Below, piece by piece: positions 1 through 64,000 of a DNA stretch of 64,000 bases. The position numbers were made by a program, and so were the translations under genes. Source of the stretch: Candidatus Hydrothermarchaeum profundi (GTDB lineage Archaea > Hydrothermarchaeota > Hydrothermarchaeia > Hydrothermarchaeales > Hydrothermarchaeaceae); contig MTMF02000009.1 in the NCBI GenBank assembly GCA_002011125.2, positions 299,906-363,905 of the forward strand, in the 5' to 3' direction. Positions within the stretch are counted from its first letter, which is position 1. Each line of letters begins with the position of its first letter. Under the pieces are notes generated by a model that was not told where the DNA came from, did no database searches, and saw only the letters and a list, made by a program, of their open reading frames with translations.

Positions 1-2679
1 AGGACTTTGACAGTTACCGCATAGGAATATTCCCTCTGAGCTGAACTCTAATGGTCTTAACTTCGCATGCGCCTCCATAAAGAACCCGTCTGGGCTACGG
101 GGGACTTTTAAAGCTTTTTGAATTTCTTCTATCCCTTCAGGTGGAACTTGTGGAGTGCTCAACACTAGATAATCCACCTCTAACTCCAATTCCTTCTGTA
201 AAAGAGCATCGTAGACCATGAGCTTAAGTTTATCTCCCGAGGTCTCCACTCTAGGAGGTCTTTCAGGGACGTATCTAACATATTGCACCCCATACTCGGC
301 CTGGGATTTACGATAATAGTCTTCATATTTCCCAAAGGTCATGATGTCCCGGAAAATGATAAATATCTTACCTTCAGGGTTTCTTTTCTTAAGAATAATG
401 GAATTCTTTACTGCCTCTATACAACACGTCCTTGAACATGATGGATGCCCTTCAACGCGTGCACCAACGCATTGAATCATAGCCAAGTTCTTGTAGCTCA
501 GGCCTTCTTTGAGTTTTGCTTCAAGCTCCATTTGTGTCATAACCCTCGGATTCTCGCCGTATAGGAACATGCCCTTAGGCTTCATCTCTTCACTACCTGT
601 TGCGATGACTATTGCTCCTGCCTTAATCTTTCTTATATCTCCATTTTCCTTTACATCGATCTCGAAATTTCCAACATAGCCATTCAATCCTGCTATAACG
701 GAATTCAGATGCACTGTTATCATCCCGCTCTTCTCAACCTGCTCTACTAGAGAATCAACCAGTTCTTTGGCGTCTATGCCTTCCATGAATACTGTGCTCA
801 TCTCAGAAACCGAACCACCAAGCTTGGAGCTTTTTTCTACTAGGTCTACTCTGAAGCCTTGCTTGGCTATTTCTAGAGCAGCCGTCATACCCGCTATCCC
901 TCCGCCAATGACTAAGGCCGATGGGCCTACTTCTATCTTCTTGCTCGTTTGCGGCTTAAGCAATCTAGCTCTAGCAACTGCCATCCTAACTAGATCTTTC
1001 GCCTTCTCTGTAGCTTTTTCAGGATCCTTCGCATGAACCCATGCATCGTGCTCTCTAATATTAGCCAACTCAAAGAGATATGGATTGAGCCCTGCTTCCT
1101 GGCATGTGCTCCTAAAAAGAGGCTCATGGGTTCTCGGCGTGCAGGATGCAACGATTACCCTGTTTAGGTCGTATTTTTTAATGTCTTTTTTAATTTGGGA
1201 GCGAGTATCATCGGAGCAGGTATATAACTTGTCAGTTGCATAAACAACGTTTGGCAGGCTCCTAGCATATTCCGCTACTGCCTTCACATCAACTACCGCT
1301 GCAATATTAAGACCGCAGTGGCAGACATAAACCCCTATTCTCGGCTCGCCTGATACTTCTTTTTCTGGTACTTCCTGCTTTATGGATAACTGTGTACCCC
1401 TAGACTCGACTAGGAGTCCTCCTACTTGGGCTGCTGCCCCACCCGCTTGTCCTACGGAGTCAGGAATATCCTTGGGTCCAACGCAGGCCCCAGTTATAAA
1501 AATGCCTTTTCTTGATGTATTGAATGGGGCATGTTCGTAGGTCTTGAAATAGCCGTATTCGTCTGTTTCAATCTGGAGTATTTCGGACAGTTTTTCGGAA
1601 CCTGAAGAAGGCTTCAAAGCTGATGCTAATACAACCATTTCGAACTCTTCTTGCTTGGCTTCCCCTGTGAAAGTGTCATCATAGTGAATAATGAGATTCC
1701 CTGTCCTCAGGTCTTCTGTGATAGCTGATGGCCGGGACCTTATATATCTCACATTGTAAGTGTTTTTTGCTTTGTCAGCATACTCTTGGAATCCTTTTCC
1801 AAAAGCCCTTAAATCCATATAAAAGATTGAAATGTCCAGATCAGGCGAGTGCTCTTTAGCGATTATTGCTTCTTTAGTTGAAGCCATGCAACATATCTGT
1901 GAGCAGTATGGGTAGTGCCTCACGTCTCTAGAACCTACGCACTGGATAAACGCGATTTTCTTGGGCTCTTTTCCATCAGAGGGTCTTATAACATGTCCTG
2001 CAGTAGGTCCAGAGGCGCTTAATAGCCTTTCAAACTGCAGATTTGTTATAACATTCTTATATACCCCATATCCATACTCTTCCAGTGCAGACGGGTTATA
2101 GAGATCATAGCCAGAAGACACTATTATTGATCCAACGTTTACCTTCACTATTTCATCTTTCATATCGTAATCGATAGCGTCTGCCTCGCAAACTATCTTG
2201 CACATGCCACAGTTAATGCAGTGTTCTTTGTCAATAGTGTATATTAGCGGGGCAGCCTGAGGAAAAGGTATGTAAGCCGCTTTTCTAGAGCCAAGTCCCA
2301 TATCAAACTCGTTAGGAATCACTGAAGGACATACCTCTGCACATAGACCGCAACCAGTGCACTTATCCTCCCTGATATACCTGGCCTTTCTTCTTATAGT
2401 TACTTGGAAATTGCCCTCCTCACCATCTATTGCTTCAACCTCTGATAGAGTCATAACTTCTATGTCAGAGTGTCTGACAGTCTCCACCATTTTAGGAGCC
2501 AGCGTACACATAGCGCAGTCATTCGTTGGGAAGGTCTTATCCAGCTGCGCCATTCTGCCACCTATTGTCGGGCTCTTCTCCACTAAATAAACCTTAAACC
2601 CTGACTCTGCTAAGTCAAGGCTTGCCTGTATTCCAGATACGCCAGCTCCTATTACGAGTACTGACCCTATTTTATCCAT
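1..2679 (-). CDS. hdrA: HdrA-like flavoprotein subunit of heterodisulfide reductase (3' end outside the window)
   Basis: Reading leftward from ATG at 2679, the frame stays open to the window edge (at least 893 codons). It begins with an FAD-binding fold (VLVIGAGVSGIQA near residue 6), the HdrA signature around TFPTNDCAMC, and two ferredoxin-type motifs, CTGCGLCAEVCP and CINCGMCKIVCE. From about residue 445 a second module starts (GVYVCHCG), followed by a second FAD fold (VIGGGIAG, near residue 590). HdrA is the flavin hub of soluble Hdr complexes and can bifurcate electrons between ferredoxin, a thiol/disulfide couple and a third carrier. Its start codon directly abuts the stop of the FrhB-like gene upstream, so the two are co-transcribed with HdrCB. 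It is longer than the roughly 650-residue methanogen HdrA and the module order is permuted. Physiological partners are inferred. Confidence 0.93.
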   Translation of the reverse strand, partial: MDKIGSVLVIGAGVSGIQASLDLAESGFKVYLVEKSPTIGGRMAQLDKTFPTNDCAMCTLAPKMVETVRHSDIEVMTLSEVEAIDGEEGNFQVTIRRKARYIREDKCTGCGLCAEVCPSVIPNEFDMGLGSRKAAYIPFPQAAPLIYTIDKEHCINCGMCKIVCEADAIDYDMKDEIVKVNVGSIIVSSGYDLYNPSALEEYGYGVYKNVITNLQFERLLSASGPTAGHVIRPSDGKEPKKIAFIQCVGSRDVRHYPYCSQICCMASTKEAIIAKEHSPDLDISIFYMDLRAFGKGFQEYADKAKNTYNVRYIRSRPSAITEDLRTGNLIIHYDDTFTGEAKQEEFEMVVLASALKPSSGSEKLSEILQIETDEYGYFKTYEHAPFNTSRKGIFITGACVGPKDIPDSVGQAGGAAAQVGGLLVESRGTQLSIKQEVPEKEVSGEPRIGVYVCHCGLNIAAVVDVKAVAEYARSLPNVVYATDKLYTCSDDTRSQIKKDIKKYDLNRVIVASCTPRTHEPLFRSTCQEAGLNPYLFELANIREHDAWVHAKDPEKATEKAKDLVRMAVARARLLKPQTSKKIEVGPSALVIGGGIAGMTAALEIAKQGFRVDLVEKSSKLGGSVSEMSTVFMEGIDAKELVDSLVEQVEKSGMITVHLNSVIAGLNGYVGNFEIDVKENGDIRKIKAGAIVIATGSEEMKPKGMFLYGENPRVMTQMELEAKLKEGLSYKNLAMIQCVGARVEGHPSCSRTCCIEAVKNSIILKKRNPEGKIFIIFRDIMTFGKYEDYYRKSQAEYGVQYVRYVPERPPRVETSGDKLKLMVYDALLQKELELEVDYLVLSTPQVPPEGIEEIQKALKVPRSPDGFFMEAHAKLRPLEFSSEGIFLCGNCQSP

Positions 2680-3825
2680 TTACTTATACTCCGGGACATA
2701 TTTTCCTTCTTTATTCCTACTTTCAGCTGTAGCTTCTCTTTTCTTCTTTTTTAGTGAAACATTCTTCTTAATCTGAGAAACATCTACCTCATCCTTGGTC
2801 TCGATATACCCGAGCTCCAAGGCTTTTTCTACTAGTTTCATTCCTTTTTCGCTTCTAACAATCACGGTAGACCAACCTGTCTCTGTACCAATACTGCCCG
2901 CTGTTAAATCCGAAAACTCGGCAGTAAAATCAATACATAGATTACAAGACTCAGGTACACATTCGTTAAATTTCTTCACCGATACAGAGAGCTCCTCTCC
3001 GTCTTTTTTGGTTATAATAAATTTACCCTTAGTTATATCTGTCTTAACTATGTCTTCCAAGTTGACTCCAAACTCTCTTTCAAGAGCTTTACTTATACAG
3101 GGGTAAGGGAAGTTTTCAAAACAGAAAAGTCCAATCAAAGTTAGGTCTAAAGGCCTCTCAGACTCTTTAGTTTTCTCTACCACATCTTTTAATATAGAAT
3201 GCATTGCACGTCTAGCTCCAGCTATCTGACACCCAGTTCCAACCAATGCGAGGTTACGGATTTCCCTTATCATCTTACCGAATTTCATTGCTGTAGGAGT
3301 CCGGGTATACTTGGTTCCTGAGGCGCTCATCAGCTCTTCTGGGGTTCTAGCAATTTGTGCCTCAGTCTTCCAGTTGTCCATCCTATTGGCAACGATTGCA
3401 CCTCCAATTAGGCCGGATTTCAAAGCCGCTGCTAAGATAGCAGTGACAGCGCCTCCATCCTGCGCTCTTTCAAGGATTTCCTTCTTTTTGGACCTAACGG
3501 CTAGGAGCTTCTGGTAAAAACCGAGGTCTTCATCCTCTCTTACGCTACCGAAGGTATCCTGTTCTAAATCTTGTTTACTATAGGATACCATCGGACAGCA
3601 ATCATAGCATGTTCCTTCGGTAGAGCATTTCACGGCTCCTATCTCCAAATTACAATCCTTTTCAAGCTCTGGAATGCCGTCTTCGTTAATTATTATCCGC
3701 TCGCAAAAAGCAGCACAGTTGCTACAACCAGAGCATATACCCTGGTCTATTACGGTTTTTTTCAACTCACTGAAACCCTTACTGGGCTTCATGAGAGGTA
3801 TGAAGTTTTCAATCTCAACTTCCAT
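2680..3825 (-). CDS. FrhB/FdhB-like F420 (or flavin) oxidoreductase subunit
   Basis: The 381-residue protein belongs to the coenzyme F420 hydrogenase/dehydrogenase beta-subunit family. It starts with a Cys-rich region (CSGCSNCAAFC, then CYDCCP) for iron-sulfur clusters. The flavin-binding FrhB core follows, with recognisable segments at QDGGAVTAIL, SASGTKYTRTP and LVGTGCQIAGARRA, and a CxxC pair (NLCIDFTAEFSDL) near residue 300. In known systems FrhB-type subunits carry FAD and exchange electrons with F420; some paralogues serve ferredoxin or other acceptors. ATG at 3825 is preceded by GAGGTGA at about 3829-3835. The gene sits four bases after hdrCB and abuts hdrA, so it probably feeds or drains the Hdr complex. 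The exact electron carrier is not shown by the sequence. Confidence 0.88.
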   Translation of the reverse strand: MEVEIENFIPLMKPSKGFSELKKTVIDQGICSGCSNCAAFCERIIINEDGIPELEKDCNLEIGAVKCSTEGTCYDCCPMVSYSKQDLEQDTFGSVREDEDLGFYQKLLAVRSKKKEILERAQDGGAVTAILAAALKSGLIGGAIVANRMDNWKTEAQIARTPEELMSASGTKYTRTPTAMKFGKMIREIRNLALVGTGCQIAGARRAMHSILKDVVEKTKESERPLDLTLIGLFCFENFPYPCISKALEREFGVNLEDIVKTDITKGKFIITKKDGEELSVSVKKFNECVPESCNLCIDFTAEFSDLTAGSIGTETGWSTVIVRSEKGMKLVEKALELGYIETKDEVDVSQIKKNVSLKKKKREATAESRNKEGKYVPEYK

Positions 3826-3829
3826 TTTA

Positions 3830-4948
3830 TCACCTCGATAGGGCCTTTACAAGAGCCGTAGTGAAGTCCATTATCTCTATATTATAGTCTGGCTCAGATT
3901 TATCTCTTTGCAGGCATTTTAGGTGAATTTGGCACTTTGCACACGGTGTGATCATTATTTCTGCCCCAGTCTCCAAGGCGTCTTTCATCTTTTTTCTGCG
4001 GATCTCTTTGTTCTCATCGTCACAGTTCACCCATTGGGGTACGCCGCAGCATAGGGCATTTTCCCGGTTATTCTGCATTTCTACTATCTCATAGCCCATT
4101 TTGGATAAGAGCTCTCTAGGCTGGTCGTAGACTTCCATGAATCTGCCTAGCCTGCAGGAGTCATGGAAAGTAACTTTGGCTTTCTTGCCGTTTGGCTTTA
4201 ACTTGTCAACATATTCAACAAGATATTCCGAGATATGTTTGACATTTAACTCCGCGCCAAATTTTTCATTATAGTCAACTGCCAAGGTACGATAGCACTC
4301 AGGACAGCTAGTCACTATAGTCTTGTAATTTTGGAGATACTCTAAATTTTGCTCTGCAACCTTATTGAAGAAGTTTAACTGCCCCCTCCATAGCTGGTCA
4401 TGGCCACAACATTTTTCTTTCTCAGATACTGCGGGTCTAATTCCCGCAGCGTTAAGAAGTCTTATCGTATTATCAGCTATCCCCATTCCCTCGAAATTGA
4501 CATCTTCTTTAAATATGATGTCAAAGTAAGGTATGCATCCCATAAAATACAAAACATCACTATTATCATCTATCTCAACGTCTTTTGCTAGGAACTTTTT
4601 CCTCTTTGGATTGACCTTATCGCTGGCCATAATATTATAAAAAGCAAATGTATTCGAATGGGCGACATTGCAAAATCCATCCAACCCAGTTTGCCTAGCG
4701 GACTTTACTAGTTCCACGATGCCCACATTCATAGGGCATTTTTCCTCGCAGAGACCGCAGGTCAAGCAGTCCCAGCTACTCCCACTATTTATCACTCTCT
4801 CGGGATGCCCTATTAGAGTATTAAACACCATTCTCCTAGGTAGAAAACCCGGTTTAACTCTGGCTTTAGGACATATTCCTGAACAAATAGCGCACTGATA
4901 ACACCTACTGATATACTCCCCTACCAAAATAGAAGCTTTGCTTTCCAC
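3830..4948 (-). CDS. hdrCB: Fused HdrC-HdrB heterodisulfide reductase subunit
   Basis: One 372-residue chain joins HdrC and HdrB functions. Residues 1-90 hold two [4Fe-4S] motifs, CYQCAICSGICP (Cys16-26) and CLTCGLCEEKCP. The rest holds two complete CCG domains: Cys in FMGC, then CCGHDQ and CPEC; and DSCRLGR, then CCGVPQ and CAKC. CCG domains bind the non-cubane clusters that cleave disulfides in HdrB. The fusion resembles the HdrD arrangement but lacks membrane segments, so it is probably soluble and pairs with the HdrA encoded downstream. The start is GTG at 4948; a TATA-like box about 26 nt upstream (4969-4980) suggests a leaderless transcript. The natural disulfide substrate cannot be read from sequence, since no methyl-CoM reductase genes are in the window. 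Confidence 0.92.
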   Translation of the reverse strand: MESKASILVGEYISRCYQCAICSGICPKARVKPGFLPRRMVFNTLIGHPERVINSGSSWDCLTCGLCEEKCPMNVGIVELVKSARQTGLDGFCNVAHSNTFAFYNIMASDKVNPKRKKFLAKDVEIDDNSDVLYFMGCIPYFDIIFKEDVNFEGMGIADNTIRLLNAAGIRPAVSEKEKCCGHDQLWRGQLNFFNKVAEQNLEYLQNYKTIVTSCPECYRTLAVDYNEKFGAELNVKHISEYLVEYVDKLKPNGKKAKVTFHDSCRLGRFMEVYDQPRELLSKMGYEIVEMQNNRENALCCGVPQWVNCDDENKEIRRKKMKDALETGAEIMITPCAKCQIHLKCLQRDKSEPDYNIEIMDFTTALVKALSR

Positions 4949-4968
4949 TGTACCAGACCCAAAAAGAA

Positions 4969-4980
4969 CCTTTATAAATC
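4969..4980 (-). promoter_or_regulatory. TATA box of the hdrCB-frhB-hdrA operon
   Basis: On the minus strand the sequence GATTTATAAAGG lies about 21-32 nt before the GTG start of hdrCB. This is the spacing expected for an archaeal TATA box serving a leaderless transcript. Confidence 0.6.
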
Positions 4981-5042
4981 ACATTTAAAAGTATAGTTAT
5001 AAATTCCGTCGGTAATGTACAAATCTTTTTTGGATATGAAGA

Positions 5043-5050
5043 TTTATATA
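5043..5050 (+). promoter_or_regulatory. TATA box of the frhB-cdhA-cdhB operon
   Basis: TTTATATA lies 34-41 nt before ATG 5084. This would give a short leader that includes the GGTGG ribosome-binding element at 5072-5076. The divergent Hdr and CODH operons therefore share about 135 bp of control DNA, so joint regulation is plausible. Confidence 0.55.
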
Positions 5051-5083
5051 ATGGTTAATCATTACAAATTTGGTGGATGAGCT

Positions 5084-6223
5084 ATGACATACGCTATTTC
5101 AAAAGGTGAAATAATAGAATATACCTGGCTAGGTAAAGAAGAAGGATACAAGGCCCTTGAACAAGAAGTTATCTTCAAGGATCTTTGTTGTGGATGCGGC
5201 AATTGTGAAGCTGTATGCCCTGAAAATGTGATCAAAGTTAGCGAGTTCCCAGAACTGATCGGGAAGTGCACAAATTGCGGATACTGCCTAATGCAATGTC
5301 CTAGGAGCTTCTTTTCGAGCGAAGAAGCAGAAGAAAAACTTTTCGGGGAGATAACGGAAGACGAGCTTGGGCATATAGAAAGCAAGATTGGAGTAAGAGT
5401 GAAAGACGAGGAAATAAAGAAAGTCGTACAGGACGGCGGTTTTGTAACTGCTGCTTTGAAATACCTCCTTGAAAAGAATATCATAGATGGCGCAGTAGTT
5501 TCAGCGAAAGGAGAGGATAACCCCTGGTCTCCTATGGCAAAGCTCGTTGTTTCCCCCAGAGAATTATTAGAGAGCGCTGGTACTAGATACACAAACAGCC
5601 CTAATACTGCTGCTTTAAAAGAAGCAAAAGAGAAAGGACTAAAGAACCTCGCTATTGTTGGACTGCCATGCCAAATAGAGGCTGTGCGAAAGATCCAGAA
5701 TTACCCGATAGAAGATGTGGATATCTCTGATAGAATTAAGCTGACTATATCCATTTTCTGCTCATCAAACTTCATGTATGATGGGCTGATGAATAAACTC
5801 GTTCAAGAGAAATATAGAGTTCCTTTAAAGGATATCAAAAAGATGGATATAAAGGGCAAAAACGTGTTGGTTTTCACAGAGAAAGAAGAGGTCAAAATAC
5901 CTCTAAAAGAAGCATATACTGTGAAAAGGGAGCCCTGCAAAGTATGTTCTGACTTCACAGGCAGGCTGGCGGATATCTCTGCTGGGGCGGTAGGCTCTCC
6001 AGTTGGCTACACCACTGTTTTTGCAAGAACGAAATTCGCCGTTAAACTTTTAGATGACATGCTAAATTTCGGTATCTTTGAGACAATAGAACTGGAAGAA
6101 GAAAAACCGGGACTGGGAATAGCGAGAAAGCTTCAAATGAAGAAGGAAAAAGAAGCCTCTGAATATGTCAGGAAACGGATTAAAGAGGTCTTACCTCTTC
6201 CCTTTAAAGGATTGAAATTCTAG
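5084..6223 (+). CDS. FrhB/FdhB-like F420 (or flavin) oxidoreductase subunit, CODH-linked
   Basis: The 379-residue protein is a paralogue of the gene at 2680-3825. Near the N-terminus it has two classical ferredoxin motifs, CCGCGNCEAVCP and CTNCGYCLMQCP. The FrhB core then follows (VQDGGFVTAALKYLL, ESAGTRYTNSP, VGLPCQIEAVRKIQ), with a late CxxC (PCKVCSDFTGR). It lies 14 bp upstream of cdhA in the same operon, so it is a good candidate to pass electrons between CO dehydrogenase and F420 or ferredoxin. GGTGG at 5072-5076 supports the ATG start. Unlike its paralogue, its two N-terminal clusters look fully canonical. Confidence 0.88.
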   Translation: MTYAISKGEIIEYTWLGKEEGYKALEQEVIFKDLCCGCGNCEAVCPENVIKVSEFPELIGKCTNCGYCLMQCPRSFFSSEEAEEKLFGEITEDELGHIESKIGVRVKDEEIKKVVQDGGFVTAALKYLLEKNIIDGAVVSAKGEDNPWSPMAKLVVSPRELLESAGTRYTNSPNTAALKEAKEKGLKNLAIVGLPCQIEAVRKIQNYPIEDVDISDRIKLTISIFCSSNFMYDGLMNKLVQEKYRVPLKDIKKMDIKGKNVLVFTEKEEVKIPLKEAYTVKREPCKVCSDFTGRLADISAGAVGSPVGYTTVFARTKFAVKLLDDMLNFGIFETIELEEEKPGLGIARKLQMKKEKEASEYVRKRIKEVLPLPFKGLKF

Positions 6224-6237
6224 GAGGGTGTAAGAAA

Positions 6238-8583
6238 TTGCCAGAAACAAAGAAAATAAAAATAGACAAGCTCAAAGGTAAGGGCCTTACCTTCGAGGAT
6301 ATGATAATAGAGTTTGGTAAAATAGAAGAAGAATGGGACGAGCCAATGGGTCCTACTCCTAAGCCAAATCTCCTCGCCTTAAGATCATGGGATAGAAAGC
6401 TTCTTGAGAGATATGAGCCTTTCTATACCCCAATCTGTGATATGTGTTGCCACTGTGCTTTTGGCAAATGCGATCTTAGTGGAGGGAAAAAAGGTGCATG
6501 TGGCATAACTATAAGAGCTCAGCAGGCGAGACAGATAGCCTTGGAGAGCGCCATAGGTACTGCCTGCCATGGAGCTCACGCAAGACACATGTTGGAGCAT
6601 CAGATAAAAAGGAAAGGCAGAGATTATCCAATAGACCTAGGCCTCAATGTTGCAACGGAGGCTCCTATAACTAGGACGATTGTAGGTATAAAGCCTAGAA
6701 CTCTAGGAGATTTGGAGGAGGTAATGGATTACGCCGAAAAAGAATTGCAAAAAGTTCTTGCGTCTATCCATGCCGGCCAAGAGGGGGATTATATCGATTT
6801 TGAATCTAAGGCTTTGCATGTTGGAATGATAGACAACTTGGTTAAGGAGGTAGGGGACCTAGCTCAGATTGTGGGATATGATTTCCCTAAGGGTGACCCT
6901 AATGCTCCTCTGATTGAATTCGGTGTGGGAACTATAGATCAAACTAAACCTGTGATTCTTGCCATAGGGCATAACGCTGCTCCAGGTGCTGAAATCATAG
7001 ACTATTGCGAGAGACACAACCTCTCTGATAAGGTTGAGATAGCGGGCATATGCTGCTCTGCCCACGATTTAAGCCGCAAGAAGGATTCATGTAAGATAAT
7101 TGGACCCTTATCTATGCAGACCCGTTTCGTGAGGTATGGTATAGCGGATGTTATCGTGCTTGACGAGCAGTGCGTTAGAACCGACTTACTTGAAGAAGCT
7201 ATTAAGGTAAAAAGCCCAATAATTACAACTAGCGAGCAAAACTGCCGAGGATTAGAAGACCGGACAGACGATAACCCGGAGAATATTGTTAGGGACTTAG
7301 TTGAGGGTAAGATTCCAGGGGTCTTTATTCATGACCCAGCAAAGGTCGGGGAAGTAGCGGTTGAGGTGGCTTTAAAGATAGCTCCTCTGAGGAAGGATAT
7401 TAAAGCTATCCCTGACACGAAAGAGCTTATAGCACAGGCATCTCGTTGCGTAGCTTGTGAAGCCTGCCAGAGAGTTTGCCCTGTGAACCTGCATATCTCC
7501 GAGGCTCTAAAAGAAGCTGAAAAAGGAAAGATAGATAAGTTGGCAGAGTTGAGAGACCTTTGTGTTGGATGCATAAGATGCGAGTCCGCTTGCCCCAAGG
7601 AGATACCAATAGTATCCCTAATGGAGAAGGCTGTAGAGAAACAGATCAAAGAAGAGAAATCTAAAATAAGAGCAGGTAGAGGACCAATCCTAGATACTGA
7701 GATTAGAAATGTGGGTCCACCTATTGTTTTTGGCGAGATCCCTGGTGTAGTTGCTTTCGCTGGGTGCTCCAATTATCCTAAGGGTGCTAAAGAGATAGGT
7801 GAAATAGCTGAGGAATTTCTGAAGAGAAGGTTCATTGTGACCTCTTCGGGATGCGCTGCCATGGCCTTGGCCCAATATAAAACAGAGGATGGTGAAACAC
7901 TATATGAGAAATATCCTGGAATCTTCGACTCTGAAGGCCTCACTAACGTGGGTTCTTGTCTAGCTAATGCACATATCTTGGGCGCAGCGGTTAAGATACC
8001 GCACATATTTGCTAGGAGGAATCTCAGAGGGAACTTTGAGGAGATCGCTGACTATATCCTCAATAGGGTAGGAGCGGTTGGCGTAGTTTGGGGTACGTAT
8101 TCTCAGAAGGCCCTTGCTATCGGAACTGGGTTAAATAGGTGGGGTATACCTGTTATCCTTGGACCTCAGGGATCAAAATATAGGCGGCTCTACCTAGGTA
8201 GAAAAGATAAAGAAGAGAAGTGGGAGATATATAACGCCAGGACAGGCGAAAGGGTAAAAGTAGATCCCACTCCAGGACATCTCACCTACGTTGTTGAAAG
8301 CAAAGAAGAGGCCATTGTCGCTATTGCTAAGCTTGTGATGAGACCTAATGACACTACTAAGGGGAGACAAATCAAGCTGGCCCACTATATCGATCTGCAT
8401 AAAAGGTACATGGGAACTATGCCGGATGACTTGCACCTTTATGTGCGAATAGAGGGAGACATACCTATGAATATGAAAGAAGAGGTCAAAGAGATATTAA
8501 AAGAGAAGGGCTGGAAAGAAAGGATAATTCCTGATCCAACGCTTGTTGAAAGGCTTGTATGGAAAAAGGAGGCAAAGGCGTGA
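6238..8583 (+). CDS. cdhA: CO dehydrogenase catalytic alpha subunit (ACDS complex)
   Basis: At 781 residues this matches the archaeal CdhA length. CdhA interconverts CO and CO2 at a Ni-Fe-S C-cluster, with B- and D-clusters for electron flow. Visible marks are the N-terminal Cys-rich segment (ICDMCCHCAFGKC), the catalytic region GTACHGAHARHMLEH, ICCSAHDLSRK, and a two-cluster ferredoxin insert specific to the archaeal alpha subunit (CVACEACQRVCP and CVGCIRCESACP, near residues 400-460). The start is TTG at 6238, preceded by a strong GGAGGGTG site at about 6224. It overlaps cdhB by 4 nt. Acetyl-CoA synthase (CdhC) and the corrinoid protein (CdhD/E) genes are absent from the window, so they lie elsewhere or the enzyme acts alone. 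Confidence 0.96.
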   Translation: MPETKKIKIDKLKGKGLTFEDMIIEFGKIEEEWDEPMGPTPKPNLLALRSWDRKLLERYEPFYTPICDMCCHCAFGKCDLSGGKKGACGITIRAQQARQIALESAIGTACHGAHARHMLEHQIKRKGRDYPIDLGLNVATEAPITRTIVGIKPRTLGDLEEVMDYAEKELQKVLASIHAGQEGDYIDFESKALHVGMIDNLVKEVGDLAQIVGYDFPKGDPNAPLIEFGVGTIDQTKPVILAIGHNAAPGAEIIDYCERHNLSDKVEIAGICCSAHDLSRKKDSCKIIGPLSMQTRFVRYGIADVIVLDEQCVRTDLLEEAIKVKSPIITTSEQNCRGLEDRTDDNPENIVRDLVEGKIPGVFIHDPAKVGEVAVEVALKIAPLRKDIKAIPDTKELIAQASRCVACEACQRVCPVNLHISEALKEAEKGKIDKLAELRDLCVGCIRCESACPKEIPIVSLMEKAVEKQIKEEKSKIRAGRGPILDTEIRNVGPPIVFGEIPGVVAFAGCSNYPKGAKEIGEIAEEFLKRRFIVTSSGCAAMALAQYKTEDGETLYEKYPGIFDSEGLTNVGSCLANAHILGAAVKIPHIFARRNLRGNFEEIADYILNRVGAVGVVWGTYSQKALAIGTGLNRWGIPVILGPQGSKYRRLYLGRKDKEEKWEIYNARTGERVKVDPTPGHLTYVVESKEEAIVAIAKLVMRPNDTTKGRQIKLAHYIDLHKRYMGTMPDDLHLYVRIEGDIPMNMKEEVKEILKEKGWKERIIPDPTLVERLVWKKEAKA

Positions 8584-9095
8584 GAGTTACATCTTGGAGG
8601 ATGGGACATGATCAAGGGCCTAGAAGAGCTTGGCCCATTAATCCAGATGCTGCTAGCAGGCTTATAAAAAAAGCTGAGAGGCCTGTTCTTGTAGTGGGCT
8701 CTGCTATAGAGGAAGTAGATGGGTTAATAGATATAGCTGTGCGGGTATCTAAAACAGGGATACCTATCGCGGCGACTGGTCATTCGATAAAGTTCTTCGC
8801 AGATAAAGATGTTGATGTTGCTGAGGTAAACGTAGTAGAGATAACTAATATGCTCACTGATCCAGAATGGGAGGGTCTTGACGGTCAAGGGAAGCCTGAT
8901 TTGGTGATAATTCTAGGTGTTAACCTTGATCTAACTAATCAGACTTTTTCAACGTTGAAGAATTTCACTGATATCCCCGGCCTTAACATTAGTAGGTACT
9001 ATAATACTAATGCCACCTATTCTTTTCCAAACTTAGATAATGAGCTGTGGTTGGAGTACTTGAATCAGCTTTGTGAGAAGCTTGAAAGCGAGTGA
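8580..9095 (+). CDS. cdhB: CO dehydrogenase/acetyl-CoA decarbonylase epsilon subunit
   Basis: The 171-residue protein matches the CdhB (epsilon) subunit that binds CdhA in the archaeal alpha2-epsilon2 complex. The RPVLVVGSAIEE segment followed by a Rossmann-like DHS-type fold is typical. I chose GTG at 8580 because AAGGAGG (8566-8572) sits 7 nt before it and the start overlaps the cdhA stop as GTGA. An ATG at 8559 or 8601 in the same frame is possible. The tight overlap implies translational coupling with cdhA. Confidence 0.9.
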   Translation: MRVTSWRMGHDQGPRRAWPINPDAASRLIKKAERPVLVVGSAIEEVDGLIDIAVRVSKTGIPIAATGHSIKFFADKDVDVAEVNVVEITNMLTDPEWEGLDGQGKPDLVIILGVNLDLTNQTFSTLKNFTDIPGLNISRYYNTNATYSFPNLDNELWLEYLNQLCEKLESE

Positions 9096-9159
9096 AACTG
9101 CTTCAATTGCACGCTGAGAACCGTAAGCCTTTCTTAGGGTAGCTTCTAAAGTAGTTTAT

Positions 9160-10200
9160 ATGATCGAGATAGACGGCTCATATGGGGAAGGTGGCGGACA
9201 GATACTTAGGACATCCCTTGCTCTGAGCTCTCTAATAAGAAAGCCTATTAAGATAACAAACATAAGGGCTAATAGACCCAAACCTGGGCTGGCAAGACAG
9301 CACTTTATAGGGATAAAAGCCCTTAAAGAGATAACTAACGCAGATGTAAAGGGGCTAGATATTGGATCGACTGAGATAGAGTTCTATCCGGATAAAATTG
9401 GATCAGGCAGGCATCGGATAGAGATAGGCACAGCCGGCAGCATTACACTAGTCTTGCAGGTTCTTTTTATACCCTGTGCTTTTGCTTCAGGAAAAGTCGT
9501 GTTAGAAATATCTGGCGGTACTGACGTAAAGTGGTCCCCACCTATCGATTATGTTAGTAAGGTGTTTTTACCTATAGCCGAGAGAATGGGGCTTCGAGCT
9601 AAGTTGGAACTGATATCGCGGGGGTATTATCCTAAGGGAAATGGCAAGGTTAGAGTAGAAATCCATCCTGTTCATAGTTTTAAAGCGCTGAAAATCACTG
9701 AGCGAGGAGGGCTTAACTGTGTAAAAGGTGTGGCCCACTCTCTTAATCTTCCATGCCACATAGTTGAGAGGATGAGCAGGGCTGCTAAGGAAGTTCTCGA
9801 GGGATATAATTGCGATATATCTATTCAGTGTAAGAAGAACTTTTCAAGTGGGTGTGGGATAACTTTGTGGGCCGAGTATGAAAAAACCTCGCTTGGCTCT
9901 GGCTCTCTTGGCGAATTGGGAAAACCTGCGGAGGAGGTGGGTAGAGAAGCTGGTCTTGAGTTATTAAACGAGATCAGGGGTAAGAGCACGGTAGACCTTC
10001 ATATGGGAGATCAAATACTACCCTACATGGCGCTTGCCAAGGGTACCTCTGAGATAGTTGTCAGAGAAGTGACATCGCATTTGAGGACCAACTTGTACAT
10101 TATTGAAAAAATCTTAGGAAATAAATTTAAGATAAGTGAGGTAGATGGAGAGTATCTTATAAGGACTAAGGGCCTTGGTTTTGAGAATGAGAGTCTTTAA
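9160..10200 (+). CDS. rtcA: RNA 3'-terminal phosphate cyclase
   Basis: The 346-residue protein is full length for RtcA, which uses ATP to turn an RNA 3'-phosphate into a 2',3'-cyclic phosphate. Family marks include DGSYGEGGGQILRT at the N-terminus, ANRPKPGLARQHF, the GTAGSITLVLQ stretch and the catalytic histidine region VDLHMGDQILPYMALA near residue 284. Its 3' end overlaps the convergent GTPase gene by 35 nt. It follows cdhB by 64 bp but is unrelated to it in function. Confidence 0.95.
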   Translation: MIEIDGSYGEGGGQILRTSLALSSLIRKPIKITNIRANRPKPGLARQHFIGIKALKEITNADVKGLDIGSTEIEFYPDKIGSGRHRIEIGTAGSITLVLQVLFIPCAFASGKVVLEISGGTDVKWSPPIDYVSKVFLPIAERMGLRAKLELISRGYYPKGNGKVRVEIHPVHSFKALKITERGGLNCVKGVAHSLNLPCHIVERMSRAAKEVLEGYNCDISIQCKKNFSSGCGITLWAEYEKTSLGSGSLGELGKPAEEVGREAGLELLNEIRGKSTVDLHMGDQILPYMALAKGTSEIVVREVTSHLRTNLYIIEKILGNKFKISEVDGEYLIRTKGLGFENESL

Positions 10201-11161
10201 TTATTTCCTTTATTATTTCGGTTACTCCCTCTCCTGTTAAGGCAGAGCATGCCTTCGCTCCCTTTAGCTTCTTCTGTAGGTTATTTATCTCCTCGCTTGT
10301 CAGAAGATCTGCCTTGTTTAAAATCGGGATAACATGTGGGAATTCCTTTTTAATGCTGTGGTATATGTTCAACTGGGTCTTCAACTCGAAACCACAGCTT
10401 TCTGAGGGATCTAGTACAAATAACACCTCATCTGCGAGATGCTTTAAAGCGAGGATCGCCTGCCTTTCAATAGGATTTCTATCTTCTAGAGGCCTATCCA
10501 ATAAGCCAGGGGTATCTACGACTTGATATCTCTGATGATTCGAGTGAAAATATCCGAGAAGGATTTTTTTCGTTGTGAATGGGTAACTTTCAACCTTCGG
10601 TGTAGCCGTTGTTAGAGCTCTCAGAAGAGTTGACTTCCCCACATTTGGAGCGCCTGCAATAACTATAGTAAAGGTTTCCTCGACAACAGGGAATTCATTA
10701 ACGGTTTCTTTCACCTTTGCTAGAAATTCTAAGTCTTCAGATAGCTTTTTTATCAAAGATGCAAGCCTGCCGTAGAACTCGCTGCGGGATCTATAAATAA
10801 CTTCCAGCTCCTTTGCTTTGCCCAGCTTAGAGTTATAGGCTTTTTCCAGATTTTTCACTTTCTTTATTGTTTCATTGATATTTTTTACTGTGCTCTTGAT
10901 CTTGTCGATTCCTATAAGGGCTTCTATTAGCTCGTGATAAAAGGGCGGGAGATCATCCCAATTAGTTTTTAGGAGTTCACCAAGTTTTCGTTGAACTGTT
11001 TTAGAAGCCGTCATAATTTTGGTTCTTTCAGACCTTCTGATTCTGGTTCTCTTGGGCCCGCCTTTATATAATGCCCTTTTGCCTTCCTTAGCCGCTCTTC
11101 TGAACGCTAGAGCCACTAGCTCATCAGCGGTTAAAATGTGCGGTAGCTTAGGAATCTTCAT
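10166..11161 (-). CDS. Nog1-like GTPase
   Basis: The 331-residue protein has the Nog1/OBG-family layout: an N-terminal helical region (residues 1-150, starting MKIPKLPHILTADELVALAF) followed by a GTPase domain with GAPNVGKST (Walker A), DTPGLLDRP (G3), NKADLL (G4) and SALTGEG (G5). Nog1 proteins act in large-subunit ribosome assembly. ATG at 11161 is preceded by AAGGAGGA at about 11175. It converges on and overlaps the end of rtcA. Confidence 0.92.
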   Translation of the reverse strand: MKIPKLPHILTADELVALAFRRAAKEGKRALYKGGPKRTRIRRSERTKIMTASKTVQRKLGELLKTNWDDLPPFYHELIEALIGIDKIKSTVKNINETIKKVKNLEKAYNSKLGKAKELEVIYRSRSEFYGRLASLIKKLSEDLEFLAKVKETVNEFPVVEETFTIVIAGAPNVGKSTLLRALTTATPKVESYPFTTKKILLGYFHSNHQRYQVVDTPGLLDRPLEDRNPIERQAILALKHLADEVLFVLDPSESCGFELKTQLNIYHSIKKEFPHVIPILNKADLLTSEEINNLQKKLKGAKACSALTGEGVTEIIKEIIKDSHSQNQGP

Positions 11162-11244
11162 ATTTAAATAGTATCCTCCTTAGCTTGTTCTTAAACTATT
11201 CTTTTTATTTTGTCAACTGGTATTCTAGTAATCCAAAATTTTAT

Positions 11245-11272
11245 ATATGAATATTTGATTAATTGTTCATAT
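11245..11272 (+). promoter_or_regulatory. Probable operator of the CadC-like repressor
   Basis: ATATGAA (11245-11251) and TTCATAT (11266-11272) form a 7-bp inverted repeat with a 14-nt spacer. It starts inside the TATA box (11239-11247) and ends at the ATG of the repressor gene at 11271. ArsR/SmtB/CadC regulators bind A/T-rich inverted repeats of this form across the transcription start, so autoregulation is likely. Confidence 0.55.
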
Positions 11273-11624
11273 GGACAGAGATGATGTTTGTGAAATTGAA
11301 CATGTGAATGAAAAAGCTGTTCAAGAAGTAAAATCCAATATGTTTGATGACCAAACGATCTTAAAGATAGCAAATATCTCTAAAATTTTAGGTGACGCTA
11401 CCAGAGTAAAAATATTATTTGCATTATCGCAAAAAGAGTTGTGTGTTTGCGATTTAGCATCTTTGCTTGGTATGAGTCAATCCGCTATTTCTCATCAGCT
11501 GAGATTGTTAAGGAATACTAATCTAGTTAAGTTTAGAAGAGAAGGAAAAGTTGTCTATTACTCTCTTTCTGATGAACACGTAATAAAATTAATTGAAATT
11601 GGAGCTGCACATGCACAAGAATGA
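11271..11624 (+). CDS. CadC-like ArsR/SmtB-family metal-sensing repressor
   Basis: The 117-residue winged-helix protein aligns end to end with staphylococcal CadC. The alpha3N metal-site residues appear as Cys7, His11, Cys58 and Cys60 (ELCVCD). The alpha5 zinc-site residues Asp101, His103, His114 and Glu117 are all present at the same numbers as in CadC. The recognition helix is around [13 protein letters not shown]. CadC-type repressors release DNA when Cd(II), Pb(II) or Zn(II) binds. The downstream P1B ATPase is the expected target. His at position 11, where CadC has Cys, may shift metal preference. The TATA box 24-32 nt before ATG 11271 indicates a leaderless start. Confidence 0.93.
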
Positions 11625-11648
11625 TCTAAAGATAAGGAGGTAGAAAAA

Positions 11649-11849
11649 ATAAATACAAAAGATTGGCTTTTAGCGGGCATTGAAACTTTGGCGTGGTATG
11701 GATTTATTTACTATTCACTTTACAGTATAAAGAACCCTGTTAATCTATTTGTTAGTGCATCAGTTTTGTTGGTTTTGGCATACATTGGAACTATTTCCTG
11801 CCCTTGGTTCAGAAGAACTGAAGCTTTCAAAAAAATGCTTAGAGAGTAG
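11649..11849 (+). CDS. Small two-pass membrane protein, apparent AUA start
   Basis: An open frame follows the repressor stop in the same register and encodes 66 residues: a short charged N-terminus (NTKDWL), two hydrophobic segments (about residues 8-25 and 32-50) and a basic tail (RRTEAFKKMLRE). A perfect AAGGAGG site at 11634-11640 is followed 8 nt later by ATA, with no ATG, GTG or TTG near it. The next possible start is TTG at 11688, well inside the first membrane segment. The best reading is AUA initiation, or a mutated ATG. The gene lies between the metal sensor and the exporter and probably belongs to the same operon. I do not recognise the family. Confidence 0.55.
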   Translation: MNTKDWLLAGIETLAWYGFIYYSLYSIKNPVNLFVSASVLLVLAYIGTISCPWFRRTEAFKKMLRE

Positions 11850-11877
11850 ATAACAAATCCTCTAGAGAGAATTAATA

Positions 11878-13815
11878 ATGAAAGAAACACATAACCATAA
11901 AACTGAGAAGAGTTGCTCTACTTGTCCAACTGATATTTTTGATGAAAAAGAACCTTTATGGAAACAGAAGGGTATTTTGATTATTATAATCGCTGGGATA
12001 CTCTTCGGTATCGGGCTATATTTAGAGTTTTTAGCACATCAATATTTATTTGCCCAGATTTTATTTCTTGCGGTTGTGCTGATCTCCGGGCATAGCCTCA
12101 TAAAAGAAGGGCTCTTTTCTGTATGGAAAAGAAGATTGGATATAAATTTTCTAATAAGCATCGCAGCTGCAGGAGCTTTTTTAATTGGTCACGGTGAAGA
12201 AGGCGCGGCGGTCATATTTCTGTTTTATATCGCAGAATTTTTAGAAGATTATGCTACCGAACGTGCAAGAAAATCCGTCGCTTCACTTTTGAAACTTGCA
12301 CCTGAAATGGCAACGATAAGGAAAAATGCAACAGAAGTAAGAGTTCATGTGCATGAGGTCAAAGTCGGAGATATCCTTGTAGTCAAACCTGGTGATAAAA
12401 TACCTTTAGATGGAATTGTAATTAAAGGGTCCTCATCAGTAAACCAGGCTCCGATCACTGGTGAAAGCATGCCTGTCCCTAAAGTAAAAGGGGACTATGT
12501 CTTTGCTGGAACTATTAATGGAGAGGGCTATCTTGAAATAAAGGTAACAAAAAAATCAGATGAAACCATACTATCAAAGATAGTCAAGATTGTGGAGGAA
12601 GCACAAAAAGAAAAATCAAAAACAGAAGCATTTATTGACAGGTTTGCTAAATATTACACTCCAAGTGTTGTAATTCTGGCTTTTCTTACCATGACTTTCC
12701 CACCTCTGGTTTTTGGCTTGGAGTTCAGTGAATGGTTTTATAGGGCACTAGTATTACTTGTGGTTTCCTGTCCCTGTGCATTGGCAATTTCAACTCCTGT
12801 TTCGATAGTTTCTGGACTGACTTCTGCTGCAAAAAACGGGGTTTTAATAAAAGGTGGAAGTTATCTTGAAGAAATCAAAAATGTCAAAGTGATTGTGTTT
12901 GATAAAACAGGGACATTAACAGAGGGGAAACCTGAGGTAATAGATGTCATCGCGTTAAATGAATATTCCGAGAAGGACGTGTTACAGATAGGGGCTTCTC
13001 TTGAATCAAGATCTACACATCCACTTGCCGAGGCTATTATAGAAAAAGCAAAAGAAGAGAATGTTAAATTAAAAGATGTTCGAGCATTTAAATCAATAGC
13101 TGGTAAGGGATTGAAAGGCAGAATTGAGGGAAAAAGATTTTATGTAGGAAGCAAGAGCTTCTTTAAGGAATTGGGTATTGAATTTCCTGATAAACTGCTT
13201 GGAGATATTGAAGAGGAGGGGAAGACAGCAGTCTTAATAGGCAACGAAAAACATGTTATTGGAATAATTGCATTAATGGACAAGATAAGAGAGGCTTCTT
13301 ATAGTCTTATAAAAGAGCTGAAGGCCAAGGGAATAACGACAATAATGCTTACTGGAGATAATGAAAAAGTTGCGAGAGTAATTGCGGAAAGACTTAAGAT
13401 CGATGCATATTATGCTGAACTTCTACCAGAGGATAAGGTGGAGGTAATTAATGAGCTGTTAAAAAAACATGAACATATAGTTATGATCGGTGACGGTGTG
13501 AATGATGCCCCTGCTCTGGCTAAGGCTCATGTTGGAATTGCCATGGGGGCTATTGGTTCTGATGTAGCAATAGAAACTTCAGATATTGCTCTGATGCACG
13601 ATGATTTGACAAAGGTAAACTATCTTATCAATTTAAGCAAGAAGACAATGTCTGTTGTAAAACAAAACGTTTTAGTCTCAATTTTAATTAAAGGTTCTTT
13701 TGCAATCTTGGCATTTCCAGGAATAATCACTCTGTGGCTAGCTGTTGCTGTTGGTGATATGGGGTTGAGTTTGGCTGTTATATTAAATGCTTTAAGGATT
13801 GGAAGGGAAAAGTGA
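11878..13815 (+). CDS. P1B-type heavy-metal exporting ATPase (Cd/Zn/Pb group)
   Basis: The 645-residue P-type ATPase has the soft-metal transmembrane motif CPCALAIS, the phosphorylation loop DKTGTLTEG, TGES in the actuator domain, a SThPLAEAI nucleotide-site motif near residue 380, and the hinge GDGVNDAPAL. CPC plus a partner CadC-like regulator points to Cd, Zn or Pb export across the cytoplasmic membrane. It lacks a classic N-terminal HMA domain; instead it begins with a short His/Cys-rich tail (HNHKTEKSCSTCP) that could bind metal. A weak ribosome-binding site precedes ATG 11878. Expression is probably controlled by the repressor two genes upstream. Confidence 0.93.
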   Translation: MKETHNHKTEKSCSTCPTDIFDEKEPLWKQKGILIIIIAGILFGIGLYLEFLAHQYLFAQILFLAVVLISGHSLIKEGLFSVWKRRLDINFLISIAAAGAFLIGHGEEGAAVIFLFYIAEFLEDYATERARKSVASLLKLAPEMATIRKNATEVRVHVHEVKVGDILVVKPGDKIPLDGIVIKGSSSVNQAPITGESMPVPKVKGDYVFAGTINGEGYLEIKVTKKSDETILSKIVKIVEEAQKEKSKTEAFIDRFAKYYTPSVVILAFLTMTFPPLVFGLEFSEWFYRALVLLVVSCPCALAISTPVSIVSGLTSAAKNGVLIKGGSYLEEIKNVKVIVFDKTGTLTEGKPEVIDVIALNEYSEKDVLQIGASLESRSTHPLAEAIIEKAKEENVKLKDVRAFKSIAGKGLKGRIEGKRFYVGSKSFFKELGIEFPDKLLGDIEEEGKTAVLIGNEKHVIGIIALMDKIREASYSLIKELKAKGITTIMLTGDNEKVARVIAERLKIDAYYAELLPEDKVEVINELLKKHEHIVMIGDGVNDAPALAKAHVGIAMGAIGSDVAIETSDIALMHDDLTKVNYLINLSKKTMSVVKQNVLVSILIKGSFAILAFPGIITLWLAVAVGDMGLSLAVILNALRIGREK

Positions 13816-14122
13816 AAGTAATTTCTCCAAAAAGTCAATGAACCTTTTTTGGAAAGTTTAGGTAGAGGTTGTCCCTTAGTCACCTTGTCTTCTATGGGCT
13901 GCTTTATGGCATCTGTTATTCCTACCCAGTCTCGTCTCCTTTTAATGATATTCTATTTATTTCGGCTTTTCACTTCTTGATTCTTAACCTGCTACTCTAT
14001 AAACCTTAATTCAACAATTTTTTCTTTATACTTAACAGTAAATTAAAAAAGACTATTTACTATTTCAGAATATAATATTTCATGGATAATCATTATATAT
14101 TTTGAAATGCTTATCGTTTTAT
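13816..14122. other. Intergenic stretch of about 300 bp
   Basis: No confident gene. On the minus strand, 13850-13935 reads as a short coding-like stretch (WVGITDAIKQPIEDKV) that I cannot assign and that has no start or context. The last 30 bp hold the promoter of the next gene (TATA at 14093-14099). Confidence 0.3.
14093..14099 (+). promoter_or_regulatory. TATA box of the HTH-CBS regulator gene
   Basis: TTATATA lies 24-30 nt upstream of ATG 14123. This decides that start over the in-frame TTG at 14102, which would be too close to the TATA box to be transcribed. Confidence 0.6.
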
Positions 14123-15028
14123 ATGAAACTCACACCGGTGCAAAGAGAAGTACTTTTAGCCTTATTTGATTTATATCACAGGTCTAGAGGAGAAGCTATT
14201 AAGGGGGAGGATATAGCTCGTTTGATAAACAGAAACCCCGGGACGATTAGGAACCAAATGCAGGCCCTAAGATCACTGGGCTTGGTAGAAGGCGTTCCGG
14301 GGCCTAAAGGAGGCTATAGGCCTACCCGTGAAGGGTATACTTCTCTGAATATGACTAAGTTTGAAAAAGAGGCGCCTGTACCGATCTGGATAAACGATAC
14401 AGCATTGGAGTCACTTAGCGTGACCGAGGTAGACCTTATTAGCATTCCAGACCCTAATAGCTGTAAAGCCTACGTCCGCTGTGTTGGAGACCTGAAAAAT
14501 CTTCAGGTTGGACAGAAGGTTAGGATTGGTCCAATGCCAATTACAAAGCTCATTATGGAGGGGACTGTGATAGGCAGAGACGATATAGACAATGTACTCC
14601 TTATTGAGATAATGGAGATGATCTCGATACCTAAAGAGAAAATTATTGACATTGCTACTAAAAATGTCACATCAATATCCCCGAAGCAGTCTGTTAGAGA
14701 TGCTGCTAAGATATTATTGAAGGAGAAGATCAGAGGGGTACCTGTGTTATACAACGGCACTCCAGTAGGGATAATCTCAACAACTGATGTAGCTAGGGCT
14801 CTCGCGATGGGTATGGAGGATAGTAGTGTCAGAGAGCTGATGACCTCTAATGTTCTGACAATCCATCAGGACGCCTATCTATGGCAAGCGATAGAGAAGA
14901 TGGAGAACTATAATATAAGCAGACTTATCGTAGTAGACTCAGATGGGAAGGTTAAAGGTATTGTGACGAGGACGGACATATTGTGCAGGATCGGTAAGCT
15001 GTGCCAGGCTATTTCCTCCTTCTCCTGA
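14123..15028 (+). CDS. Winged-helix regulator with paired CBS domains
   Basis: The 301-residue protein starts with a winged helix-turn-helix (residues 1-70; PVQREVLLALFDLY and GTIRNQMQALRSLGLVEG). A central domain near residues 85-160 is followed by two CBS motifs (TSISPKQSVRDAAKILLKEK and LTIHQDAYLWQAIEKM). Such archaeal HTH-CBS proteins are transcription regulators in which CBS pairs sense adenosyl ligands. The ligand and targets are unknown. The coding end overlaps hisE on the other strand by 20 nt. ATG 14123 is chosen from the TATA spacing. Confidence 0.85.
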   Translation: MKLTPVQREVLLALFDLYHRSRGEAIKGEDIARLINRNPGTIRNQMQALRSLGLVEGVPGPKGGYRPTREGYTSLNMTKFEKEAPVPIWINDTALESLSVTEVDLISIPDPNSCKAYVRCVGDLKNLQVGQKVRIGPMPITKLIMEGTVIGRDDIDNVLLIEIMEMISIPKEKIIDIATKNVTSISPKQSVRDAAKILLKEKIRGVPVLYNGTPVGIISTTDVARALAMGMEDSSVRELMTSNVLTIHQDAYLWQAIEKMENYNISRLIVVDSDGKVKGIVTRTDILCRIGKLCQAISSFS

Positions 15029-15287
15029 GCTCTTCATATACTTCCTCCAGCTCTATGTCTTTATAACCCAGTAGCACCAAGAGGTGAAATAGTAGGTCTG
15101 CTGTTTCAGAAACTATCTCGCTACGTGAATCTTTCTTAGAGGCTAGGATTACTTCAACTGCCTCCTCGCCGATTTTTTCTAGGATTTTATCTTCGCCTTT
15201 AGACATTAAGCTTGCGACGTAAGATACTGGGGGAGGATTCTTTTTTCTTTCCTTTATAACCCTAAAAACTTCGTCTAGAATATTCAT
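15009..15287 (-). CDS. hisE: Phosphoribosyl-ATP pyrophosphatase
   Basis: The 92-residue all-helical protein carries the HisE/MazG-type metal-binding pattern (KIGEEAVEVILA, then SETADLLFHLLVLL). HisE hydrolyses phosphoribosyl-ATP to phosphoribosyl-AMP in histidine synthesis. It is a stand-alone HisE, with no HisI fusion. No other his gene is in the window. Length and motifs are complete. Confidence 0.94.
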   Translation of the reverse strand: MNILDEVFRVIKERKKNPPPVSYVASLMSKGEDKILEKIGEEAVEVILASKKDSRSEIVSETADLLFHLLVLLGYKDIELEEVYEELRRRRK

Positions 15288-15353
15288 CCATCTGGCTATT
15301 TAAATCCGGTTTTTATATATTTTTTCTTACTTAACCTAGCTTTTTAGTTCATA

Positions 15354-15594
15354 ATGCAGATTAAGATCAAATGGAGTAAGAAGGCTGAGCAGCATATCGC
15401 AGGCATGGGCTAACTAAGTCGCAAGTCAACCAAGCTCTCAAAGGTAGAAAATTCCTTAAAAGGACAAGGCATGATAGGTTTAGAATTCTCTGTGAATGTC
15501 ATGGTAGAATCATAGCTGTGGTAAGCTCATTACAGCTAGGGATGCCGATGATAAGGAGAAAAGACTAATAGAAAAAGAGCTAAGAAGCAGGTCT
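15354..15594 (+). pseudogene. Decayed RelE/DUF4258-like toxin gene
   Basis: An ATG at 15354 opens a frame (MQIKIKWSKKAEQHIAG) that stops after 19 codons at 15411. The same protein resumes in another frame from about 15415 (TKSQVNQALKGRKFLKRTR, then RFRILCECHGRIIAVV) and in a third from about 15537 (TARDADDKEKRL). At least two indels have broken it. The pattern KIKWSKKAEQH...VNQAL...RIIAVV...TARDAD resembles small archaeal toxins of the DUF4258 type. It precedes a small intact antitoxin-like ORF. Confidence 0.6.
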
Positions 15595-15747
15595 ATGACT
15601 GAAAAAATAAAGAAGTTTAGGCCAAAAAAACCTGAGGATCTAATGAAGCTGAAGATAGATGAAGTAGTAGAGCTTGAGGGAGTGGAATTCGAATTCTATG
15701 AGGATAGGCCTAAGAAGAAGCTCCGGATTGGCATGTTCGAGGTCTAA
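15595..15747 (+). CDS. Small antitoxin-like protein next to a toxin remnant
   Basis: This is a 50-residue, highly charged ORF (starts MTEKIKKFRPKKPEDL, ends RIGMFEV). It follows the broken toxin gene in the frame used by the toxin's last part, as expected for a toxin-antitoxin pair with the toxin first. I do not recognise the family. The acidic core (ELEGVEFEFYED) fits a small antitoxin. Whether it is still expressed is unknown. Confidence 0.45.
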   Translation: MTEKIKKFRPKKPEDLMKLKIDEVVELEGVEFEFYEDRPKKKLRIGMFEV

Positions 15748-15903
15748 GGATTTTTATGTACAATCATGATAAAGCTATGGTAGATTTTTCTGTCTTATAT
15801 TAATACCGCCATTTGATCATGAAAATAATCCGTATTTAAGCTTTTTTTATACAACCACTAAGAATACGTACTTAAAGATAGGGAGACAAGAAATACCTCA
15901 AAA

Positions 15904-16692
15904 TTAAGCCTTAGTTGAATCGATGACCTCTACTATTCCCCTGTCTGCTTCCTTGGAGATTTTTATATCCTTGATTGATCTTAATCCCATGCTTTTAGCC
16001 GTTCTTTCTAGGCCGAGTTCAATGTTTTTGCTAAGAGCTATAACGAAGGCATCTATTTCATCCATCCCAAGCTCCATTGCAGCTAGTACCCTGTGATGGC
16101 CGTCTACTAGTATATTCCTATCGCCTGTTCTCACGACAACTATCGGCTCTGCTAGGCCTCTTTTCATCTCGTATTCTCTTCCTCTGAATTCCTCAGGCTG
16201 AACCTTATTTTGGGTAGGTATAAGCTCTGAGATCTTTACTTTTGTAAGCCTGACAACTGTTCTTACGGAGTAGAGGCTTTCTAGGGTTTCGCGTACTTTT
16301 CTAACTTTATCTGGTGTAACCCTCTCTATATGGGACCGTATAACATCCATGTTGGTGAAAATCCCAACAAGTTTTCTCTCTTCGTTTATTACCGGCAGCT
16401 TGGATAGGCCTTCTCTAAACATTACTCTCGCTGCGTCGGTTACATGGGTGTTGGGGTAGGTAACTATGACTTTCTTAGTCATTACATCCCTAACCTTCTT
16501 CCCCTTCCTTCGCAGAATTAAGTCCCTGCTGGTCACTATTCCTACGATGTTTCCGTTCTTAACCACCGGAAATCCATCGTGACGGCTCTTTCTCATAAGC
16601 CTTGCAACTTCTTCGAGGGTCTGGTCGGGTGCAACTGTTACAACATATTTTGACATGTAATCGCTGACTTTGCTGTCCGCTTCTTCTTCCAT
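15904..16692 (-). CDS. CBS-domain protein with ParB/SerK-like C-terminal domain
   Basis: The 262-residue protein has two CBS motifs in its first half (YVVTVAPDQTLEEVARLM and VIVTYPNTHVTDAARVMF). The second half is a ParB/sulfiredoxin-like fold with VRLTKVKISELIPTQ and the sharp motif LVDGHHRVLAAMELG. DGHHR is the active-site motif of the ParB/Srx family and of archaeal ADP-dependent serine kinase (SerK), so an ATP/ADP-using enzyme gated by CBS ligands is possible. A DNA-partition role is less likely without a nearby parA. I chose ATG 16692 over TTG 16707 because a TATA-like CCTATAAG at about 16720-16727 is then 28-35 nt upstream. Confidence 0.8.
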   Translation of the reverse strand: MEEEADSKVSDYMSKYVVTVAPDQTLEEVARLMRKSRHDGFPVVKNGNIVGIVTSRDLILRRKGKKVRDVMTKKVIVTYPNTHVTDAARVMFREGLSKLPVINEERKLVGIFTNMDVIRSHIERVTPDKVRKVRETLESLYSVRTVVRLTKVKISELIPTQNKVQPEEFRGREYEMKRGLAEPIVVVRTGDRNILVDGHHRVLAAMELGMDEIDAFVIALSKNIELGLERTAKSMGLRSIKDIKISKEADRGIVEVIDSTKA

Positions 16693-16771
16693 ATAGCTCA
16701 ACCCCAAGTAGGACTTTAATCTTATAGGTAATCCGTAACATTAAATAAACTTTCTTACACTATTCAACGCC

Positions 16772-17011
16772 ATGGCTAAAAAAGTACTTGATGAGCTAAA
16801 ATGGCATCCCGAGAAGTCCCTGAGAGAAAGTGAGATAGTGTACATTCATCGCGGAGCCCCGGGAGACGTGTTGACTGTGAAAGGAGATGAGATAATAAGG
16901 CTCGAGAAATCTTTTTTCGTCATCCTTAGGTCTGGGAGAGAAACATGTATACCTTACCATAGGATTAAGGAGATAAGAGTTAAAGGGGAGAAGATTTGGG
17001 AAAAAAAATAA
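16772..17011 (+). CDS. DUF504 / MJ1316-type RNA-end domain protein
   Basis: The 79-residue protein matches the DUF504 (MJ1316 RNA cyclic-group end recognition) family, with IVYIHRGAPGDVLTVKGDEI and IPYHRIKEIRV as the diagnostic stretches. The family is proposed to recognise RNA ends in repair or processing. It is a stand-alone copy. A TATA-like TAAATAAAC about 22-31 nt upstream of ATG 16772 supports a leaderless start. It overlaps the next gene by 16 nt. Confidence 0.88.
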   Translation: MAKKVLDELKWHPEKSLRESEIVYIHRGAPGDVLTVKGDEIIRLEKSFFVILRSGRETCIPYHRIKEIRVKGEKIWEKK

Positions 17012-17196
17012 AAGAGAGTAGGATAATTTCTATGCTCATGGAGATAGGCAGGATTGATCTGTGGACGGGCTTAGGATGGGCCTTGGGATTGGGTGTGATT
17101 TTCGCCGGCTATAAGATGTTGGGAGAATCAGTTTTAACAGGGATAATATTTATTCTCGCTGGACTGTTTATATTACTCTACCACTATAAAGACTGA
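16996..17196 (+). CDS. Small two-pass membrane protein, unknown
   Basis: The 66-residue protein has two hydrophobic segments (about residues 22-39 and 45-61) and a basic N-terminus. TTG at 16996 lies inside the DUF504 gene with GGGGAG at 16985-16990 before it; ATG at 17032 is an alternative. Overlap with DUF504 suggests translational coupling. The family is not recognised. Confidence 0.6.
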   Translation: MGKKIKESRIISMLMEIGRIDLWTGLGWALGLGVIFAGYKMLGESVLTGIIFILAGLFILLYHYKD

Positions 17197-17207
17197 TTTC
17201 GCCTCAA

Positions 17208-17225
17208 ATTTTTTATTTAAAAAAT
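17208..17225 (+). terminator. Possible A/T-rich hairpin terminator
   Basis: ATTTTTT (17208-17214) and AAAAAAT (17219-17225) form a 7-bp stem with a 4-nt loop, 12 nt past the stop of the small membrane protein, followed by another T run. Archaeal termination is often driven by T tracts. Confidence 0.3.
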
Positions 17226-17279
17226 AGAGTTTTTAATTAAAGTAAAGTATATATAATTCGCATGGCCTTTTTTTTAATT

Positions 17280-18023
17280 ATGAGTAAAAAGCTTATTATT
17301 TCTGGGGACCGGGTTCATGATGTTGGCTATAGGTACTTTTTAATGGAAGCTGCCTTAAATTTAGGCATTGAAAGATTTAGGGCTGAAAACAGGGTTAACA
17401 AGAAGCAGCAGGTAATTGCCTTCGTTGAAGGTGAAGAAGAGCAGCTTAATGAGTATTTTGAATTTGTTAAATATAATTTTCCTGAAGGCGCAGAGGTCGA
17501 TGATGTTAGGTGGGAGGAATATTCTGGATATATTCCTCGGATCGAGTATTTTGCACTCTTTTTTAATGTCATGCAAACTAGGAAATTTATTGATATTGGT
17601 AGAAGCATCGATGGAAAAATGAGTGCCTCTTTAGGGAAACAGGACAAGATGCTAGAGAAACAAGACATGATGCTGGAAAAACAAGATAAGATGCTAGAGA
17701 AGCAGGACACTATGATAGAGAAACAAGACATGATGCTAGAGAAACAAGATAAGATGCTAGAGAAACAAGACATGATGCTAGAGAAACAAGATAAGATGCT
17801 AGAGAAGCAGGACACTATGATAGAGAAACAAGACATGATGCTAGAGAAACAAGACATGATGGTGGAAAAACAAGACGAAACAATTCGCGTTATAAAAGAG
17901 GAGGGGAGAAAGACGCGGGAAGCTTTTAAAAGCCATTTTGACAGGGATATAGCGAAAATTTATGAAGAAATTAATGAGATAAAGACAACGCTTGCTAAGG
18001 TTATTGAGAAAGTTGGAGCGTAA
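17280..18023 (+). CDS. Acylphosphatase-like domain fused to a heptad-repeat stalk
   Basis: The N-terminal 90 residues resemble acylphosphatase: GDRVHDVGYRYFL holds the substrate-binding arginine, and VIAFVEGEEEQLNEYFEFV and FPEGAEVDDV follow the family pattern. Acylphosphatases cleave carboxyl-phosphates, but here the catalytic role is uncertain. Residues 120-203 are twelve consecutive heptads of the form KQDxMLE, then a charged helical tail. Met and Leu fall in fixed heptad positions, so a long coiled coil is expected. TATA at 17248-17256 lies 24-32 nt before ATG 17280, which favours this start over ATG 17262. I know no characterised protein with this architecture. Confidence 0.8.
   Translation: MSKKLIISGDRVHDVGYRYFLMEAALNLGIERFRAENRVNKKQQVIAFVEGEEEQLNEYFEFVKYNFPEGAEVDDVRWEEYSGYIPRIEYFALFFNVMQTRKFIDIGRSIDGKMSASLGKQDKMLEKQDMMLEKQDKMLEKQDTMIEKQDMMLEKQDKMLEKQDMMLEKQDKMLEKQDTMIEKQDMMLEKQDMMVEKQDETIRVIKEEGRKTREAFKSHFDRDIAKIYEEINEIKTTLAKVIEKVGA
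17637..17888 (+). repeat. Twelve in-frame 21-bp tandem repeats with a 105-bp higher-order unit
   Basis: The 21-bp unit encodes KQDxMxE. The variable residues over the units read K, M, K, T, M, K, M, K, T, M, M(V), then a diverged last copy. Units 1-5 (17637-17741) and 6-10 (17742-17846) are nearly identical blocks of 105 bp, showing a recent five-unit duplication. Confidence 0.95.
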
Positions 18024-18122
18024 AAATCTTACATCGTCTTTAGTTCTGAAATTCCGTTTAGTAGGCTTGTGAGTCATCTAAAATTTAATGGGATTAAGGA
18101 CAGAAGATTGAATTGTGAGGGG

Positions 18123-18776
18123 CTATCTCTCTATTCCTTCCCTGGTATAGCTCGCTTTTACTTTAGTTCTTATACCTCCTCTCACTTTGAAATCCATTTC
18201 TATATGCATCTCTAAGGGATCACTAACCTCAACAAGGTCCTCAAGGATTTTGTTAACCGCGTGCTCATATGCTATGCCAACATTTCTATAGGAAAGTAAG
18301 TAGTATTTAAGGGACTTAAGCTCTATGCATTTCTTGTTCGGGATATAGCGGATTACTAGGTTAGCAAAGTCGGGAAGCCCGGACCATGGACATAGGCTGG
18401 TGAACTCTTCAGTATCTATGAGTACTTCTATTTTTTTCCCTGGATACTGGTAGTCGAATGTCTCCAAGAAATTTTTATTAACTGCTTCAGGCGCCTGTAT
18501 CTCATATGTTAACTTAAACTTCTTTGAAGCCTCTACTATTGAGAACCCTAGTTTCTTTAGCAGCTGCCTCGCCTCTCTGCTGGTGAAATCTTGAGGCTTT
18601 AGTTCTCTGCCGTTTGCATACTTATTCGCCAGCTGTATGATATACCTTGGAGGAAACTGCTCTCCGTCAACCTCTAGATGAAACTTTTTTGAGTAGCTAC
18701 TTTGGGGTATTCCCTTCTTCTTTACCTCTTCTATCGCCTTTAGGATATGTTCTCTCGCTATGTTTTTCGGAATCAT
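18123..18776 (-). CDS. QueF-family nitrile reductase/amidinotransferase with McrA-like N-terminal domain
   Basis: The 217-residue protein joins two domains. Residues 8-82 match the ScoMcrA-type N-terminal head found in modification-dependent restriction enzymes (FHLEVDGEQFPPRYIIQLA, then DFTSREARQLLKKLGFSIV). Residues 100-217 are a QueF T-fold with the catalytic Cys129 in FTSLCPWSGLPDF, Asp136, and ELKSLKYY (152-159), then EHAVNKIL and FKVRGGI. QueF reduces preQ0 to preQ1; archaeal QueF-like proteins make archaeosine from preQ0-tRNA. ELKSLKYY fits the bacterial NADPH-binding consensus, so a reductase role remains open. ATG 18776 is chosen; an in-frame TTG at 18809 is the alternative. Confidence 0.8.
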   Translation of the reverse strand: MIPKNIAREHILKAIEEVKKKGIPQSSYSKKFHLEVDGEQFPPRYIIQLANKYANGRELKPQDFTSREARQLLKKLGFSIVEASKKFKLTYEIQAPEAVNKNFLETFDYQYPGKKIEVLIDTEEFTSLCPWSGLPDFANLVIRYIPNKKCIELKSLKYYLLSYRNVGIAYEHAVNKILEDLVEVSDPLEMHIEMDFKVRGGIRTKVKASYTREGIER

Positions 18777-18855
18777 GACAAATTCCCGCTCTTTATTAGA
18801 GTATTTCAAGTTTTCCTTGCTAATAAGCTTACTTTAGTTAATGGTATAACACCTT

Positions 18856-19320
18856 ATGAGAACGTTAACAAGGTTTGAGGAGAGTAGTGAAAGAATGTTG
18901 AAATATTTTTCTTTAGATTCTAAGATAAAGGGATCAATAAAACAAAAAATGAGAAAAATACTTGAAAACATACCAGAAATTCAATTTGCATATATTCATG
19001 GCTCATTTCTGAGCGATAAATTTAGAGATATCGATGTAGCTGTTTATTTTGAGGCTGCATACGACAAAAAAAAGCTTTTAAAAAAAGAACTTGAGCTTGA
19101 GGAACTTCTGAGTAGAGAACTAGGTTACCCTGCAGATGTCAGAGCGCTTAATAGCTCCCCCCTCTCCTTTAGATTTAATGTGATAAAGTTTGGGGAGGTG
19201 GTTTTCAGTAAAAATGAGGATCTGAGAAGCGACTTTGAAGCTATGATTATTTCACGATATCATGACTTTGCCTACTTCAGGAGGCTTTACATGAAGGAGG
19301 CTCTTGGTATTGAAATATAA
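18856..19320 (+). CDS. MntA-like nucleotidyltransferase (antitoxin of a HEPN pair)
   Basis: The 154-residue minimal nucleotidyltransferase shows the active-site pattern YIHGSFLSDKFRDIDVAVYF (GSx with DxD) near residues 48-67. In MntA/HepT systems MntA AMPylates the HEPN toxin at a tyrosine and neutralises it. Its last bases overlap the HEPN gene that follows, as in known modules. ATG 18856 has no clear Shine-Dalgarno site. Confidence 0.88.
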   Translation: MRTLTRFEESSERMLKYFSLDSKIKGSIKQKMRKILENIPEIQFAYIHGSFLSDKFRDIDVAVYFEAAYDKKKLLKKELELEELLSRELGYPADVRALNSSPLSFRFNVIKFGEVVFSKNEDLRSDFEAMIISRYHDFAYFRRLYMKEALGIEI

Positions 19321-19744
19321 TCCTGATAAAATTAGAAGAGTCTCTTCGGAGTTATTGAATGCCCTTGATAAGCTCAAAGAGCTGGCAAACCTGCCGAAGG
19401 AAGATTTTTTAAGAGACACCCACAAGGTTGCAAGTGCTAAGTATCATCTTCTTGTTGCTATTGAAGCATCTATAGACATGTGCAACCATTTAATTTCCCA
19501 AAACAGGCTGAGAACACCTGAGGATTACGCCGATACCTTTAGGGTTATGTATGAATATGGCATGTTCTCCGAGGAATTCCTATCTAATCTACTCGCAATG
19601 GTGAGATTCAGAAACCGCCTAGTTCACATCTACTGGGAAATCGATAACAGCCTTGTATATCAAATCCTTAAGGAGGATATCTCTGACCTAGAAGCTTTTA
19701 TGAAATATTTCACCGACTTCCTTAATAGAAGTCAGGAAAGGTGA
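19310..19744 (+). CDS. HepT-like HEPN toxin (RNase)
   Basis: The 144-residue all-helical HEPN protein carries the catalytic Rx4-6H-x-Y motif as RNRLVHIYW near residues 104-112, which places a tyrosine for AMPylation. HEPN toxins cut RNA when released from MntA. TTG 19310 is chosen because AAGGAGG (19294-19300) lies 9 nt before it; TTG 19304 would leave only 3 nt. The start overlaps mntA by 11 nt, so the pair is translationally coupled. Both genes look intact. Confidence 0.88.
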   Translation: MKYNPDKIRRVSSELLNALDKLKELANLPKEDFLRDTHKVASAKYHLLVAIEASIDMCNHLISQNRLRTPEDYADTFRVMYEYGMFSEEFLSNLLAMVRFRNRLVHIYWEIDNSLVYQILKEDISDLEAFMKYFTDFLNRSQER

Positions 19745-19879
19745 GGTCTATATAAAAAAGTCTTAGAAAGTAAGAGTTATTTTAAGACTAAAAAGTTAAT
19801 CTGTAAATGCAACTTTCCAGCGCAGGGCTATAGAAATTGTTTTTTATGAAATGCATTATCTTCAAGGTGAAATGTTAGC

Positions 19880-19946
19880 ACCAGAAGTAAGCTGTTCAGA
19901 GCAGCCAAATGTGCTGATAAAACATTGGATTGAGCTTACTTCTGGT
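19880..19946. repeat. 14-bp perfect inverted repeat, 39-bp spacer
   Basis: ACCAGAAGTAAGCT (19880-19893) is the exact reverse complement of AGCTTACTTCTGGT (19933-19946). It lies between an intact MntA/HepT pair and a decayed one. It could be the ends of a small non-autonomous element or a structured RNA. No coding content was seen inside. Confidence 0.7.
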
Positions 19947-19989
19947 TAAGCTTATTAATTATGAGACATCAAAATACCTAAGGAGTTCC

Positions 19990-20384
19990 ATGAAAGAAAA
20001 AAGAGTAATCAGATACAAGGACAAAATAGATTTCATCGTAAGTAATATTGAATCCATACCAGAAAAACCAAAAGGTGACCTAGAAATAAGCGGGGTATTT
20101 TATAAGCTTCATACATCTATAGAAGCTGTAATGGATCTGGTAGCAAGGGTTTTGAAGGACATTGGAAAAAAATCGAAGACGACTACGCAAACATAGAAGT
20201 TTTAAAGGAATCTGGAATAATAACAGAGAAGCTTGCTGAAAAGTTGAGAAAGTGCAATGGGTTGAGGAACTATCTTGTTCATAGATATAACAAGGTTGAT
20301 GATAAGATAGCATTAGGTTCTGTTAATGAGGTTAAAGAGACTCTCTATGATTTTATAGAGGTTGTGGAGAGGTTTTTAAAGTGA
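19990..20384 (+). pseudogene. HepT-like HEPN gene split by a one-base A-tract indel
   Basis: ATG 19990 (AGGAG at 19981-19985) opens a HEPN frame (KIDFIVSNIESIPEK, LHTSIEAVMDLVARVLKDIG). At the A7 run 20166-20172 the frame breaks. Reading on in the next frame gives DDYANIEVLKESGIITEKLA and the catalytic RNYLVHRY, ending at TGA 20382. One more A (A8) would restore a full HEPN of about 131 residues. Either a sequencing error or a real loss; see the companion nucleotidyltransferase. Confidence 0.75.
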
Positions 20385-20386
20385 AC

Positions 20387-20777
20387 TTGAAAAAAATAAA
20401 AAAAAGATCTCAAATTTCTGAGGGATTATGAGGTAATCCTCTACCGATCCTATATAACAGGGGAGTTTAGATCTGGATCAGATATTGATGTCGCAGTAAT
20501 AACTAGGATTAGAGATTATGATAAAAACATAAGGCTTTTGAAGAGTTTTATAGGGAAAACCAAACCGATCTATGACATAAGAATATTTGAGCTTCTTACG
20601 CTTAAGCTGAAGGCATCTGTGATGAGCGACTATCTAGTTATTTATGGCGATGAACTGGAGATATCAGAATATTTCTATTATTATAGAAAACTGTGGAACG
20701 ACCAAAAGCACAGGATACTAGGAGGATATTATAAAAGCTATAATGAGAAAATAGCTGCTATAAAATCTGGACGATAG
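20387..20777 (+). pseudogene. Degenerate MntA-like nucleotidyltransferase with an A-tract frameshift
   Basis: TTG 20387 follows the HEPN stop by 2 nt. Removing one A from the A8 run at 20398-20405 joins the start to a nucleotidyltransferase frame: VILYRSYITGEF then SDIDVAVI, running to TAG 20775. The order is HEPN first, the reverse of the neighbouring pair. Canonical MntA has a glycine before the serine (GS); here it is Arg (YRSY). The active site is therefore likely degenerate even if the frame is repaired. Confidence 0.65.
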
Positions 20778-21049
20778 CCTTTTTTCTAATTGAGGACTAC
20801 AATAAAAATAAGTGAAAGGTTAAGCTTAATTTATACACGTTTTCCAAAATATTTGTGATTGCATACCGGAATTAGGGTTAGGCTTATAATTAAGAGGCTG
20901 GAGGAGTAGAAGGGTTTGAAAAGGTTTACTGGTTCAGACGAGGAAGGAATACTCAATGGACCCTTACCCTTGGCAATATATTACTCTATACTTTGTTAAG
21001 CAAATATAATCCATAATGTTTATATATAAATTGCTTATTTTATTTGCAT

Positions 21050-22405
21050 ATGGAAAAAGACTATATCATAAATTATCTTAAAACGAAAAACTACTGGTGG
21101 ACTAAGAGAAAAGTTGAGCCAGAAGATAAAGGAATTCTAAGGAAAGAGTATATCAAAGCAATCGAAGAGATGTTTAAGTACGAGAGGATAGTAGCACTTT
21201 CTGGATTAAGAAGGTCTGGGAAGACAACAATATTGTTTCAAGTTATCGATGATTTAATCAAAAAGGTTGACCCAGAAAAGATCGTGTATTTTAAAATAGA
21301 TGATTTGATTGAAAAAATAAATGACCTGCATGACGTAATAAAAATATATCAGGAAATTACTGGAAGGGACCCGATAAAAGAGGAAATTTTCTTTTTTATT
21401 GACGAGTTACACTTTTTGAAAAACTGGCAGATTCAGGTGAAATACTATATCGATGCCCACGCAAAAAGCAAGTTTATAGTATCTGGGTCTTCAAAAACAC
21501 TCCTTTACAGGGATGCTTCTGAGAGTCTTGCAGGGCGTATAAAGTTTATAGACGTCTTCCCTTTGACATTTAAAGAGTTTTTAGAATTCAACGGCATAGA
21601 AATTAAGACTTCTATAGATTTTCTTGATTACGAGAAAATGAAAGATTTTTACTATGATTTGATAACTCAAAAAGAACAGATATTATATTATTTTAATCGG
21701 TATATGGAAATAGGCGGTTTTCCAGAATGGTTCAAAATTAAAAACCTTTCTTCTTGGTATAAAACCCTTGAGGATTACATTTCCTTAATACTGTTTAAAG
21801 ACATCGTCAGTGTGTTTAAAATTAAAGATCCTCTACTACTCGAAAAGATGGTTAAAGAAATTGCACAGCTTTCGACAAACAGATTCAGCTATCTTGGGCT
21901 TTCCAAGAGGCTGGATGCAGATAGAGAAACTATAAAGCTTTACCTCTTCTATCTTAAAAGTTCTATGCTTATTTTTACAGCAGAAGTGTATTCAACAACC
22001 AAGAGAATGCGGGAGATGAAAGAAAAAAAAATCTATTTCTGGGAAGAGGGGCTTAGGAAAGCATTAACGCTGGATACTGTTGAAGCCAAGGCTGTGGAAA
22101 ATATTGTTGCTTGGCATCTCATAAAGAAAGGGCTTGAATCTAAGACATTCTTCACTCCATTTTACTGGAAAAATAGGCATGAAGTTGATTTTGTGTTCGA
22201 TGACTCAAAACACATAACGGCAGTAGAAGTGAAATACAGGTCAGAGATATCTAACAGCGACATCAAAGGCCTGCTGGAGTTTATCGGAAAATTCAATCTT
22301 GAAAAGGCCGCGGTAGTAACAAGAGACCTAATTGAGAGAAGAGAGATTGAGGGAAAAGAGATTTTATTCATCCCTGCATGGCTGCTTTTGCTAAGCCTAC
22401 GCTAA
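21050..22405 (+). CDS. AAA+ ATPase with DUF4143-type C-terminal domain
   Basis: The protein has an N-terminal P-loop (SGLRRSGKTTILFQ, near residues 53-66), Walker B IFFFIDELHFLKNW, a sensor SGSSKTLL, and a C-terminal PD-(D/E)XK-like DUF4143 region (KNRHEVDFVFDD...TAVEVKY). Such archaeal ATPases are common near mobile and toxin genes; their substrates are unknown. TATATATAAA at about 21020-21029 lies 21-30 nt before ATG 21050, which decides this start over TTG 21044. It is a distant paralogue of the ATPases at 44.9 and 48.7 kb. Confidence 0.87.
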   Translation: MEKDYIINYLKTKNYWWTKRKVEPEDKGILRKEYIKAIEEMFKYERIVALSGLRRSGKTTILFQVIDDLIKKVDPEKIVYFKIDDLIEKINDLHDVIKIYQEITGRDPIKEEIFFFIDELHFLKNWQIQVKYYIDAHAKSKFIVSGSSKTLLYRDASESLAGRIKFIDVFPLTFKEFLEFNGIEIKTSIDFLDYEKMKDFYYDLITQKEQILYYFNRYMEIGGFPEWFKIKNLSSWYKTLEDYISLILFKDIVSVFKIKDPLLLEKMVKEIAQLSTNRFSYLGLSKRLDADRETIKLYLFYLKSSMLIFTAEVYSTTKRMREMKEKKIYFWEEGLRKALTLDTVEAKAVENIVAWHLIKKGLESKTFFTPFYWKNRHEVDFVFDDSKHITAVEVKYRSEISNSDIKGLLEFIGKFNLEKAAVVTRDLIERREIEGKEILFIPAWLLLLSLR

Positions 22406-22529
22406 AAAGGGATGATAAAGGACGGTCTTGTACGCCTTCTACTATAAGCTCCCATTCAAATTCCGGATCTAGGGTTCGTATGGTTTTTTCGATTCTCATC
22501 GCTTTTTCTAAATGCTTTTCTTTTTTCAC
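22368..22529 (-). CDS. Possible small protein, unassigned
   Basis: An antisense frame of 53 codons starts at GTG 22529 (KKEKHLEKAMRIEKTIRT...) and runs into the 3' end of the ATPase gene, stopping at 22368. The composition looks coding, with EFEWELIVEGVQDRP in the middle. It may be a 5' fragment of a gene cut off when the ATPase locus arrived. No family recognised and no clear ribosome-binding site. Confidence 0.3.
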   Translation of the reverse strand: MKKEKHLEKAMRIEKTIRTLDPEFEWELIVEGVQDRPLSSLFSVGLAKAAMQG

Positions 22530-22572
22530 CGCAAAGCTTTAATATCCTATTGCTAGGATAAGGCAAATTTAG

Positions 22573-22944
22573 GTGAGGAATAAGTTGAGGTGTAGTCACA
22601 GAGACTCTGGAAAGGATTGGTTTCCACGCTTGGATAACAAGATTTCCTCTCCTCATCCGGTATGCGGGGGATGTGGCGCCGTTAAGAACATCGGAGATAG
22701 AGGGAAGAAGCTCGGCTACTACGTTAATACGCTTTACGAGATCAAAGAATACCTGGAGGAGAGAAAGAAAGGAAAGATAACTGAAGCCCAGGTTAGGCTC
22801 ATAACCAAGAGGCTAGAGAAGGTAGAGGGATTTGAAGATGTCTACTGGTTTAGACGCTCAACGCAGAAAGACATTTTCGTAGAGGCTGTGAATAGATATA
22901 CGGGACTATCTCCGAGTTTCATAGAATCCTTCCTAGCCAGCTGA
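22573..22944 (+). CDS. Conserved archaeal-type zinc-binding protein, unknown
   Basis: The 123-residue protein begins KLRCSHRDSGKDWFPRLDN and has CGGCGAVKNIGDRG, so Cys/His positions could bind one zinc. The C-terminal half is helical and charged. GTG 22573 is used; TTG 22585 is an alternative. A TATA-like TTTAATATC lies about 27-35 nt upstream. I cannot name a function. Confidence 0.65.
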   Translation: MRNKLRCSHRDSGKDWFPRLDNKISSPHPVCGGCGAVKNIGDRGKKLGYYVNTLYEIKEYLEERKKGKITEAQVRLITKRLEKVEGFEDVYWFRRSTQKDIFVEAVNRYTGLSPSFIESFLAS

Positions 22945-23144
22945 ATCGACCTGTATGGAGGAATGAGAAGAGGCTGGTTTGGTGTAGCTTAGGGTATCGT
23001 CGATATTAAAAACTGGAAGATTGCGGGTATATCTTAGAACTTAGCTTTATCTGGCCAAAAATCGGTATCGGTTTCTTCAGAGGTGTACGACGGCATAATA
23101 ACAGCATATATTTCTAGTGGCTACGAAATTCAAGGGATTCAAAG

Positions 23145-23386
23145 CTTGATGCAGATCTGAGGTCGCTTCCTCATGAAGTTATACCTCGCACCTTGGAGAT
23201 ATTAGTCAAAGCGCTAGAACTATATGCAAGAAATGGAGGAAGCTGCATTATTTTGACTCTTTTCATGTTGCTACATCAATAATATTAGAGTTGCCCTTGA
23301 TTACTAGCGACAGGTATATCCTGAAAAACTCTGAATCCCTAGGTTTAAAGGCAATTGCTCTGGGAAAGGTGGAAGAATTTTTGTAA
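23145..23386 (+). pseudogene. VapC (PIN-domain) remnant
   Basis: A fragment reads LDADLRSLPHEVIPRTLEIL, then shifts frame near 23230 and continues KLHYFDSFHVATSII and LPLITSDRYILKNSESLGLK, ending at TAA 23384. DSFHVA and LITSDRYI are typical of the C-terminal half of PIN toxins. No N-terminal Asp motif or antitoxin is visible, so this is a dead fragment. The stretch 22945-23144 holds nothing else that I can support. Confidence 0.7.
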
Positions 23387-23444
23387 AAAACCATGCTCCA
23401 GGGAACATAGAAAATAGTAAGAGAAGCATGCTCAAGTAGCAAAA

Positions 23445-23453
23445 CTTTTATAG
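23445..23453 (+). promoter_or_regulatory. TATA box of the wzz-like gene
   Basis: CTTTTATAG lies 27-35 nt before ATG 23480, at the head of the glycan cassette. Confidence 0.5.
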
Positions 23454-23479
23454 CTGCCTCGTTAAATTGCAACTCTAGC

Positions 23480-24676
23480 ATGGAAGAATATGAGGTTTCT
23501 CTTAAGGACTATATTGATGTTATTTGGAAGGAGAAAATAATCATAGCAATAATCTTAGCCTTGTCACTTGTTTCAGCACTGATTTTCTCTATCATGCAAC
23601 CTAATGTGTATGAAACTCGTACTACCTTAATGATCACTCCAAGGATAGCCGAGGAGCTTGAGGGAGCCCAAGCTACTGCTACTGTGCCTAGTTTTTATAT
23701 ATCTCCTGAGACCTATGAGAAGCTCGCGGTTACTAATGACATACTGGTTGGGATAATTAAGGAGCTACAGCTGAAGGGGAATAGCGAGGAGTTGACCGTA
23801 GAGGCTCTAAGGAGTATGATGACGCCTAGGATAGAGATGGCTGAGAAAGGTAAAACGCTACTACCCTTGCTTACCATGAAGGTGAAAGGCACCAACCCTG
23901 AGGAGCTGAGAGATATCGCCGATGCCTGGGGGAGACTTTTCATAGAGAAGAACACTGAACTGTTATCCACTAGGACGGCTCAGTCTTACGAGTTTATCTC
24001 TGAGAGATTTGAGGAGGTCAGCAACGATCTCAGAAAGAAGGAAGAGGAGAAAATAAAGTATATGGAGGAAAATCCCCTGAGCACTCTTCAGACCGAGCTA
24101 ACTGTGGCGAAAACGACATATGAGGAGCGGCTAAGCATGCTTGACGCTAAGAGGAGGGAGCTGAACGAGAGCGCGGCAAGGCTTAAGAGCTTGGAAGAAG
24201 AGATAAAGGATGAGCCAGAGTTCCTCCAATGGAGTGCTCCATCCGCGTCTTGGATCGTTACTGCTGAGGCTCTGAAGAACCCCACCTATTTCTCATTGAA
24301 AGAAAGCATAATAGAGACCAAGGTATTCATAGACACTACCAAGGGTGAGATCTCATATCTAGAGGAAGAGGTCCGCAAGCTCAAGTCTGAGATAGATGAA
24401 AAGGAAGCCAGAATAAACGAGATCCAAATAATCTTGGACAGGATGGATAGGGAGATTTCTTCTCTTAAGTCTGCCTACGATTTCCTCTCTGACAAGCTTT
24501 TAGAAGCAAGGATAGCTAAGGAAGAACAGCTACAATCAATAAAGATCGTTGAAGAGCCTGTCGTGCCACAAGTCCCCACCGGGCCTTCGAAAATACTCAA
24601 CATCGCTATCGCCAGTATATTAGGGTTGTTTGTCGGCATCTTTGCAGCATTTTTCAAGAATTACATGGAAGAATGA
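23480..24676 (+). CDS. Wzz-like polysaccharide chain-length determinant
   Basis: The 398-residue protein has the Wzz/PCP layout. A membrane segment at about residues 19-40 (IIIAIILALSLVSALIFSIM) is followed by a long external region rich in coiled coil (residues 180-350), a Pro-rich lead-in (VPQVPTGPSK) and a second membrane segment at about 373-392. PCP proteins set polymer length with a Wzy polymerase. There is no C-terminal kinase domain. It opens the glycan cassette. Base composition is closer to the housekeeping genes than to the A/T-rich genes downstream. Confidence 0.9.
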   Translation: MEEYEVSLKDYIDVIWKEKIIIAIILALSLVSALIFSIMQPNVYETRTTLMITPRIAEELEGAQATATVPSFYISPETYEKLAVTNDILVGIIKELQLKGNSEELTVEALRSMMTPRIEMAEKGKTLLPLLTMKVKGTNPEELRDIADAWGRLFIEKNTELLSTRTAQSYEFISERFEEVSNDLRKKEEEKIKYMEENPLSTLQTELTVAKTTYEERLSMLDAKRRELNESAARLKSLEEEIKDEPEFLQWSAPSASWIVTAEALKNPTYFSLKESIIETKVFIDTTKGEISYLEEEVRKLKSEIDEKEARINEIQIILDRMDREISSLKSAYDFLSDKLLEARIAKEEQLQSIKIVEEPVVPQVPTGPSKILNIAIASILGLFVGIFAAFFKNYMEE

Positions 24677-24753
24677 GTATTGATCTATTTTTCCTATTAG
24701 CTATATGATAATATCTCCAGTATATTTCAGTAGGAGTAGTTATAAGCATAAAG

Positions 24754-24767
24754 TTTTTTTACGTTTT
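24754..24767 (+). terminator. T-tract terminator after the wzz-like gene
   Basis: Two T runs (24754-24760 and 24764-24768) follow the stop of the Wzz-like gene by about 80 nt in an otherwise gene-free stretch. This is the form of archaeal intrinsic terminators. Confidence 0.3.
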
Positions 24768-24972
24768 TAAAGATCAGTTATTCATGCTCAGAAGGAGTTG
24801 AGAGTAATTGAGTGGAAGCTTAAAATCTCTCATATCTAATACACACAAACTACAATGGCTTTATTATAGAGGAGTTATAAATTAAAAACCGTTCATAGTT
24901 CATAACGGCTTATCAATTTTATATATTCAGGTATATAAATAAGTTATGATATTTCTAGGAGGTAGAAGAATT

Positions 24973-26136
24973 ATGAATATCTTATTAACAGGTATAGACG
25001 GCTATATGGGTTGGCCAACTGCTCTGAAGCTTTCCCAAGAGTTTCCAGATGAACGCATTATTGGTGTAGACAATTTTTCAAGGCGCAAGTGGGTAAAGGA
25101 ATGTGGTTCTGACAGCATAATACCCATATACAGCATGAAGGAAAGGCTTAAAGTTGCAAAGGAACATGGTTTTGAAAACATTAGTTTCATAGAGGGAGAC
25201 CTTACCAAAAAGAACTTTGTTGACAAGATAATTTCAATCCACAAGCCCGAGGTTGTGTTACATTTAGCAGCGCAACCAAGTGCTCCCTACTCACAGATAA
25301 ACGGTGCAAAGGCAACGTTCACCCAGAAAAATACAGTACTGAGTAATGCCAACATTATGTGGTCACTTAGAGAACATGAGCTCACAGATACGCATTTCAT
25401 AGAAACGACCACTACAGGTATATATGGTGCCCCTAACATCCGCATTGGTGAAGGATTCGTGAAGGTTGTAGATGGAGATGGCAACTCTGACGTACTACCA
25501 TTCCCTAATATTGCCAGCAGTTGGTACCATGTATCACGTGGCTTTGGCGCTACCAATATGATGCTTATGAATATGCAGACCGGCATGCCGTGCACCGACG
25601 TAAGAACCAGTATCGTTTATGGTATAACCACGGAAGAAACTACGTTAGATGAGCACTTAACCACACGGTTTGACATAGACTTCTATTTTGGCACACTGTT
25701 CAACCGTTGGTGCGCGATGATGATTATAAACCACCCACTAACGGTTTACGGTTCTGGTAGACAGATAAAGCCCTTTATAAGCCTTGAAGACACCGCTACC
25801 TCGCTAGTTAAGATAGTCAAGAAGGGAAATAAAGGCGAGTATAAGGTTTACAATCAGCTGGTAGAGTACGTAAGAATAAAGGACATAGCAGAATGGATGA
25901 ACAGCGCTGCAGAAGAACTCTTCGGTAAGGCGCCAGGGATAGAGTATATCCCAAATCCTAGGAAGGAGAAGGAGGAGAGCAAATATAGCTTTGAGAACAA
26001 GAATTTTTTAAAGGTGCTTGGTAAACCCAAGCATACAAGCATGCGGGATGCTCTGCCGGAAGTGCTGGAAAAGCTGAAGAAGTATGAGGATAGGATTGGG
26101 GCTTATAGAGACAGGCTAATACCCAAGAAGAGGTAG
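24973..26136 (+). CDS. UDP-sulfoquinovose synthase-like SDR enzyme (SQD1/Agl3 family)
   Basis: The 387-residue extended SDR protein follows plant SQD1 and Sulfolobus Agl3 along its length: an NAD-binding TGIDGYMGWP, TTTTGIYGAPN (catalytic Thr), FPNIASSWYHVSR, SIVYGITTEET, GTLFNRWC, HPLTVYGSGRQIK and YIPNPRKEKEES. SQD1 makes UDP-sulfoquinovose from UDP-glucose and sulfite. In SQD1 the catalytic pair is Tyr182 and Lys186; here Tyr185 is kept but the Lys position is Arg189 (CGT at 25537-25539). ATG 24973 has GGAGGT at 24958-24963 with a 9-nt gap, better than ATG 24946. It heads an operon of sugar-nucleotide genes. Confidence 0.85.
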   Translation: MNILLTGIDGYMGWPTALKLSQEFPDERIIGVDNFSRRKWVKECGSDSIIPIYSMKERLKVAKEHGFENISFIEGDLTKKNFVDKIISIHKPEVVLHLAAQPSAPYSQINGAKATFTQKNTVLSNANIMWSLREHELTDTHFIETTTTGIYGAPNIRIGEGFVKVVDGDGNSDVLPFPNIASSWYHVSRGFGATNMMLMNMQTGMPCTDVRTSIVYGITTEETTLDEHLTTRFDIDFYFGTLFNRWCAMMIINHPLTVYGSGRQIKPFISLEDTATSLVKIVKKGNKGEYKVYNQLVEYVRIKDIAEWMNSAAEELFGKAPGIEYIPNPRKEKEESKYSFENKNFLKVLGKPKHTSMRDALPEVLEKLKKYEDRIGAYRDRLIPKKR

Positions 26137-26142
26137 CTCTTA

Positions 26143-27075
26143 ATGCATGTTCTTGTCACAGGTGGCTGTGGATACATAGGCTCAGAACTTATCCCTCTTT
26201 TGCTTGAAAGAAGTTACGATGTAACAATTCTGGACAATTTCTCTTTGAGTAGTCCTTCTGTTCTTTTTTATTTTAAAAAGAATATAAACTTTGTTTTTGG
26301 GGATATCAGGAATAAAGATGATGTGAGAAGTGCTCTGAAAGACTGTGATGCTGTGATTCATCTCGCAGCACTGACTGGAGCGGATGAATCTTTTAATGCA
26401 AAAGAGCGAACTTTTGACATTAACCTCCGTGGCACTGAAGTCCTACTGGAAGCTTCAGTAAGTGCAGAGGTGAAGAAATTTATCTTCTCCTCCTCATGCA
26501 ATATTTACGGCAGACAGAATAGAGTGATTAGTGAAAATACTAAACCAAAACCGCGGAATCCATATGCAGAGTCAAAGCATCTCGCAGAAGAGGCATGTCT
26601 TAAGTACCAGCAAAATTATGGATTGGTCACCAGCATATTGCGCTTGAGCACCTTATACGGCTACGCCCCAGGGATACGCTTCAACTTGGTAATAAACATG
26701 TTTGCTTTATATGCTCTAACGAATCATCCGTTAACCATCTATGGAGATGGCACCAACTGGAGACCTTATATACACGTTAAAGATGCCGCTAGAGCCTTCC
26801 TTTTCGCTCTTGAAAGAAGAGATTTTGAGAATGACGTGTTTAATGTGGGCTCAAACAGGGAGAACTACAGAATTAGAGATATTGTCGCTCTTTTTAAGGA
26901 TACATTTAAAAAGAACCTACAGGTTGTTTACTTAAGGGAGAGAGACCCTGGCCCAAGTTACCGTGTAGATTTCTCTAAAATTGAGAAAACCGGATTCTCC
27001 TGCAAACGGAGTGTGAAAAACGGCATCAAAGAACTGATAGAGAAGTTTAGTAAAATAAAGGGGAAAATGAAATGA
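26143..27075 (+). CDS. NAD-dependent nucleotide-sugar epimerase/dehydratase
   Basis: The 310-residue extended SDR has TGGCGYIGSELIP (NAD site), SSSCNIYG and the catalytic NPYAESK (YxxxK). It probably modifies an NDP-sugar (epimerase or dehydratase), but the exact substrate cannot be read. It begins 6 nt after the sulfoquinovose-synthase-like gene and overlaps the next SDR gene by 4 nt (ATGA). Confidence 0.9.
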   Translation: MHVLVTGGCGYIGSELIPLLLERSYDVTILDNFSLSSPSVLFYFKKNINFVFGDIRNKDDVRSALKDCDAVIHLAALTGADESFNAKERTFDINLRGTEVLLEASVSAEVKKFIFSSSCNIYGRQNRVISENTKPKPRNPYAESKHLAEEACLKYQQNYGLVTSILRLSTLYGYAPGIRFNLVINMFALYALTNHPLTIYGDGTNWRPYIHVKDAARAFLFALERRDFENDVFNVGSNRENYRIRDIVALFKDTFKKNLQVVYLRERDPGPSYRVDFSKIEKTGFSCKRSVKNGIKELIEKFSKIKGKMK

Positions 27076-28067
27076 GTGTAATACTCGTTACAGGTGCTGC
27101 AGGATACATAGGAGGGCATCTAATAAACAGCTTACTGGAAGACGAGTGCTTCTCGGATTACTATATTCGCGGAATTGATAACTTTCTAGTGGGCAAACGC
27201 AGAAATTATGCGCTGATAAGGAAGTCTCCTCGCGTGAAGTTGCTGAAGATGGATTTTACTAAGGCAGAAGATGTAAAGGAGATGATAAAAGATGTAGAGA
27301 TAGTTTACCACCTCGGAGCCATATCTGGCGTTGTTTTCTGCAACCACAATCCCGCAAAGGCTTCTCACATAAACGTAGAAGGAACGAGAAAATTACTCGA
27401 AGTAGCGTCAAACGCTGAATGCGAGCGGTTTATTTTTCCCTCTTCTACAGCGGTTTACGGCAATTCAAACGTGAATCCTATCACCGAAGAAGTGCCCTGC
27501 CTGCCCCAGAATATTTACGGCGCACTTAAAATTAGTGCCGAAGCTTTTTGCGATGTCTACTACTACAGCTACGGACTGGGTACTACAATACTTCGGTGGA
27601 CTAACATTTATGGCAAGGGTACATATATGAAGTGGCGCACTGTTATTCCTGCATTTGTGCGTCGTGCTGTAAGCGGCGAGACCTTGCTGATTCACGGCTC
27701 AGGCAAACAGAAGCGTAACTTCATCCACATCGATGATGTGGTTGACCTATATAAAGCTGTTATAGATAAACGCGCTATAGGAGAGAAGTTTAATGCTGGC
27801 GGAAAGAGCGACATTAGCATCCGCGATCTTGCAGAGATGGTGAAGAGGATAGGTAAAGAGAGATTCGGGATTGCTGTTAAGGTGGAATATGCGCCGGCTA
27901 GAGACCTTACACCTGAACGACAGTTTAGCACATCGATAGAAAAGCTGGAAAAAGTTCTGAAATGGAAACCTGAAATAAGTCTTGAGGAAGGTGTTATGAA
28001 AGTATTTAAATCGGTGATTGAAGAAGGAGAGAATGGATTTTACGAAGGACAGAAGGAGGTAGTATAA
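27072..28067 (+). CDS. NAD-dependent nucleotide-sugar epimerase/dehydratase
   Basis: The 331-residue extended SDR has TGAAGYIGGHLI, PSSTAVYGNSN and NIYGALK (YxxxK). It is the third SDR in a tight operon and probably acts on the same or a later NDP-sugar. ATG 27072 overlaps the stop of the previous gene by 4 nt. It ends the first, less A/T-rich part of the cassette. Confidence 0.9.
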   Translation: MSVILVTGAAGYIGGHLINSLLEDECFSDYYIRGIDNFLVGKRRNYALIRKSPRVKLLKMDFTKAEDVKEMIKDVEIVYHLGAISGVVFCNHNPAKASHINVEGTRKLLEVASNAECERFIFPSSTAVYGNSNVNPITEEVPCLPQNIYGALKISAEAFCDVYYYSYGLGTTILRWTNIYGKGTYMKWRTVIPAFVRRAVSGETLLIHGSGKQKRNFIHIDDVVDLYKAVIDKRAIGEKFNAGGKSDISIRDLAEMVKRIGKERFGIAVKVEYAPARDLTPERQFSTSIEKLEKVLKWKPEISLEEGVMKVFKSVIEEGENGFYEGQKEVV

Positions 28068-28280
28068 GATAATCAATTCCTTTTATAGTCTGTTACCTAA
28101 TTACCTTACATCCTCTCTTATTACTAACTTTCGTAGAAACCAAGTAGTTTACATCATTGTAAATCCTGCCTAAATTAACAACTCTTTGTTAAAGTGATGA
28201 TGAAAAGAAGAAAATTGATGTTATAAAGCGGCTAGGCACGATAAAAGGTACTCTATAAGATTTATGGAGAAAATGAGCAA

Positions 28281-29861
28281 ATGAATTTGGAAGAACATCA
28301 AAATAAGCCTGAATCAGTGAACCACGCAATATTTGAAGAATATATGGGACAACTAACAAAGAAAATAGCTAGAGGTAGTGGAATAATATTTATAGGAATG
28401 GCAATTGGTTCATTCTTAGGTTTTTTAACTAGGATAATCATAGCCAGATTTTGGGGACCGTCAGACTATGGTTTATTCAACATTGCATTTTCAACTTTAA
28501 TGATTTTTCAGATAATTGCTATGGTAGGATTTAGAGCTAGTGGTGCAAGATTCGTTGCATATTATAATGCATTAAATAAAAAAGAAGAGATTAAAGGAAC
28601 TTTAGTCTCTGGAATCAAAATTTTGATACCATTGAGTATAACTTTAAGTATCCTTCTTCTGGCTTTTTCAAAAAAAATTGCGATAATTTATTCAGAACCA
28701 GAATTAACTCCACATCTACAATATTTCTCTCTAGCATTGCCAGTAATAGTACTTTTCTTTTATATTTGCGCCATATTGCGAGGATTTGGAGATATGGAAT
28801 ATTTAATATATAGTAGAGAATTTATTAATAAGGGGTCAACTTTCTTATTAATATTGACCTTTGTTTTTTTGAGAGTTAACATAATTTATGTCACATATTC
28901 ATTTATCATGGGGTTCATATTTGGTACAATATTAGCGATATATTATCTCTTTAAAAAACATAGCTTTTTGAAAAGAGTGAAGAGTGCTCCATTAGGAAAA
29001 AAATTATTAATTTTCTCTCTTCCACTTACCTTATCATTTTATCTAGACATATTCCGTAGAGGGTCTGACAATCTTTTAATTGGTTATTTTATGGAAAGTT
29101 CTTCAGTTGGGATCTATAATGCATCTTTTACTATTGCTCAGATGATGTTAAATTTGCTAACCCCTGTTGCAACCGTCGCATTACCTGTCATTACAGGACT
29201 TTATGCTTGTAATAGGATAGAAGAATTAAAAGTGGTTTATTCAAATATATTGCGATGGATACTCTACATATCATTTCCATTATTTTTATTAATTTTTATA
29301 TACCCTACGGACTTTATTACGGTACTGTTTGGTCAAGTTTATTCAAATGGGGCAAATGTTCTTCAAATACTTGTGGTAGGTTTCATTTCAAGTTTATTCG
29401 TAGGTCCCTTGGCTGCTCTTATTAACTCCATAGGAAAAACAAAATTCTTTATGGCTATGAGTGGAATAAGTTCCCTAAGCAACCTTGCACTAGATTTAGT
29501 ATTAATACCTCCTCTAGGAATAGTAGGTGCAGCGATAGCCACATCTATATCAGTGATATTGTTTAATATAACAGGTTTATATCTCGTATTTAGGACGTTA
29601 AAAGTGAATTTTTTTAATAAGATACATATACTTTATCCTACTTTCATTTCTATAGCTTTACTCTTACTTCATATCTTTTCAAATAAAACAATGATATATC
29701 TGGAAGTTCCACCACTAATATTATTGCTCGGGAAGATGGTTATTCTATATACTATATCTGTATTTGTGATATTCAAGTTAATTGGTTTATCGTCTGAAGA
29801 AGAGAAATTGATGAGTAGTATAAAAGGGAAAGTAATAAGAAAAATATCTCAAGAAAAATAA
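28281..29861 (+). CDS. Wzx-type polysaccharide flippase (MOP superfamily)
   Basis: The 526-residue protein has about 12-14 hydrophobic segments. The N-terminal region (GSGIIFIGMAIGSFLGFLTR, ARFWGPSDYGLFNIA) is typical of Wzx/RfbX exporters that flip lipid-linked oligosaccharides across the membrane. The gene is very A/T-rich, unlike its left neighbours. It lies 2 nt upstream of the phosphodiesterase gene and shares its operon. A second flippase is at 53-54 kb. Confidence 0.9.
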   Translation: MNLEEHQNKPESVNHAIFEEYMGQLTKKIARGSGIIFIGMAIGSFLGFLTRIIIARFWGPSDYGLFNIAFSTLMIFQIIAMVGFRASGARFVAYYNALNKKEEIKGTLVSGIKILIPLSITLSILLLAFSKKIAIIYSEPELTPHLQYFSLALPVIVLFFYICAILRGFGDMEYLIYSREFINKGSTFLLILTFVFLRVNIIYVTYSFIMGFIFGTILAIYYLFKKHSFLKRVKSAPLGKKLLIFSLPLTLSFYLDIFRRGSDNLLIGYFMESSSVGIYNASFTIAQMMLNLLTPVATVALPVITGLYACNRIEELKVVYSNILRWILYISFPLFLLIFIYPTDFITVLFGQVYSNGANVLQILVVGFISSLFVGPLAALINSIGKTKFFMAMSGISSLSNLALDLVLIPPLGIVGAAIATSISVILFNITGLYLVFRTLKVNFFNKIHILYPTFISIALLLLHIFSNKTMIYLEVPPLILLLGKMVILYTISVFVIFKLIGLSSEEEKLMSSIKGKVIRKISQEK

Positions 29862-29863
29862 AA

Positions 29864-31444
29864 ATGAACGGAAAAGTTGTCATTCTGGGTCTTGATGGAG
29901 CAACATTTGATGTCATAAAACCTTTGATAAAAGAAGGACATTTGCCCAACTTAAAATATTTACTTGACAACGGTGCCTATGGAGAACTCGAAAGTACCTT
30001 TCCACCGGTTACCGCGGCGGCTTGGATGTCCATTGCTACCGGAAAAAATCCTGGAAAAACTGGGGTATTCACTTTTAGGAATCGGAGAGACGATGATCTT
30101 AAACTTTATCCTTTGAGTTCAAATGACTATGTGGCTAATGGTGCACTTTGGGACTATTTATCTAAAAGCGGGTTCAAAGTTGGGATCTTAAATTATCCCG
30201 GTTTATACCCTCCGTACCCTATTAATGGATTTATGGTTGGTGGCGTTGGAACACCGGAAAAAAATATTTGTTATCCAAAAAGTTTTGAAAAGGAACTAGA
30301 TAGAGTAACAGGTGGATATGAAATTAGTATTCCCATAAATTCTCCAAAATATAAAAATAAAGAAGATAAATTTATTAAAAATATTGAGAAACTTATTGCT
30401 AAACGGAAAAAAGCTATTAATTATATTCTAAAGAATAAAAAAATAGATATTTTAATCCTTGTCTTACCAGAATCTGATTTCATCCAACATTATTTATATA
30501 AATACTGGGATGATAATTATCCAGGTATTGATGAAAATAAAAAGAAAAAATATAAACGTGAATTCATAAGATTATGGGATAAAATAGATGAAATTGTTGG
30601 CGATGTGGTCGAACATATCTATACAGATGATTATTTGTTTGTGATTTCAGACCATGGATTTGGTAGACTTACTAAAGGTTTTAGGATAAACCAATGGCTA
30701 ATAAATGAAGGGTATCTTAAATTAAAGAGAAATTACGGAACTAAACGGGAATCTATTTTTTACAATATTTTCAACAAACTTGAAGATAGAAAAATTAGAG
30801 GATATCTGAGGTATTTTAAGAATAAATTTAAAAAGATTCCGTTTGTCGATTCATTTGAAAATTTTATTGACTATGAAAACAGTTTAGCTATAGCTTTCCA
30901 ATATTCAGGGGTAGGCGGAATTGAAATCTTAAATCATGACCAAAAATTAAGAGAAGAAATATCAATCAAACTTATTAATTTTGTAAATAATCACCCTTTA
31001 TTGAGTAATATTGAGTTATATCGGCCGAATGACATTTATATTGGGGATAAATTGGACAATTTTCCAGATATAATATTTTTGATCGATGAATGTGAAGTAG
31101 AAATATTAGCGAATTCTTTTGGGAGTAATATTGTTATTAACGGAACAACCGGTAATCGAAGTGGAGATCACAGAAGATATGGGATATTTATAGGATTTAG
31201 CAGCAATATCAGACATATTAATATTAAAAATGCAAAAATATTTGACATTACGCCAACAATATTTTATATATTAGGTTTAAGGCCATCAAATGACATTGAT
31301 GGTAGAATATTAAAAGAAATTTTCATATCTACTCAGTTTAATAGTAAAAATCTACCACAGGTAGTATCAGATAAAAGCAAAATGGCTTTTCGGAGAGATG
31401 ATGAAGAAATAAAGAAAAAATTAAAAGATTTAGGGTATTTATGA
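29864..31444 (+). CDS. Alkaline-phosphatase-superfamily phosphodiesterase/phosphotransferase
   Basis: The 526-residue protein carries the type I phosphodiesterase pattern: ILGLDGATFD (metal Asp), FPPVTAAAWMSIATGKNPG (Thr nucleophile region), VISDHGFGRL (metal Asp/His) and a late SGDHRRYGIF (metal His). Such enzymes in glycan loci cut or transfer phospho-linked groups. No signal peptide or membrane helix is seen, so it may be cytoplasmic. It overlaps the methyltransferase gene downstream by 4 nt. Confidence 0.85.
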   Translation: MNGKVVILGLDGATFDVIKPLIKEGHLPNLKYLLDNGAYGELESTFPPVTAAAWMSIATGKNPGKTGVFTFRNRRDDDLKLYPLSSNDYVANGALWDYLSKSGFKVGILNYPGLYPPYPINGFMVGGVGTPEKNICYPKSFEKELDRVTGGYEISIPINSPKYKNKEDKFIKNIEKLIAKRKKAINYILKNKKIDILILVLPESDFIQHYLYKYWDDNYPGIDENKKKKYKREFIRLWDKIDEIVGDVVEHIYTDDYLFVISDHGFGRLTKGFRINQWLINEGYLKLKRNYGTKRESIFYNIFNKLEDRKIRGYLRYFKNKFKKIPFVDSFENFIDYENSLAIAFQYSGVGGIEILNHDQKLREEISIKLINFVNNHPLLSNIELYRPNDIYIGDKLDNFPDIIFLIDECEVEILANSFGSNIVINGTTGNRSGDHRRYGIFIGFSSNIRHINIKNAKIFDITPTIFYILGLRPSNDIDGRILKEIFISTQFNSKNLPQVVSDKSKMAFRRDDEEIKKKLKDLGYL

Positions 31445-32127
31445 ACATAGAGAAAATAAACATTAAAAGCTTTTCTTCTAAAGAAGCATTAGAAATATAC
31501 AATAGTTATAATTTGAAACAAATAGAAAAAGAAATTGTAAATAAATATTTTAATCGGAAGAACGCTAAAATATTGGATCTTGGATGTGGCACAGGCAGAA
31601 CAACTGTGCCTCTTATGGAAATGGGTTATAATGTTGTTGGTGTTGATATTTCAAAGGAAATGATTAAGCAAGCCAAAAAAAAATTTCCACAAATAGATTT
31701 CAAAGTAGGAGATGCCTGTAATCTATGTTTTGATGAGAATACTTTTGATTATGTAATTTTTTCATATAATGGGTTGGATTATATTCATCCTAAATCGAAA
31801 AGAATTAAAGCATTGAAAGAGGTCTATAGAGTATTGAAAGACGGAGGATATTTCTATTATAGTTCTCACAATAGTTTGTGGATACCTAATTATTTGGGTG
31901 GATTTAGAATTATACTCAAAAATATTATTGGCTTGAATTTTTTTAAAAATTACTGGAAAGTTGAAGGGAGGATAGGAGTATTATTTACTTTCCATGAAAA
32001 TCCATTTAGCCAAAAAAAAACATTAGAAAAAATTGGGTTCAGAACTGTAAGAATGTTTGGTGGAGAAAAATATACCAATAAATTATGGTTTATTGAGCCA
32101 TGGATCCATTATTTAGCTCAAAAATAA
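31441..32127 (+). CDS. Class I SAM-dependent methyltransferase
   Basis: The 228-residue protein has motif I ILDLGCGTGRTTVPL, the acidic VVGVDISKEM loop and VYRVLKDGGYFYYSS. It probably methylates a sugar or sugar-linked group in the cassette. The ATGA overlap with the phosphodiesterase gene points to co-translation. A run of nine A within the frame (about 31998-32006) is intact here. Confidence 0.88.
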   Translation: MNIEKINIKSFSSKEALEIYNSYNLKQIEKEIVNKYFNRKNAKILDLGCGTGRTTVPLMEMGYNVVGVDISKEMIKQAKKKFPQIDFKVGDACNLCFDENTFDYVIFSYNGLDYIHPKSKRIKALKEVYRVLKDGGYFYYSSHNSLWIPNYLGGFRIILKNIIGLNFFKNYWKVEGRIGVLFTFHENPFSQKKTLEKIGFRTVRMFGGEKYTNKLWFIEPWIHYLAQK

Positions 32128-32796
32128 GGTTTGGTACTCATCTTTCTTAAAATCAGGTTCTTAGTAGTACTTTCTTCTTTTAGGTTTGAAAAAGTTTTTT
32201 CCTGAAGTCTCATGATCCTTATTACGCTCACCACAATATCCATATCTTTCAATGCCCCCCTGTGTCTATGGCGTCTAAAAATCTTTCTTTGCACAAACGC
32301 ACTGCTTGAGGGCATGCTCTTACGCTGTATTTTAGGGCACTTAGCAAGACATTTTATCTTATAGTGCCAGTAGTTGCTAGTAGTTCATCTTTGTCAAGGC
32401 TTTCAGCTTCTCTATAAAAGAGTAAGAAGTCATCTTCATTTTTCTTTCTCTGCACCAAGATGCCTAGAGTAAGTTGTTGTGTTTATTTTAACATTATATA
32501 AAATAAATTATATTACTCTGAGACTTTTGTAAAGCTCCTTAATCCTAAGAGGCTACTTCCTTCTGCCTACCACATCCTAGTTCAACAAGCACCTTCTGCT
32601 TCATACCAGATGGGATGTTAAAAGATGAGTAAGTCCTACCCCGTAATCTCTTATAGTTTCACGGAGCATTTCTTTAAATACCTTCTTATCCCATTCTCCA
32701 AGGTGATAGTGGTTTGCAGGTGAAGTGGTGCAATATTTACCTTATTCCCCCACCAAGAGAAAAAACTTAAAAAAGTGAGTAGACACGGTTTTTAAA
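32128..32796. other. Gene-free gap of 670 bp with decayed coding traces
   Basis: No intact gene. On the minus strand short coding-like pieces occur in different frames, for example ALKYSVRACPQAVRLCKERF (about 32270-32335), KNEDDFLLFYREAESLDKDE (about 32395-32450) and EWDKKVFKEMLRETIRDYGV (about 32640-32700). They look like remains of one or more genes but I cannot assign a family. Confidence 0.35.
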
Positions 32797-33813
32797 ATGA
32801 GCGAATTAGATGTTAAAAAAATAACAAATCTAGATGAAATAAATAAGGATGAATGGAATTCTTTCGTTGATAAAAATTCTGATAATTTTTTCATACGGTA
32901 TGAATGGCTACAACATCTCAAAGAAACTTTGAAATTAGATCCAATAATTTTTATTATAGAAAAAGATTCTAATTTACAAGGTGTATTTCCAAATTTTATC
33001 AAAAAGATAGGAAAAACTCCATTCAATAAATTAATCTCACTACCTATAATGAGGGGAGGATTTTGCTTATCAAAGGAGTACATGATAAAATCTTTATTGT
33101 ATGAAGTTAGCAAAAACATATATAAGGAGCGAATTCTTTTTCACAGAATAGATGTATGTGATTTAACTCAATTAAAATACCAAAAAATACTTTATAAATA
33201 TAATTACAAGCTTGATTTAAGCGTCTGTAGATTTATAATTCACTGTAAAAATAAGACATATCAAGATATAAGTCAAAATTTTTCAAAAAATAAAATTAGA
33301 AATTTAAAAAAAGCTAGAAAACAATCTACGGCTGTTAAGGAGTATCCAATAAAAACAAAATATTTAGAAAAATTTTATGGATTATACTCTATGACTATGC
33401 AGGAAAAAAATAAAAGGCCGATTAGATCTGAGTTTTTTATAAAATTAGACCGATTTACAAAAAAATTTGTAAAATTATTTGTAGTAGAATTAGATACTGG
33501 CGAACCAATTGCTGGGCTTTTGCATTTTATATGGAATAAAAAAATTATCTACAGTTTTGGGGGGTTTAATAGGAATTATAAAAGATTAATGCCAAATGAT
33601 TTGCTACACGAATATACAATAAAATATTGTTTAGAGAATAAACTTGAACATTATGATATGGGTGGAACAACGGCTGATTTTAGTGACACTCTGTTTAAAT
33701 ATAAGTCGCAGTGGGGAGGTCAAATTTATCCAATATTGAGATTTGAAAAAATTAATCCTGCGTTTTTAAACTTTTTTATAAGTATATATAAAAAAATTAA
33801 GGGATTAAGATGA
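32797..33813 (+). CDS. FemAB/GNAT-like acyl (aminoacyl) transferase
   Basis: The 338-residue protein follows the FemAB-like, BioF2-type acetyltransferase family: FFIRYEWLQHLKETL near the start, FSKNKIRNLKKARKQ in the middle, and YDMGGTTADFSDTLFKYKSQWGG near the C-terminus. Bacterial relatives add amino acids to peptidoglycan. In archaea without peptidoglycan such proteins occur in surface-glycan loci and may acylate an amino sugar. It overlaps the deacetylase gene by 4 nt. Confidence 0.82.
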   Translation: MSELDVKKITNLDEINKDEWNSFVDKNSDNFFIRYEWLQHLKETLKLDPIIFIIEKDSNLQGVFPNFIKKIGKTPFNKLISLPIMRGGFCLSKEYMIKSLLYEVSKNIYKERILFHRIDVCDLTQLKYQKILYKYNYKLDLSVCRFIIHCKNKTYQDISQNFSKNKIRNLKKARKQSTAVKEYPIKTKYLEKFYGLYSMTMQEKNKRPIRSEFFIKLDRFTKKFVKLFVVELDTGEPIAGLLHFIWNKKIIYSFGGFNRNYKRLMPNDLLHEYTIKYCLENKLEHYDMGGTTADFSDTLFKYKSQWGGQIYPILRFEKINPAFLNFFISIYKKIKGLR

Positions 33814-34751
33814 TTTTTTTAACCGGGGATGTTCATAATATGTCGCTAAAAGCGTTAGACCAAGAATTTTTAAATATAACTGAGTTAGAGGCGGCTTTAA
33901 AATTTGCACGCATAGCATCAAAATATAGTATTAATTTTACTTTGTTTATATCTGGTAGAGCTTTCTTAGAGGAAAGAGATACAGCAGAAAAACTTTCTTC
34001 ATATAAAAATTTAGAAATAGGAGGACATACTTGGGATTCTTTTAGATATAGTTATTTGCATGATATATCCAATCTTCTTTTTTCCACATATTATGGTCCG
34101 AAGATATATCAGAAGTGGGACATAAAAAAAACGATTAAAATTATTGAAGATACAACAGGCGACAAAGTTCTCTCCTGGAGAACACATTCTTACAGGTCTG
34201 ATAATTTAACTAAGGAAATATTATCTGACATTGGAATAAGGGTGATATCCGAAGAACACACTGTGAATGGAAAGATAAGATATAATCATGGACTAATTTA
34301 TCTTCCAATCAATACTCCGGAGGACCATACCACAATTATTCATGGATATAGAGAAAAAGAATTTGTACAGAGATTAAATTATGCAAGACATAATAATCCC
34401 TTATCTTTTTGTAAAAGATTTGGAAATTTCACCAAATTAGAATTTCAAGCTAGTTTAAAATATGTAATAAAGAAAATTAAGAAAAAGGATACTAAAAAAT
34501 ACTTCTATTATAATAATTTATATAATATAAATGAATGGGGAGAATGGATAAAACAAATAATTAAAGATAGAATAAAAGAAGTAGGCTTTGCTACTTTGGT
34601 TATTCATCCTGTTTGTATGGAAATTGCTGATGGTATGAGAACATATGAAGATTTATGTAGATTTATATCTCAATATGATACATATAAAGCAAAGGATTTA
34701 TTGATATTATTAAAAAACGAATCTTTGAAAAACGGGATATTTTTTAAATGA
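33810..34751 (+). CDS. Polysaccharide deacetylase-like protein (NodB fold)
   Basis: The 313-residue protein has the NodB-fold pattern FLTGDVHN (Asp motif), NLEIGGHTWDSFRY (HxxxS/T-like metal motif), VLSWRTHSYRSDNLT and a late LVIHPVCM. It likely removes acetyl groups from an amino sugar, pairing with the FemAB-like gene that it overlaps. The metal triad looks present but is not exactly canonical. Confidence 0.78.
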   Translation: MIFLTGDVHNMSLKALDQEFLNITELEAALKFARIASKYSINFTLFISGRAFLEERDTAEKLSSYKNLEIGGHTWDSFRYSYLHDISNLLFSTYYGPKIYQKWDIKKTIKIIEDTTGDKVLSWRTHSYRSDNLTKEILSDIGIRVISEEHTVNGKIRYNHGLIYLPINTPEDHTTIIHGYREKEFVQRLNYARHNNPLSFCKRFGNFTKLEFQASLKYVIKKIKKKDTKKYFYYNNLYNINEWGEWIKQIIKDRIKEVGFATLVIHPVCMEIADGMRTYEDLCRFISQYDTYKAKDLLILLKNESLKNGIFFK

Positions 34752-35082
34752 GTAAAATTAAAGAAGAACCCATCAAGAAAGAGTAAGAGAGTTATGATAA
34801 ACTAAATTAAAATAATATAAAAAGAATTATAAGTTAGGCATTAAGTTGCTCCATCTCTTTTAAACTCTCAGTGTGGCGCAAGCCCACTCCTGCTACTTCT
34901 GGCTATGAGTAAACCAGTTTTCTTTGATAGTAGCTTAAACAGGAAAACATGGCCACAAGCACTGCATAATGAGTACTCCCCAACGCATGAATTTTTTATA
35001 TACTGTTTCATCAACTATTAGAAAAAAGAGATTTAAAGTAGTAGCAAGGAAAGTATCGTTATTAGATTATGAGGGTTACTAA
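34752..35082. other. Gene-free gap of 330 bp
   Basis: No gene supported. The minus strand at about 34860-34980 shows short coding-like pieces (CSACGHVFLF) that I cannot assign. The last 60 bp hold A/T-rich promoter-like sequence before ATG 35083. Confidence 0.3.
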
Positions 35083-36194
35083 ATGAAACCAAAAATTGGG
35101 ATACTAGTAAATCCTTCTATTTCACATGGCGAAGAACATGTTTTAGATAGCATTGGGATCATGCTTCGTAATAATTTTAAATTAGAGATAGTTGGAGGGT
35201 ATGATTTGCCTAATCGGATAGAAAAAAAGTTTAAAAATTACAACTATATAATTAAATTTTCCACTTCAAGGTTCTCAATTATAAACTTATTTTTATATCC
35301 TCAGAAATTCCTTAATCTATTAATTTATGTTATCAAAGAAAAGCCTAATATCCTTTTTCATATAGGGAGTACAGGGCCTAATGGTATTCTTATTGGCATT
35401 ACTGGCAGAATATTTGGAATTCCTACAGTAATTAGAAGTACAGGAAATACTTTTGAAATATATAAACATATAAAAAAAAAGAGTTTAAAATTAAAAACTT
35501 ATATTAAAAACAATATTTTAGGATATATCGCAATCAAATTATCTTACAAAACCATTGTTCTTGGTCACGGTATAAAAAATGAAATAAAAAAAAAAATATT
35601 CCTGAAAATAAATTATTTGTCCTTCCACAACCTGTAAATCAAGAAATTTTTAAACCGCCAAGAAATAAATTTAGAAGCAAAGAAAAACTTGGTTTTCCTA
35701 CTGATAAAAGAATTATACTTTATATAGGGAGGATGGAGTGGGAAAAAGGTATAGACTTTTTAAGCGAAGTAATTAAACAAGTTCTCAAAGAGAATACAGA
35801 TATTTATTTTGTCCTAATAGGTTCGGGGCCGTGCAAAATTAAAATTAAAAAACAGTTTAAAAACGAAAAGAATGTACGATTTGAAGGCTATGTGCCACAT
35901 GAAAAAATAAATGAATATTTTAAAGCTGCAGATTTATTAATATTGACCTCACCAATAGAGGGTCTCCCAAATGTTGTTTTAGAGAGTATGGCTGTGGGGA
36001 TACCAGTTATAACAAGACCATCAAGTCCAGATATAAAAATGTTAATATCGAATATTTGTGATACGCCATGGGACTTTGCTTACATGATTAAAAATAAGAC
36101 TTATGTAACCGATAAACTTCCCCCAGAGTACACATGGGAAAATTTAAAGCAAAGATATATATCATTTTTCAAGGATTTACAAGGAGGTAGATGA
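35083..36194 (+). pseudogene. GT4-type glycosyltransferase split by an A-tract indel
   Basis: The N-terminal half (residues 1-170) reads from ATG 35083 and has the Rossmann-like acceptor domain. At the A11 run 35586-35596 the frame is lost and stops at 35635. One added A restores a continuous protein of about 370 residues: KLFVLPQPVNQEIFKP, IILYIGRMEWEKGIDFL, then the GT-B donor site EGLPNVVLESMAVGIPV. It probably transfers a sugar to the lipid-linked glycan. Whether the break is real or a sequencing error is open. Confidence 0.8.
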
Positions 36195-36983
36195 GTGTTT
36201 ATTTGTCCCGTATGTAAGAATATTCTAAAGAAGGAAGTAGTTTCATATATTTGTGAAGTTTGTGAAACTAGATATCCAATTAAAGGAAATGTACCGATTC
36301 TCTTAAAAGATGAAATCCAAAAGGCATTGATCGAGAGGGACAGAGAATTACTTAACGCTTTTGAAATTTATAATAGACCTCCAAGACTTGCATATTTGCA
36401 ATGCAACAAATTAATTTCCAAAAAAAATAAAAAAATTTTAGATCTGGGCGCAGGATATGGTGGGTTGTCAAAATTATTGTTTGAACAAAATAAAGAGGTA
36501 TATGCAATGGATATATCCCCCAATATTGCTATTGAAGTTTCTAAATTTGCTCCATTCCCGTATATTGTTGGAGAAGCTGAGAATATACCTTTTGAAGATA
36601 ATTTTTTTGATACTGTTGTATCCATCCAATCTTTTCCACATTTTATAAACCCTGAAAGAGTTGTTAAAGAAATGAGACGTGTTTTAGTAGAAAAAGGGGA
36701 AGTAATAATTACTATTGAGAATATTATATGGTTCTATTATAGAATTTTGATGGTGTTAGGAAAATGGGGGCAGATAGCAGAGAAAAATGGACGGCATTTT
36801 ATTAGTTCGATGTATTCCTATAGTGATTTATTAAAACTTTTCAAAAAGCAGGGATTTGAACCAATTGCTGACGCATCTACTGTTATTTACATTAATAAGA
36901 ATAAAAAAAAGATTATAACAATACCTCTATTCAAAAATTTATTGTCAATTAATTATGCTATTAAATTTAAACTGAAGAAGTGA
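36195..36983 (+). CDS. SAM methyltransferase with N-terminal zinc ribbon
   Basis: The 262-residue protein begins with a Trm112-like ribbon (CPVCKNILKK, CEVCETRYPIKGNVPILL) and continues with a class I methyltransferase (ILDLGAGYGGLSKLLF, NIPFEDNFFDTVVSIQSF). GTG 36195 follows the glycosyltransferase stop and has AAGGAGGT at 36181-36188. The ribbon-plus-methyltransferase form is common in glycan loci; the substrate is unknown. Confidence 0.87.
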   Translation: MFICPVCKNILKKEVVSYICEVCETRYPIKGNVPILLKDEIQKALIERDRELLNAFEIYNRPPRLAYLQCNKLISKKNKKILDLGAGYGGLSKLLFEQNKEVYAMDISPNIAIEVSKFAPFPYIVGEAENIPFEDNFFDTVVSIQSFPHFINPERVVKEMRRVLVEKGEVIITIENIIWFYYRILMVLGKWGQIAEKNGRHFISSMYSYSDLLKLFKKQGFEPIADASTVIYINKNKKKIITIPLFKNLLSINYAIKFKLKK

Positions 36984-36987
36984 TGTT

Positions 36988-37788
36988 ATGAAATTTGTAG
37001 TCAGAGATGATGATACAAATTTTTTTACAAAGCCTGAAGAGTTAAAGAGATTATATTCTGATTTGTGGGATATAGCACCTATATCTATTGCGGTTGTTCC
37101 TTTTCATTCATGTACTAAAACTCAGGCCATTCCAAAAAAATATTGGAAAGGAGACTTAGAATTTCCATTACTCCGCAATAAATCTCTAATTGATTATCTA
37201 AAAAAACAAGTAAAAAATGAAAGAGCTGAAATACTATTACATGGTTACAATCACATTAAATATCAAAATGGCTTTGAATTTGAAGTCGATAATAATTTAT
37301 ACGAAAAAGTTAAAAAAGGAAAAAACTATCTCTCAGAGATTTTCTCACAGGAAATAACCACCTTTGTGCCACCTAATAATACTCTCTCAATTGAAGGAAC
37401 CAAAGCAATTGAAAAAAACAGTTTAAATGTTTTAATTTCCTTTTCCCACCAAATATGGGAACGGCCTATAGACATTTATAATATAACAAACTTTTTACGA
37501 ATGTTCCATTTTTGGCTCCGTTACGGTAAATCCAAGAGATATCCTCATGTTTTAAAATTTAAAGGCCATAAAGAATTCGGATGCTATCATCTTATTCCTT
37601 CTATACCATTTAAAGAATTAATTGAAGGTCTAGAATTTGCATACAAAATGGGTGGAGATTTCTGTGTGGCAATTCACTATTGGGAGACCTTAAAATATAA
37701 TCTAAAACCCTATTTAATTGAATTGATTAAACATGCTAAAAAATTGGGTAATGTAGAGTTTGTTACTGCAAAAGAATTATGGAGATGA
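36988..37788 (+). CDS. Polysaccharide deacetylase-like protein (DUF2334-type)
   Basis: The 266-residue protein begins MKFVVRDDDTNFF, with the acidic DDD metal motif, and has ILLHGYNHIKYQNGFEF (HGYNH), FVPPNNTLS and VAIHYWETL. This is the pattern of DUF2334/NodB-fold proteins. It is a second candidate deacetylase for the glycan. The start follows the methyltransferase stop by 4 nt. Confidence 0.82.
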   Translation: MKFVVRDDDTNFFTKPEELKRLYSDLWDIAPISIAVVPFHSCTKTQAIPKKYWKGDLEFPLLRNKSLIDYLKKQVKNERAEILLHGYNHIKYQNGFEFEVDNNLYEKVKKGKNYLSEIFSQEITTFVPPNNTLSIEGTKAIEKNSLNVLISFSHQIWERPIDIYNITNFLRMFHFWLRYGKSKRYPHVLKFKGHKEFGCYHLIPSIPFKELIEGLEFAYKMGGDFCVAIHYWETLKYNLKPYLIELIKHAKKLGNVEFVTAKELWR

Positions 37789-37797
37789 TAGTGCAAT

Positions 37798-38909
37798 ATG
37801 AAAATACTTTTTATCTCAAGGGAGATGTGTATGAATCGGGGTGGAGGCGAGGTCAATGATCTTAATCTAGCTAAACAATTCAAGGAAAAAAAAGACGAAA
37901 TTATTTTTGTTTGCCGTAAACCTTTGAGTAGTAGGGTGGAGATTCCCTTACTGGAGTTTCCAACAATTCTAGTTTCCTCCCCTTATTTATATGGCATATC
38001 GCAAAGGTTTCCTTCAATGCTTGGTAAAATCATGCGATTCTTAGATTCTTTCTTATTTGGATGTTTATTAGTTAGACACATTAAAAAGCTTGATTTTGAT
38101 ATTATCCATGTAACAGATATGCCGCCAGTTGTTATATTCAAAAAATTTATTAAAAAACCTGCTGTATATTCAATAAGGGGGGTTATATCGCCTTATTATA
38201 AAAAATTGCTCAAAAATTTTGATGGATTCATTGCTTGGGGAAGTTCATACGATATTATTAAAAAAGAATTAGATAGCTCTAAAATAATTCATTTAAATCC
38301 TGGAGTTGATACTAACCTTTTTACACGATGTGACACCACTAACCTAAAGAAAAAATATAACTTATGTGGAAAAGTGGTTTTATTATTTGTGGGCCGATTT
38401 GTATATTTGAAGAATCTACCTTTTCTTTTAAAAGCTTTCCGAAGATTATCTAATTATAGTAATAAATATGTACTTATGCTTGTAGGTGATGGACCACTTA
38501 TCGGGAATATAAAAAAAAAGCAAAAGAGCTAAAAATAGAAGATCGTACAATTTTTGTTGGTCATATAGAACATAAAGATTTGAATAAATATTACTCTGTT
38601 GCAGACATTTTTGTAATTACCTCTCATTATGAAAATTTTCCAATAACTGTACTGGAAGCTATGAGCTGCGAACTTCCTATATTAGCGCCTAGGGTAGGAG
38701 GGATTCCACTTCTTGTTGAAAATGGAATTAATGGATTTTTGTATGAACCCGGTGATATAAACAGCTTCATAAATGGTATTGACAAAATAATGTCAGCTGA
38801 TAGAAAAAGGATTGGCGAAATTAATCGTGAAAAGATTTTCAAAAAATATAATTGGGAAAGAATTTCGGAGATAATAAGAAATTTTTATTATGAAATTTTG
38901 AAGTCATAA
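37798..38909 (+). pseudogene. GT4-type glycosyltransferase split by an A-tract indel
   Basis: ATG 37798 opens a GT4 protein (MKILFISREMCMNRGGGEV, LLFVGRFVYLKNLPFLLKAF, LMLVGDGPLIG). It breaks at the A9 run 38511-38519 and stops at 38530. Reading on in the next frame gives ELKIEDRTIFVGHIEHKDL and the donor site HYENFPITVLEAMSCELPIL, ending at 38907. One more A repairs a protein of about 370 residues. The same kind of break is seen at 35586. Confidence 0.82.
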
Positions 38910-38927
38910 AAATAGAGGAGATTATAT

Positions 38928-39770
38928 ATGGGTTCAAAATTTGGTTGGGGAGTACTAGAAAATGGAGAAGAAATGTGGTATTCTGAACCTATTTTTAAAA
39001 AAATGAGTTTATTTGAAAGAATAAAATGGTTCTTAACAGTCAAAAAATATATGGTTGAAAAAATGTTAGATCCTAGCCCTTCAAGTGTTATTTTAGATTA
39101 TGGATGTGGAACTGGATCCTATGCTATTGATCTATCTAAAAAAAGAAATGTATTTATAATAGGAGTTGACATCTTTGAAAACCAATTAAAAATTGCAAGA
39201 GAACTTTCAAAGATGTATAATGGCAACTGCAAATTTTTTAGAATTGATAGATATAATATTCCATTTGAGGATAATTACTTTGATGGTTTTGTTTCTTTAG
39301 ATGTTTTAGGACATATTGTTGATCTAGAAAAAGCTTTAAATGAAATCAACAGAGTTCTTAAGCCAGGGGGAATTGGCGCAATCTTTTCTGAAAGTGCATT
39401 AACGAAATGGAATTTAATAAAATATTACCTTGCAAAAAATGGGGTAGTAATAGATAAACATTTTAAATTTCACGTGAACTTAAAAAGAAAGCACGAACTT
39501 AAAAAAATTTTAGAAAATTCTGGATTTAAAGTTGAACGTATATATTCCTTAAAGACCTTGCTTTTTTTTACTGATCCAAGCGGCTACTATGAGGCGTTAA
39601 AAAATAGGAATGACTTCAAATTAATAAAATATTTTAGTTATTTTTTATCGAATATCGAAAAAATACCCATATATAAGATGTTATCTTCAATTTACACATA
39701 TTTTGAATTATTTACATTGGGAAGAATTTCAGAAAGTCAAGGACTATTGATTAAAGTAAAAAAAATATAA
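38928..39770 (+). CDS. Class I SAM-dependent methyltransferase
   Basis: The 280-residue protein has motif I VILDYGCGTGSYAIDL, the acidic loop IIGVDIFENQ and the post-motif INRVLKPGGIGAIFS. It is the third methyltransferase in the A/T-rich operon. A GGAG site lies about 12 nt before ATG 38928. It probably methylates the glycan or its lipid carrier. Confidence 0.88.
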   Translation: MGSKFGWGVLENGEEMWYSEPIFKKMSLFERIKWFLTVKKYMVEKMLDPSPSSVILDYGCGTGSYAIDLSKKRNVFIIGVDIFENQLKIARELSKMYNGNCKFFRIDRYNIPFEDNYFDGFVSLDVLGHIVDLEKALNEINRVLKPGGIGAIFSESALTKWNLIKYYLAKNGVVIDKHFKFHVNLKRKHELKKILENSGFKVERIYSLKTLLFFTDPSGYYEALKNRNDFKLIKYFSYFLSNIEKIPIYKMLSSIYTYFELFTLGRISESQGLLIKVKKI

Positions 39771-39804
39771 AAATACCATCATATTTTTTGAATAGGTATC
39801 CAAT

Positions 39805-41238
39805 ATGTTATACCATCAACCAATAAAGGAGCCAGTAACAGTCTTGGGGGCACCTTCTGGGTCAGTAATCGTCTTTTCATTGTCTGAATTACTATGGTTA
39901 TCTGTATTAGCATTTTTTATTCTTCTTTTCATTAAAAAACGTCAAAAAGTATTGTTAATTATTATTGCTTTGAGTATGCCTTTAACGACAGAATTTATTT
40001 TCCAAATCGGAATTTCAATAACTCTTGGATATTTTTTCGGATTACTACTATGTATATATTTTTGGTTAGATACGATGTCCAGAAGACGTAAGATATACTT
40101 TGATAGGAATATACTAATTACATTTTATGTGATTATATTTATCTCTATTATTTCATTAGTGTTCGCTCCGGAGATACCAAAAAACCTTACTTTCGACATT
40201 TTTGGAAGAAGAAATCCTACAATTAGAGGAATCACAGAATTACTTAGATGGGTTTTTACTTTTCTTGTAATAATAGCCGTTTATAATGCCGTCAATAAAG
40301 AAAAAGATCTCCAAGAAATATTACATTGGCATGTTTTTTCAGGCACTTTAGTGTCCTTTTCATCTTTGAGTATATTGTTTTTGACTTATCTAAATGTTTT
40401 ATCAAACGACATTTCAGCGATTGTTATAGAACCTGGGGGTAGAATATTACGCTTATCAGGGTTTAATCAAGAACCGAGTGTTTTCGCCTTTTATTTATTA
40501 ACCGTTATTGGGTTTACATATATTTTCATTTTAAACAAACAGAAAATTTTAGGGAAATTAAATCCAAAAATGGCATTGTTTGCCCAACTATTAGCGTTTT
40601 TATTCACTTATTCAACGGGAGGGTTAATAACTTTTATTTTAGCACTTATTGCAGTAGTCGCCTTTTCATCGAGATCTAATTTACTTCAATTACGGTTTTG
40701 CGTCCCCAAAAAAATAGGTATAATCAGTGCGGTTTTACTATCTGGTGTATTATTCATAACTGTAATCGGGATGGTAGTCCAATCCCCATCTTTCATATAC
40801 AGTGTGTACATGGAAAAGATAGCAAGTTCATTAACAACAGCCAGAGGTGGACGCTATTTAACTGATCTGACAGTAATATATAATCATCCTCTTACAGGTG
40901 TAGGCATTGGAAAATACCCTTACTTTTTCGACACTTATAAACCAGATTGGGGCGTTACCGGTGGTTTCTCAGGTCCCGGCTCTATGATTTTGGGTGTGTT
41001 TGCAACCACAGGAATCTTTGGGTTTATAGCTTTTCTATTCTTTTTCTATTTATTCCATAAAAGACTACTAGTAGCCTTTAAGAAGTCCTTATATAAAGAA
41101 AATAACATTTTTATTGCAAATTATTTCACATTTTGGGTTATTTTTTTCCATCTTTTAATTCAAAAGAATTTCTTGGACATGTTTACTATATTTATTTTAG
41201 GTGTTTTATTAGCTAGTACAAAGCTACACGATTCCTAA
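39805..41238 (+). CDS. O-antigen polymerase/ligase-like membrane protein (Wzy type)
   Basis: The 477-residue protein has at least ten hydrophobic segments and a large loop with FNQEPSVFAFYLLT and the Wzy/WaaL-type region HPLTGVGIGKYPYFF near residue 365. Members polymerise or ligate lipid-linked oligosaccharides on the outer face of the membrane. It pairs naturally with the flippase at 28.3 kb and the Wzz-like protein at 23.5 kb. Confidence 0.85.
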   Translation: MLYHQPIKEPVTVLGAPSGSVIVFSLSELLWLSVLAFFILLFIKKRQKVLLIIIALSMPLTTEFIFQIGISITLGYFFGLLLCIYFWLDTMSRRRKIYFDRNILITFYVIIFISIISLVFAPEIPKNLTFDIFGRRNPTIRGITELLRWVFTFLVIIAVYNAVNKEKDLQEILHWHVFSGTLVSFSSLSILFLTYLNVLSNDISAIVIEPGGRILRLSGFNQEPSVFAFYLLTVIGFTYIFILNKQKILGKLNPKMALFAQLLAFLFTYSTGGLITFILALIAVVAFSSRSNLLQLRFCVPKKIGIISAVLLSGVLFITVIGMVVQSPSFIYSVYMEKIASSLTTARGGRYLTDLTVIYNHPLTGVGIGKYPYFFDTYKPDWGVTGGFSGPGSMILGVFATTGIFGFIAFLFFFYLFHKRLLVAFKKSLYKENNIFIANYFTFWVIFFHLLIQKNFLDMFTIFILGVLLASTKLHDS

Positions 41239-41344
41239 TATTGGAAGTACATCGACCCATGACAATGAAGTTATTAAAATATAAACTTGATAATATGAAT
41301 TCAGAGTTAATTTCGAAATAAATTAGATGACAATCGGTGTATAA

Positions 41345-42508
41345 ATGGTTGCAAAGAATAAAATCCGTCTTGCTTTCTTAATCAACTCTTTCACTGTAGG
41401 CGGTGCTGAAAAAGCTTTAGTAAGGATTTTATCTTCTCTTAACACGGAAAAGTATGAAATAACTGTAATTTCCTTGAGAAAAGATGGAGGAGAAATTCTC
41501 TCAGATTTAAAGATGCTTCAAACTGATTTGGTAGATTTAGATGCGTCATCTAAAATAGATATTTTTGCCATCTATCGTTTATTCAAGTTGATAAGAGAAA
41601 AAAAAATTGATGTTTTGATAGCATCGCTCTTCCATTCCACTATTATAGCTAGAGTTATAGGAAGACTTGCAGGTGTACCAACCATTATGAATTGGGAGCA
41701 TAACGAGAACTTTGGCGGATTACATAGAATATTATTGAATAGGTTGACTCACAGCTTGTCCGACAGGATTATAGCAGATTCAGAACATGTGAAAAAGGCC
41801 GTAATTAAGACACTTAAAGTAGATGAAAGTAAAGTGTCTACAGTACCAATTGGTGGGATAAATATAGAAGAGTTTACGCCCATTGATTACTTTAAATCGA
41901 AAGATAAGTTAACTATTGGGTCTGTCGGTATATTATCAAAACAAAAAGGGTATGAATATTTGCTAGAAGCTATAAAGACTATAAACAGCAGATACAAAAA
42001 CATTAGATTCGTAATAGTCGGGGATGGATCAGAAAGAAAGAAGCTTGAGAGAATGGCAGAAAAGTTATCAATACAGAATGTAGAATTTTGGGGATATAGG
42101 AAAGATATACCCAATATCTTGGCAACTTTTGACATTTATGTACAACCATCTTTATGGGAGGGACTGTGTATATCTGTAATAGAAGCGATGGCTTGTGGGC
42201 TGCCCATTGTCGCAACTAAAGTAGGGGGTATACCTGAATCTATTATCGATGGAGAAAATGGCTTCTTAGTTCCACCAAGAAATCATGAAAAACTTTCTGA
42301 GGCACTTAGTAAGTTGATTGAAGACCCTAAACTTAGAGAATTAATGGGAAAAAGGAACAGAGAAAAAGCAAAAACAAAATATTCCTTGAGAAAAATGATA
42401 AAAAAATTGGAAAAAATTGTAGATACGGAAATAAAAAATAAGGATCCTCGATATGACTCAAATCAAAGTTCTTCATATAATAACACGCTTTCTCAAGGGC
42501 GGCACTGA
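41345..42508 (+). CDS. GT4-family glycosyltransferase
   Basis: The 387-residue GT-B protein starts IRLAFLINSFTVGGAEKALV and has LTIGSVGILSKQKGYEYLLE, FVIVGDGSERKKL and the donor motif WEGLCISVIEAMACGLPIVA. Its last 56 nt overlap the next gene in another frame, so its C-terminal tail may be an extension without function. It probably adds one sugar of the repeat unit. Confidence 0.9.
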   Translation: MVAKNKIRLAFLINSFTVGGAEKALVRILSSLNTEKYEITVISLRKDGGEILSDLKMLQTDLVDLDASSKIDIFAIYRLFKLIREKKIDVLIASLFHSTIIARVIGRLAGVPTIMNWEHNENFGGLHRILLNRLTHSLSDRIIADSEHVKKAVIKTLKVDESKVSTVPIGGINIEEFTPIDYFKSKDKLTIGSVGILSKQKGYEYLLEAIKTINSRYKNIRFVIVGDGSERKKLERMAEKLSIQNVEFWGYRKDIPNILATFDIYVQPSLWEGLCISVIEAMACGLPIVATKVGGIPESIIDGENGFLVPPRNHEKLSEALSKLIEDPKLRELMGKRNREKAKTKYSLRKMIKKLEKIVDTEIKNKDPRYDSNQSSSYNNTLSQGRH

Positions 42509-43604
42509 GAAAAATGTCTTATATTCAATAGAAGCGCTCCCTAAGGAGAAATACCGAGTAGAACTTATGGTAGGCAGGGACTCTGATTTATCACTTATAC
42601 CAAATTCAATTAAAGTCATAAAAATTGATAGCCTTGTCCGAAGTGCTAATTTATTGAGTAATCTTCAGGCAGTAATTGAGATTTACAAAATTCTAAAAAT
42701 TGGAAAGTACGACATCGTTCACACACACCAAGCCAATGCAGGTATGGCAGGAAGATTGGCTGCGAAGCTTGCTGGTGTGCCGATAATAATTCATGGATTG
42801 CATGGTTCTACCTTTTATCCCACCCAGAATATGATAGTAAGAAAATTTTATGTGCTATTAGAAAAAATGGCAGCAAAATTTACCACCTGTTTCATCAGCG
42901 TTGGATATGACCTGAGAGACAGATATCTCAAGGTAGGGATAGGGAAAAGGAAGGATTACTATATAATCAGGAGCGGAATCGAGCTTGAAAAATTTTCCAA
43001 TGCAGGTAATATGCACCATGAAGATATCCGTAACAAGAGAAAAGAGTTTGAGGCAAATGAGGATGATGTCCTTATAAGTGTAGTAGCTGCATTAGAGCCA
43101 AGAAAAGGGCATATTTATATGATAGAGGTTGCTAAAAGACTACGGGATAAAAACGTAAAGTTTCTTTTCGTTGGTGATGGATGGTATAAAGAAAAGTTGC
43201 AAAAGAAAGTTTTAGAAGAAGGACTTGAAGATAAAATAAAATTTCTTGGATATAGAGAAGATGTAGAAAAAGTTATGGCTGCGTGTGACATCCTAGCGCT
43301 TACATCCCTATGGGAAGGACTACCTCAAGTGTTAGTCCAGGGGGCTGCAGTTGGAAAACCAATGGTTTCTTTTGCTGTAGAGGGTGCCAATGACATTATA
43401 AAAAATGGTGTTAATGGATTTGTGGTTCCTATTGAAGATGTAGATGGATTTGCAGAAAAACTTAAATATCTCATTGAAAATCCTGAAGAGGCAAGAAAGA
43501 TGGGAAAAAAAGGCAGAGAAATAATAGGTGATGAATGGGAAATATCAAAGATGCAAAAAAAAATTAGAGAGCTTTATGACGGTTTAGTAGAAAAACATCT
43601 ATGA
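42453..43604 (+). CDS. GT4-family glycosyltransferase
   Basis: The 383-residue GT-B protein starts MTQIKVLHIITRFLKGGTEK and has IVHTHQANAGMAGRLAAKL, FLFVGDGWYKEKL and LWEGLPQVLVQGAAVGKPMV. It overlaps the upstream glycosyltransferase by 56 nt. The E-x7-E donor region carries Gln in place of the first Glu (LPQVLVQGA), unlike its neighbours, so nucleotide-sugar binding may differ. It is the last gene of the first cassette. Confidence 0.9.
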   Translation: MTQIKVLHIITRFLKGGTEKNVLYSIEALPKEKYRVELMVGRDSDLSLIPNSIKVIKIDSLVRSANLLSNLQAVIEIYKILKIGKYDIVHTHQANAGMAGRLAAKLAGVPIIIHGLHGSTFYPTQNMIVRKFYVLLEKMAAKFTTCFISVGYDLRDRYLKVGIGKRKDYYIIRSGIELEKFSNAGNMHHEDIRNKRKEFEANEDDVLISVVAALEPRKGHIYMIEVAKRLRDKNVKFLFVGDGWYKEKLQKKVLEEGLEDKIKFLGYREDVEKVMAACDILALTSLWEGLPQVLVQGAAVGKPMVSFAVEGANDIIKNGVNGFVVPIEDVDGFAEKLKYLIENPEEARKMGKKGREIIGDEWEISKMQKKIRELYDGLVEKHL

Positions 43605-43617
43605 AATCTCTAATAAG

Positions 43618-43686
43618 CGGTCTGCAGGTTTTATCGGCCCTCATATGATAGAGAGATTCATAAAAGATAGTGCTGGAGTAGCATGA
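43618..43686 (+). pseudogene. Fragment of an NAD-dependent epimerase N-terminus
   Basis: Read in one frame, 43618-43686 gives RSAGFIGPHMIERFIKDSAG, which matches the NAD-binding start of an SDR sugar epimerase. It has no intact start and stops after 22 codons. It looks like a leftover from cassette exchange. Confidence 0.45.
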
Positions 43687-43807
43687 AGCCTGATAATTAA
43701 GGAGTATACAGCTTAGGGAGAAGCAAAAGAAATGATGAAGAAATAACGAATTCAAGCTTTTACAAGCCAAAAAACAACTTTAAATATCTTCTTCCCAATC
43801 TAAGGAT

Positions 43808-44806
43808 ATGGAGTTCCTATTGATACTGCTCTTAGGAAGCATAAGCTTCCTCATAACCTTCATTTCCCTGCCCTCATGGATACGGAGAGCAAAAAAAACA
43901 GGCTTTACCGGGAAAGATGTCCATAAAGGAAATAGCGAAGTAGCCGAGCTTGGAGGCATCACAATAATACTAGGGGTAGTAGCCTCCCTACTAATATATA
44001 TCGCCCTCGAGACCTTCATTTTCAAGGGAAACTCCCTGAACTTTCTTCTCGCAGCTATAACAACCATACTCATCGCCACCATGATAGGCATGACCGACGA
44101 CATGCTGGGCTGGCAGATCGGCCTGAGGCAGAGAGAAAAAGTGCTCCTGACCTTCCTTGTGCCAATACCTATGATGGCGGTGAACGCTGGCCACAGCATG
44201 ATGCGCTTCCCTTTTCTCGGCGACATAGAATTCGGCATATTGTACCCACTACTGATCATACCAATAGGAATAATAGGAACCACCAACGGCTTCAACATGC
44301 TAGCTGGCTACAACGGTCTTGAGGCAGGGATGGGGACGATAATACTCTCAGCCATGGGATACATAGCATGGAGAGTAGGAGACATCCCAGCAGTAGTGAT
44401 ATGCATATCCATGATCGCAGCACTAATAGCCTTTCTCTACTATAACAAATACCCCTCCAAAGTATTCCCAGGAGACGTACTGACCTACCCACTAGGGGCA
44501 ATGATATCTGTAGTGGCAATCCTAGCTAACATAGAGAGGTTCGCGGTCATGCTATTCTTCCCCTACTATATAGAGCTCCTTTTCAAGGCGAGAGGCAAGT
44601 TCAGGCCAGAATGGCCTGCAATGGTTCTAGAGGACGGAAGCCTAACAGTAAAAGACAAATGCTACAGCGTACCACACCTAGCAATAAAAATACTGAGAAA
44701 AATCAAGGGAAAAGCCTACGAATATGAGGTCGTACTACTGATACTAGCCTTCCAACTACTAGTGGCCTTGATCACCCTCTACTCCTTCGGACTGCCAGTA
44801 TTCTAA
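43808..44806 (+). CDS. UDP-GlcNAc:polyprenyl-phosphate GlcNAc-1-phosphate transferase (AglH/WecA-like)
   Basis: The 332-residue multi-spanning protein (about ten hydrophobic segments) has the family's cytoplasmic motifs: LPSWIRRAKKTGFTGKDVHK near the start, TDDMLGWQIGLRQREK and NGFNMLAGYNGLEAG. AglH-like enzymes load the first sugar phosphate on dolichol phosphate for N-glycosylation. TATA-like TTTAAATA at 43778-43785 lies 23-30 nt before ATG 43808. Codon use differs from the A/T-rich genes to the left. A broken homologue remains at 47.4 kb. Confidence 0.92.
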   Translation: MEFLLILLLGSISFLITFISLPSWIRRAKKTGFTGKDVHKGNSEVAELGGITIILGVVASLLIYIALETFIFKGNSLNFLLAAITTILIATMIGMTDDMLGWQIGLRQREKVLLTFLVPIPMMAVNAGHSMMRFPFLGDIEFGILYPLLIIPIGIIGTTNGFNMLAGYNGLEAGMGTIILSAMGYIAWRVGDIPAVVICISMIAALIAFLYYNKYPSKVFPGDVLTYPLGAMISVVAILANIERFAVMLFFPYYIELLFKARGKFRPEWPAMVLEDGSLTVKDKCYSVPHLAIKILRKIKGKAYEYEVVLLILAFQLLVALITLYSFGLPVF

Positions 44807-44930
44807 TGACGGGGCGTGGTAAAGAAACTCAAAAATACTTACAAGCGAAGGTTGGAAAATATAGAATCAAGCATGAATGTCTTATTTACAAGACAAAAAG
44901 CATTTAAATATTCTATATATAGAACAAAAT

Positions 44931-46257
44931 ATGACAGAGAAAACGAATGCTATAGTTGTTTTAAAGGAATGGTTTGAGAGTAATTTGCCAGAAACGATCG
45001 AAAGAGAAGTAGCTTATAGAGACTTTATTCCTCTAAAACAATGTCTTGGTATAATAGGCGTTAGAAGAGCGGGTAAAACCTTCTTTATGTTCCAGTTAAT
45101 AAAAGAAATCAAGAAAAACGTAATATATGTTAATCTTGAAGACCGCAGACTTATGCCTTTAACAGAAAAGAGCCTTGACACAATCTATGAAGCCTTTATA
45201 GAGAATTTCGATTATGACAAAAATGAAAGGCTCTTTTTCTTTCTAGATGAAGTACAAAATGTTCCTTCATGGGAAAGGTTTGTTAGAAATTTCTACGACA
45301 AAGGCACGATAAAGTTTTTTTATCTCAGGCTCTTCTTCGAAGATTCTGAAAACAGAGCTTTCCACTCTACTAACCGGTAGGATAATAACAATAGAGATGT
45401 GCCCATTTTCTTTCAGGGAATTCCTTAAGGCAAAAGGATACGATGAAGAGCTAAAAGATAAGCTTTTATTTTACTCTCCAAAGATTCATGAGATAAAAAG
45501 ACTTTTTAGGGAGTATCTAGAACTAGGAGGTTTTCCAGAGTGCGTTTTAACCGAGAAAGAAAATATCAAATTAACTCTCCTGCGGGAATATCTAGACGGG
45601 ATAATAAATAGAGACATTATATCTCGATATAAAATCAAAAACAGAGCCCTACTTGAAAATCTAGTGAACTACCTTTTCTCATGCGTTTCCTCTCCCTTCA
45701 GCTTTTCTAAGGCGCATAGGTTCTTCAAATCACAGGGGATAAAGGTAGGGAAGCAAACCCTCATCGAGTATTTTTCATATCTAAACCAAGTCTTTCTCTT
45801 CTTTTCAACGCCGATATTCTCCTATAAAATAAAAGACGCTATGAGATACCCAGTAAAAATTTACTGCATAGATAATGGATTTTTAAAAGTAGCCACACCA
45901 AAAATTTCAGAAGATTTTGAGAAACTTGCAGAGAACCTTGTTTTTATAGAGTTAAAAAGAAACTCTACCCCATTTGAAAGAATTTTTTATTGGAAAGATA
46001 AGAAAGGGAGGGAAGTAGATTTTATCATAAAAGATGAATTAAAAGTTAAACAACTAATTCAAGTCTGCTGGGATATAAGCGACCCTGATACCAAACAAAG
46101 AGAACTAAAAGCCCTAATAAAAGCCATGGAGGAATTCAAGCTAAATGAGAGCTTAGTGATCACGGGAGACCATGAAGGAGAAGAAGTGATAAAAAACAAA
46201 AAAATAGTCTACAAGCCCCTATGGAAATGGATACTAGAAGACAAAGGCCCCCTTTAA
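44931..46257 (+). pseudogene. DUF4143-type AAA+ ATPase split by a T-tract indel
   Basis: From ATG 44931 (TTTAAATA at 44903-44910 upstream) the frame gives a P-loop, IIGVRRAGKTFFMFQ, and Walker B RLFFFLDEVQNVPSW. At the T7 run 45315-45321 one extra T shifts the frame, and it stops at 45380. Reading on in the correct frame gives the sensor SGSSSKILKTELSTLLTGR, MCPFSFREFLKAKG and the C-terminal REVDFIIKDELKVKQLIQV. Removing one T restores about 440 residues. It is a close paralogue of the intact ATPase at 48.7 kb, with a near-identical last 120 bp. Confidence 0.85.
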
Positions 46258-46320
46258 AAAAAGAACAAGCCTCCCTAGAGCCTACTAAAAGAAAATTCGT
46301 AGAGCATAAATTTTTTCCAA

Positions 46321-46707
46321 TTAAGGAATAGTGACTACCCTTTCCTTTACCGCAACCTTCCTCTGTTTTTGATCCAAAGTAAGCAACCTCGCACTCATCT
46401 CCTTGGCCAGCTCTATATAAAGAGAATCATATACCGTTAAATTTTCCCTCAATGCTAGGTTGAAGGCATTGCCCATAAGAGCTAGCTGAGATTTAAATTC
46501 TATAATTTCTGCAAACTTGATAAGCGCTCTATAACAAGTCCTTAAGGCTGCCTCATCGATTCTCGCCTGCTCAAATGCTATTGTAAGTGCATTTGCCGCC
46601 TCTTTTACCACCAAATCTAGACTGTAGAGGTCCTCATGTAAAAAGCTCTCTAGATCTTCTTCTCCAAGCAAGTACGCAACCAGCGCAGAAGCATCAATGA
46701 CTATCAC
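46321..46707 (-). CDS. vapC: VapC-type PIN-domain toxin
   Basis: The 128-residue PIN protein shows all four acidic positions expected for the nuclease site: Asp5 (MIVIDASALV), Glu36 (VKEAANA), Asp94 (TVYDSLYIELA) and Asp112 (LLTLDQKQ). VapC toxins cut specific RNAs. The start overlaps the antitoxin gene by 14 nt, so the two are coupled. Confidence 0.93.
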   Translation of the reverse strand: MIVIDASALVAYLLGEEDLESFLHEDLYSLDLVVKEAANALTIAFEQARIDEAALRTCYRALIKFAEIIEFKSQLALMGNAFNLALRENLTVYDSLYIELAKEMSARLLTLDQKQRKVAVKERVVTIP

Positions 46708-46912
46708 GATCCTCCCTCAACAAGGCTGAAGCCGTGCCTTTCGGCACATTAACTCCCTTTAGCATCTCCCGAATTTCTTTAAGCTTCTGCTCTTTTTCAA
46801 CCTCCCTTATTTTCTTCAAAATAAAGCTCCTTACCTCTTCGCTCCAGTTAATCTTTACTTCCTTCATTCTTTTCTTAATTGCTTCAGGAACTTTAACGCT
46901 TACAACCGCCAT
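46694..46912 (-). CDS. vapB: VapB-type antitoxin
   Basis: The 72-residue protein begins MAVVSVKVPEAIKKRMKEV, a ribbon-helix-helix DNA-binding start, and ends in a charged tail that would bind VapC. It should repress its own operon; an 11-bp perfect inverted repeat lies about 45 nt upstream. A TATA element at 46934-46942 is 22-30 nt before ATG 46912, so the mRNA is leaderless. Confidence 0.9.
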   Translation of the reverse strand: MAVVSVKVPEAIKKRMKEVKINWSEEVRSFILKKIREVEKEQKLKEIREMLKGVNVPKGTASALLREDRDSH

Positions 46913-46933
46913 GTAATACCATTGATATTACCA

Positions 46934-46942
46934 TAATATAAA
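46934..46942 (-). promoter_or_regulatory. TATA box of vapBC
   Basis: TTTATATTA on the minus strand sits 22-30 nt before the vapB start. Confidence 0.55.
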
Positions 46943-46955
46943 CTTTTTGGTAATT

Positions 46956-46984
46956 ATAAGGTAATACTTTGTATATTACCTTAT
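46956..46984. promoter_or_regulatory. Probable VapB operator: perfect 11-bp inverted repeat
   Basis: ATAAGGTAATA (46956-46966) and TATTACCTTAT (46974-46984) are exact reverse complements with a 7-nt spacer, just upstream of the vapB TATA box. Related half-sites (GGTAATAT and GGTATTAC on the minus strand) recur around 46913-46932 at the transcription start. Confidence 0.6.
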
Positions 46985-47377
46985 GGTCTTTCCCAATTGT
47001 CTTATGAGCATTAGCTGAACTAAAGTGCTTCACAACAATAATATGCGTATTGTGAATAGCCTTTCTTCTAGTATACCAATACTTATAGTCCACACAAGTG
47101 TAAGAAAGCCCCTGAAGATGTCGCCTAAAATAATACCTCAAAAATCAAGAACGAACAAATAAAGGCGGAATGGCCCTATTTTCCAAGTCTGTGAGCAAAT
47201 TATCACCACCTCTCTATAGCATACTATAAAAGTTAGTGTAAGGGAAATCTAAGAGTGCTGGTAAAGGCAATTAACACTAAAAAAGCCACAGAAGGAGAAG
47301 ATGCAATAATTATTATAAAGTGATTATATGTGAGTCAGACTAGGGTATGGAAATAGCAATTATAGCTTTCCAATAAT
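46985..47377. other. Gene-free stretch upstream of vapBC
   Basis: No gene supported. The minus strand from about 47141 down to 46993 is open (RRHLQGLSYTCVDYKYWYT) and could be a remnant, but I recognise no family. The rest shows nothing I can interpret. Confidence 0.3.
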
Positions 47378-47511
47378 AGCCTTCCTATATAGCAGATACA
47401 TATCCTGAGTCTTTCCTAGACGCTAACCTACCCCTAGGGCCAACAATATACATAGCGACAATTCTGGCAAACAGAAAAAGATTCGCGGTAAAGTTCAAAA
47501 AGTATTACTAA
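47378..47511 (+). pseudogene. Fragment of an AglH/WecA-like GlcNAc-1-P transferase
   Basis: The stretch reads IAFLYSRYIS, then VFPRR with in-frame stops, then in the next frame NLPLGPTIYIATILANRKRFAV, ending at TAA 47509. This parallels IAFLYYNKYPSKVFPGDVLTYPLGAM...ILANIERFAV in the intact gene at 43.8 kb. It is the C-terminal end of a second, decayed copy. Confidence 0.7.
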
Positions 47512-47564
47512 ATTATATGAAAAGAAAATAAGTATGGTTGTTAAAAAAAGAATAAGGTGCACCG

Positions 47565-47957
47565 ATGAGTTTAAAAAAGCAAACAGCGATGGAGGAGATC
47601 GTAGGCATCCTGAAAACTGTCAAATCAATAAGAGAGTTTGATAGGGTCGAGTTTGTGATTCTCCACGGCTCTAGGGCCTTCGGAAAAGGATTAGAAACTT
47701 CTGACTTAGACCTCTGTATATACTACAGGGGTACACCCGAGGAGATGTCCAGATTTAGATTGAAACTCCTTTCAAAGCTCCCCAGCTATGTAGATGTACA
47801 GATATTTCAGCAACTCCCTCTCTATGTGAGAAAAGAAGTGCTTAAAGGAAAGGTGCTCTTTGCGAAGGACAAAAAATTTCTGTACGAAGTAGCTCTAAAA
47901 ACAGTGAAAGATTTTGAAGCCTTTAAGCCACGGTTTTACGACTACATCTACAGGTAG
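47565..47957 (+). CDS. MntA-like nucleotidyltransferase (antitoxin of a HEPN pair)
   Basis: The 130-residue minimal nucleotidyltransferase has VILHGSRAFGKGLETSDLDLCIYY (GSR with DLD) near residues 31-54. It is followed 7 nt later by a HEPN gene and should modify and silence it. ATG 47565 has AAGGTGC just upstream; ATG 47589 is possible. Confidence 0.88.
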   Translation: MSLKKQTAMEEIVGILKTVKSIREFDRVEFVILHGSRAFGKGLETSDLDLCIYYRGTPEEMSRFRLKLLSKLPSYVDVQIFQQLPLYVRKEVLKGKVLFAKDKKFLYEVALKTVKDFEAFKPRFYDYIYR

Positions 47958-47964
47958 TGCTAAA

Positions 47965-48396
47965 ATGAGAGAAGACATTATAAGGACAAAAATAATTGAG
48001 ATCGAAGAGAGTATTAAACTAGTGAAAGAGCACCTGCCTGAGAATGTTGAAGAGTTTATCGCCTTAGGTCTGGTGAAAGACGGGATTTACAAGCGTATCG
48101 AGTTTGCGATTGAAAATGTGCTTGATATATGCGCCATAATAAACACCGACCTGGAACTCGGGATACCAGTAAGCGATGAAGACATAGTAGATAACCTAGT
48201 GAGAAATAGAATCCTGAGCAAAAAGATGGGAAGAACAATAAAGGAGATGAAGGGATTCAGAAACTTCCTAGTACATAGATATGGAAAAGTCGACGAACAC
48301 ATAGCCTTCGAGAATATAAAAGATGGCATGAAAGACTTTTTAAAGTTTATAGAGGAGGTAAAGAATTTCCTAAGCAGGTACCGATCAGAAAAATAA
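47965..48396 (+). CDS. HepT-like HEPN toxin (RNase)
   Basis: The 143-residue helical HEPN protein has the catalytic RNFLVHRYG (Rx4HxY) near residue 107 and a long N-terminal helix (IIRTKIIEIEESIKLVKEHL). It is intact and forms a complete module with the nucleotidyltransferase. ATG 47965 is used. A longer frame starting inside the upstream gene has no support. Confidence 0.88.
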   Translation: MREDIIRTKIIEIEESIKLVKEHLPENVEEFIALGLVKDGIYKRIEFAIENVLDICAIINTDLELGIPVSDEDIVDNLVRNRILSKKMGRTIKEMKGFRNFLVHRYGKVDEHIAFENIKDGMKDFLKFIEEVKNFLSRYRSEK

Positions 48397-48691
48397 TATT
48401 TGTGACGCTTCTAAGGCTATAAATAAATTAACATTTGCTTGGTTTCTATCAAGCACAAAAACTCGTCTAATACTCGAAGACTACTTCCCAGTCATCCTTC
48501 AAAAGCGACTTATCAAACATATTTCACTACGTCTTGAAACTCTTCTTGTCCCTGTAAATAGATAAGAAGTATATAGTTTGTTTATTTCTTAAAAACTGAA
48601 AAAATATTAGTTCTGTTTTATCCTAAAACACCCCTATTAACAATTTTATAGATGACTATAATAGACCAAACTTTATAGTTTACTCGTAAAG
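48397..48691. other. Gap of about 295 bp before the third ATPase
   Basis: No gene supported. A short minus-strand stretch (MFDKSLLKDDWEVVFEY, about 48470-48520) is the only coding-like trace, and I cannot assign it. Confidence 0.25.
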
Positions 48692-48719
48692 AGGGAAAGA
48701 TTTATAAGTAACTTTCCCT
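48692..48719 (+). promoter_or_regulatory. Promoter with an inverted repeat enclosing the TATA box
   Basis: AGGGAAAG (48692-48699) and CTTTCCCT (48712-48719) form an 8-bp perfect inverted repeat. The 12-nt loop holds the TATA element TTTATAAG (48701-48708), 23-30 nt before ATG 48731. A protein bound here would block TBP. Confidence 0.5.
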
Positions 48720-48730
48720 ATATGCAGAGC

Positions 48731-50008
48731 ATGGATAAAGAAACAATAAAAGAACTCATAATCCTATCACAAGAACAAGAAGTAAAACTAATAAAACGAG
48801 ACCTAAAAATCCACTTCGCTGGCAGGATAAACAGCATAATTGGTCCTAGAAGAGCTGGAAAAACATTTTTTATATACCAAAACATAAAACAACTCAAGAA
48901 AAAAAACAAAGATAAAATTATATATATCAATTTCGAAGATGAACGGCTTTTACCCATTAAAAAACAAGACCTAGACCTAATCTTAGAAGCATATTACGAG
49001 CTATACCCAGAGAATAAAGGCGAGAAGCTTTACGTGTTTTTTGATGAAATACAAGCAGCTCCACATTGGCAGTACTTTGTTAGAAGACTCCACGACCAGG
49101 AAAACATAGAGATCTGTATCACTGGCTCTAGCTCAAGACTATTGAGCAAAGAGATAGCGACTCAGCTGCGGGGCAGGACGCTAACATATTTCATTTTCCC
49201 CTACTCCTTCAAGGAATTTCTAAAGGCTAAAGGCATAGCGCTAGAAAGACATTTCGAGTATAAACCTATCCTCTATAAAATAAAAAAACTACTAGAAGAG
49301 TACACAGAGTTCGGCGGGTTCCCAGAGATCACAGATAAAGACGACCTACTCAAGACCAAGATCCTCCAAGAGTATTTTGACCTAATATTCTACAAAGACC
49401 TAGTAGAGAGGTACAAAATAAGAAACTTTGACATAGTAAAAGAAATACAGCTATATCTCGTAAACAACTTCTCCTCTTATTTTTCTACAAACAAATACTA
49501 CAAACTCTTGAAGTCCCAAGGAAAAAAAGTAAGTAAAAACACCCTGTTCACCTATATTTCCTGCATAGAAGACATAAACTTCGCTTTTCTAGTCCCAAAA
49601 TACGGCAAGCTGAAGGAGCAATTCGCAAATCCCAAAAAAGTTTACATTATTGATACGGGCTTGATAAATGCGGTTGCCTTTAAAGTTTCAAAAGATATAG
49701 GCAGGTTATACGAAAATATCGTTTTCATAGAACTTAAAAGAAGGGGTAAAGAAGTATACTACTGGAAAAACAAGTACGAATGCGATTTTTTAGTCAAAGA
49801 AAGGGAGAAAATTAAGGAAGCGATACAGGTGTGCTATGAGATAACAGAGGAAAATAAGGAGAGGGAAGTTAATGGAATAGTAGAAGCCATGGAGGAATTC
49901 AAGCTAAAGGAAGGCCTGGTAATAACAGGGGACCATGAAGGAGAAGAGACAATAAAAGACAAAAAAATAGTCTACAAGCCCCTATGGAAGTGGCTACTAC
50001 AAGATTGA
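48731..50008 (+). CDS. AAA+ ATPase with DUF4143-type C-terminal domain
   Basis: The 425-residue protein has IIGPRRAGKTFFIYQ (P-loop), KLYVFFDEIQAAPHW (Walker B), ITGSSSRLL (sensor), PYSFKEFLKAKG and a nuclease-like C-terminal CDFLVKEREKIKEAIQV. It is the intact close paralogue of the frameshifted gene at 44.9 kb. ATG 48731 is preferred over ATG 48722 from the TATA spacing. Function unknown; the family often accompanies toxin-antitoxin and defence genes. Confidence 0.88.
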   Translation: MDKETIKELIILSQEQEVKLIKRDLKIHFAGRINSIIGPRRAGKTFFIYQNIKQLKKKNKDKIIYINFEDERLLPIKKQDLDLILEAYYELYPENKGEKLYVFFDEIQAAPHWQYFVRRLHDQENIEICITGSSSRLLSKEIATQLRGRTLTYFIFPYSFKEFLKAKGIALERHFEYKPILYKIKKLLEEYTEFGGFPEITDKDDLLKTKILQEYFDLIFYKDLVERYKIRNFDIVKEIQLYLVNNFSSYFSTNKYYKLLKSQGKKVSKNTLFTYISCIEDINFAFLVPKYGKLKEQFANPKKVYIIDTGLINAVAFKVSKDIGRLYENIVFIELKRRGKEVYYWKNKYECDFLVKEREKIKEAIQVCYEITEENKEREVNGIVEAMEEFKLKEGLVITGDHEGEETIKDKKIVYKPLWKWLLQD

Positions 50009-50322
50009 CAATTTGAAGATACCTGAAAAACTCAGTACCAAAAAAGTGGGGGTAGGAAATGTAGAGAGAATAGTAAAGAGAAAAATAGAAAGACACTACA
50101 CGGAAAAAGAGCTCTCCTCTTCTCTTCAAATACTCGCCCACTATCCCCTCTAATACTCTAGGCTTCTTTTCCGCTGAGATATCACTAGCACCAAAAGCAT
50201 ATCTGCCGAAAAACCCTCCTCATTACGAAAAAAAGAAAGCCCAAAAAAAACTTTTCCTCAAACATATATACAAAGAAAAACAACCCAGATTCCAAGCATA
50301 AATATGAGGAGAATATCACAGA
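50009..50322. other. Gene-free gap of 314 bp
   Basis: On the minus strand a frame from about 50225 down into the ATPase end is open and coding-like (GRYAFGASDISAEKKPRVLE, GIVGEYLKRRGELFF). It has no clear start and no family that I can name; it may be the end of a lost gene. The last 30 bp hold an A/T-rich promoter-like stretch for the next gene. Confidence 0.3.
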
Positions 50323-51543
50323 ATGATCCAATTCAAACACCTCATCTACTTACTAGTAGCCCTTACCTGGTTCGAGGGAGCAACCTTCAGGGAACACAGG
50401 ATAATAATACTCTACGGACTCCTCCTAGGCGGACTATGGCTGCTTTTTAACCTAAAAAAAATAATCACCCTAGAAATCTCATTCACAGAAAAAGGCTTCT
50501 ACCTTATAGGAGTATTACTACTATTCTGGACATGGGAAGCGCTTTCCCTAATATGGGCGAATGAAATCACACCAGTATCAGAGGAAAGGATATTCAACGT
50601 GATAGCAGCCGTAGGGTTCACAGTCCTCCTATTAGACCAGCTAAAAACCGATAGAGACTGGATAAACACCTACAAGATACTCGCCATAACAGGCACTACA
50701 TCCTCATTATTAGTACTCTATGAAGCCTACACGGGAACAATCCATAGGCCAACAGGCTACATCTCTCCTGACCCTAACTACACCGCCATGCACATCACAA
50801 TACTGCTACCACTTCTATACTACTTGGCTAAAGACCTCAAGTACCCGTTAAAAATCCCATTAATAGGCGGCATAATAATAACAGCACTAGCAACAGTATC
50901 AACAGGCTCCAGAGCCGGAATAATTTCCCTAATGATGATAGCGCTTATTATCTTCTACCAAGAACTAAAGGAGAAGGACATAAAGACCATAGCTTTAACT
51001 TTTCTTGCACTCCTAACCGTATTTTCCATAGCTGCAAGCATATCCCCAGAACTGCTATCCCCTGGCTTTAAGCGTTTCGAATCACTTATAGATATAGCAA
51101 AAGGAGAAACCAAGCCAGACTTCAGCGTCTCTAACAGGTACAGCTTAATAATCGCAGGAACAAAAATGATCGCTGACAACCCAATTCTAGGGGTAGGCAC
51201 GGGAAACTTCAGAAACAGAAGCCCCGAATATGGCGCCCTCCGCCCTAATGAAGCCCACAACACCTACATCGAAGTGGCAGGCGAACTGGGGATAATAGGT
51301 ATAGCAATCTTCCTAGGCTTGATTTATTTCGCAATTAAAAACTTCCAAAGCCTAGAAAAAAACAAGTATACAACAGGAGCTAAAATCTCCTTTATAGCGG
51401 TACTAATCAACTTCCTATTCCTTACCGCATTCACTGACCGCAGGTTCTACCTCCTAATAGCCCTTACAGTAGGAATGAGTCACGAGAAGCCTCTCACCTT
51501 AAGAGAGTTCCTACAATCAGCTAAAGAAAAGATAAGGCTATAA
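50323..51543 (+). CDS. O-antigen ligase/polymerase-like membrane protein
   Basis: The 406-residue protein has about ten hydrophobic segments and the Wzy_C/WaaL signature region NPILGVGTGNFRNRSPEYG then EAHNTYIEVAGELGIIG near residues 288-325. It would polymerise or ligate lipid-linked glycans outside the cell. It is the second such gene in the window and belongs to the second cassette. Confidence 0.9.
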   Translation: MIQFKHLIYLLVALTWFEGATFREHRIIILYGLLLGGLWLLFNLKKIITLEISFTEKGFYLIGVLLLFWTWEALSLIWANEITPVSEERIFNVIAAVGFTVLLLDQLKTDRDWINTYKILAITGTTSSLLVLYEAYTGTIHRPTGYISPDPNYTAMHITILLPLLYYLAKDLKYPLKIPLIGGIIITALATVSTGSRAGIISLMMIALIIFYQELKEKDIKTIALTFLALLTVFSIAASISPELLSPGFKRFESLIDIAKGETKPDFSVSNRYSLIIAGTKMIADNPILGVGTGNFRNRSPEYGALRPNEAHNTYIEVAGELGIIGIAIFLGLIYFAIKNFQSLEKNKYTTGAKISFIAVLINFLFLTAFTDRRFYLLIALTVGMSHEKPLTLREFLQSAKEKIRL

Positions 51544-51735
51544 CTAGTGCTATCTCAAGTAGATAGCAAACAGAGACACCACTGCTCAAATAGTATTTAA
51601 AAAACTTAAAAAGAAGTCCATGCAGATTTGGAGGCTATTTTTATATAATTATGATTACATCTCAAATGATTTTCTTCTTCTAAAGTACTAATAAATCGTA
51701 CGAAAGTATTATATATCATACGATAAAGTCAGGCG

Positions 51736-52857
51736 TTAGACAGCTCTTGACGCAATCGCTGTCTCAGGGTATTTCATTTCCCGATAAACCTCCAAAATCC
51801 TTTTAGAGATCTCCTCCCAAGAAAACCCTACAACCTTCTTTCTAGCATTAGTAGCCAGCTTATCTCTCAGAGTATTATCCTCTATCAGCTCTTCCATCGC
51901 CTTAGCTAAACCAACTGAATCTCTAGGCTCAACCACGAGGGAGTTCTCATGATCAACACAAATGCTCTTGATCCCCCCAACAGATGTAGCAATCACAGGC
52001 AACCCTGCCGCCCAAGCCTCTAATACCGTGAGGGGCAACCCTTCCCACGTAGAAGGCAAAATAAAAGCATCACTACTCAGATACAGCTCCACCAGTTCCT
52101 TCCCTTGCTTTTCACCCGTAAATCTTATCCGCTTCTTAACTCCCAACTCCTCAACTAGCTTTCTCAAATTTTTTTCCTGAGAACCCTCACCAACTATAAG
52201 GACCTCAAAATCATGCCCCCTCAACCGAGACACAGCCTCAACAAGATAACGTAGACCCTTCTGCTTCTCTAATCTCCCCACAAAGAGGAATCTAAACCTC
52301 TCCCCCCTCTTTCTCTCGCCTTGAAACTCCTCCACATCAACACCATTAGGGATATACACCACGTTGTCTATACCCGCATCCCTAAAATGCGCCAAGCTAC
52401 TTTTATCCACAGAAATTATCCTGCTGAAGCCACCATATTTCAAGAAAAACTTCTCTGCTAGACGTTTAAAATAGCTATACTGTGGATATGGAAAGGAGAC
52501 GCCATGACAGGTGTTCACCACAGGCACTCCATAGAATCTTGCTGGAATAGAGATGAAAAAGCCAAGATCCGCTGAATGAGAATGCACTACATCAGGTCTT
52601 AATTTATTCAAATGCCTAAAACCCCAAAAAATCAGAAAAAAAAGCGATAATACTCTACGAAACGTGATTCTATCCAGATTCTGCGGTTTTTCCTTTAATC
52701 CAAACTTTAAAACATCACTTCTGATCTCAGAACAATTAGAAGACAAGATAAAAACTTCATGGCCAAGTTTCCTCAGATGCTTTTCCAAGTTATATACGAC
52801 AACAGCGTCCCCTCCTAGCACGTTAGGATATTTCTTGACGAGATGTAGTATCCTCAT
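51736..52857 (-). CDS. GT4-family glycosyltransferase
   Basis: The 373-residue GT-B protein has YPNVLGGDAVVVYNLEKHL, RFRFLFVGRLEKQKGLRYLV, VLIVGEGSQEKNLRKL and the donor motif TWEGLPLTVLEAWAAGLPVI. It probably acts at the cytoplasmic face on a lipid-linked glycan. It is oriented toward the polymerase gene. Confidence 0.93.
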   Translation of the reverse strand: MRILHLVKKYPNVLGGDAVVVYNLEKHLRKLGHEVFILSSNCSEIRSDVLKFGLKEKPQNLDRITFRRVLSLFFLIFWGFRHLNKLRPDVVHSHSADLGFFISIPARFYGVPVVNTCHGVSFPYPQYSYFKRLAEKFFLKYGGFSRIISVDKSSLAHFRDAGIDNVVYIPNGVDVEEFQGERKRGERFRFLFVGRLEKQKGLRYLVEAVSRLRGHDFEVLIVGEGSQEKNLRKLVEELGVKKRIRFTGEKQGKELVELYLSSDAFILPSTWEGLPLTVLEAWAAGLPVIATSVGGIKSICVDHENSLVVEPRDSVGLAKAMEELIEDNTLRDKLATNARKKVVGFSWEEISKRILEVYREMKYPETAIASRAV

Positions 52858-53144
52858 TTCAAATCCAATTCGTATACTAAAAGAATATAAATACTTACCC
52901 TTGAAGAGACTAAAGCTTGTGAACTACTCCACGCTTACGCATAGAGCTTCAAGAGGCTAAACATGGGTATGCTTAGTGCCTGTCAATGGCTGGCTCACAA
53001 GCAACCCCTGACAAGAGCCCATAATTATACTAATTCAATTTATTATAAAAAATATCCTTCTAGACCTTCTATCATTAAACCTCATCCCTCCTGGCAAAGC
53101 ACCTAAACACCGACTTTAACATAATTTGAAAAAACAATTAATAC

Positions 53145-54410
53145 TCACCGTTTGAACTTTAAGCCGGACCAGATCTTATTACTAGTGTAAACACTAACCA
53201 AGGCATGGACAATCAACCATGAGTACCCCACTGCAACGATGCTGCTTAGAATAGTTAGCAATAGAAAACCTAAACCTAAAATTCCAACCGCCAAAACCGC
53301 AGAGATAATGATAGTTTCCCAGATCTTTTTTTCAATCCTAAGTATAGTGAAGTATATCATATTTGCTCCGAGGAAAAATCCCGAAAGAGAAAAAATCCTC
53401 AGTAATCCTACACCATTTTCTGAGTACTCAGCTCCAAACAGCATTAGAAGCTTGTCTGCTATTATAATCATTATTACAATAGCTGGAATCAAAAGAGAAT
53501 AAGCTAACAATAAAGAACTCTGAATATACTCTCCTGCTTTCTCTTTGTTCGTAGAACCTTCACTAAATAAGCTTTGAGAGACCGCGGTTGGGATAATGAA
53601 CAAAAGCTCCGCTAACATGAAAGCCACATAGAAATAAGCATTCATTTGCCCTCCGAAAAGATTCACAACAATCAATGGCAAAATTAAGGAAGGAGATATA
53701 TACAGAAGATTAGCAAAATGATTCCCAAAAGAAAAGCGAAGAATATCGCTGATAATCCTCCGGCTAATTTTTACTGAAGGACTAAATCCCTCTAATATCC
53801 TCGGAAAGAAAACCAGCAAAGCAACAGCGATTGCTAATGCCATGGCGATGCCCCATGACGCAAAAATGCCATAAGCCCCATAGCTGGCAACTAATACTGC
53901 GAGAGGAATCTTCACTGAATTAAATATTATACTCTTCATCACAACTAAATTTGATTTCCTCTTTGCTATGAAAACATGATCAACTAACGGAAAAACCGTC
54001 CACACAACTACGATTAACACGAAAGAAAAAGCAAATAATTTTACGTCCAAAACGAATGTTAGAGCCGGAGAGAGAAAGGGTACCAGTAATAGAAATAAGA
54101 TTGAAAAAATAAAGGATGCCGCAATTACCGTGCTCAGACATGTATTAACAAGACTCACCTGGTCCTTAGAGTTTGGCAAGAACCTTACAATGCCAAAGTT
54201 AAAGCCAAGATTAGAAAACACCGCCAGTAAAGTAGCCGCAGAGATTAAGGCAGCACCATTACCAACCTCATCAGGAGTATAGAACCTAGCAGCTATCACC
54301 CAGAAGAAAAAGCCGAGAAGAGAAGAAACCAAGGTATTTGCCATCAAGTAAAAAGCGTTCATATACAGGGAGTTTTTATAGCATTTGCTTAAAAGAGACA
54401 ATAGAAACAT
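53145..54410 (-). CDS. Wzx-type polysaccharide flippase
   Basis: The 421-residue protein has about 12 hydrophobic segments and the MOP-family N-terminus (FYLMANTLVSSLLGFFFWVI, ARFYTPDEVGNGAALISA). It should flip the lipid-linked glycan built by the nearby transferases. It is shorter than, and not closely similar to, the flippase at 28.3 kb. The intergenic stretch 52858-53144 holds nothing supported. Confidence 0.9.
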   Translation of the reverse strand: MFLLSLLSKCYKNSLYMNAFYLMANTLVSSLLGFFFWVIAARFYTPDEVGNGAALISAATLLAVFSNLGFNFGIVRFLPNSKDQVSLVNTCLSTVIAASFIFSILFLLLVPFLSPALTFVLDVKLFAFSFVLIVVVWTVFPLVDHVFIAKRKSNLVVMKSIIFNSVKIPLAVLVASYGAYGIFASWGIAMALAIAVALLVFFPRILEGFSPSVKISRRIISDILRFSFGNHFANLLYISPSLILPLIVVNLFGGQMNAYFYVAFMLAELLFIIPTAVSQSLFSEGSTNKEKAGEYIQSSLLLAYSLLIPAIVIMIIIADKLLMLFGAEYSENGVGLLRIFSLSGFFLGANMIYFTILRIEKKIWETIIISAVLAVGILGLGFLLLTILSSIVAVGYSWLIVHALVSVYTSNKIWSGLKFKR

Positions 54411-54476
54411 GTTATCTCCTGAGGAGTTTAAATATTTTATACTAATAAAAAGTTATATCCTTCTCAAATGAGAGAA

Positions 54477-55601
54477 CTACTTCGTAATTTCTTCGTATAA
54501 TTTCTGTGTCTCTTTTACAATATTCTCCCAGTCAAATCTTTTAGAGTATTCATATCCATTTCCTATTATTTTTTCCCTTAAACTCTGGTCATCTAGTACT
54601 CTTAAAATACTCTCATTTAAATTCTCCAGCTCGCATAACACCCCAGTATCCTTAGTTATTATGTCCGACGCAGCACTCCTCTCAGACTTAACTGCCACAA
54701 CAGGAGTACCGCATGCCATTGCCTCTAGAAGTACTATCCCAAATCCCTCTCGCGAGGATGGAAGTACAAATACCTTAGAGGCTTTAATATTGGCGATCAC
54801 CTCATCAAAGCTCAGGAACCCCAAGAACTCAACGTTATTTCCCAAGCCAAGCTCCTCAGAAAGAGCGAGCAATCTATCCCGCTCTGGCCCATCGCCAATG
54901 ACACGGCACTTAATGTCCGGAAAGTTTTTCCTAATATTGGAGATAGCTCGAAGGAGTACATCTACATTTTTTTCTCTAATTAAACGGCCTACAAATAGGA
55001 CATCACATTCCTCAGCAACAGGCGAAACAGCCTGGATAACCTTGAAATCAATCCCATTTGGTATTACCCTAACATTCTCTGCACCAACAGAAACTAGCTT
55101 TCTCCTAGTAAACTCCGAAACCGCCACATGAGATACAGACAGTCTTGCAACACGCTTCTCTACGATTTTCCCAAAATATCCCATGAGCCCCAGATACTTA
55201 TACCAGTAGTCCCCCCACACCTCATGCCAAGTTATAACCATCGACGAATCCTTCATCCTAGATGCCAAAGACGAAAAAAAACATGAAAAATAAGGGAAAT
55301 TCCCCACATCTATTATATCGTGCTTTTCTTTAAGCAGAGGGCTGAATACTCTAAAACCGTATTTGAAAGCCTCGCCTATAGAACGCCTACCGTCGCCAGT
55401 ATAAAGGCTTTTAACTCTACATACGCCATGCAGAACAATACCATCAAGCTCTCTTATACTACCCCCATCCCACCATTTAACTCCATACCAATGCACATCA
55501 TGCCCATCCCTCGCCAGCCTACTAGCTATCTCGTAGATACGCTTCTCAGCACCCCCTTTTATAAACGGATAAACAGCATCATATACATAGGCGATCTTCA
55601 T
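54477..55601 (-). CDS. GT4-family glycosyltransferase
   Basis: The 374-residue GT-B protein starts MKIAYVYDAVYPFIKGGAEK and has CDVLFVGRLIREKNVDVLLR, CRVIGDGPERDRLL and SREGFGIVLLEAMACGTPVV. The start overlaps the GT2 gene upstream by 4 nt, so the two are translated together. Confidence 0.94.
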   Translation of the reverse strand: MKIAYVYDAVYPFIKGGAEKRIYEIASRLARDGHDVHWYGVKWWDGGSIRELDGIVLHGVCRVKSLYTGDGRRSIGEAFKYGFRVFSPLLKEKHDIIDVGNFPYFSCFFSSLASRMKDSSMVITWHEVWGDYWYKYLGLMGYFGKIVEKRVARLSVSHVAVSEFTRRKLVSVGAENVRVIPNGIDFKVIQAVSPVAEECDVLFVGRLIREKNVDVLLRAISNIRKNFPDIKCRVIGDGPERDRLLALSEELGLGNNVEFLGFLSFDEVIANIKASKVFVLPSSREGFGIVLLEAMACGTPVVAVKSERSAASDIITKDTGVLCELENLNESILRVLDDQSLREKIIGNGYEYSKRFDWENIVKETQKLYEEITK

Positions 55602-56710
55602 TCTTCTTTCTTCTCCAACAAAAGAACGCTTATAAATATACTGGCAAAGATTATCTGCACCCCTATAATAGCTAGAGTAGATGAAAGAACAGCGTTCTTC
55701 ACTTGAGAGAGCTCACCGAAGCCCCTGCTAATCCACTCCAGTAGTATCCTAAGCCCTATAACACCTCCAGCCAAAAAAGTCAAGAGCCCAAGAAACAAAC
55801 CATACTCTAAAACATTATATTTCATAAGAGGTCTCGTAATCCTATCCGGCTTATCGATATCGTGGATCACCGCATAAACCTTAGAGAAGACGCCCATAGT
55901 TATAACCTGAAACCCTAAAATAGTGAAGAGACTGCCTAATATCGCCGTATGAAAGCGGAAAGGACCAGAGAAAAATAAAAAGAGAACTCCCAATAAAAGG
56001 AAAAAAACTCCCGGAGCCAAGAAGAGCAACCCATGCTTATAGAGGAACATAAATCTGATATGACGCCATCCATCCTGAAGTGAAACAAGCTTAGGCTCGC
56101 CCGCAGCCCTTGGATAGTAGGAAATAGGCACCTCCTTGATTTTAAGGCCATTTTTCGCCGCCTTAACCACCATTTCTGAGGCAAACTCCATGCCAGCGGT
56201 TTTAAGGTTAATTCTTTCAAGAGCGGTTTTCTTGATAGCACGCATACCACAGTGGGCATCTGAGACATTAGTTTTGAAGAGAAGATTCAAAATACCAGTT
56301 AATAGAGGGTTACCCACATGCCTATGTAACCAAGGCATTGCACCATCCATTATATTCCCCCTAAGCCGAGTCCCAATAACAAAATCAGCATCATCGCTGA
56401 GAGCCTCTAAAAACCTAGGCATTTCTCGGAGATCATAAGTGCCGTCGCTGTCAGCCATTACTATTATCTCACCTCTCGCCTTTTCAAACCCTTTGAGATA
56501 GGCGTTCCCATAGCCCCTTCTCGGCTCAAAACATACAACAGCTCCATGCTCCCTTGCAACTTTAGCTGAATTATCCCTAGAGCCATTGTCGACTACTATT
56601 ACCTCTCCATCTATGCCTAAATTTTTAAAAACGTCCAAAGCCTTATCCACACATTCGCCAACCGTCTTCTCCTCGTTGAGGCATGGCAGGATTACTGATA
56701 CTTTAACCAA
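55598..56710 (-). CDS. GT2 glycosyltransferase with membrane domain (dolichyl-phosphate sugar synthase type)
   Basis: The 370-residue protein has a GT2 domain (VSVILPCLNEEKTVGECVDK, VIVVDNGSRDNSA, VMADSDGTYDLREM) and then four hydrophobic segments in the last 140 residues. This is the DPMS/GtrB form that loads a sugar onto dolichyl phosphate for use outside the cell. A membrane extension of this size is common in archaeal members. Confidence 0.92.
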   Translation of the reverse strand: MVKVSVILPCLNEEKTVGECVDKALDVFKNLGIDGEVIVVDNGSRDNSAKVAREHGAVVCFEPRRGYGNAYLKGFEKARGEIIVMADSDGTYDLREMPRFLEALSDDADFVIGTRLRGNIMDGAMPWLHRHVGNPLLTGILNLLFKTNVSDAHCGMRAIKKTALERINLKTAGMEFASEMVVKAAKNGLKIKEVPISYYPRAAGEPKLVSLQDGWRHIRFMFLYKHGLLFLAPGVFFLLLGVLFLFFSGPFRFHTAILGSLFTILGFQVITMGVFSKVYAVIHDIDKPDRITRPLMKYNVLEYGLFLGLLTFLAGGVIGLRILLEWISRGFGELSQVKNAVLSSTLAIIGVQIIFASIFISVLLLEKKEE

Positions 56711-57037
56711 CTAAATCCCCCTGAAAGATAAACTCGGAATACACACCTTGGATTTTTATTTCTAGTTCCTTTTTAATGTTTTTCTATAAAGAGAGAAAGA
56801 ATAGCTAAAATTAAGAAACGCACTAAACCAGAGAGACGTCTGGATAAGAGAATTCAAAAAAAAAGAAACAAGTATTATAAACCGCAACTAGCGTAGCTGA
56901 GAGGTAATATGCCAAGAAATAACCCAAAAAGTTTATCACCAGACAGAACCAAAAATTTACAGGAAAAAGATAATGACAGCACCCAAATATTATCTCTTCA
57001 AATGTTAAAAATAGGGGCCTAAGAGCGTTGGTGTAAA
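56711..57037. other. Gene-free gap of 327 bp between divergent genes
   Basis: The left part should hold the promoter of the GT2-GT4 operon (minus strand, T-rich) and the right part that of the MntA gene. No coding or RNA feature is supported. Confidence 0.3.
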
Positions 57038-57460
57038 ATGGAGCTGAAAAAAGTTGTCCAAAGTCTAAAAGATATTATCGAAGAATTTGAAGAGGTAAAG
57101 CTCGCTTATCTGTTTGGATCTTCAGCGACTGGTAGAGAGGGAAAATTAAGCGACATCGACATTGCGGTATTTATAGACGAAAGACTTAGCACCAAAGAGA
57201 GACTCGAACTTGAGCTTGAACTAATAAGTCGTCTTTCTAATCTCCTAAAGACAGATAAGATAGATATTGTGATAATGAACGAAGCTCCCTTGACTCTAAA
57301 ATACAACATAATAAAGAGAGGCATAATCCTCAAATCTGATGAGGCTTTAAGGGTCAAAATAGAAGCGGAGATACTTTCAAGATACCTAGACAGAAAATAC
57401 TTCGAGGAAAGACGGGCGATGGAAGTTGTTAAGAGGATAGCTAGGTACGGGTTAAGATGA
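57038..57460 (+). CDS. MntA-like nucleotidyltransferase (antitoxin of a HEPN pair)
   Basis: The 140-residue minimal nucleotidyltransferase has LAYLFGSSATGREGKLSDIDIAVFID (GSS with DID) near residues 22-47. It overlaps the following HEPN gene by 4 nt. The gene looks intact even though its partner is truncated. Confidence 0.88.
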   Translation: MELKKVVQSLKDIIEEFEEVKLAYLFGSSATGREGKLSDIDIAVFIDERLSTKERLELELELISRLSNLLKTDKIDIVIMNEAPLTLKYNIIKRGIILKSDEALRVKIEAEILSRYLDRKYFEERRAMEVVKRIARYGLR

Positions 57461-57738
57461 AAATACAAGAGATAGCCGATAGGCTAAATGATCTGGAAAA
57501 ATATATTAGACTACTTAAAAGTTATCAAGATAGGAGTCTTGACGAAATAGAAAGAGATTATACTTTAAGAGGTGCAATAGAAAGATATCTCCCGGTCGCA
57601 ATTGAATGCACACTCGATATTGGAGAAATGACAATTTCTGCCAAGTCTCCCATATCATGTTACTCCTACTTGCGAAGCTATAGCTTCGCTAAAAGCGAAA
57701 AGGCCGCTGTTCTTATCCAACATGCATCTTACTTTTGA
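57457..57738 (+). pseudogene. HepT-like HEPN gene truncated before its catalytic motif
   Basis: The first 67 or so residues match HepT (KIQEIADRLNDLEKYIRLL, RYLPVAIECTLDIGEMTISA). The expected helices and Rx4-6H motif are missing. In their place are about 25 unrelated residues ending at TGA 57736, encoded partly by an 18-bp palindrome at 57672. The toxin is therefore inactive by its known mechanism. Confidence 0.75.
57672..57689. repeat. 18-bp perfect palindrome at a gene truncation point
   Basis: GCGAAGCTATAGCTTCGC is its own reverse complement and is followed by a third copy of the half-site (GCGAA at about 57695). It lies where the HepT reading departs from the family. It could be a terminator hairpin, or the end or scar of a small element. 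Confidence 0.75.
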
Positions 57739-57775
57739 CTAATATTTGTACCATAAGTGGCTCTAAAACCTCACT

Positions 57776-58984
57776 TTACTCCACTATTAGAAGATCCGGA
57801 TCAGATAAACGCTTAATAACGTCATTCATGAACCTAGCAGCCTCTGCGCCATCAACGACCCTATGATCGAAGCTCAGTGAAAGAGATAAATTCTTTCTTA
57901 TAACTATCTCACCGTCCTTAACCATGGGTAAGTCCCGTATTTTCCCCACCCCTAGAATAGCAACCTCAGGATAGTTTATTATTGGTGTGGCGTAAGTGCC
58001 ACCTATTACACCTATATTGGTTATAGTAAACGTTCCTCCCTGAAGGTCCATTAAGTCTATCTTTCTCTCCTTCGCTAAACCAGCGAGTCTACCAATCTCT
58101 TCGGCTATCTGGAGAATAGTTTTTTGATCTGCAGCCTTGACAACTGGCACCATCAAGCCATCTCCCGTATCAACTGCTATCCCAATGTTATAATATTCTT
58201 TCAGGATTATCTCATTAGTTTCCTCATCTACCGAGGCATTCAAATAGGGATGCTCCTTTAAGGCTGCTACAACTGCTTTTACAATAAATGGCAAATAAGT
58301 CAGCTTTACCCCTTTCTCTTCAGCACGCGCCTTATATTTATTCCTAACCTCCACAAGGTGAGTGATATCAGCTTCATCCATGTGGGTTACATGAGGTATT
58401 TTCTCCCAAGATTCAACCATCTTTTTGGCAGTTGCTCTCCTAATACCCCTGATAGGCACACGCCTTAAATGGCCAAACATATCATATTTCCTAGTAACCT
58501 TAATTTTCGGGGCCTCTTTTTCTTTAGCCGCCTTTTCCACATCCTCCTTAGTAATGCGTCCCCCTTTCCCAGTGCCTTTTATCTTTGAGAGGTCTACCCT
58601 AAGGTCTTTTGCAAGCTTTCTAACCGCGGGCGTTGCAAGTACCTCGGGTTTCTCTTCTTCCGGCGCCTCTTCAAGTTCACCGACAACAGCAACTGCCTTG
58701 GGCGGAACCTCTTTCTCCTTAGGCTCTACCTTCTCTATGGTCTCTCCTTCCTCACCAATAGTTATAAGAGTCTCACCGACCTTAATAATATCCCCTTCTT
58801 TTCCATGCAACTTCAATACCACTCCTGAGTAAGGGGAGGGCACTTCAACCACGGCTTTATCTGTCTCGACCTCAGCTATTACATCGTCTTCCTTTACTTT
58901 ATCACCTTCTTTCACATGCCACTTTACTATTTCGCCCTCAGTAATTCCCTCACCAACATCTGGAAATTTAAACTCTTTAACCAT
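57776..58984 (-). CDS. Dihydrolipoamide acyltransferase (E2) of a 2-oxoacid dehydrogenase
   Basis: The 402-residue protein has a lipoyl domain with the attachment lysine in ETDKAVVEV (Lys43), a peripheral-subunit-binding domain (ATPAVRKLAKDLRVDLSKI) and a catalytic domain with SFDHRVVDGAEAARF (HxxxDG) near the C-terminus. E2 transfers the acyl group from E1 to CoA. ATG 58984 is chosen because it lies 5 nt after the E1beta stop; the in-frame extension to 59020 would overlap E1beta. The substrate (pyruvate or branched-chain) is not settled by the sequence. Confidence 0.95.
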   Translation of the reverse strand: MVKEFKFPDVGEGITEGEIVKWHVKEGDKVKEDDVIAEVETDKAVVEVPSPYSGVVLKLHGKEGDIIKVGETLITIGEEGETIEKVEPKEKEVPPKAVAVVGELEEAPEEEKPEVLATPAVRKLAKDLRVDLSKIKGTGKGGRITKEDVEKAAKEKEAPKIKVTRKYDMFGHLRRVPIRGIRRATAKKMVESWEKIPHVTHMDEADITHLVEVRNKYKARAEEKGVKLTYLPFIVKAVVAALKEHPYLNASVDEETNEIILKEYYNIGIAVDTGDGLMVPVVKAADQKTILQIAEEIGRLAGLAKERKIDLMDLQGGTFTITNIGVIGGTYATPIINYPEVAILGVGKIRDLPMVKDGEIVIRKNLSLSLSFDHRVVDGAEAARFMNDVIKRLSDPDLLIVE

Positions 58985-58989
58985 TTTCT

Positions 58990-59964
58990 TTACCACTCCA
59001 TTACCTTTTTTATTCCCCACATAACCCAGTCTGGACTTACATGATAATAATCTTCAGACTTGGGCAGAGGCACAGTAATATCCCAGCCTGAAACCCTTAG
59101 AACAGGCGCCTCTAAACTGAGGAGAGCCTTCTCACTTATGGTCGCTGCTATCTCAGAACCCGCACTAAAACTCCTAGGCGACTCTTGGACCACAAGCGCT
59201 CTACCCGTCTTTCTCACAGATTTTAACACAGCATCTTCATCCCAAGGCGAGAGAGTTTGAAGGTCAATGACCTCTACGCTAACGTCATCCCCCATTTTCT
59301 CCAAGGCTTGCAAAGCAGTTCTCACATGAGCCCCCCATGTAATAACCGTGATATCATCTCCCTCCTCGACTACTCTTGCTTTCATTAGAGGGAGTGTATA
59401 AGGTTCCTCTGGTACCTCCTCCTTGATAGCCCTATACACCTTCTTCGGCTCTAAAAAAACTACAGGATCAGGATCTCTTATAGAAGAAATGAGAAGTCCT
59501 TTAGCTGTGTAGGGTGTAGAAGGAACAACGACTTTTAATCCCGGTATATGACAGAAAATAGCCTCTAGGCTCTCACTATGATGCTCTAAGGCTTTAACCC
59601 CCCCTCCAAAAGGCATTCTAATCACCATAGGCGCTGTGTATCTTCCTCTTGACCTGAACCTGAGTCTAGCAACATGAATAAGAATATGATGAAAGGCCTG
59701 AGGAGCGAAGCCCATGAACTGGATCTCGGCTATAGGTCTTAGACCATAAGCCGCCATTCCTACAGCCGTGCCAACTATTGCCCCTTCTGCCAAAGGGGTG
59801 TCAATCACTCTCTTCTCTCCATATTTATCTATCAATCCCTCCGTAACCCTGAATACACCTCCGTTCCTGCCAACGTCTTCGCCCAAAATAACAACTCTTT
59901 CATCTCTTTCCATCTCTTGATCTAAGGCTTGATTTAATGCACTCACCATATTAAGCCTCGCCAT
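58990..59964 (-). CDS. 2-oxoacid dehydrogenase E1 beta subunit
   Basis: The 324-residue transketolase-like beta subunit has GEDVGRNGGVFRVTEGL, DTPLAEGAIVGTAVGMAAYG and VVQESPRSFSAGSEIAATI. It forms the alpha2-beta2 ThDP enzyme with E1alpha, encoded 1 nt upstream. The length is normal. Confidence 0.95.
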   Translation of the reverse strand: MARLNMVSALNQALDQEMERDERVVILGEDVGRNGGVFRVTEGLIDKYGEKRVIDTPLAEGAIVGTAVGMAAYGLRPIAEIQFMGFAPQAFHHILIHVARLRFRSRGRYTAPMVIRMPFGGGVKALEHHSESLEAIFCHIPGLKVVVPSTPYTAKGLLISSIRDPDPVVFLEPKKVYRAIKEEVPEEPYTLPLMKARVVEEGDDITVITWGAHVRTALQALEKMGDDVSVEVIDLQTLSPWDEDAVLKSVRKTGRALVVQESPRSFSAGSEIAATISEKALLSLEAPVLRVSGWDITVPLPKSEDYYHVSPDWVMWGIKKVMEW

Positions 59965-59965
59965 C

Positions 59966-61045
59966 TTACTCTCCCCCCAATATTTCTCTTAGTTCCCGAA
60001 GTTGTTCTTCTAAATGTGGCGTAAGCTCTGAGTAGGTATATACGAATACTTCATCCGGTTTGGGAGGAGGAGTAGCTTCGGCTTCTTCAACAGCCTTGGC
60101 AACCTCCTCCGAAGCTTTACTAATAAATTCTTCCTCAAGCTCCTCACTCCATATACCCCTATCAGCGAGAAAAATTTTGAATCTCTTTATAGGATCCCTC
60201 TCCATCCAATACTTAACCTCCTCCTCGCTTCGATAACGCCTAGCGTCGTCAGATGTCGTGTGATCACTTAAACGGTATGTGTAAGCCTCGATAAGCGTGG
60301 GGCCATTTCCTTTTCTAGCCTTAGAAAGAGCTTCCCTAGTTACCGCATACATTGCAAGAATATCGTTTCCATCAACCTGAATGCCTTCAAAACCATATGA
60401 TAATGCCTTCTGAGCTAGCGTCTTGCTTGCTGTTTGCCTCGACCTCGGTACTGATATCGCATACTGGTTATTAACGCAGATGAAAACGTTTGGAGTTTTA
60501 AAGATACCTGCAAAGTTTAAGGCTTCATGGAAATCTCCCTCACTAGTAGCCCCGTCTCCAAAGTAGCTTACTATAGCAAACTTCTCTTTCCTAATGTTAG
60601 CGGCCATACCGAAGCCTACTGAATGGGGTAAGTGCGAAGCCACTGGTATATTAACAGTAAATATTCTAAGATTCTCAGGTATCCTCATACCTTCCTCATA
60701 TCCCATCCAGTAAAGGAAGTAGTTCTTGAGAGGAAGACCTTTTGTGATAAATGCGCCAAGGTCCCTGAAATAAGGAAACATCCAGTCCTTTTCATCCATA
60801 GCAAATGCACTTCCAACCTGAGTTGCCTCATGACCTATATTTGGGGCAAAAGTGCCCATCCTTCCTTGGCGTTGGAGTTTAAGAGACTTCTCATCCGCGA
60901 CCCTGGTTAAGATCATATTATAATACATGCTTTTAAGATCCTTCTCCTTCAACTTCGGAGCAAATTCTTTACTTACTACCTTGCCCTCTTCACTTAAGAT
61001 TTGAAACATTTCCCCCTTGAGAGGATTAAATTTCTCTACTATCAA
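59966..61045 (-). CDS. 2-oxoacid dehydrogenase E1 alpha subunit
   Basis: The 359-residue ThDP subunit has the binding motif GDGATSEGDFHEALNFAGIF ending in NNQYAIS, and the phospho-loop-type stretch YRLSDHTTSDDARRYR. It decarboxylates a 2-oxoacid and hands the acyl group to lipoate on E2. It overlaps lipA by 4 nt. The motif set fits pyruvate or branched-chain E1; I cannot choose between them. Confidence 0.95.
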   Translation of the reverse strand: MIVEKFNPLKGEMFQILSEEGKVVSKEFAPKLKEKDLKSMYYNMILTRVADEKSLKLQRQGRMGTFAPNIGHEATQVGSAFAMDEKDWMFPYFRDLGAFITKGLPLKNYFLYWMGYEEGMRIPENLRIFTVNIPVASHLPHSVGFGMAANIRKEKFAIVSYFGDGATSEGDFHEALNFAGIFKTPNVFICVNNQYAISVPRSRQTASKTLAQKALSYGFEGIQVDGNDILAMYAVTREALSKARKGNGPTLIEAYTYRLSDHTTSDDARRYRSEEEVKYWMERDPIKRFKIFLADRGIWSEELEEEFISKASEEVAKAVEEAEATPPPKPDEVFVYTYSELTPHLEEQLRELREILGGE

Positions 61046-61899
61046 AAGGATACCTCCATCACTTTTTCATATGCCTTCTCAGCATTATAGGAACTTCTTA
61101 CAAATGGTGAAGCAGCAACATACTTAAAGCCCATTTTTAGACCTGCCTTCTCATACTCGCTAAATTCCTCGGGAGTAACATATCTCTTGACCTCTAAATG
61201 ATTCGGAGACGGTCTTAAGTATTGTCCTATAGTGAGGATATCCACTCCCGCCCTCCTAAGGTCTTGCATTGCGTCGAAAATTTCTTCTTTGGTTTCTCCT
61301 AAGCCGACCATTAAAGAAGATTTTGTAATAAAATAGCTGTCCTTAGATGCCTTTAATATCTTAAGAGAGGTCTCATAACTGAATCTAGGATCCCGTACCT
61401 CTCCCTGCAGTCTCTTAACCGTTTCAATATTATGGCATACAACATTAGGCTCTGCTCTTAACACATTCTCTAGAAAACCTAACTCACCTGAAAAATCAGG
61501 TATCAGCGCCTCCACTAAAACGCCTAATTCTCTGATTGCCCTTATGCATCTTCCAAAATGATTGGATCCAAAATCCGGTAAGTCGTCTCTAGTGACAGAT
61601 GTTAATACAACATATTTCAATCCGAGTTTCTCAACCGCTATCTTCAACTTTTCAGGCTCCTTAGGGTCTAGCTTATCTGCTCTGCCAGACTCACTGGCAC
61701 AAAACCTGCAGACTCTTGTGCATTTATCTCCTAAAACTAAGAAAGTGGCTGTTTTGTTATTCCAACATTTAACTATGTTTGGACAATGAGCCTCTTGACA
61801 TACGGTATTCAAGCCTAAAGCCTTTAATTTATTCCGGGTAAAATAGAAGGATTCTTTAGGATTCAATCTTATTTTGAGCCACTCAGGCTTATTTCCCAA
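61042..61899 (-). CDS. lipA: Lipoyl synthase
   Basis: The radical-SAM lipoyl synthase inserts sulfur into protein-bound octanoate. Both clusters are visible: CQEAHCPNIVKCW for the auxiliary cluster and CTRVCRFC for the SAM cluster. The C-terminal RSSYNAEK provides the conserved RSSY serine. TTG 61899 gives the family-like start GNKPEWLKIRL; GTG 61938 in the same frame is possible. It overlaps the thioredoxin-like gene by 11 nt and E1alpha by 4 nt, so lipoate is made in step with its target E2. Confidence 0.94.
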   Translation of the reverse strand: MGNKPEWLKIRLNPKESFYFTRNKLKALGLNTVCQEAHCPNIVKCWNNKTATFLVLGDKCTRVCRFCASESGRADKLDPKEPEKLKIAVEKLGLKYVVLTSVTRDDLPDFGSNHFGRCIRAIRELGVLVEALIPDFSGELGFLENVLRAEPNVVCHNIETVKRLQGEVRDPRFSYETSLKILKASKDSYFITKSSLMVGLGETKEEIFDAMQDLRRAGVDILTIGQYLRPSPNHLEVKRYVTPEEFSEYEKAGLKMGFKYVAASPFVRSSYNAEKAYEKVMEVSF

Positions 61900-62155
61900 G
61901 CGCCCATTCTTTGAGTTTCTCGTATGAGACCCTCCCACATAACCCCTTTCCTGTCTTTTTATTGTAATAGAAGGGGACAGAACCACACTTCCCTTGATCG
62001 TATTTCATGAACAATTTGGCATTTTCATGGTTGTGCCAGACCTCGTATTTTTTAATCTTAATCCCTAGCTCCTCCTCTAATCGCTCCACTAAGGGCTCCA
62101 TTTCCTTACAAATCCCGCATTCAGTACCATAAAATTCAATTAGATGCTCAGTCAT
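61889..62155 (-). CDS. Thioredoxin-like protein (CxxC)
   Basis: The 88-residue protein has a thioredoxin-like start with the redox pair CGIC (FYGTECGICKEMEPLVERL), and KCGSVPFYYNKKTG holding the cis-proline after Val. It probably reduces disulfides or delivers sulfur equivalents near lipoyl synthase. The role is inferred from position only. Confidence 0.85.
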   Translation of the reverse strand: MTEHLIEFYGTECGICKEMEPLVERLEEELGIKIKKYEVWHNHENAKLFMKYDQGKCGSVPFYYNKKTGKGLCGRVSYEKLKEWALGK

Positions 62156-62157
62156 TT

Positions 62158-62409
62158 CTACCCGCTCCTTTCTAATATTTTTTTAATATCTGATTTAGAG
62201 GGAACTCCTTTAGAATAAACGACCTCGTCTCTTTGAAGTATAACTGGTACAGAAATTATATTATGTTTCTTTGCGAGGTTCCTCCCCTCTTCTGAAGAAA
62301 CCTCTATGTAATTCAGCTTAAACCCCATTTCACCGCTTGCTTCACTAAGAACTTTTTTAGCTTTCTGGGTATATGGACACCAGTCTGCTCCAACCAATAC
62401 TACTTCCAT
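62158..62409 (-). CDS. Glutaredoxin-like protein (CPYT)
   Basis: The 83-residue protein has the glutaredoxin motif CPYT (LVGADWCPYTQKAKKVL) and the cis-proline stretch HNIISVPVILQ. It is a short redoxin. Its start overlaps the next upstream gene by one base, so the redoxin genes are one operon with lipA and E1/E2. Confidence 0.88.
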   Translation of the reverse strand: MEVVLVGADWCPYTQKAKKVLSEASGEMGFKLNYIEVSSEEGRNLAKKHNIISVPVILQRDEVVYSKGVPSKSDIKKILERSG

Positions 62410-62720
62410 TATTTGGCCTCTCTCAGCGCCTCTCTTATCATCTCTTTAGTGGGCCACCCCGCTACACCCTCCTCGGAGATGTATACTCTGCACCGGAGGC
62501 CGTAGTCTCCTCTCCCCCTAGCTCCTTTCTCGATGTCCAATCCATTTATTCTTATAGTGGGTGAGCCTATAAACTTTAACTTCTTGGCCATCTCCTCATT
62601 CTCAACTACGATTTCCTCAATTTTTTCATCTATCCCTTCCTCCTCCATTACTTCCTTGAGCAACTTCATTGCTTCATGGTGTGTTGGACAGTCATTAGTC
62701 CGTAATAGCTCAATCTTCAA
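62409..62720 (-). CDS. Thioredoxin-fold protein of DUF2703-like type
   Basis: The 103-residue protein starts KIELLRTNDCPTHHEAMKLL (single Cys where redoxins have CxxC), followed by KFIGSPTIRINGLDIE with a cis-proline and a C-terminal YGLRCRVYISEEG. The start is TTG 62720, with GAGGTGA at 62727-62733. It heads the operon. The family is known but not well characterised; a metal- or thiol-handling role is a guess. Confidence 0.75.
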   Translation of the reverse strand: MKIELLRTNDCPTHHEAMKLLKEVMEEEGIDEKIEEIVVENEEMAKKLKFIGSPTIRINGLDIEKGARGRGDYGLRCRVYISEEGVAGWPTKEMIREALREAK

Positions 62721-62736
62721 ATTCCTTCACCTCTAG

Positions 62737-62747
62737 ATATAATATAA
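62737..62747 (-). promoter_or_regulatory. TATA box of the redoxin-lipA-E1-E2 operon
   Basis: On the minus strand TTATATTATAT lies 17-27 nt before the TTG start of the first operon gene. Confidence 0.5.
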
Positions 62748-62775
62748 CTTTTAACATGGAAGGCTTTTTCAAAAT

Positions 62776-64000
62776 CTACTTCTTTTTAAAACGGGATATA
62801 ATCGCTAAAAGAGCCAAAAATGATATTCCAACAAGCAATATTACATAATAAGGCGAAATACCAAAAATTAGCGGAAGTAATCTTGCATTAATAGCAGGGT
62901 TTTCACCTGGGGATATAGTGATATCCTTAGACCAATCAAGATATCCTCCACGTACTAATGACAACTTATATGTGCCCACAGGCAACTCAACTTCTTTATT
63001 CGTTTTACCATATAATTGACCATTAATCATGATATCGCAACCAGGAGGGTCAGAAGAAATGAATACCTTCCCCAATAGCTCATTATCCACGAGCACCTCA
63101 ACCAACTTTATAGTTTTTTCTACACCATTATCTGCTACAAGCCTCAAGAAATATCTTCCATTCGGAACCTGCGTTGTATCCCAAAGATAACTGCCATCAT
63201 TTGCCTCGTCTTCCGCTATCATAGCCCAATTTTTAGAGTCTAAGCTATACTCTATGTCAACAGATATCTCTCTACTTTCTGGATCAGAGGCTTTCCATGA
63301 TATTTCTTCAATTCCCTCAAGCCTTTGCCCATCCGCAGGAAACAGTATCTCCAATAATGGAGGTAAGGTTGGAGCAAGGGTTGAAGTACGTACAGTAAAT
63401 ACACTAGAAATGTCCTCAGACTTTAAACCTGCTGGGTCTTCTGCAACAATCTTCAAAGTATAATTCCCATCGGGAAATCCTTGCAGAGACCATAAAAATT
63501 CCCCAGTGTTTTCACCTTTATCCAATAAGCTAACCCACGTTTTACCCCCGTCAGGAGAAGCCTTCAAATCTATTTTCAAGTTTTCACTCTCAGGATCTAT
63601 AGCCCTCCATGTAATTAAGTAATCTCCAGAAAACTCCTCTCCCCCTTTAGGCGACAGCAGTTCAACTTGAGGAGGCCTATTCTCTTGTGTAGATACATGG
63701 AGAGTCCAGTCCTTCGACACAGTTATTTTCCCATCACTAACTACAACTTCAATTATATGCGTCCCACTAGTAGAGATATATCTCCAACTCGAATCAGACA
63801 CCACATCCTTACCATCCACCTTCCAAATATAATGGAGTTCCCCGCCATCTGACTGGACCGCTGAAACATTAAAGATAACCTGCATACCCTCTTTCAATTC
63901 AAGCTCCCCTTTCTCAGGAGTATATGATACTAGAGTCACGTTCCTATCAACATCACCCAACAAGAAATCACCAACAGGAGCAAAATACTCCAAAGAATCC
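62776..64000 (-). CDS. Surface protein with Ig-like/fibronectin-like repeats, PEGA domain and C-terminal membrane anchor (5' end outside the window)
   Basis: The frame is open to the window edge, so the start is missing. The visible 405-residue part has an Ig/PKD-like segment, then two similar repeats (PPQVELLSPKGGEEF...WRAIDPES and LLEILFPADGQRL...WKASDPES). A PEGA domain follows (SSDPPGCDIMINGQLYGKT, LPVGTYKLSLVRGGY), then a single membrane helix (YYVILLVGISFLALLAIISR) and a basic tail. It is an exported, membrane-anchored surface protein. Many Asn-x-Ser/Thr sites could be glycosylated. Confidence 0.85.
   Translation of the reverse strand, partial: DSLEYFAPVGDFLLGDVDRNVTLVSYTPEKGELELKEGMQVIFNVSAVQSDGGELHYIWKVDGKDVVSDSSWRYISTSGTHIIEVVVSDGKITVSKDWTLHVSTQENRPPQVELLSPKGGEEFSGDYLITWRAIDPESENLKIDLKASPDGGKTWVSLLDKGENTGEFLWSLQGFPDGNYTLKIVAEDPAGLKSEDISSVFTVRTSTLAPTLPPLLEILFPADGQRLEGIEEISWKASDPESREISVDIEYSLDSKNWAMIAEDEANDGSYLWDTTQVPNGRYFLRLVADNGVEKTIKLVEVLVDNELLGKVFISSDPPGCDIMINGQLYGKTNKEVELPVGTYKLSLVRGGYLDWSKDITISPGENPAINARLLPLIFGISPYYVILLVGISFLALLAIISRFKKK

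Follow-up and report, generated by a model that had tools for sequence, protein, structure and literature searches.

A preQ0 nitrile reductase (QueF) fused to a ScoMcrA-type N-terminal domain in Candidatus Hydrothermarchaeum profundi

The window, a 64,000-nucleotide stretch of the Candidatus Hydrothermarchaeum profundi genome, encodes a protein in which a small N-terminal domain of the type found in the restriction enzyme ScoMcrA (hereafter the head) is joined to a complete type II preQ0 nitrile reductase, QueF-II (Table 1). The assigned ATG lines up with the MIPxNI start of other heads, and the QueF-II domain begins where its headless relatives begin. The fused gene is surrounded by nucleotidyltransferase/HepT, AAA-DUF4143, acylphosphatase-like and CBS genes, and no restriction or Dpd gene adjoins it.

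Table 1. Coordinates, in the window, of the fused gene, its parts and two neighboring features
Feature	Position	Strand	Remarks
Fused ORF, 217 amino acids	18123..18776	-	ATG at 18776; TAG stop at 18123-18125
ScoMcrA-type head domain, residues 1-82	18531..18776	-	Profile, PADLOC, AlphaFold model
Complete QueF-II (preQ0 nitrile reductase) domain, residues 84-217 and stop	18123..18527	-	
Codon of catalytic Cys129	18390..18392	-	Equivalent to B. subtilis Cys55
Codon of catalytic Asp136	18369..18371	-	Equivalent to B. subtilis Asp62
NADPH-type motif ELKSLKYY, residues 152-159	18300..18323	-	
Possible longer start, +11 amino acids	18777..18809	-	In-frame upstream TTG at 18809
Acylphosphatase-like protein	17262..18023	+	About eleven tandem QDxMxEK heptad repeats
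Nucleotidyltransferase and HepT-like pair	18856..19744	+	MNT-HEPN toxin-antitoxin kind; divergent from the fused gene

The C-terminal part of the fusion matches the QueF-II equivalog model TIGR03139 with 141.6 bits (cut-off 86.9; 8.8e-42) and PF14489 at 1.3e-29, also above cut-off. QueF-II was recognized here by the catalytic Cys and Asp, the substrate Glu and the motif E-x-K-[SA]-x-K, the mark of NADPH-type QueF, and all are retained in the fusion (Cys129, Asp136, Glu171 and ELKSLKYY). The initial annotation had called this domain a QueF with its Cys and Asp in place and with an NADPH-type motif, and was right on each point. Of the active-site residues of the B. subtilis enzyme, Cys55, Asp62, His96 and Glu97, one is changed in the fusion, where Tyr170 stands at the position of His96. 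This His-to-Tyr replacement was considered as evidence for altered chemistry and discounted, since the column is variable among the 88 QueF-II rows gathered (57 H, 13 M, 10 Y, 7 Q and 1 N), and Tyr170 is therefore uninformative on loss of function.

The AlphaFold model of the QueF part has pLDDT above 90 over most of the domain and superposes on the unimodular type II QueF of B. subtilis (4f8b, 4fgc, 5udg) at 1.0 A over 117 columns, with 39-40% identity. The two proteins have in common the whole catalytic domain, its Cys, Asp and Glu, the NADPH motif and the fold, and the fusion differs in its 82-residue N-terminal head and the Tyr noted above. The QueF-Like archaeosine synthase of Pyrobaculum (5jyx, 5k0p), a QueF core that lacks the NADPH motif, has the fold and the thioimide-forming Cys in common with the fusion, but its identity to the fusion domain is only 19-23%, far behind that of B. 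subtilis QueF, so that the reductases are the nearer structures.

No Pfam model recognized the head, and a single-sequence phmmer search of the PDB returned chance matches only, the best of them a designed protein; a profile was thus needed. A profile of eight heads searched against the PDB gave ScoMcrA (5zmm, residues 4-94) as the best match (E 4.4e-6; next entry E 0.04), and the PADLOC type IV restriction model mREase_IV matched the head weakly but in register, at positions 1-97 of 560. In a first structure model, in which the one added head row was misaligned, the head had a pLDDT of about 52. Folded alone with one relative it gave five models spanning pLDDT 41 to 87, and the best of these (86.7) matched 5zmm residues 4-97 with Z 10.1 (2.2 A over 70 residues), against Z 2.4 for the entry ranked after it. 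A head profile built without the fusion recovered it at 1.2e-33, whereas 1000 shuffled copies searched with the same profile gave no match at E <= 10. The earlier description of the N-terminal domain as McrA-like is thus borne out by both profile and fold, and the fusion of a complete QueF to a ScoMcrA head is confirmed.

ScoMcrA (Sco4631; 5zmm) is a type IV restriction enzyme whose head has been described as small and flexible and whose modification reading is done by its SBD and SRA domains (PMC6224610; PMC7461809). The head alone is therefore no sign of modified DNA. The fusion lacks the SBD, SRA and HNH domains of ScoMcrA and has a biosynthetic enzyme in their place; Pfam, TIGRFAM and PADLOC profiles found no modification-reader, nuclease or AAA domain in it, and it consequently falls outside the type IV restriction enzymes, which combine a modification reader with a nuclease or an AAA motor. 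The fusion head is basic (pI 9.7, charge +5.7), but the charge varies from -0.2 to +9.7 across the family, which makes basicity weak evidence for nucleic-acid binding.

Elsewhere, the head occurs at the N-terminus of McrB ATPases, of restriction-like proteins and of others without an assigned type. These include two McrB-like AAA proteins, one of 921 amino acids with an EVE match (genome G333) and one of 901 amino acids adjoining what reads as a Vsr-like ORF (locus L143), DUF7662 proteins of a Thermococcus plasmid and of a relative, a protein with a sub-threshold HSDR_N match, and several further ORFs with no Pfam partner; a more distant head precedes DUF3427 and NOV_C in a Vibrio phage protein. 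In the McrB-like and other archaeal proteins the head lies at the very N-terminus and has the pattern MIPxNIxRxH...PPKYVISLANKYANG, as in the fusion. The fusion head is 55-58% identical to other heads and keeps the conserved positions of the family. Their partner is an AAA ATPase, a restriction-like part or an unassigned part, and never QueF. A search with the head alone among 394 relatives gave six heads, of which only that of the fusion is followed by QueF.

Conversely, the survey of other QueF proteins yielded none with a head, showing that the head is no standard part of archaeal QueF or QueF-Like proteins. No other head-bearing QueF was found among the 23 genomes of the phylum, in two further archaeal phyla (115 and 36 genomes, searched with the whole protein), among 18 phage records with a QueF match, or among 67 viral QueF loci read at the N-terminus (out of 80 in all), and the single QueF in one genome-contig scan was headless. 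The eight-head alignment was too diverse for searching viral contigs; the fusion's own head gave no match there, and the G176 head gave one McrB-like protein. The joining of a head to QueF thus gives a known enzyme a new domain architecture, seen only once among the genomes and loci searched. The closest QueF proteins, those of G021 and G022 (66-68% identity), are headless and group with the fusion in a tree; the head was either gained in the fusion lineage or lost in these relatives, which one genome cannot tell apart.

A different N-terminal part is present on another QueF-family protein of G021 (contig C25, locus L009, 1231-2022). It has a weak match, below cut-off, to nucleoside 2-deoxyribosyltransferase (PF05014, 5e-5), and the QueF motif is altered to EYESLK. 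Its gene adjoins one for a QueC-like ATPase and another that reads as Pelota-like.

The fusion is the sole QueF in its genome. QueC, QueE and QueD lie in one run (QueC identified by profile, the other two from their translations as read), a bacterial-type TGT adjoins QueA, and QueH is present. For archaeosine there are an archaeal TGT and an ArcS that is split. To judge by gene content, the genome holds a full pathway for queuosine in tRNA together with one for archaeosine; there is precedent for bacterial queuosine pathway genes in archaea (PMC8204110). ArcS is encoded as two genes, one for a TGT-like part and one for a DUF5591-TGT_C2-PUA part (contig C9, locus L044, 3846-5821).

Across the phylum, QueA is found in 21 of the 23 genomes and QueF in six. 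Most QueA-bearing relatives have no QueF, and the enzyme is therefore not obligatory for the queuosine pathway in the phylum. A COG1738-type transporter (the family of E. coli YhhQ) is present in seven of the 23 genomes, none of which has QueF, an overlap of zero that would arise by chance in about 8% of cases; replacement of QueF and an uptake transporter by each other is suggestive only, and eight QueA-bearing genomes have neither. QueF adjoins QueA and TGT in G012 and G015, and in G021 the sister QueF is flanked by rpsB and truD, an order that reads as identical in G022. The fused gene does not adjoin the other queuosine genes of its genome.

The best explanation, to which we give a probability of about two in three, is that the fusion is a working NADPH-dependent QueF for queuosine in tRNA, with the head as an accessory module. 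The enzyme would reduce free preQ0 to preQ1 with NADPH, and preQ1 would be passed on for the formation of queuosine in tRNA by three enzymes whose genes lie elsewhere in the genome, the bacterial-type TGT, QueA and QueH. Because this QueF is the only one in a genome with a complete pathway for queuosine in tRNA, supply of preQ1 to tRNA is its likeliest use. The head would have been joined to the QueF N-terminus in the fusion lineage (or lost in relatives) as a non-catalytic module, whose most likely role would be that of a basic binding or tethering domain, directed to nucleic acid or to a partner protein. The observed basis of this explanation is the completeness of both domains, the retained motifs, the single QueF, the pathway genes and the headless sister genes. 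Counted against it are the Tyr at the active-site His position (in a variable column), the many QueA-bearing relatives without QueF, and the distance of the gene from the queuosine genes.

An unlikely alternative, though the least so, is an accidental fusion, in which rearrangement of a head-nuclease gene undergoing decay placed its 5' end in front of queF and left a harmless appendage. Head proteins do occur in the same phylum, and the one in G001 ends early, at 158 amino acids, compared with the longer G176 sequence; the head-QueF join was seen once only, and the flexibility of the head in ScoMcrA (PMC6224610) counts in favor as well. However, the head retains the conserved positions of its family and its 55-58% identity to other heads, its fold is predicted to be intact, a search of the head for foreign codon usage found none, its codon usage being normal, and the only internal start that would yield QueF alone, the TTG of residue 104, falls within the domain.

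Somewhat less probable again is a DNA route, in which the head would recruit QueF to DNA or a DNA-modifying complex, preQ1 (or preQ0 reduced in DNA) would end in DNA, and a DpdA-like enzyme encoded on contig C3 would exchange the base. The initial annotation had proposed a deazaguanine step directed to nucleic acid, possibly DNA; the homology of the fusion head to restriction-enzyme heads and the C3 gene row speak for this proposal, but the ScoMcrA head does not serve that enzyme as its modification reader (PMC6224610) and the tRNA pathway, with its available use for preQ1, explains the enzyme without DNA; the step from the head to DNA is the weak part of that interpretation. Viruses with QueF-type enzymes do carry dPreQ1 in their DNA, where reduction may act either on the free base or on the base once in DNA (PMC6884629).

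Contig C3 (25 kb) of the same genome contains, in a row (locus L043, 5000-12553), genes for a DpdA-like TGT paralogue, a DUF5591 protein, a 1408-amino-acid protein and the helicase HerA, a candidate DNA deazaguanine cluster. The TGT-family protein matches PADLOC DpdA at 5.6e-13, compared with 1.7e-4 for TGT, and has distant relatives in the Sulfolobus viruses STSV1/2 and SIRV8-10 and in haloarchaeal plasmids, and the 1408-amino-acid protein reads as containing a P-loop-like stretch, GEWGEGKT, with only a weak STAND match from Pfam. As support for a DNA use of the fusion, this row is weakened by the DUF5591 protein that it encodes, which fits chemistry of the archaeosine type, on preQ0 and not preQ1, and by its location on another contig, the other end of which reads as mobile-element-like; beside the fused gene itself there is no dpdA, nor any other gene of restriction or of the Dpd system. 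It is doubtful, a little more so than the route in general, that the head directs the nitrile reductase to DNA or a DNA-modification complex and that the archaeon, with the DpdA-like row, makes preQ1-type DNA; if it did, the ScoMcrA head would serve enzymes other than nucleases as a general adaptor to DNA that is modified or can be modified.

A role of the fusion as a QueF-Like archaeosine synthase with preQ0-tRNA as its substrate, which the archaeal host and the fold common to QueF and QueF-Like might suggest, is very improbable given the retained NADPH motif, the far better matches to the reductase equivalog and to B. subtilis QueF, and the presence of archaeal TGT and split ArcS in the genome.

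In the searches made, only the fusion has its ScoMcrA head attached to a biosynthetic enzyme; as a small protein, it lends itself to tests of what the head does. Side by side, the genome appears to hold tRNA queuosine and tRNA archaeosine pathways and a possible DNA deazaguanine route, and this one organism could thus show how preQ0 divides among queuosine, archaeosine and possible DNA routes.
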